Below, in pieces: positions 1-10,070 of a stretch of 10,070 nucleotides of DNA. This stretch comes from Spirochaetaceae bacterium (GTDB lineage: Bacteria; Spirochaetota; Spirochaetia; SZUA-6; Bin103), in assembly GCA_028818385.1 (NCBI GenBank), contig JAPPNY010000031.1, positions 1 through 10,070 on the forward strand, written 5' to 3'. The position numbers and the translations under genes were made by a program. How positions within the stretch are numbered: position 1 is the first letter of the stretch; every line of letters starts with the position of its first letter. Under the pieces are notes generated by a model. It saw nothing but the letters and a program-made list of their open reading frames with translations, was not told the origin of the DNA and made no database searches.

Positions 1-115
1 AGACCAGCAACGACGAGCACGTACAGCAACCGAAACAATTTACAATCCGAAGTCTTGACCCGTTGCCGAAATCTGCCGAACGAACTACCCTACGCCTGAA
101 CAGTTACCGGAAGAC

Positions 116-787
116 ATGCTTGCCACCATGGACCGCTGCGGCATTCGCAAGACCTTCTTCGCCCATCACCGCGCCCTGCGCGACAGCGAGCTCGGCAACC
201 GGGACGCGGAGGAGGCGATCGCAAGGTTCCCTGACCGGTTCGCCGGCTACTGGGCGGTCACTCCCCTGTATCCTGAGCGCGTACGCAAGGAAGCCGCAGA
301 GCTGGACCGGCATCCCGGATTCGCCGGCTTCAAGATCCTGGCGGCCTACTACCGGGTCGCCATCACCGATCCGCGATGCAGGCCGGTGTGGGAGCGGGCG
401 CATGACGAGCACCTCCCGGTGCTGATCCATACCTGGGGACATGACGGCTACGGCGATTGCCCGCACGTCGAGAAGATCGCGCAGACCTATGGGCAGGCGA
501 GGATCGTCATGGGGCACGCCCAGTACGGCGACTGGGACGCCGGCATCGAGCTGGCCCGGCGCTTCCCCAACGTGTACCTGGAGCTGTGCGCCGCCTACCA
601 CGTGAACGGCAGCGTCACCCGGATGGTGAACGCGGGCGTACAGGACAAGATCCTGTATGGCGACGACCTGCCGTGGTTCAACCCCCACTACGGCATCGGC
701 TGCGTGCTCTTCTCCAGGATCTCCGATGCGGCCCGCCACGCGATCCTGCACGAGAACGCGGAGCGGATCTTCGAACGCTGGCTCTGA
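116..787 (+). CDS. Amidohydrolase-2 family metal-dependent hydrolase, N-terminus missing
   Basis: A 223-residue protein resembling the TIM-barrel amidohydrolase-2 family (Amidohydro_2), cytosolic hydrolases or decarboxylases of small cyclic or carboxylated substrates. Visible family blocks are VLIHTWG at about residue 102 (metal His), IVMGHAQYGDW at about 126 (second His) and ILYGDDLPW near 180 (catalytic Asp). The terminal helix NAERIFERWL is also typical. The usual N-terminal HxH metal motif, normally about 60-100 residues earlier, is absent. In frame, sequence upstream reads family-like (TPEQLPEDMLATMDRCGI) back to about position 59, where a TGA at 56-58 closes the frame. ATG 116 is therefore only the first available start, and the gene is probably 5'-truncated or frameshifted rather than naturally short. 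The stop abuts the GTG of the next gene with no gap. The family call is solid; substrate is unknown and activity without HxH is doubtful. Confidence 0.75.
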   Translation: MLATMDRCGIRKTFFAHHRALRDSELGNRDAEEAIARFPDRFAGYWAVTPLYPERVRKEAAELDRHPGFAGFKILAAYYRVAITDPRCRPVWERAHDEHLPVLIHTWGHDGYGDCPHVEKIAQTYGQARIVMGHAQYGDWDAGIELARRFPNVYLELCAAYHVNGSVTRMVNAGVQDKILYGDDLPWFNPHYGIGCVLFSRISDAARHAILHENAERIFERWL

Positions 788-1019
788 GTGAAGACCCTTA
801 CGGTCAGACTGCCGGAGCAACTGGCCACGTTGCTCGAGAATGAGTCCCGGCGCTCACACCTCTCAAAGTCGGAGATCGTCCGCATCAGCCTGAAGCGGCA
901 TCTGAGCGCGGCACCTCCGTCAAGCACTCGATGTTGCCGGCGATCTCGCCGGTTGCGTGGACAGCGGTGTCGACGACCTCTCTTCCGACCAGACCCGCCT
1001 GCAAGGGTTCGGGCGCTGA
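788..1019 (+). pseudogene. CopG/RHH-type antitoxin of a VapB-like pair, frameshifted
   Basis: Starts at a GTG directly after the amidohydrolase stop. The first 38 or so residues are a classic ribbon-helix-helix DNA-binding domain: a beta strand KTLTVRLPE, a helix around LATLLENESRR, then SKSEIVRISLKRHL. The expected tail continues in frame +3, not the starting frame: residues DVAGDLAGCVDSGVDDLSS then QTRLQGFGR and TGA at 1017-1019, the usual acidic toxin-binding C-terminus of RHH antitoxins paired with PIN toxins. The shift lies between about 905 and 930. In the native pair the antitoxin would repress its own promoter and neutralise the toxin next door. The stop overlaps an ATG (TGATG), the usual translational coupling to the toxin. 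As it stands the protein would lose its toxin-binding tail. Confidence 0.7.
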
Positions 1020-1380
1020 TGTCGTGGGCTGTTGGACACCGGACCGCTGGACGCCTTTTTCGACCGGCGGGACCGGTTCCATCCGTGGGCCCTGGAGCAG
1101 TGGCGACGCGCTCCGATTCCGTTTCTCAGCTGCGAGGCGGTGTTGGCAGAAGCGACGTCCCTGCTGCAGCAGCATGCGGGCCTGAATCCCGCGCGTGTGT
1201 TGACTCTGATCGAACGAGGTGTGGTGGCGACACGCTTTCCGTTCAGTGGCCACGCCGGCTCGCTGATGCGCCTGCTCGACAAGCACGCCGACCAGAACAT
1301 GCAGTTCTGCAGTTCGCCGACTCATGCTTGGTGCTGATGTCCGAGATCACCCCCAACTGCCGCGTATTCACGATCGACGG
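1020..1380 (+). pseudogene. PIN-domain toxin (VapC-like), frameshifted
   Basis: PIN-domain RNase toxin partner of the preceding antitoxin. All four acidic positions of a PIN active site can be read: Asp in LLDTGPLDAFF (from 1029), Glu in CEAVLAEATSLL, Asp in QFADSCLVLMSE and Asp in RVFTID (about 1376). They are not in one frame. The main part is in frame +3 (from the TTG at 1032), while QFADSC onward is in frame +2 because of an 8-bp tandem duplication at 1301-1316. The ATG overlapping the antitoxin stop (1019-1021) is also out of frame with LLDTGP, implying a second indel near 1021-1029. After FTIDG the family match is lost, so the C-terminus is ill-defined. The frame +3 product stops at about 101 residues and lacks two catalytic Asp. 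VapC toxins normally are about 130-140 residues and cleave tRNA or rRNA; this one is very probably dead. Confidence 0.7.
1301..1316 (+). repeat. 8-bp tandem duplication causing a toxin frameshift
   Basis: The unit GCAGTTCT is followed immediately by GCAGTTCG. Removing one 8-bp copy restores the reading ATG CAG TTC GCC GAC, i.e. the expected MQFADSCLV of a PIN toxin. This is a replication-slippage type duplication rather than a homopolymer miscount. Confidence 0.75.
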
Positions 1381-1638
1381 CTCAAGGAGCAACTGTGCAA
1401 GGCGATGGAGAGGATGGATTGAGGCACGGAGGCCGGAAGGCTTGCGACGATCAGCAAGTGCTCGTATGGGATGACGTAGCGGGCAAGTGGGAAGGCGTAG
1501 CGTTCTCAGGGCGATCCGCCGGCGGGGAACACCCTGCGAAGGCCGATAAACCGCACGGCTCCGCGACCGCGGAGCCGCTGGCATAACCGTTTTCCGTTCG
1601 TATCCAGCTTCATTGCATTGCTCCCTTGGGCGCTCGCC
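1381..1638. other. Intergenic stretch between the toxin remnant and the hydrolase gene
   Basis: The sequence after the last toxin motif carries no recognisable family. An open 63-codon frame (1395-1586) has unconvincing composition and no good ribosome-binding site. The only structure that stands out is the GC hairpin at 1556-1577. The genes on either side converge here. Confidence 0.4.
1556..1577. terminator. GC-rich hairpin, possible bidirectional terminator
   Basis: A perfect 9-bp stem (CGGCTCCGC at 1556-1564 pairing with GCGGAGCCG at 1569-1577) around the 4-nt loop GACC. It lies 62 nt beyond the stop codon of the minus-strand hydrolase and after the plus-strand toxin remnant, so it sits between convergent genes. 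U-tracts are weak on both sides: TTT on the minus strand, and TTTT 11 nt after the stem on the plus strand. A terminator role is inferred from position. Confidence 0.35.
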
Positions 1639-2733
1639 TTATGGTTCGTCGATAATTACGTGGCCGATTCCTGAGCGGCAATTGCACAACTGTTGTTGAA
1701 CACTGGCGATACCGTGGGTGGCCGACCGGCCATTGCCCGGTTCATAGATAACGGGGGTTCCTGGTTGGTTTCGATCCCCTCCGATTAGAAAGCATGCCCA
1801 GTCGCCTGCGGTGCAGTAACTGAAGTTGCGTTTTGCAGATACCCACGTGTTAGGGTACTCTGCGCCGTAGGAATTGAAAGAGTACGAATCCATTACTATA
1901 TTGCCATAGGAGTACGGATCGTTTGCGTAGTCGCCGGCGATGTACTGTACGGCAGTGCCGCCGAGAGAATGGCCTACGACGGACAAGGTTGCAGGCTCGT
2001 TCGATTCGCGCGGGTCCGAGCAAGAGCCGAGGCAATTGTCCGGCACAAGTTCCGTTGCCAAGTGTTTGACCGCGGCGACGGCTAACTCGAACGGGCAATT
2101 GTCATTGAGGACGGTTGCAATGTTCTGGGCTAACTGTTGCGACTGGACGCCTCGAATCAAGAACAGATCCTCGTTAGACTGTAAGTCGCGCAACCGCTGC
2201 ACAGATACGTTCGGGTCGTCGATGGAATTGACGATATTGGGGTCGGAGGTTGCAGCCTCACCAAGGATGTGAACCGCGTACTGCGGCAGCCGCCCACCGC
2301 TGGCGATGAACTGCAGGCCAACCTGTATGTTGATGACAAACGACAGAACGATTTGATATGGCTCGGCGGTCTGGCAAGTAAGAAAGTACCGGCTATGCGA
2401 CGGCGAATCGGCCAAGACGTAGACGGCGAGATCGCCGGAATCGAAGCTCAAGTCAGCCAAAACCTGTTGCCAGTAGGAGTCGTCTCCAGCCTCGACTGGC
2501 GGGAAGAAATATAGGATTCTGCCGTGGCCCGCAGGGGTCAGGTTGCTGCATTCGGGGGAGGCCATTGCGGGCCGGAATGCGCGGTGCTCAAGGTACGCAT
2601 AGGTATGTAGCCGGTCTATCAGCGGAGCATTTAGGGGGCAGTTAGGATCGGGGTCGCCGCTGGCGGCGAGCGGCGCAACGAAGAAAGCGAGTAGCAGAAA
2701 CGCTGCCAGGGCAGCCTTGATCGTTAGCGGCAT
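1639..2733 (-). CDS. Secreted alpha/beta-hydrolase (lipase-like) protein with GHSLGG motif
   Basis: A 364-residue exported protein. ATG 2733 is preferred over in-frame upstream starts for two reasons: GGAGGA lies 8 nt upstream, and the first residues, MPLTIKAALAAFLLLAFFVA, form a textbook Sec signal peptide with likely cleavage around residues 23-26. The mature part has a nucleophile elbow VVGHSLGGTA (Ser at about 256), as in lipases and other serine esterases. An Asp in VMDSYSF (about 282) and a C-terminal His (THGIAS about 340, or GHVI about 358) are candidates for the rest of the triad. About ten cysteines, several clustered as CLGSC, CTAGDWAC and CNC, point to disulfides outside the cytoplasm. 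Substrate is unknown; lipase, esterase or thioesterase are all possible. It is the last gene of the minus-strand series. Fold confidence is moderate, exported hydrolase likely. Confidence 0.65.
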   Translation of the reverse strand: MPLTIKAALAAFLLLAFFVAPLAASGDPDPNCPLNAPLIDRLHTYAYLEHRAFRPAMASPECSNLTPAGHGRILYFFPPVEAGDDSYWQQVLADLSFDSGDLAVYVLADSPSHSRYFLTCQTAEPYQIVLSFVINIQVGLQFIASGGRLPQYAVHILGEAATSDPNIVNSIDDPNVSVQRLRDLQSNEDLFLIRGVQSQQLAQNIATVLNDNCPFELAVAAVKHLATELVPDNCLGSCSDPRESNEPATLSVVGHSLGGTAVQYIAGDYANDPYSYGNIVMDSYSFNSYGAEYPNTWVSAKRNFSYCTAGDWACFLIGGDRNQPGTPVIYEPGNGRSATHGIASVQQQLCNCRSGIGHVIIDEP

Positions 2734-2741
2734 CTGAGGTG

Positions 2742-2747
2742 TCCTCC
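2742..2747 (-). promoter_or_regulatory. Shine-Dalgarno of the GHSLGG hydrolase
   Basis: GGAGGA on the minus strand, 8 nt before ATG 2733. It fixes this start, which begins exactly at the signal peptide, rather than any start up to 171 nt further upstream. Confidence 0.7.
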
Positions 2748-2850
2748 GTGCTCCGGCCGCTTCTCCGGCCCTCAAGCGCCCAATGCCATCCCGTGAAACG
2801 GCACTGCGCGTCAACAGCCCTACAGGCGTGTGGCAGAATCGGGAGCTTGC

Positions 2851-2878
2851 CCCTTGGGAGCGGAAGCTCGACCAAGGG
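2851..2878. repeat. Imperfect 11-bp hairpin upstream of the hydrolase gene
   Basis: CCCTTGG (2851-2857) pairs with CCAAGGG (2872-2878); inside it GAGC pairs with GCTC around a GGAA loop, with a 2-nt bulge (GA). It lies about 120 nt upstream of the hydrolase start in the same intergenic stretch as the stronger palindrome at 2914-2950. It could be a leader RNA structure or the debris of a mobile element. Confidence 0.5.
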
Positions 2879-2913
2879 TTTACTCCCTGGCGATCTCTCC
2901 CCATCTTGGAAGC

Positions 2914-2950
2914 ATCCGCCAGCCGGTGTTGCTATCCCCGGCTGGCGGAT
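2914..2950. repeat. Perfect 13-bp inverted repeat, 11-nt spacer
   Basis: ATCCGCCAGCCGG (2914-2926) is repeated inverted at 2938-2950 around an 11-nt spacer. There is no T-run on either side, so it is not a standard intrinsic terminator. It sits between the transposase remnant (ending 3019) and the hydrolase start (2733). It could be a protein-binding palindrome, a small REP-like element or a structured leader. Confidence 0.7.
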
Positions 2951-3018
2951 TGACGAGTAGTCACGGTAAAAGCAATCGCCAAACCTGCTTAGGGCTCGTG
3001 CGGAAATAATCGATTCAT

Positions 3019-3126
3019 TCACTGTTGAGTAGAGGTCGGTCCGATCGTGTAGTTCCAGTCGCCGTGAAACTCATGCCGTGACAGGTTGATGCGCTGCATC
3101 TGCGCGTCGCTCATTTTCCGATTTCG
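3019..3126 (-). mobile_element. ISAzo13-type transposase remnant (C-terminal end only)
   Basis: Reading the minus strand from about 3126 gives DRHRNRK then MSDAQMQRINLSRHEFHGDW, NYTIGPTSTQQ and a TGA at 3019-3021. The pattern 'VSDEEM..LN...H.FHGEWNYTI.P' is what I recall as the C-terminal end of ISAzo13-family DDE transposases. Upstream of about 3126 the match fades, so catalytic parts are gone. The remnant separates the vWA gene from the hydrolase gene and shows past transposon activity. Based on about 38 residues only. Confidence 0.55.
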
Positions 3127-3324
3127 GTGTCTATCGCCGCATGGGTCGCCGGGTCATCCCCTCGTTGCGCCCTTGGAGGCGTGACCGTGGCGATCGAGCC
3201 TCCTGGCGGCGCGACCGCCGCGGCTTGCGCCAAACGGCCGACCTGCACAATTCCCCAGCCTACTGCCACGGAAACACTTCGACTCCCGTGACCGGATTAC
3301 GTGAGAGCTCACGCCATGCACTGG
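3127..3324. other. Intergenic, downstream of the vWA gene
   Basis: No supported gene in either strand. A short palindrome CGTGAG-AG-CTCACG (3300-3313) lies just after the vWA stop codon on the minus strand; it has no T-tract. The rest may be eroded insertion-sequence DNA continuing from the transposase remnant. Confidence 0.35.
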
Positions 3325-5073
3325 TCACCGGCCGCACCCATAACCGGGACGGTGCGAGCATGTAACCGCATACGTACCGGCATTCACCGTAACCCTTCCA
3401 TCAGGCGCAATGTACCAGATGTTGATCTGATCCTCCGCGAGCTGATCCCAGTCGATCGAGGACATGGTATCCGATAGGCCTGCTTCTTGGCTGCAGAGAA
3501 TATCATAAGCAAAGAGTCCGCTGTTATTGGTGTGAACATATCCGATTACAATCTTTCCCTCATCAGCCAGGAACGCACCCACGCCACTGCCTGCCGTGCC
3601 CCCGGACGACAAGTGCTGATACTTGTGTGCGGCCGACGACCCGTCAGCTATTTCCAAATAGGCGGAATCGCTACCGACGTTCTCGACTGTATAGTGCGGA
3701 ATCTTGTTCCCGTCTTGGTCACTCTCCACGGTCCACTCCAAGATCCGCAAACCCGCGAATCCTGATCCTCTCTCACACTCCGCAATTCGGTTCGCTCGCG
3801 CCGGCTCATCCCCAGACATCGTTCCCTGTCGTTCCACCTCGGCCTCCCCCCGACGCGGTGTCTGGGCCTCGGTGGAACCCTCGCCATTGCGGCCCGTATC
3901 CGCGGCCACTCCACCGTTCGTCGTGGTGGACCTCTGTCCTCCGCCCTCGCGACGTTCTCCAGACTCCTCAGCGCAGGACGACACGTAAAGCCGACAGTCC
4001 TTGCCTCCCTTGTCCTCGCACTCACCGACAGCGGCCTCCGTGGCCTGGAGCTTCGTATCGAACTCGCTGCCCCAAGCGTGCACCCTGCTGCTGCTCTGAG
4101 TCTGGCCAGCCGCATAGGCGGCACATCCTCTTTCGAAGGTCATCACGATCCTGCAACTTTCGCCGCACTCTTCAAGCGCCCCTTGCCTCGCGTCCGCCAT
4201 CTTCGCGTAGCCGGCAGCCCACCCCCACGATCCTCGATTCGCGTCGATCGCCAGTGCGCCCGCGGCGTCTTCGTTCGCCGTGAACATGCCGAGCATGCCC
4301 GTCACGACTCCGGTGTCCTGCTGTGCCGCATCGTGCCCGGATGGGCTCGTGGTCGCGCCGGCATCGGTCGGTGGCGTCTGCGCGCCGCTGCCGAACATCC
4401 CCAGCAGGTCGATCACGGTGAGCGTATCGACGAACTCCATGAACACGTCGGCGAGCTGCGTCGCGCTGGCCGCGTGATGGTACTGCCCGCCGCTCGTGGT
4501 CGCGACGTGGCGCAGGTCGCGGGCGGCGTCCGATGCGGGTTCGATGCCGAACCCGACCGTCTCGTGCCGGAACACGATGCCGGCCGCTTGCAGTTGCGCC
4601 ATCGCCTGCGCGACGTCTCCGCACGCGTTGTCACCGTCCGCGAGCAGCACGATCATCTGCGAGTTCGCCCGCGGATTGCGGTTGGCCTGCATGAACCGGT
4701 TCGCAACCAGTACCGCCTCCGCCATCGGCGTACCGCCCCCCGGTCGCAAGCCGTCGATGAAACGGGTCAACCGATCCCTGTCGGTGGTGAATCCAAGCCG
4801 TTCGGACACCGGGTTGTCGCACTCCCCTTCGAAGGCCAGGATCGCCACTTCCGTACGGCCCGCCAGCGCTCGGTCGACCGCGGCGATCGCGGCCTCCTTC
4901 GCCGCTTCGAGCTTGATCTCGGCGTTACCGCTGCCGATTGGATCGCCCATGCTTCCGGACGTGTCGACGAGCAGCAGCAAGCTGCTGTGTACCCTCGGCG
5001 TTTGACCGAACGAGGGGGCCGCCGCGGCCAGCAGAACGCACAGGATACCGGTCATTCGGTACGCGAACATCAT
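3325..5073 (-). CDS. Secreted von Willebrand A + DUF4189 protein
   Basis: A 582-residue exported protein. Tandem ATGs at 5073/5070 (another at 5055) precede a signal peptide, MTGILCVLLAAAAPSFGQ. No strong Shine-Dalgarno is visible, so the exact start is uncertain. Residues about 30-217 are a vWA domain with a complete MIDAS: DTSGS at 37-41, Thr in GGGT near 115 and Asp in LLADGD near 146, i.e. metal-dependent adhesion or ligand binding. Residues about 273-367 match DUF4189: ALAIDANRGSWGWAAGY, then spaced cysteines (about 303, 307, 317, 352, 360, 367). A Gly/Glu/Thr-rich linker (368-425) leads to an unrecognised C-terminal domain ending in paired cysteines. LGMF occurs twice in the linker after the vWA. 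It follows the DGR RT remnant in the same orientation. Without the signal peptide break, its frame runs open into the RT; I treat them as separate genes. Partner unknown. Confidence 0.8.
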   Translation of the reverse strand: MMFAYRMTGILCVLLAAAAPSFGQTPRVHSSLLLLVDTSGSMGDPIGSGNAEIKLEAAKEAAIAAVDRALAGRTEVAILAFEGECDNPVSERLGFTTDRDRLTRFIDGLRPGGGTPMAEAVLVANRFMQANRNPRANSQMIVLLADGDNACGDVAQAMAQLQAAGIVFRHETVGFGIEPASDAARDLRHVATTSGGQYHHAASATQLADVFMEFVDTLTVIDLLGMFGSGAQTPPTDAGATTSPSGHDAAQQDTGVVTGMLGMFTANEDAAGALAIDANRGSWGWAAGYAKMADARQGALEECGESCRIVMTFERGCAAYAAGQTQSSSRVHAWGSEFDTKLQATEAAVGECEDKGGKDCRLYVSSCAEESGERREGGGQRSTTTNGGVAADTGRNGEGSTEAQTPRRGEAEVERQGTMSGDEPARANRIAECERGSGFAGLRILEWTVESDQDGNKIPHYTVENVGSDSAYLEIADGSSAAHKYQHLSSGGTAGSGVGAFLADEGKIVIGYVHTNNSGLFAYDILCSQEAGLSDTMSSIDWDQLAEDQINIWYIAPDGRVTVNAGTYAVTCSHRPGYGCGR

Positions 5074-5107
5074 GCATCCGCGAAAGTACACCGGGTAAAC
5101 GACCGTG

Positions 5108-5895
5108 TCACCTGCCTGTGCCGCCGTCGCCGCGCAAACGGCGGAGCGCCGGAGGGACCGGGCGTGCGCCGTCCTGCACGGAAGGCGGCGCCCCTCCCCC
5201 GCGAGCGCGGGGCAGGAGGGGCGCCGGCCGTCGATCGTGATACCAGTCTTGCACGCATGCAGGCACAGGCGCCGGCCTTCCCGGTACCTGCCTATTCGCA
5301 ACCGCCATTCCTGCAGCCGCTCGGCGTCGTCGTGAACAACGCGAAGTCGTCCACGTAGCGCAGATAACCCTTCGCCCGCAGCACTTCCTTGCAGAAGTGG
5401 TCGAGCCCGTTCAGATAGAGGTTGGGCGAAAAACTGGCTGGTCAGGTTGCCGATCGGCAGGCCGCGCCGCCGAAAGTAGCGGTAGATGTCGCAACGCAGG
5501 ACCGAGCGGAAGCGGTCGCGGAACGCCTCGTAGCGGACCACCGCGCGGTGCGTCCCCTTGCCCGTGCGGTTGGCGTAGCTGTCGTCGATGAACCCCCGGT
5601 CGAAGATCGGCTCACACACCTCGCAGAAGGCGTGGTGCACGACACGGTCGCGGAACGGCGCTGCGGAGACTACGCGGTGCTTGGGGTCGCGTATCTCGAT
5701 CCTCTTGTAGCGGCCCGGCCGGTAGCGTCCGCACCACAGTCCCCGCTCCAGGCGCAGCAACTCCTTCTCCAGGTTGGCCAGAAACGCCGCCGCCCCCGGC
5801 TTCGCCCGCTTGCCTCGGGCCGCGCGGCGGGCAGCCGCGTGCAGCGCCGGGAACGAGGCGATGCCGTCAAACAGGTCCTGTTCTTTCGCGGGCAC
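5108..5895 (-). pseudogene. DGR-type reverse transcriptase, decayed
   Basis: The GTG at 5895 starts VPAKEQDLFDGIASF. Family blocks that follow are RYKRIEIRDPKHRVVSAAPF, RDRVVHHAFCEVCEPIF, DDSYANRTGKGTH and RCDIYRYF (motif A Asp), then RRGLPIGNLTSQFFA, typical of DGR reverse transcriptases such as the Bordetella phage enzyme. Defects: the palm segment normally between motif A and RRGLPIGN (roughly 35-60 residues) is absent at about 5472. After SQFFA (about 5424) the frame shifts, so NLYLNGLDHFCKEVL and LRYVDDFALF are in another frame (YVDD at 5346-5357). It shifts back near 5333, giving DDAERLQEWRLRIGRY. A further shift around the GRRLP block leads to TGA at 5108, and the C-terminal thumb is missing. 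A working enzyme would copy the template repeat with errors at adenines. Overlaps avd by about 29 nt, suggesting translational coupling. Confidence 0.85.
5186..5226. repeat. Strong 12+5 bp hairpin in the 3' part of the RT remnant
   Basis: CGGCGCCCCTCC (5186-5197) pairs perfectly with the segment at 5215-5226; an inner CCCGC/GCGGG stem closes on the loop GAGC, with a 3-nt bulge. No T-tract follows on either strand. It lies where the RT should encode the LGF-like region, so it may be a later insertion or rearrangement. It could also block read-through from the DGR genes into the vWA gene. Confidence 0.6.
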
Positions 5896-6352
5896 GATGC
5901 GCCTTGCTCCACGCGCCGATCTTGCGTCCGGTCTCGTCCAAGCGCGCCGCGTGCTCGTAGCGGCGCCGATCCAGATGGCGCAGATCCTGCGCCAGCCGCA
6001 GCAGAAAGCGGAGCTTCTCCACGCCCAAGTTGGCGCGCGCCAAGTGACCGCCCCGCTGCCGCGCATAAGTCGCCTCGATCAGCGACTCCAGCACGTCCAG
6101 CGCCGTGCCCTGAATGCGGTCGCCCAGCAGGAACTTCTGGCTGCGCGGGAACCGCTCCAGCGCCGGCACCAGCCACAGCAGGAACCGATAGTGCGCCTCC
6201 AGCGCCGCGCCGGTGGTCCGGGACCGATCCATGCCGCCGGAAGGAAGGGACGAGCCATCCAGTACGCGGCCCTCGTTCGAGGGGCCGTCACCCGTGACGG
6301 CAGCGGAGGACCCGTCCCGCTCTATCCATCCGTCTGCCTCATCGCGGTTCAC
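5867..6352 (-). CDS. avd: Avd-type DGR accessory protein (four-helix bundle)
   Basis: Accessory variability determinant: in characterised DGRs a small basic pentameric four-helix protein that binds the RT and the template RNA and is needed for cDNA synthesis and mutagenic homing. The core spans residues about 49-155: HYRFLLWLVPALERFPRSQK, FLLGDRIQGTALDVLESLIEA, LARANLGVEKLRFLLRLAQDL and RRYEHAARLDETGRKIGAW, four amphipathic helices rich in Arg/Lys, without frameshift. The open frame begins at GTG 6352 next to a GGAG, giving a Ser/Gly/Asp-rich 40-residue leader. ATG 6232 (residue 41) would give about 121 residues, closer to the family's usual size. The leader DNA contains two hairpins and may instead be untranslated. 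Lies between the target and RT, and its 3' end overlaps the RT start. Intact, unlike its RT partner. Confidence 0.82.
   Translation of the reverse strand: MNRDEADGWIERDGSSAAVTGDGPSNEGRVLDGSSLPSGGMDRSRTTGAALEAHYRFLLWLVPALERFPRSQKFLLGDRIQGTALDVLESLIEATYARQRGGHLARANLGVEKLRFLLRLAQDLRHLDRRRYEHAARLDETGRKIGAWSKAHRARERTGPV
6268..6301. repeat. Adjacent overlapping GC hairpins before the Avd core
   Basis: GGCCCTCG (6268-6275) pairs with CGAGGGGCC (6278-6286) with one bulge, and GCCGTCAC (6284-6291) pairs with GTGACGGC (6294-6301). The two stems share three bases, so they may be alternative folds. They fall in the possible N-terminal leader of avd, between target stop and the Avd core. Confidence 0.55.
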
Positions 6353-6408
6353 CTCCGGCAGTCACGTGCCTCGACGAACGCCGGCACCAATCCGATGCCG
6401 GATTTTCT

Positions 6409-6427
6409 CCAGAGGGCTCCGCCCTGG
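6409..6427. repeat. Hairpin downstream of the DGR variable region
   Basis: On the minus strand CCAGGGC, loop GGA, GCCCTCTGG: a GGGC/GCCC plus CCA/TGG stem with a 2-nt bulge, about 25 nt after the target stop codon. Known DGRs have a hairpin or cruciform shortly after the initiation-of-mutagenic-homing (IMH) sequence that helps homing; this is a candidate, as is the smaller palindrome at 6449-6462. Confidence 0.4.
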
Positions 6428-6448
6428 TCCCCCGACGTAAGGACCCAA

Positions 6449-6462
6449 CGACTCAGGAGTCG
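6449..6462. repeat. Small palindrome spanning the target stop codon
   Basis: CGACTC-AG-GAGTCG (6 bp stem, 2-nt spacer) covering the TGA of the target gene, immediately 3' of the variable region. Second candidate for the DGR post-IMH hairpin, although the loop is smaller than in described cases. Confidence 0.4.
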
Positions 6463-7826
6463 AGCGTCCGGGCAACGCGAAAACCGAGGTCGAAGTTCCG
6501 GCCCCCAGAGAAATGCCAGCCGCGGATCGCCGAGCGCACGTTCGACGGAAAGCTGTCCCACGAGCCCCCGCGCACCACCCTATTACCGCAATCGCCGCGC
6601 TGCCATGCACTGCCATCGCTCGGAGCGCCGTGATATCTGTCGTTCCAGCAATCCTGAACCCACTCCTTCACGTTCCCCAATGTATCGTGTATCCGGTACG
6701 CATTCGCCTCGAAACTCCCCACAGGTGCCGTCCGAAAATAGCCGTCGTCGCAACCTGCCACCGTTCCATAACTTTGGTGTTTCTTCGCTGTCTGGTCGGC
6801 TCCATTCTCATAGCGACACTGTCTGCTACTGCTCTCGCCCCAATAGCTCCTAGTGCTCGTTCCCGCTCGTGCCACGTATTCCCACTCCGCTTCGCTGAGC
6901 AGCCGATACGCATGGCCGGTTCCCTCGCTCAGCCACGCGACGAAGCGCTGCGTGTCTTCCCAACTCACGTTGATCACCGGTCGCCGGCCGCGTCCCCAGC
7001 CCTTGTCGTCAGGCCGGTACCCGCCGCACCCTCCGGCCGCGACGCACGCATCCCACTCCGCGAACGTCACCTCGTACACGCTCACCGCGAACGGTTTCGC
7101 GATCGTCACCCAGTGTAACGGCATTTCGTCAGCGAATCCGCCCCCCGACGGTGATCCCATCTGGTAACTCCCGGCGGACACCAAAATCATCTTCATCTTG
7201 CTAGCCACGTCCTGCGCCGCTCGTGCGGCTCTCTCCGCAGCTGCTCTCTCCGCGGCTGCTCTCTCTGCGGCCGCTCTCTCCGCTGCTGCCTTCTCCGCTG
7301 CCGCCGCTCTCTCTGCTGCTGCCTTCTCCGCTACCGCCGCCTGCGCTTGCTTTTCGGCTTCCGAAACCTCGTGGAGTAGAGTCAGCGCTTCCCGGTAGTG
7401 CGTTCCTGCTCGGCCGGCCAGCTCCAGGTAGCGGTTCAACGACTCGATGGCCTCCGCATACGATCCGGCGCGCTCCAACACTTCCGCATACTTGAAGTGA
7501 AACACGTCCGGTGTCTTCAAGTCGTGCTTCTTCTGCAGATCGAGAATTTTTTCCATCGCTTCCTGCGCGGCCGCGTAATCCTGCTCCTTGATGTACGCTT
7601 CCGTCTGCACCAGATACAGATCGACCTGAATCTCCGGCGACAACTCGGCTGCTGCCGACAGGGGCACCAACGTGATGAGGACCATGACCGCAGCGCCGAG
7701 TAGTGCGGCTCTGGTGCGTTTATCGACGGCGCGACATGCGCGGTGATGCGGGCGCGGCGCACGTGCCCGGCCACCGTTTGCTAGATGCCGCGCGCTGCGG
7801 ATTCGGTCGCGGGTCTGCTCGATCAT
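6453..7826 (-). CDS. DGR target: exported TPR-like / coiled-coil / FGE-sulfatase (SUMF1) domain protein
   Basis: 457 residues, intact; ATG 7826 has AAGGAG 6 nt upstream. A long basic leader (1-40) precedes a hydrophobic segment (about 41-60, ALLGAAVMVLITLVPLSAAA), a signal peptide or anchor. Residues about 63-155 form TPR-like helices (QEAMEKILDLQKKHDL, YAEAIESLNRYLELAG). Residues about 155-205 are an Ala/Glu/Arg coiled coil with repeated AAAER. The FGE-sulfatase/C-type-lectin-fold domain runs 210-455: MKMILVSAGSYQMGS, YEVTFAEWDACVAAGG, RPVINVSWEDTQRFVAWL, YRLLSEAEWEYVARAG, DTLGNVKEWVQDCW, then GGSW and GFRVARTL. In DGR targets this fold displays variable ligand-binding residues instead of generating formylglycine. 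It is upstream of avd and RT in the same orientation. Natural ligand unknown. What I infer is a displayed, diversifiable binding protein now possibly fixed in sequence. Confidence 0.88.
   Translation of the reverse strand: MIEQTRDRIRSARHLANGGRARAPRPHHRACRAVDKRTRAALLGAAVMVLITLVPLSAAAELSPEIQVDLYLVQTEAYIKEQDYAAAQEAMEKILDLQKKHDLKTPDVFHFKYAEVLERAGSYAEAIESLNRYLELAGRAGTHYREALTLLHEVSEAEKQAQAAVAEKAAAERAAAAEKAAAERAAAERAAAERAAAERAARAAQDVASKMKMILVSAGSYQMGSPSGGGFADEMPLHWVTIAKPFAVSVYEVTFAEWDACVAAGGCGGYRPDDKGWGRGRRPVINVSWEDTQRFVAWLSEGTGHAYRLLSEAEWEYVARAGTSTRSYWGESSSRQCRYENGADQTAKKHQSYGTVAGCDDGYFRTAPVGSFEANAYRIHDTLGNVKEWVQDCWNDRYHGAPSDGSAWQRGDCGNRVVRGGSWDSFPSNVRSAIRGWHFSGGRNFDLGFRVARTLDS
6460..6590 (-). other. 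Putative DGR variable region (VR)
   Basis: Last part of the target gene, from about N415 to the IMH-like end. Fixed-looking parts are RVVRGGSW, NVRSA and LGFRVARTL. Between them lie D424, S425, F426, I434, G436, H438, F439, S440, F445 and D446, mostly encoded by NNY codons, as expected if the template had AAY codons changed only at adenines. Homologous FGE-type DGR targets typically read GGSWxxxPxxxRSAxRxxxxxxxRxxxxGFRVAR. The GC-rich end (GTTGCCCGGACGCTC) can act as IMH. No template copy was seen in the window, so VR status rests on position, family and codon pattern. Confidence 0.72.
7225..7345 (-). repeat. 15-bp tandem repeat encoding AAAER coiled coil
   Basis: Imperfect tandem copies of a roughly 15-bp unit (plus-strand form GCTGCTCTCTCCGCG and variants) encode the AAAER/AAAEK series at residues about 163-200 of the target protein. 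Such arrays change copy number by slippage and would alter the stalk length between TPR-like and ligand-binding parts. Confidence 0.75.
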
Positions 7827-7832
7827 TTCACG

Positions 7833-7838
7833 CTCCTT
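7833..7838 (-). promoter_or_regulatory. Shine-Dalgarno of the DGR target gene
   Basis: AAGGAG on the minus strand with 6-nt spacing to ATG 7826. It supports the long basic N-terminal leader being translated. Confidence 0.7.
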
Positions 7839-8048
7839 CTTCGAGTCGGTAACCGACGCCGCGCAACGGGGGCACCCGCTCCGTAGCTCCGATGTCCGTG
7901 GGAAGCCATGATACCGTGAATCGTCGCCGGGCGGCGGCGGCCGAGAGAGGCGATCTCATGCGGCGCACGCGATCTGGGCTGGGGTGCCGCGCTTCGCGCA
8001 CGTGCTGATCGATCAGTCGGAGATGGCGGCCGAGCGGTGCGGGGTGAG

Positions 8049-8080
8049 TTGACAGCTCGCATCGCGCAACTTGCTATGAT
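8049..8080 (+). promoter_or_regulatory. Possible sigma70-type promoter with extended -10
   Basis: TTGACA at 8049-8054 and TGCTATGAT ending 8080 (extended -10, TATGAT at 8075-8080). The spacing is 20 nt, longer than the usual 17, so the -35 may not count. It lies 265 nt upstream of the PhyH start. Prediction from motif only. Confidence 0.25.
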
Positions 8081-8344
8081 GGCGGCGTACCGCGACGGCC
8101 GGCCGGTGCTGGAGCGAGCGGCGGCGCTGCTGACGGAACTGCCGGAGACAGGAGGGATCGACGATCTGTTGCGGATGACCGGACGTGGCGGAGGTTTGCC
8201 GAGGCGGCGCGGCGAATGATGCCGCGCGGGGGAAGCGAAGTGATCATTGGGCGAGATACCGAACCACCAAGCACAGACTCGACCGATCGGCCAAACGGGG
8301 CCGACGAAAACAGATGACATGATGGCCGCGATTGAGGTCGCATC

Positions 8345-8865
8345 ATGACCGCGACGCAGAAATACCTGTGCGACCTGCAGGGCTACCTCCTCGTCGAGGA
8401 CGTGCTCACCGACGAAGAGTGCGAGACAGCCAAGCACAAGATCACCGAGCGCATGCAGCCGCTGGAGAAACCCCCGACGGCTACGACGCGAACGGCACCT
8501 GGCACCGCTGCGCGGGGCTGGTCAAAGCGGGCGAGCCGTTCATCTCGCTGATCGACCACCCCCGGGCTGATGGAGGTGCTGACCGAGATCATCGGTCCCA
8601 AGCTGCGCCTGGAGAGCGCCTACAGCTTCGTGCGCTCCAAGGGCTGCCCGCAGTTCGAGATGCACGGCGGCCATCGCGGCGGCCGGGTCAACTTCCGCTA
8701 CCACGTGCAGGGCGACCGGATCTTCACCGGCCTCACCGTCGTCTCCTTCGCGCTGCAGGAGATCACGGACGAGGACGGCGGCTTCGCCTGCATCCCCGGC
8801 TCCCACAAGTCCGACTTCCGCGTCCCGGACGAAGACCGCGCGCGGCTCTACGCGGTCGACGGCTC
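8345..8865 (+). pseudogene. Phytanoyl-CoA dioxygenase (PhyH) family protein, frameshifted and 3'-truncated
   Basis: Start ATG 8345 with TGAGGT 6 nt upstream. The first block (frame +2), KYLCDLQGYLLVEDVLTDEE, is the N-terminus common to PhyH-type Fe(II)/2-oxoglutarate oxygenases. TPDGYDANGTWHRCAGLVKA follows in frame +1, then MEVLTEIIGPKLRLESAYSF and FTGLTVVSFALQEITDEDGG-FACIPGSHKSDF again in frame +2. The shifts coincide with base runs: one base lost in AAACCCCC near 8468, one gained in CCCCCGGG near 8564. The protein ends near RARLYAVDG, where an ISNCY-type transposase remnant begins in the opposite direction. The C-terminal iron-binding His and 2-oxoglutarate Arg region is therefore missing, and enzyme function is unlikely. 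Divergent from the DGR target gene; no sign of a shared role. Confidence 0.72.
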
Positions 8866-8867
8866 TA

Positions 8868-9293
8868 CATCCACGCCGACGGCGTCATGTCGGTCGGTTC
8901 CATGCCGCGTTTCTTGCGTAACGCCACGTGCTCGACCCCCAGCTTCTTGGCCTCCCTCAGATTCTCCCGTGACGCATACCCGCCATCGAACGCCGCGCAC
9001 TACGGCGGCTTCGGCGTAGACTTCCCACGTGCCGCCTCAGCATCGGCAGTCAGCGCGTACTGTCCGCCGGGTTGCCATCCTCGACCACCACGTCGAGCGC
9101 CAGCCCACTGCGCCCGCTGCTCAGGTTGGTCCTGTGCCCGTACTCGGTCGCACGCCCGCCGTTGACGACGGATGTCGGTGTTCCGCTCGAACAGCCTCAC
9201 CACCTTCTCCCCGGCCGGCACCATTTCGTCGAACACGCGCCGTTTGGTCTGGTCCACCACCCGCGCGAGCAGCTCCAGAAAGTGGACTGTCAC
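8868..9293 (-). mobile_element. ISNCY-type transposase remnant
   Basis: Minus-strand blocks in several frames: HFLELLARVVDQTKRRVF, MVPAGEKVVRLFERNTDI, then in a shifted frame VVNGGRATEYGHRTNLSSGR and LALDVVVEDGNPADST, then in another AAFDGGYASRENLREAKKLG and VEHVALRKKRGMEPTDM. These match the order of the DDE transposase of ISNCY/IS1202-type elements (HTDI, EYGHK, DGNPADS, FDGGYAS, KKRG). N-terminal half and C-terminal end are missing and no inverted repeats were found. It lies against the cut end of the PhyH gene; the 9-bp direct repeat CGGCTCTAC (8843-8851, 8860-8868) spans the join. Confidence 0.65.
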
Positions 9294-9388
9294 CTCACCG
9301 CGCCGGCCTTGTTCATCCAGCCTCCGCCATCGCGCGCACCGCGCTTATCGCTACAGCGGTGGAGCTTCCGTCGGTCACCAGGCGCTTA

Positions 9389-10070
9389 TCAGTTCTTAAC
9401 GCAGTACAGAAGCGATACACTCTTCGGCCGCGTTTCATTGCCACACTCTTCACAAGTGGTCGCCGTCAGTCGGACGGTACGGTTGGCCCATGGAGGCCCA
9501 TCGTCATAGTTTATTCTGTCCTTATCTCCGTTTCCCTCTACGCTTTTCCCGCCTTCCAATGGGCCCACCAAGTGAGCGTGACTACGGATCATATCTTCCC
9601 TTAGATCACCGTATTTCAGTTCTCCATCGGGATCTATTTTGCCGCTTCGATCGATCCCCCGCACGAATCTGCCATATGCGGGCTCGTATTCCGACCACCC
9701 AACCGGGCAAGAACTTGCTGCAAATGCCACTACTGCCTTGGGCGGAGTATAGTAGTACTCTGACACTTCCGCTGGTATATCTATCGCAAAAGCTGGTCCG
9801 GTCGTGTTAATGACGACGGATCCCGAAGCGTACTTTACGGTTGCTACGCCATCTACGGCGGAAAACGATGGCGGCAATCGTTGACAATCTACATGAATGT
9901 TCGCATTCGAAATCGCAGGAATGTCTTGCGAACGAACGACATTCTCATACTCATCTGACCCTGTCGATTGACGCTCAATACTTAGGCGATTCCCGTCCTC
10001 ATTTATGTGACTAATGTGAGCCTCTTGCAAAACTCCGGGGATTCCCTTGGTTGCAGACGGCTGTCCGTAG
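9389..10070 (-). CDS. Tail-collar-like C-terminal domain protein, 5' end outside window
   Basis: The frame stays open through the right edge (YGQPSATKGIPGVLQEAHIS...), so the TTG at 10030 is not needed as a start and the gene is partial: at least 227 codons. The C-terminal half has VVAFAASSCPVGWSEYEPAY, GRFVRGIDRSG, a DPDGELKYGD stretch, SHAH and the closing ETRPKSVSLLYCVKN. CPxGW followed by GRF, then SHxH and ETRPxxVxLLYC, is the pattern of phage-tail-collar-type fibre tips and related surface proteins. It could be a prophage tail fibre fragment or a cellular exported protein. Lower GC and a more even codon use than the DGR genes suggest separate origin. No DGR variable region is apparent in it. 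Confidence 0.6.
   Translation of the reverse strand, partial: YGQPSATKGIPGVLQEAHISHINEDGNRLSIERQSTGSDEYENVVRSQDIPAISNANIHVDCQRLPPSFSAVDGVATVKYASGSVVINTTGPAFAIDIPAEVSEYYYTPPKAVVAFAASSCPVGWSEYEPAYGRFVRGIDRSGKIDPDGELKYGDLREDMIRSHAHLVGPLEGGKSVEGNGDKDRINYDDGPPWANRTVRLTATTCEECGNETRPKSVSLLYCVKN

What the first reader, a model, noticed from the sequence alone, without database searches (positions are those of the whole stretch)
5108..7826. Diversity-generating retroelement with FGE-type target, avd and decayed RT
Target, avd and RT lie consecutively on one strand. The avd/RT overlap and the FGE-type variable C-terminus are established DGR hallmarks. The unusual part is that target and avd are intact while the RT is broken, suggesting a DGR caught after loss of its mutagenesis engine, with the last selected variant fixed.
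Basis: partly seen in the sequence, partly recalled or inferred. Interest (0 to 1): 0.85.

Follow-up and report, generated by a model that had tools for sequence, protein, structure and literature searches.

The report
Dead diversity-generating retroelement with frozen target
A bacterial protein-diversifying cassette has lost its copying enzyme and its template, leaving its target protein stuck with one variant; dead cassettes of this kind were already known, but this one shows clearly which parts were lost and which were kept.

Summary
The minus strand carries a TPR/FGE-type target gene (6453-7826), avd (5867-6352) and a remnant of a diversity-generating retroelement (DGR) reverse transcriptase (about 5236-5895). 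All three identities pass profile or PDB-sequence tests. The RT is broken: 52 codons between motif A and the SQ motif are missing, two frameshifts bound the YVDD block, and about 460 nt (RT thumb, template repeat and its 3' spacer, judged from three relatives) are gone. The right breakpoint lies at a hairpin (5187-5225) that follows the template repeat in those relatives. No template repeat was found in the window. The variable region shows the adenine-biased pattern against relatives' templates, and is nearly the same in the two closest known proteins, as expected of a frozen target. Inactivated DGR RTs are in print. New member of a known kind, of modest interest, mainly for the recurrent RT loss.

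The parts
6453..7826 (-). DGR target gene, 457 aa: leader, TPR-like part, Ala-rich linker, FGE-sulfatase domain
   Evidence: Pfam FGE-sulfatase 1.1e-50; PDB PvdO 5hha 2.4e-48 and Treponema variable protein 2y3c 1.7e-6
6459..6581 (-). variable region; the 24-codon variable block is 6486-6557 (my arithmetic)
   Evidence: differences from relatives' template repeats are concentrated at template adenines, p 2.8e-4 to 1.5e-6 against four templates
6409..6427 (-). remains of the hairpin downstream of the variable region, arms unequal
   Evidence: compared by eye with stems in 12 other VR ends, 7 of which have an even CCAGGG-type stem or a close form of it
5867..6352 (-). avd, 161 aa, open frame with a one-codon deletion
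   Evidence: NCBIfam DivGenRetAVD 94 bits, cut-off 80; residue missing that 120 of 120 aligned homologues have
5236..5895 (-). RT remnant: N-terminal block to motif A (5895-5472); 156 nt missing at 5471/5472; SQ motif; frameshifts near 5425 and 5335 bounding the YVDD block; homology ends at about 5236
   Evidence: PDB 8ub7_A 1.5e-22
5187..5225 (-). hairpin that lies after the template repeat in relatives; here it sits six bases after the end of RT homology and marks the right side of the deletion
   Evidence: blastn matches at L001 6692-6738, L003 7618-7660 (1.7e-9 each) and L032 4752-4703 (3.7e-5); coordinates; folds

Best explanation
A DGR of the order target-avd-RT-TR that died in this lineage. 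The intact ancestor copied the TR RNA with the RT-Avd complex, put random bases opposite template adenines, and replaced the 3' end of the FGE target gene with that cDNA (the established DGR mechanism, inferred for the ancestor). Deletions then removed part of the RT palm, and the RT thumb together with TR and spacer. Without template and polymerase this locus can no longer rewrite the target, which keeps the variable region of its last conversion and changes only by ordinary mutation and recombination. Shown: identities, deletions, no TR found in the window, adenine-biased pattern, VR shared with the two closest proteins. Inferred: order of losses, no rescue in trans, continued use of the target protein.
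For: Avd and FGE profiles; RT closest to 8ub7 in PDB; 156-nt gap against L032 and about 460 nt missing against L001, L003 and L032, ending at a hairpin that follows TR there; no TR found in the window by three searches; adenine bias against four templates; window, P0121 and P0122 share VR at 0.79-0.96 identity, whereas 14 of 16 other pairs with core identity of at least 0.93 have 0.29-0.62; avd codon loss.
Against: No whole genome is held for the window, so a second RT or TR elsewhere is not excluded. 2 of the 16 comparison pairs also share an identical VR. The one VR difference from P0121 (S425D) probably needs two base changes at template-adenine sites, as residual activity would give; 3 of the 4 VR differences from P0122 also fall on codons that are Asn in relatives' templates (my reading of the codons). 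The two frameshifts could be sequencing errors; the two deletions hardly. The adenine bias is measured against other species' templates and partly reflects tolerant positions.
Confidence: 0.9

Rival explanations
1. The locus is a non-autonomous satellite: a complete DGR elsewhere in the genome supplies RT and TR in trans and this target is still diversified.
For: Remote targets exist (PMC7517822, passages); in L003 one TR matches several FGE domains around it; target and avd frames are open; the S425D difference from P0121.
Against: VR nearly constant in the closest three proteins; the VR-side hairpin looks shortened; in 5 of 5 close relatives with a broken RT no second full-length RT was found in the draft assemblies.
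Confidence: 0.06
2. Assembly or sequencing artefact: the real locus has an intact RT and TR.
For: The two frameshifts bound a short block and cancel each other; the source of the window is unknown.
Against: Two separate deletions of 156 and about 460 nt plus an in-frame codon loss in avd are not typical sequencing errors; similar RT losses occur in unrelated drafts.
Confidence: 0.03
3. The FGE gene is an ordinary FGE/PvdO-like gene that happens to lie beside a DGR remnant.
For: Best PDB and NCBIfam matches are PvdO; the NCBIfam score (183.5 bits) is far below that model's cut-off of 500.
Against: Adenine-biased 3' end against relatives' templates, the DGR gene order, and hypervariable 3' ends among close homologues.
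Confidence: 0.01

Closest known systems
Inactivated DGRs described with DiGReF (PMC3521204; passages, section 8)
   Same: DGR RT genes broken by nonsense, frameshift or insertion beside a recognisable target
   Different: There the VR/TR pairs are intact; here TR, spacer and RT thumb are deleted as well
Cyanobacterial orphan variable proteins and degraded cassettes (PMC7517822; passages)
   Same: A target left behind after loss of the diversifying parts, which the authors suggest may follow selection of a good variant
   Different: That case has C-type lectin targets and no RT remnant nearby; here the FGE target, avd and RT remnant are still side by side
BPP-1 DGR of Bordetella phage (8ub7 is recalled as its RT-Avd complex; PMC3240598 and PMC12875486, passages)
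   Same: RT and Avd families, SQ motif, hairpin after the variable region, spacer after TR
   Different: BPP-1 is active and has TR between avd and RT; relatives of this window have TR after the RT, and the window has none
Treponema variable protein TvpA (2y3c)
   Same: FGE-type DGR target by sequence, E 1.7e-6
   Different: Here there is a TPR-like part and an Ala-rich linker in front, and PvdO is the closer PDB sequence

Membership tests
Diversity-generating retroelement | DGR-type RT with (L/I/V)GxxxSQ motif | tested here: met
   IGNLTSQ in the remnant (motif as given in PMC3521204); 8ub7_A best PDB match. The gene is a remnant only
Diversity-generating retroelement | functional RT (motifs A, B, C in one frame, with thumb) | tested here: not met
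   52 codons missing, two frameshifts, thumb missing
Diversity-generating retroelement | accessory protein Avd | tested here: met
   94 bits over a cut-off of 80
Diversity-generating retroelement | template repeat near the RT | tested here: not met
   none found in the window; present in 6 of the 14 relatives examined (L001, L003, L032, L034, L050, L056)
Diversity-generating retroelement | variable region differing from the template mainly at adenines | tested here: inconclusive
   own template lost; against four relatives' templates 20/29, 20/29, 21/30, 24/33 at A versus 19/67, 15/67, 15/66, 13/63 elsewhere
Diversity-generating retroelement | hairpin downstream of the variable region | tested here: inconclusive
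   uneven stem in the window; fold energy not below shuffles (z -0.2)
Diversity-generating retroelement | adenine-specific diversification in cells | not testable with these tools
   needs reads from populations or an assay
Group II intron or retron RT | closest relatives among group II intron or retron RTs | tested here: not met
   8ub7_A 1.5e-22 against 6ar1 1.9e-7 and 5hhj 7.2e-4; NCBIfam group II model 44.4 bits, cut-off 300. No tree was made

The most novel reading that the evidence does not exclude
DGRs of this FGE, TR-downstream clade are repeatedly switched off for good: RT and often TR are discarded while target and avd stay, so the DGR acts as a disposable search device that leaves fixed proteins behind, some of them reshuffled onto new front ends (as in P0122). 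Of 8 closely related avd loci, found by Avd alone, 5 have no intact RT.
Probability: 0.25. Interest if true: 0.6.

Novelty: new member of a known kind. Interest (0 to 1): 0.35.

Why it matters
It is a readable fossil of how a DGR ends: the deletions can be placed against intact relatives, and the frozen variable region can be set beside homologues that still vary. If loss of the RT with the target kept proves as common as in the small sample here (5 of 8), such hypermutation cassettes would be passing tools rather than lasting systems, which population data could test.

Tried and rejected
Search for a TR in the window by adenine-tolerant alignment on both strands, from the VR, and by TR peptide: none. 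Own genome: not held. Viral contigs searched with Avd: no relative. Rfam at gathering thresholds on the window and on six loci: no family. Group II intron or retron origin of the RT: disfavoured by SQ motif and PDB ranking; no tree was built. AlphaFold model of the target: mean pLDDT 65.4 with the FGE part poor, so no fold search was made. The tblastn of the VWA neighbour used a wrong frame and is void; repeated (no VWA or lipase-like neighbour found in 14 relatives at 1e-4). The avd codon loss as proof of a dead Avd: not claimed. A special reason for keeping avd: not needed, since the RT is about three times as long and so is hit more easily.

Full report
What is there. The minus strand reads target (7826-6453), avd (6352-5867) and an RT remnant (about 5895-5236), followed by a VWA/DUF4189 gene with an ATG at 5073. 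The target has a TPR-like part, an Ala-rich linker and an FGE-sulfatase domain (1.1e-50); its PDB relatives include PvdO (2.4e-48) and the Treponema variable protein 2y3c (1.7e-6). Avd passes the NCBIfam cut-off for the DGR accessory protein and matches the PHROG 'Avd protein of DGR'. The RT remnant matches 8ub7_A (1.5e-22; recalled as the BPP-1 DGR RT) far better than the group II intron RT 6ar1 (1.9e-7) and carries IGNLTSQ, the SQ motif that PMC3521204 (section 8) gives as typical of DGR RTs.

How it is broken. Against intact relatives the RT lacks 52 codons between motif A (RCDIYRYF) and RRRGLPIGNLTSQ; on DNA the alignment to L032 jumps 156 nt at 5471/5472. The YLRYVDD block is in another frame, bounded by shifts near 5425 and 5335. 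RT homology stops at about 5236. Six bases further on begins a hairpin stretch that blastn finds at L001 6692-6738 and L003 7618-7660 (1.7e-9 each) and L032 4752-4703 (3.7e-5), each time downstream of the TR. The stretch between these two points is about 460 nt longer in each of the three relatives (my arithmetic on positions), and there it holds the RT thumb, TR and spacer. A single deletion would account for it. No TR was found in the window by three searches.

Further decay. The window Avd lacks one residue at a column filled in 120 of 120 homologues aligned (the 120 best of 1795). Of 12 other VR ends looked at, 7 (two of three in L003, and L032, L033, L050, L052, L053) have an even GC stem of one type soon after the VR, 2 (L034, L056) have another stem, and 3 (L003c, L002, L054) have none that is good; the window has a stem of the common type with unequal arms, and its fold energy is not below that of shuffles (z -0.2). 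The comparison of arms is by eye.

Adenine pattern and freeze. The own TR being lost, I compared the VR with TRs of four relatives over 96 nt: differences at template A are 20/29, 20/29, 21/30 and 24/33, at other bases 19/67, 15/67, 15/66 and 13/63 (L003, L032, L050, L056; p 2.8e-4, 2.3e-5, 2.4e-5, 1.5e-6). The other-base differences include ordinary divergence, and Asn codons of the template lie where the fold tolerates change, so this is support, not proof. For the freeze I took 121 target proteins (window plus the 120 best of 6494 hits). 98 held the VR motif used and 69 of these had the window's VR length; the other 52 were dropped. Window-P0121: core 1.00, VR 0.96; window-P0122: 0.96 and 0.83; P0121-P0122: 0.96 and 0.79. 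The other 16 listed pairs with core identity of 0.93 or more have VR identity 0.29-0.62 in 14 cases and 1.00 in 2 (P0178-P0187, P0235-P0239). The pairs share members and are not independent. Against a complete freeze: the one VR change from P0121 (S425D) probably takes two base changes at template-adenine sites, and 3 of the 4 VR changes from P0122 fall on codons that are Asn in relatives' templates. The best-120 lists for Avd and RT show no protein whose longest contig has the length given for P0121 (1,012,970) or P0122 (79,296). That fits loss there too, but the lists are capped and may reflect gene calling. P0122 is a mosaic: 54/92 identical in the TPR part, but 56/61 in the linker and 202/211 in the FGE core.

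How common. Avd searches covered 274, 198, 289 and 48 genomes, with 12, 14, 9 and 7 having a match; the last set overlaps the second, and many matches are distant. The centres G001-G003 had come from the Avd scan. I examined 14 loci beside the window (L001-L003 and the 11 regions; L004 and the other distant matches were not examined). A single-frame RT with SQ and YxDD motifs is present in 4 (L003, L032, L034, L050), a frameshifted RT with TR in 1 (L056), a gapped, truncated or absent RT in 7 (L001, L002, L033, L035, L051, L052, L053), and 2 are cut by a contig end (L054, L055). Among the 8 whose Avd matches over most of its length at 65% identity or more (G001, G002, G003, G450, G474, G485, G507, G661; in G003 split by a frameshift) the RT is intact in 3 (G003, G450, G661) and not in 5. 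RT searches at E 1e-20 gave only pieces in G001, G474 and G507 and nothing in G002 and G485; G002 also had no RVT_1 match. These are drafts of unstated completeness and the numbers are small. In G001 the TR is kept beside the broken RT. The RT is about three times as long as Avd, so chance alone would hit it first.

Mechanism. Intact relatives show the working state: TR directly 3' of the RT and, in L003, several FGE domains whose 3' ends differ from one TR mainly at adenines (for example 19 A and 3 other mismatches over 119 nt). By the established DGR mechanism (recalled; and passages of PMC12875486: the spacer after TR recruits RT-Avd and primes the cDNA) loss of spacer, TR and polymerase leaves no diversification from this locus. 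The target then keeps its last variant. Whether that variant was selected is not shown.

Compared with print. Inactivated DGR RTs are described in PMC3521204 (section 8 read), and removal of the diversifying parts after selection of a variant is suggested in PMC7517822 (passages). PMC8144416 tells active from inactive DGRs by population data (passages). So the kind is known. I make no claim that the frequent RT loss is unpublished. The host could not be named: P0122, one of the two nearest target proteins, is labelled Spirochaetaceae bacterium, which is only a hint.

Noticed in passing
L001 6662 (+), L003 7588 (+), L032 4779 (-), L050 2700 (-): A near-invariant block GCGTCCAGGG..GG.CATGATGA lies about 55 nt after the TR in 4 of 4 loci of this clade that keep a TR, followed by a strong hairpin. 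Six loci, three of these among them, gave no Rfam family. It may be the spacer that recruits RT and Avd; the window has lost it.
   Followed up: partly
L012, L046, L048, L070, L084, 150 nt after the TR: A second conserved post-TR pattern (TCCATG, then TTC..GCCT, then AATAG) in 5 more distant loci.
   Followed up: no
P0241-P0360: Many homologous RT frames run on through the TR: 48 of 120 end in a peptide with VQG, which fits the block after the TR, and P0326 carries an FGE Pfam match from reading the TR in the target frame.
   Followed up: partly
L003 1-12346: Nitrospirales draft with one TR at 7418-7540 and eight FGE domain ends in the same stretch that match it to various degrees; its avd is split by a frameshift.
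   Followed up: partly
P0122: Mosaic target: distant TPR part (54/92) but near-identical FGE core (202/211), as if a fixed variant were moved onto another front end.
   Followed up: partly
P0299: A 254-aa RT homologue without a Pfam RT match that loses its frame just after the SQ motif, another broken RT of this clade.
   Followed up: no
3325-6066 (-): The RT remnant is in frame with the downstream VWA/DUF4189 gene, giving a 913-aa open frame; the VWA gene probably starts at its own ATG at 5073.
   Followed up: partly
788-1400 (+): Ribbon-helix-helix protein start (RHH_1 2e-5) followed by what looks to me like a frameshifted toxin gene without a Pfam match: perhaps a decayed toxin-antitoxin pair.
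   Followed up: no
8345-9016 (+): Phytanoyl-CoA dioxygenase gene apparently split over two frames (E 0.013 and 9.7e-5).
   Followed up: no
116-784 (+): Amidohydrolase (Pfam 2.4e-25) matching only from profile position 64 on, perhaps truncated at its start.
   Followed up: no
9389-10069 (-): C-terminal part of a tail-collar-fibre-like protein (PHROG 4.9e-7), running off the window.
   Followed up: no
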